DNA of 5,872 bases, taken from Nitrospinota bacterium. GTDB lineage: Bacteria; Nitrospirota; Nitrospiria; Nitrospirales; UBA8639. Where the stretch lies: assembly GCA_022561525.1 (NCBI GenBank), contig JADFRB010000144.1:1-5872 (forward strand), given 5' to 3'. Shown piece by piece: positions 1 to 5,872 of this stretch; position 1 is the first letter of the stretch; each line of letters starts with the position of its first letter. Made by a program: the position numbers and the translations under genes. The notes beneath the pieces were generated by a model that was not told the DNA's origin, searched no databases, and saw only the letters and a program-made list of their open reading frames with translations.

Positions 1-1
1 G

Positions 2-1564
2 TTAACACCCGAGCAGATGCAGGAGAGATTTTTGAAAATTATAACTGCTGTCAACAAGCTTATTATGGATATTGCGCCAAAAGGCTATGGAGAAAAATGG
101 CAAATAAATGTTAAGGATGGTTCTGTTTGTTTTGGAAGTGCCTTCCATAATTGGGCGTTGTCTATCCCGTATATGCAGAAAAAGGGAATTACATTTAAGG
201 AGGTTATAGAAGCTTATAACAGCCAAGACGATAAATATAAAGAGCTTGCGGATAAAGCCCCGTTGCATCAAGTTGTTCTTAACATGGTCATCGGACACTT
301 GCCAGATCCTGTAGATGCGCAGGCCTACAGAATACCAAGAATATGGCATGGTGACTTAGAAAGCGAAGATGGGAGATCATTGATAAAGTGTGACTCAAAA
401 GGACCTTTGTATTTTGTCATAACAAAAATTGTTATTGATCCACAAGCAGGTGAAATTTCCGCTGGAAGGCTATTTTCCGGAACTGTCACTAGAGGAATGA
501 ATGTGTACTTAAACAGAATGAAGCAGCATACAAAAATACAGCAGATTTTCATTTATAACGGAGCGAAAAGAGAAATTGTAGACAATGTTTTGGCTGGAAA
601 TTTTGTAGGGGTGGCAGGAGTAAAGGCATATGCAGGAGAGACAATAACCTTGGATGAGAATGGAACTGCTTTTGAAAAAATAACACACATATTCGATCCT
701 GTTATTACGAAAGCAATAGAAGCCAAGCGTCCAAGCGACTTGCCAAAGCTAATAGAAGTTTTGAGAATGGTTGGAAAAGAAGACCCTACAATAAAGATTG
801 AAATTAATGAAGAGACAGGAGAGCATCTAATGCATGGCATGGGCGAGCTCCATTTAGAGATTATTGTGGATCGGTTGGTTCGAGAATTTAAAGTGCAAGC
901 CAATGTTGGGAAGCCTGAAGTGGCGTACCGTGAGACGATTCGACGAAAAGGTAAAGCAGAAGGAAAATATATTAAACAATCTGGTGGTCGAGGTCAATAT
1001 GGCCACGTGGTGCTAAGTGTTGAGCCGTCAGATGCTGGCGTAGGGCTGGAATTTGTGAATAAAATCGTCGGTGGGATAATACCCAGAGAATATATTCCTG
1101 CAGTGGAAAAAGGGGTGAAGGAACGAATGGAGTCTGGCGTCCTGGCTGGGTATCCCATGCGTGATGTCCGTGTGACGTTATATGATGGCTCCTTTCACGA
1201 GGTAGACTCCAATGAAATGGCATTCAAGATCGCCGGGTCCATGGCCTTTGAGAGTGCCTGTAAAAAATCAGATCCTGCGTTGCTTGAGCCAATCATGAAG
1301 GTGGAGGTGTTGGTCCCTCAGGATTTTATGGGTGATGTGATAGGAGATTTAAATTCTCGGCGAGGGAAAGTTCGTGGGATGCAAGCTCGTGGAGGATCTC
1401 AGGCGGTGGATGCCGCAGTTCCTTTAAGCGAGATGTTTGGGTATTCCACGACTCTTCGATCCAAGACCCAGGGTCGCGCTACCTATTCCATGGAATTTGA
1501 GAAATACGAAGTAGTGCCTAAGCAAATATCAGAGCAGATCATTGGGGCTCAGCGTGGCGAGTAG
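2..1564 (+). CDS. fusA: Chimeric elongation factor: archaeal EF-2 (domains I end-III) joined in frame to bacterial EF-G (domains III end-V), 5' partial
   Basis: This is a translocation GTPase gene, the factor that moves tRNA and mRNA through the ribosome. The frame is open to the left edge: the codons before the ATG at 17 read LTPEQ, which with MQERF forms an archaeal EF-2 motif, so that ATG is internal and about 200 N-terminal residues with the GTP-binding motifs lie outside. Up to about base 840 the protein is archaeal EF-2: EKWQINVKDGSVCFGSA near 98-145, IPRIWHGDLES near 332, and the domain II segment KIVIDPQAGEISAGRLFSGT near 425-485. From about 840 it is bacterial EF-G: VDRLVREFKVQANVGKPEVAYRETI, GGRGQYGHV at 983-1009, the domain IV stretch YPMRDVRVTLYDGSFHEVDS, and domain V with the SKTQGRATYSMEFEKYE ending. 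The bacterial part lacks the archaeal diphthamide-histidine loop in domain IV. Arginine is mostly AGA before the join and mostly CGN after it. Probably not one natural protein; the family call for each half is firm. Confidence 0.9.
   Translation, partial: LTPEQMQERFLKIITAVNKLIMDIAPKGYGEKWQINVKDGSVCFGSAFHNWALSIPYMQKKGITFKEVIEAYNSQDDKYKELADKAPLHQVVLNMVIGHLPDPVDAQAYRIPRIWHGDLESEDGRSLIKCDSKGPLYFVITKIVIDPQAGEISAGRLFSGTVTRGMNVYLNRMKQHTKIQQIFIYNGAKREIVDNVLAGNFVGVAGVKAYAGETITLDENGTAFEKITHIFDPVITKAIEAKRPSDLPKLIEVLRMVGKEDPTIKIEINEETGEHLMHGMGELHLEIIVDRLVREFKVQANVGKPEVAYRETIRRKGKAEGKYIKQSGGRGQYGHVVLSVEPSDAGVGLEFVNKIVGGIIPREYIPAVEKGVKERMESGVLAGYPMRDVRVTLYDGSFHEVDSNEMAFKIAGSMAFESACKKSDPALLEPIMKVEVLVPQDFMGDVIGDLNSRRGKVRGMQARGGSQAVDAAVPLSEMFGYSTTLRSKTQGRATYSMEFEKYEVVPKQISEQIIGAQRGE
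836..868 (+). other. Junction: archaeal EF-2 sequence to bacterial EF-G sequence
   Basis: The switch falls in the codons for GMGELHLEIIV, a domain III motif shared by EF-2 and EF-G. Just upstream, INEETGEHL is typical of archaeal EF-2, where bacterial EF-G usually has a form like EETGQTI. Just downstream, DRLVREFKVQANVGKP is typical of bacterial EF-G. Base composition and arginine codon choice change at the same place. The exact breakpoint cannot be fixed because both parents encode the motif. The frame is kept. Confidence 0.85.
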
Positions 1565-1653
1565 TCGTTGATTAAGAATAACGCATACAAGAATAGAATC
1601 TAGTGGGTGGAAAAATATTTTGTTGGTGTTGCCTGAGAAGAGTCGCATTCATT

Positions 1654-1663
1654 AAGGGAGGGG
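1654..1663 (+). promoter_or_regulatory. Strong ribosome binding site of tuf
   Basis: A purine run, AAGGGAGGGG, ends three bases before the ATG at 1667 and contains a good Shine-Dalgarno match (GGGAGG). It sits at the end of the 102-base spacer after fusA and confirms the chosen tuf start. Nothing else in the spacer could be identified with confidence. Confidence 0.75.
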
Positions 1664-1666
1664 CAG

Positions 1667-2872
1667 ATGGCGAAGGCGAAATTTGATCGGAAGAAGCCGC
1701 ATTTGAATGTGGGGACGATTGGGCATGTGGACCATGGGAAGACGACCCTCACCTCGGCCTTGACGAAGGTGATGGGGGATAAAGGGATGGCCACCTATGT
1801 CTCCTATGATCAAGTGGCCAAAGCGAGTGAATCGCAAGGGCGACGGGATCCGACCAAGATTTTAACCATCGCGATTGCCCATGTGGAATATGAGACCGAG
1901 AATCGGCACTACGCGCATGTGGACTGCCCCGGGCATGCCGACTATGTCAAGAATATGATTACCGGAGCCGCGCAGATGGATGGGGCCATACTCGTGGTTT
2001 CCGCTGCGGATGGGCCGATGCCGCAAACCCGGGAGCATATCCTGCTGGCCCGGCAAGTTGGCGTGCCGTACATCGTGGTGTTCTTGAATAAAGCGGACAA
2101 AGTTGAAGACCCGGAGTTGTTAGAGTTAGTCGAACTCGAAGTGCGTGAGTTGTTGTCGAAGTATCAATTTCCAGGGGATGACATTCCCATTATAACGGGC
2201 TCGGCGATCAAAGCGCTCGAAGGGGACACCAGTGACATTGGGGTGCCCTCGATCCTGAAGCTCTTGGAAGCCGTGGATTCGTATATTCCGATGCCGGAGC
2301 GGGCCATTGACAAACCCTTCCTGATGCCCATTGAAGATGTATTTACGATCAGCGGGCGTGGCACAGTGGTGACCGGTCGGGTCGAACGTGGGAAGGTCAA
2401 GGTGGGGGATGAAATGGAAATTGTTGGATTAGGGGATACGCGGACCACGACGGTGACAGGGGTGGAGATGTTCCGGAAAGTGTTGGATGATGGGCAAGCC
2501 GGGGATAACATTGGGGCCCTGTTGCGGGGGACGAAGAAGGACGAAGTGGAGCGGGGGATGGTGCTCGCCAAGCCGAAGAGTATTACCCCACATACGAAGT
2601 TCAAAGCCGAAGTGTATGTGTTAAACAAGGATGAGGGTGGGCGGCACACGCCGTTTTTCAATGGGTATCGTCCCCAGTTTTATTTTCGGACGACCGACGT
2701 GACGGGCATCGTGAACTTGGCCGAAGGGGTCGAGATGGTGATGCCGGGGGATAATACGACGTTTACGGGAGAGTTGATTGCACCGATTGCGATGGAGAAG
2801 GGGGTGCGGTTTGCGGTGCGGGAAGGTGGCCGCACAGTGGGCGCCGGTGTGGTCACGGAAATCTTAGGGTAA
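1667..2872 (+). CDS. tuf: Elongation factor Tu
   Basis: EF-Tu is the cytoplasmic GTPase that carries aminoacyl-tRNA to the ribosomal A site. The 401-residue protein is complete and close to the usual 393-400. The GTPase domain shows the P-loop GHVDHGKT at residues 19-26, DCPGHADY at 86-93 with the catalytic-type His at 90, NKAD at 141-144 and the SA motif near 179-180. Domains 2 and 3 (roughly 217-401) include the [12 protein letters not shown] barrel segment and the C-terminal end [18 protein letters not shown]. Switch I is unusual: it is about five residues longer than in E. coli EF-Tu and reads [20 protein letters not shown], lacking the common ARGITI arginine-glycine pair. The Mg-coordinating threonine appears kept at residue 67. 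The sequence is clearly bacterial and Nitrospira-like. It is richer in G, with many GGG glycine codons, than the ribosomal genes after it. Confidence 0.98.
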
Positions 2873-2882
2873 TTTGGGTATA

Positions 2883-2888
2883 GGGAGG
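2883..2888 (+). promoter_or_regulatory. Ribosome binding site that sets the rpsJ start at GTG 2896
   Basis: GGGAGG at 2883-2888 lies seven bases before the GTG at 2896, an ideal spacing. It is only one base before the in-frame TTG at 2890, which would be too close. The site therefore favours the GTG start. It sits in the 23-base gap after tuf. Confidence 0.7.
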
Positions 2889-2895
2889 CTTGCGC

Positions 2896-3210
2896 GTGGT
2901 AAGTGGAGATCAACGAATTCGTATCCGGTTAAAAGGTTTTGATTACCGGGTTCTCGATCAGTCGGTGAGGGAGATTGTGGATACTGTCAAGCAAACGGGT
3001 GCAAGGGTGGCGGGGCCCGTTCCTCTTCCAACTCGAATCGAGAAGTTCACGGTTCAGCGCTCTACCCACGCCGATAAAAAATCCAGGGAGCAATTTGAGA
3101 TTCGTACCCATAAGCGGCTGTTGGATATTCTTGAACCAACTCCGGATACCATGGATGCGCTTATGAAATTAAGTCTTGCTGCCGGAGTGGACGTCGAGAT
3201 TAAATTGTAA
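2896..3210 (+). CDS. rpsJ: 30S ribosomal protein S10 (NusE)
   Basis: S10 is a protein of the 30S head and, in bacteria, also acts as NusE with NusB in transcription antitermination. The GTG start gives 104 residues, the normal size; the TTG six bases upstream would add two residues but lies too near the Shine-Dalgarno site. Family marks are [10 protein letters not shown] near residues 9-18, the signature GPVPLPT at 40-46, and the ribosome-inserting loop [20 protein letters not shown] at 47-66 followed by [12 protein letters not shown]. The gene begins 23 bases after tuf with no room for an E. coli-type S10 leader, so it is probably read from the same transcript as tuf and is not controlled by L4 through such a leader. 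The next gene, rplC, starts 49 bases later. Confidence 0.96.
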
Positions 3211-3259
3211 GGCAAGCACCTTTTGGCTATGAGTCTTGCTTGGGTGGGGAAATTGTTTG

Positions 3260-3886
3260 ATGAGTACTAGTTTGTTGGGGAAAAAATTGGGAATGACTCA
3301 GGTCTACGATGCTGACCGTCGTTTATATCCCGTGACCGTTGTCGAGGCTGGGCCTTGTGATGTCACGGCAATTAAGACCTTAGAGCGCGATGGATATCAG
3401 GCGATTCAATTAGGATATCGAGAGGTGAAGGAGCGAAAATTATCCAAAGCGGAAATTGGGCATCTCCGGGCTTCCGGTACTAATAAATTTTGGAAAATTT
3501 TAAAAGAATTTCGTGGACCAACTGAGCATCAAGTTGGTGATACGGTATCCGTTGAGCTGTTTGAAAAAGGTGAAATAGTCCATGTGCAAGGTGTGTCGAA
3601 GGGGAAGGGTTTTCAGGGAGTTATGAAACGACACAATTTTGCTGGTGGACCTGCTTCCCATGGGTCAATGTTTCATCGGGCACCAGGCTCTATGGGTGCC
3701 AGTTCGTATCCTTCGAGGGTATGGAAAGGGAAGAAGCTTCCCGGGCAAATGGGTGCCAAGCGTGTGACTGTGCAAGGTTTGAAAGTTATCGAAGTGCGCC
3801 CAGAGGAAAACCTCTTGTTGATCTCAGGAGCCATTCCCGGTCCTCCCGGTGGGTATGTCATCATTCAAAAGGCTCAGAAAAAGTAA
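3260..3886 (+). CDS. rplC: 50S ribosomal protein L3
   Basis: L3 is an early 23S rRNA-binding protein whose long loop reaches toward the peptidyl transferase centre. The ATG at 3260 gives 208 residues, typical of the family, and starts with the expected [13 protein letters not shown]. An in-frame TTG at 3236 would add eight unrelated residues and is less likely. A purine stretch GGTGGGG at 3243-3249 can serve as ribosome binding site. Core motifs are KGKGFQG from residue 114, [13 protein letters not shown], and the loop [24 protein letters not shown]. The position corresponding, by my alignment, to the PrmB-methylated glutamine of E. coli L3 is alanine (GSMGA), as I recall for many bacteria. 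The gene ends five bases before rplD. Confidence 0.97.
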
Positions 3887-3891
3887 CGTCT

Positions 3892-4515
3892 ATGGCTACT
3901 GTTGATGTGGTGGATACAGCGAAAAATACGGTCGGGTCAATCGATCTGAGTGATTCGGTTTTTGGGGTCCCAATAAAAGGGCCTTTGGTTCATACGGCTG
4001 TGGTTATGCAACGTGCCTCCATTCGTCAGGGAACCGCCAGCACTAAGGGGCGTGGTGAAGTACATGGGAGCGGTAAAAAGCCGTGGAAGCAAAAGCATAC
4101 TGGCCGGGCTCGTGCCGGATCGATACGATCTCCCATTTGGCGCCACGGGGGAACCGTCTTTGGACCTCGGCCCCGCGGATATGATTTTTCCATACCCAAG
4201 AAAATGTATCGAGGCGCAATGCAAAGTGCGCTCTCATCAAAGCAGTCTGATGGTGAATTGACCATACTTTCTGAATTGCCTCTTTCGGAGCCTAAGACGA
4301 AGCAGGTTGCTGCGGCATTAGCCAAGTTTGGTTTGAGTCGCTCGGTCTTGTTAGTGGTAGGTGATGGGAATGTCGGCTTATATCGGGCTGTGCGGAATTT
4401 GAAATACGTGAAGATTGTCAGGCCTAGTGAGTTGACGGTTTACGACGTTCTTCGTTATGAATCGCTTGTTATTTTGAAAGACCAAGTGGAAAAGGTTCAG
4501 GAGTTATGGGCATAA
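3892..4515 (+). CDS. rplD: 50S ribosomal protein L4
   Basis: L4 binds 23S rRNA and sends an extended loop to the wall of the peptide exit tunnel. In some bacteria it also represses its own operon. The ATG at 3892 gives 207 residues, the usual length; the frame is open upstream to 3721, but that part overlaps rplC and is not L4-like. The tunnel loop is plain: KGRGEVHGSGKKPWKQKHTGRAR from residue 52, then GSIRSPIWRHGGTVFGPRPR to about 95. The C-terminal half has the expected Rossmann-like globular domain, with VLLVVGDGN and a final region VYDVLRYESLVILKDQVEKVQELW. No clear Shine-Dalgarno site is seen, so translation is probably coupled to rplC, which stops five bases upstream. Its end overlaps rplW by 10 bases. 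Confidence 0.96.
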   Translation: MATVDVVDTAKNTVGSIDLSDSVFGVPIKGPLVHTAVVMQRASIRQGTASTKGRGEVHGSGKKPWKQKHTGRARAGSIRSPIWRHGGTVFGPRPRGYDFSIPKKMYRGAMQSALSSKQSDGELTILSELPLSEPKTKQVAAALAKFGLSRSVLLVVGDGNVGLYRAVRNLKYVKIVRPSELTVYDVLRYESLVILKDQVEKVQELWA

Positions 4516-4808
4516 AAAAGCGCGATCCTTTTGATATTCTCATTAAGCCTCTTTTGACTGAGAAAATTACCCGTCTTCAGGAGCAGGCCAATCGGATCGC
4601 TTTTGTTGTCAGGAAGGATGCCAGTCGGGTTGAAGTTCGACATGCCGTGGAATCTGTCTTGAAGGTGAAGGTCAAGACGGTGAATGTCATGAATATGATG
4701 GGGAAGAAGAAGCGACAAGGTCGATTTGTGGGGAAACGTGCAGATTGGAAAAAGGCAATTATCACCCTTCGAGAAGGTGAAAAGCTTGACCTCTATGAAA
4801 GTGCATAG
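4506..4808 (+). CDS. rplW: 50S ribosomal protein L23
   Basis: L23 sits at the exit of the nascent-peptide tunnel and is the docking site for trigger factor and SRP. The protein has 100 residues, the normal bacterial size. It shows the N-terminal DILIKPLLTEK motif, whose Glu19 matches the trigger factor-binding glutamate of E. coli L23. It also has VRKDASRVEVRHAVESVLKV, the tunnel loop VMNMMGKKKRQGRFVGKR, and the conserved DWKKAIITLREGEKLDLYE end. The ATG lies inside the last codons of rplD (10-base overlap in a different frame), which points to translational coupling. Purine-rich AAAGG at 4491-4495, ten bases upstream, may assist. rplB follows after 49 bases. Confidence 0.96.
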   Translation: MGIKKRDPFDILIKPLLTEKITRLQEQANRIAFVVRKDASRVEVRHAVESVLKVKVKTVNVMNMMGKKKRQGRFVGKRADWKKAIITLREGEKLDLYESA

Positions 4809-4857
4809 AATCGTGGTGCGTAATAGAACTGTGTTCATAAGGAAAGACGGATAAATC

Positions 4858-5682
4858 ATGCCAGTAAAACCATACAGACCTACATCCCCAGGACGTCGAG
4901 GAATGACTGCCATTGTTGGCGAAAAGCTGTCGTCTGAACGTCCTGAGAAAGGCCTGACGAAAAAGCAGGCTCAGACTGGCGGGCGGAATAACCAAGGTCG
5001 GATTACGGTCCGGTTCCGTGGTGGTGGTCATAAGCGGCTGTATCGGCAAATTGATTTTAAGCGAAATAAATTTAACGTGCCTGCTAAGGTTGCTCGCATT
5101 GAATATGATCCAAATCGGTCTGCGAGGATTGCGTTACTCCATTATGTCGATGGAGAAAAGCGATACATCCTTTCCCCGGTTGGATTGCAAGTTGGGGCCA
5201 TGGTTCAGGCAGGAATTGGTGCTGATATTCAACCGGGAAATGCCCTTCCACTTTCTGCCATGCCGCTGGGGACAACCATTCATAATATTGAGCTCAAACC
5301 AGGCAAGGGTGGGCAATTGGCTCGAAGCGCAGGTGCGTCGGCGCAGGTCATGGGTCGGGAAGGTCATTATATTCAGGTTCGACTGACCTCTGGAGAGATG
5401 AGGCGGATTTTAGGGACTTGCATGGCGACTGTTGGGCAAGTGGGAAATTTGGATCATGAAAAGGTCAACATTGGGAAGGCAGGGCGTTCTCGTTGGCTTG
5501 GGAAAATGCCACACGTCCGAGGCGTGGCGATGAATCCCGTTGACCATCCTCATGGTGGTGGCGAAGGGAAATCCGGTCAAGGGAATCCCCATCCGGTTTC
5601 ACCATGGGGTCTTCCGACCAAGGGTTTCAAGACGCGTAAAAAGAAAAAAGCTTCTTCTCTGTTTCATCTATTAACGAATTAA
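4858..5682 (+). CDS. rplB: 50S ribosomal protein L2 with a replaced C-terminal tail
   Basis: L2 is needed for subunit association and peptidyl transferase activity. The gene starts at ATG 4858 with the expected [24 protein letters not shown] at 4839-4846 is a distant candidate ribosome binding site. The N-terminal RNA-binding fold includes [25 protein letters not shown] and the middle has [18 protein letters not shown]. The catalytic-region motif [24 protein letters not shown] follows, with histidines at residues 230 and 232, of which 230 probably matches E. coli His229. The sequence is normal through [10 protein letters not shown] (residue 267). Then it ends LFHLLTN, where bacterial L2 normally continues with a basic tail of the type KLIxKRRK. 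The total, 274 residues, hides the change because it is near the family norm. The last seven codons belong to the AT-rich right segment, so the native 3' end is missing and rpsS, the expected next gene, is absent. Confidence 0.95.
5650..5661 (+). other. Junction: rplB 3' end to AT-rich, decarboxylase-like DNA
   Basis: The L2 frame is family-like up to the codons for ASS at 5650-5658 and then loses all similarity. From the same point a different frame becomes meaningful ([11 protein letters not shown]). Base composition falls to about 30% GC. The break lies at or next to the short string AAGCTTCTTCT, which includes a HindIII recognition site. Unlike the left join, the two sides are not homologous genes. 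Confidence 0.75.
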
Positions 5683-5872
5683 AGAAAGTTCTAAAACTTA
5701 CAAGAAAAGAAAAGATAGACTACTACAACCAGAGCATGGATGAGAAAGATTATAAAAAAATCATCTCTTTAGGCGTTAAAAACATAACAGTAGACTCAAA
5801 TGAACAGCTTCAATTTGTTAAAGGGAAAGCTTCAATAAGGTTAAAACCAATTAATGTTGATAATGCTTTATT
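5652..5872 (+). CDS. Internal fragment of a putative fold-type III PLP-dependent decarboxylase (ornithine/diaminopimelate type), partial at both ends
   Basis: The frame is open from 5640 to the right edge with no stop; only about 5652 onward looks coding for this family, and no start codon is credible (the ATG at 5736 is internal and has no ribosome binding site). The ~73 visible residues follow the order seen in the barrel domain of ornithine and diaminopimelate decarboxylases. First comes an SxxEL element ([13 protein letters not shown]), then a strand and turn matching the 'I-Y-x-N-x-x-K' type segment ([14 protein letters not shown]). Next is a helix with [13 protein letters not shown], like the 'GV..ivvDS..EL' segment, and then ASIRLKP, like the 'v-lRi-p' strand. 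The PLP lysine and the active-site cysteine region would lie outside the window. Low GC and AGA/AGG arginines match the left archaeal segment. The family is an inference from pattern; the exact substrate cannot be told. Confidence 0.5.

Follow-up and report, generated by a model that had tools for sequence, protein, structure and literature searches.

An archaeal EF-2/EF-G hybrid is present in the sequence of contig C145, and chimeric assembly is, judging from the sequence comparisons, by far its best explanation; the hybrid can almost certainly be discounted as a real gene. Very probably, a piece of EF-2 of the Woesearchaeota type has been joined in this contig to the 3′ end portion of a Nitrospirota-type fusA, which is followed by an ordinary bacterial gene cluster. 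The window analyzed here is this entire contig (5,872 bases), one of 387 in a 2.22 Mb draft genome whose completeness and contamination are estimated at 64.44% and 1.11%. The features of the window are collected in Table 1.

Table 1. Features along the window and the evidence for each of them
Feature	Position	Strand	Basis
Archaeal (Woesearchaeota/Nanoarchaeota-type) EF-2 fragment, from the end of the GTPase-domain region to part of domain III	2..835	+	TIGR00490
Join tract, codons for GMGELHLEI (residues 279-287), with the crossover somewhere inside	836..862	+	Comparison with P0002 and P0121
Nitrospirota-type fusA (EF-G) 3′ part: remaining domain III, domain IV, and C-terminal domain	863..1564	+	TIGR00484, Pfam
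tuf, bacterial EF-Tu, complete frame, downstream of fusA	1667..2872	+	TIGR00485, 708.2 bits
S10-operon genes, bacterial	2890..4808	+	Open frames; order and translation
rplB (ribosomal protein L2), C-terminus apparently lost to a second join	4858..5658	+	TIGR01171, 427.2 bits, profile positions 1-268 of 275
Right end (28.6% GC), not belonging to the ribosomal cluster	5656..5872	+	Open frame 5640-5870

Structure of the hybrid frame

According to the ORF list, the frame at 2-1564 is open over 520 amino acids and begins at the contig edge, with its 5′ end missing. An earlier note, made from the sequence alone, had described it as some 280 residues of archaeal EF-2 followed by some 240 residues of bacterial EF-G, joined in frame at GMGELHLEI, and both the identity counts and the family scans agree with this description. 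In a residue-by-residue comparison with an archaeal (P0002) and a bacterial protein (P0121), residues 1-279 are identical to P0002 at 261 of 279 positions and to P0121 at 71, residues 280-287 at seven and eight of eight positions, respectively, and residues 288-520 at 66 of 233 positions to P0002 versus 232 of 233 to P0121. Any residue from 278 to 286 serves equally well as the best split point between the two. The stretch GMGELHLE (residues 279-286) is the same in both proteins, an identity that holds at the protein level; the relatives' DNA from either side aligns through the join tract with several third-position differences from the window, and the exact parents are not among the DNA compared.

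The family scans gave the same picture. When scanned alone, window 2-835 reaches 388.6 bits with the archaeal EF-2 profile TIGR00490 (profile positions 157-433 of 720) versus 70.9 bits with the EF-G profile TIGR00484, whereas window 848-1561 reaches 380.4 bits with TIGR00484 versus 116.2 bits with TIGR00490. The whole frame of 520 amino acids, being incomplete at its 5′ end, obtains 531.9 bits with TIGR00490 and 482 bits with TIGR00484, which is below the respective cut-offs of 738.45 and 659.4. The shift in composition and arginine codons described earlier was also borne out: GC rises from 38.6% (2-835) to 48.5% (848-1561), and arginine is encoded by AGA/AGG in 9 of 10 cases before the join and by CGN in 16 of 17 cases after it.

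With regard to the domain structure, the rear part of the frame is matched by PF03764 and PF00679, and domain III (PF14492) covers residues 232-304. The earlier idea of a bacterial domain IV on archaeal domains I-III thus holds as far as the archaeal front and the bacterial rear are concerned; it does not hold for the boundaries, as the join falls inside domain III, and little of domain I is present. No match to the GTPase domain (PF00009) was found in the frame at an E-value of 0.1, which follows from the contig starting at position 157 of the archaeal EF-2 profile, so that the corresponding sequence is wanting. Compared with archaeal EF-2 of the Woesearchaeota/Nanoarchaeota type, the frame is thus alike in residues 1-279 and differs in missing most of the GTPase domain (owing to the contig start) and in having a bacterial domain IV and C-terminus. 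Residues 288-520 are bacterial EF-G sequence in place of an archaeal domain IV with its diphthamide loop, a loop that EF-G is not known to have. Compared with the bacterial EF-G of a Nitrospirota-type fusA, the frame is alike in residues 288-520 and in having tuf as its neighbor, and it differs in being archaeal before the join.

Relatives of the two halves

The separate searches of the two halves that had been proposed as a check were performed, and the halves fall in different domains of life. Among the best 120 of 7,050 matches to the front part, the names include Candidatus Woesearchaeota and Nanoarchaeota. The best relative besides the window's own entry is P0002, a full-length, unmixed EF-2 of 729 amino acids that is 94% identical over the front-part query. 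Against named genome contigs, the front part matches metagenome-assembled genomes labelled Nanoarchaeota, "archaeon", and Woesearchaeota, the best of which is a Nanoarchaeota genome at 90%. Among the best 120 of 7,999 matches to the rear part, the relatives are named Nitrospirota or Nitrospira-related, and the best of them, P0121, is a full-length EF-G of 693 amino acids with an ordinary bacterial N-terminal half. From the names of these homologues, we infer that the bacterium is a Nitrospirota.

Together, both searches listed 239 distinct proteins, of which 119 score as archaeal-type in both halves and 119 as bacterial-type in both halves. The window's own protein is the sole mixed one, the other 238 of 238 scoring as unmixed (some of them are partial). 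Furthermore, the bacterial half is matched in the window's genome and in 39 of 39 relatives searched, although some of these matches are weak and may concern paralogues. Three relatives' loci were examined around the join: two belong to genomes of the same genus (G001 and G002) and the third to a genome of the same family, and in each of them the sequence continues upstream through the join as an ordinary EF-G.

Downstream of the join, the gene neighborhood is an ordinary bacterial one. Positions 835-3168 are colinear with G002 at 81.6% identity, and the frames that follow tuf are presumably rpsJ (2890-3210), rplC (3236-3886), rplD (within 3721-4515), and rplW (4506-4808), as named from the standard operon order. 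As a separate observation on tuf, residues 53-70 form a string of 18 residues that is common to six of the eight relatives' loci examined (L015 not among them); of the remaining two loci, one stops before this string and one shifts frame there. Most bacterial EF-Tu proteins have a stretch ending in ERGITIA at the matching place, and the string seems to be a switch I variant that is common across this family. The locus in which tuf appears to shift frame in the switch I region is L013 (G009:C16), where the frame change is perhaps a sequencing error.

Further breaks in the assembly

A second break, absent from the earlier note, lies close to the contig's right end. When 4900-5872 is aligned to G001 and to G002, each alignment stops at window position 5658, which is inside rplB. 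The 217 bases from 5656 onwards have a GC content of 28.6%, and the fragment encoded there weakly resembles a PLP-dependent decarboxylase, as suggested by weak matches to PF02784 (E-value of 3.7e-4; 20.4 bits, under the cut-off of 23.4) and to TIGR01048 (E-value of 0.007). At an E-value of 0.01, a search of the window's own genome and of 39 relatives gave no match to this fragment in any of the relatives. Likewise, it had no match at E-values up to 0.01 in seven archaeal genomes, chosen from 80 loci of EF-2 relatives and searched without a positive control, so that this empty result proves nothing by itself. Of 279 genomes belonging to the archaeal phylum, 12 gave matches, all of them distant (27-37% identity). 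The right end looks like a second misjoin, located in the C-terminus of rplB.

A similar fault was found in a second contig of the same draft genome. Contig C97 carries an EF-G-like paralogue of which only residues 1-162 of 176 match G001 and G002, where the counterparts are frames of 715 and 707 amino acids. The similarity of C97 to the relatives at the DNA level starts at position 1200, inside the EF-G-like gene, and the GC content is 61.1% in positions 1-1150 versus 44.9% from position 1201. The break at about 1150-1200 appears to be a misjoin, with a real insertion at that place being possible. Besides C97, PF00009 is matched on C185, C362, C17, C285, and C315, of which we take C185 to carry TypA and C362 to carry RF3 on the basis of length and similarity.

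Chimeric assembly as the best explanation

Chimeric contigs are a known product of metagenome assembly. Several lines of evidence argue for such an artefact here: the halves place separately, as Woesearchaeota-type EF-2 versus Nitrospirota-type EF-G; full-length unmixed relatives exist for both, and no other mixed protein is found among the 239 listed; the genomes of the same genus run on upstream as ordinary EF-G; the contig breaks again in rplB at 5658, with the GC content falling to 28.6% beyond 5655; C97 shows a like fault; and the draft is fragmentary, with its 387 contigs and low estimated completeness. The window thus presents what is expected of a chimera, namely unmixed parents found elsewhere, a join at a stretch that is shared at the protein level, and what look like other misjoins in the same assembly. 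It resembles chimeric metagenome contigs in having its join at a conserved stretch, in the shift of composition and codons, and in there being more than one break in the assembly, and in sequence it seems to differ from them in no respect. The earlier note had suspected a misassembly, or else an artefactual recombination event at a conserved string, as the likelier origin. This suspicion is thereby strengthened, with the separate placement of the halves, the unmixed parents, the second break, and C97 all pointing in that direction.

The join would have been made at the stretch of nine codons that is conserved between EF-2 and fusA. Preferably, we explain it by a short-read assembler that would have crossed between the two genomes, in frame, at a k-mer common to both. 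The bacterium would then carry an ordinary fusA-tuf-S10 cluster, and the hybrid translocase would not exist.

Alternatively, a polymerase that switched templates while the library was being amplified would have had the same outcome. A physical chimera that arose by template switching in library preparation or whole-genome amplification is a form of the same artefact, and we consider it an unlikely one, though far from negligible. Template switching favors short identical stretches, and in agreement with this the join sits at a conserved stretch; the two breaks in C145 and the one in C97 also speak for it. On the other hand, nothing in the analysis separates it from a k-mer misjoin, and an assembler error needs no special protocol.

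Some observations count against an artefact of either form. The contamination estimate of the bin is low, the DNA of the relatives departs from the window at several third positions of the join tract on each side, and the complementary halves (the missing 5′ half of fusA and the missing 3′ half of EF-2) were searched for on the other contigs of the bin and not found. As the bin is only 64% complete, their absence there is not surprising. The reading frame stays open through the join, as it would in a real gene, but the same would hold for any in-register join of two homologues.

Real recombination and transfer

The open frame, together with the ordinary bacterial genes downstream, is also what favors a real recombination between the domains of life that would have placed an EF-2/EF-G hybrid gene at the fusA locus of the bacterium. 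We nevertheless hold this to be extremely improbable, because an unmixed full-length EF-G exists that is identical in all but one of the residues in the common part, no second mixed protein was listed, the two genomes of the same genus have an ordinary EF-G upstream of the join, and the second break of this contig falls in rplB, which is an essential bacterial gene. Equally little credence is given to the functional counterpart of this reading, in which the end of the bacterial domain III together with domains IV and V would act on an archaeal EF-2 front as a working translocase and replace the EF-G of the bacterium.

The two ends of the contig raise the question of whether the bacterial fusA-tuf-S10 block has really been transferred into the genome of a Woesearchaeota-type archaeon, so as to be bordered by archaeal DNA on either side. 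Both ends are more AT-rich than the middle, the left end is archaeal, and the right end is unmatched in the 39 relatives searched, all of which would suit such a transfer. However, the right end is also unmatched in the seven genomes of EF-2 relatives (searched without a positive control) and has nothing closer than the distant matches in 12 of the 279 genomes, and the block is cut within a gene at each end, so that we regard the transfer as scarcely conceivable. A real gene fusion and an insertion of bacterial DNA into an archaeon are both hard to reconcile with the second break and with the existence of unmixed parents.

Implications

If the hybrid were real, it would mean that the translocase of the ribosome can be built across the divide between archaea and bacteria. 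As the artefact that it almost certainly is, the feature serves as a warning only, and it concerns a genome record with two apparently misjoined contigs (C145 and C97). Misjoined contigs of this kind put false hybrid proteins into databases, as exemplified by P0001, which comes from a contig of 5,872 bases, appears in both search lists, and is the hybrid of this window.
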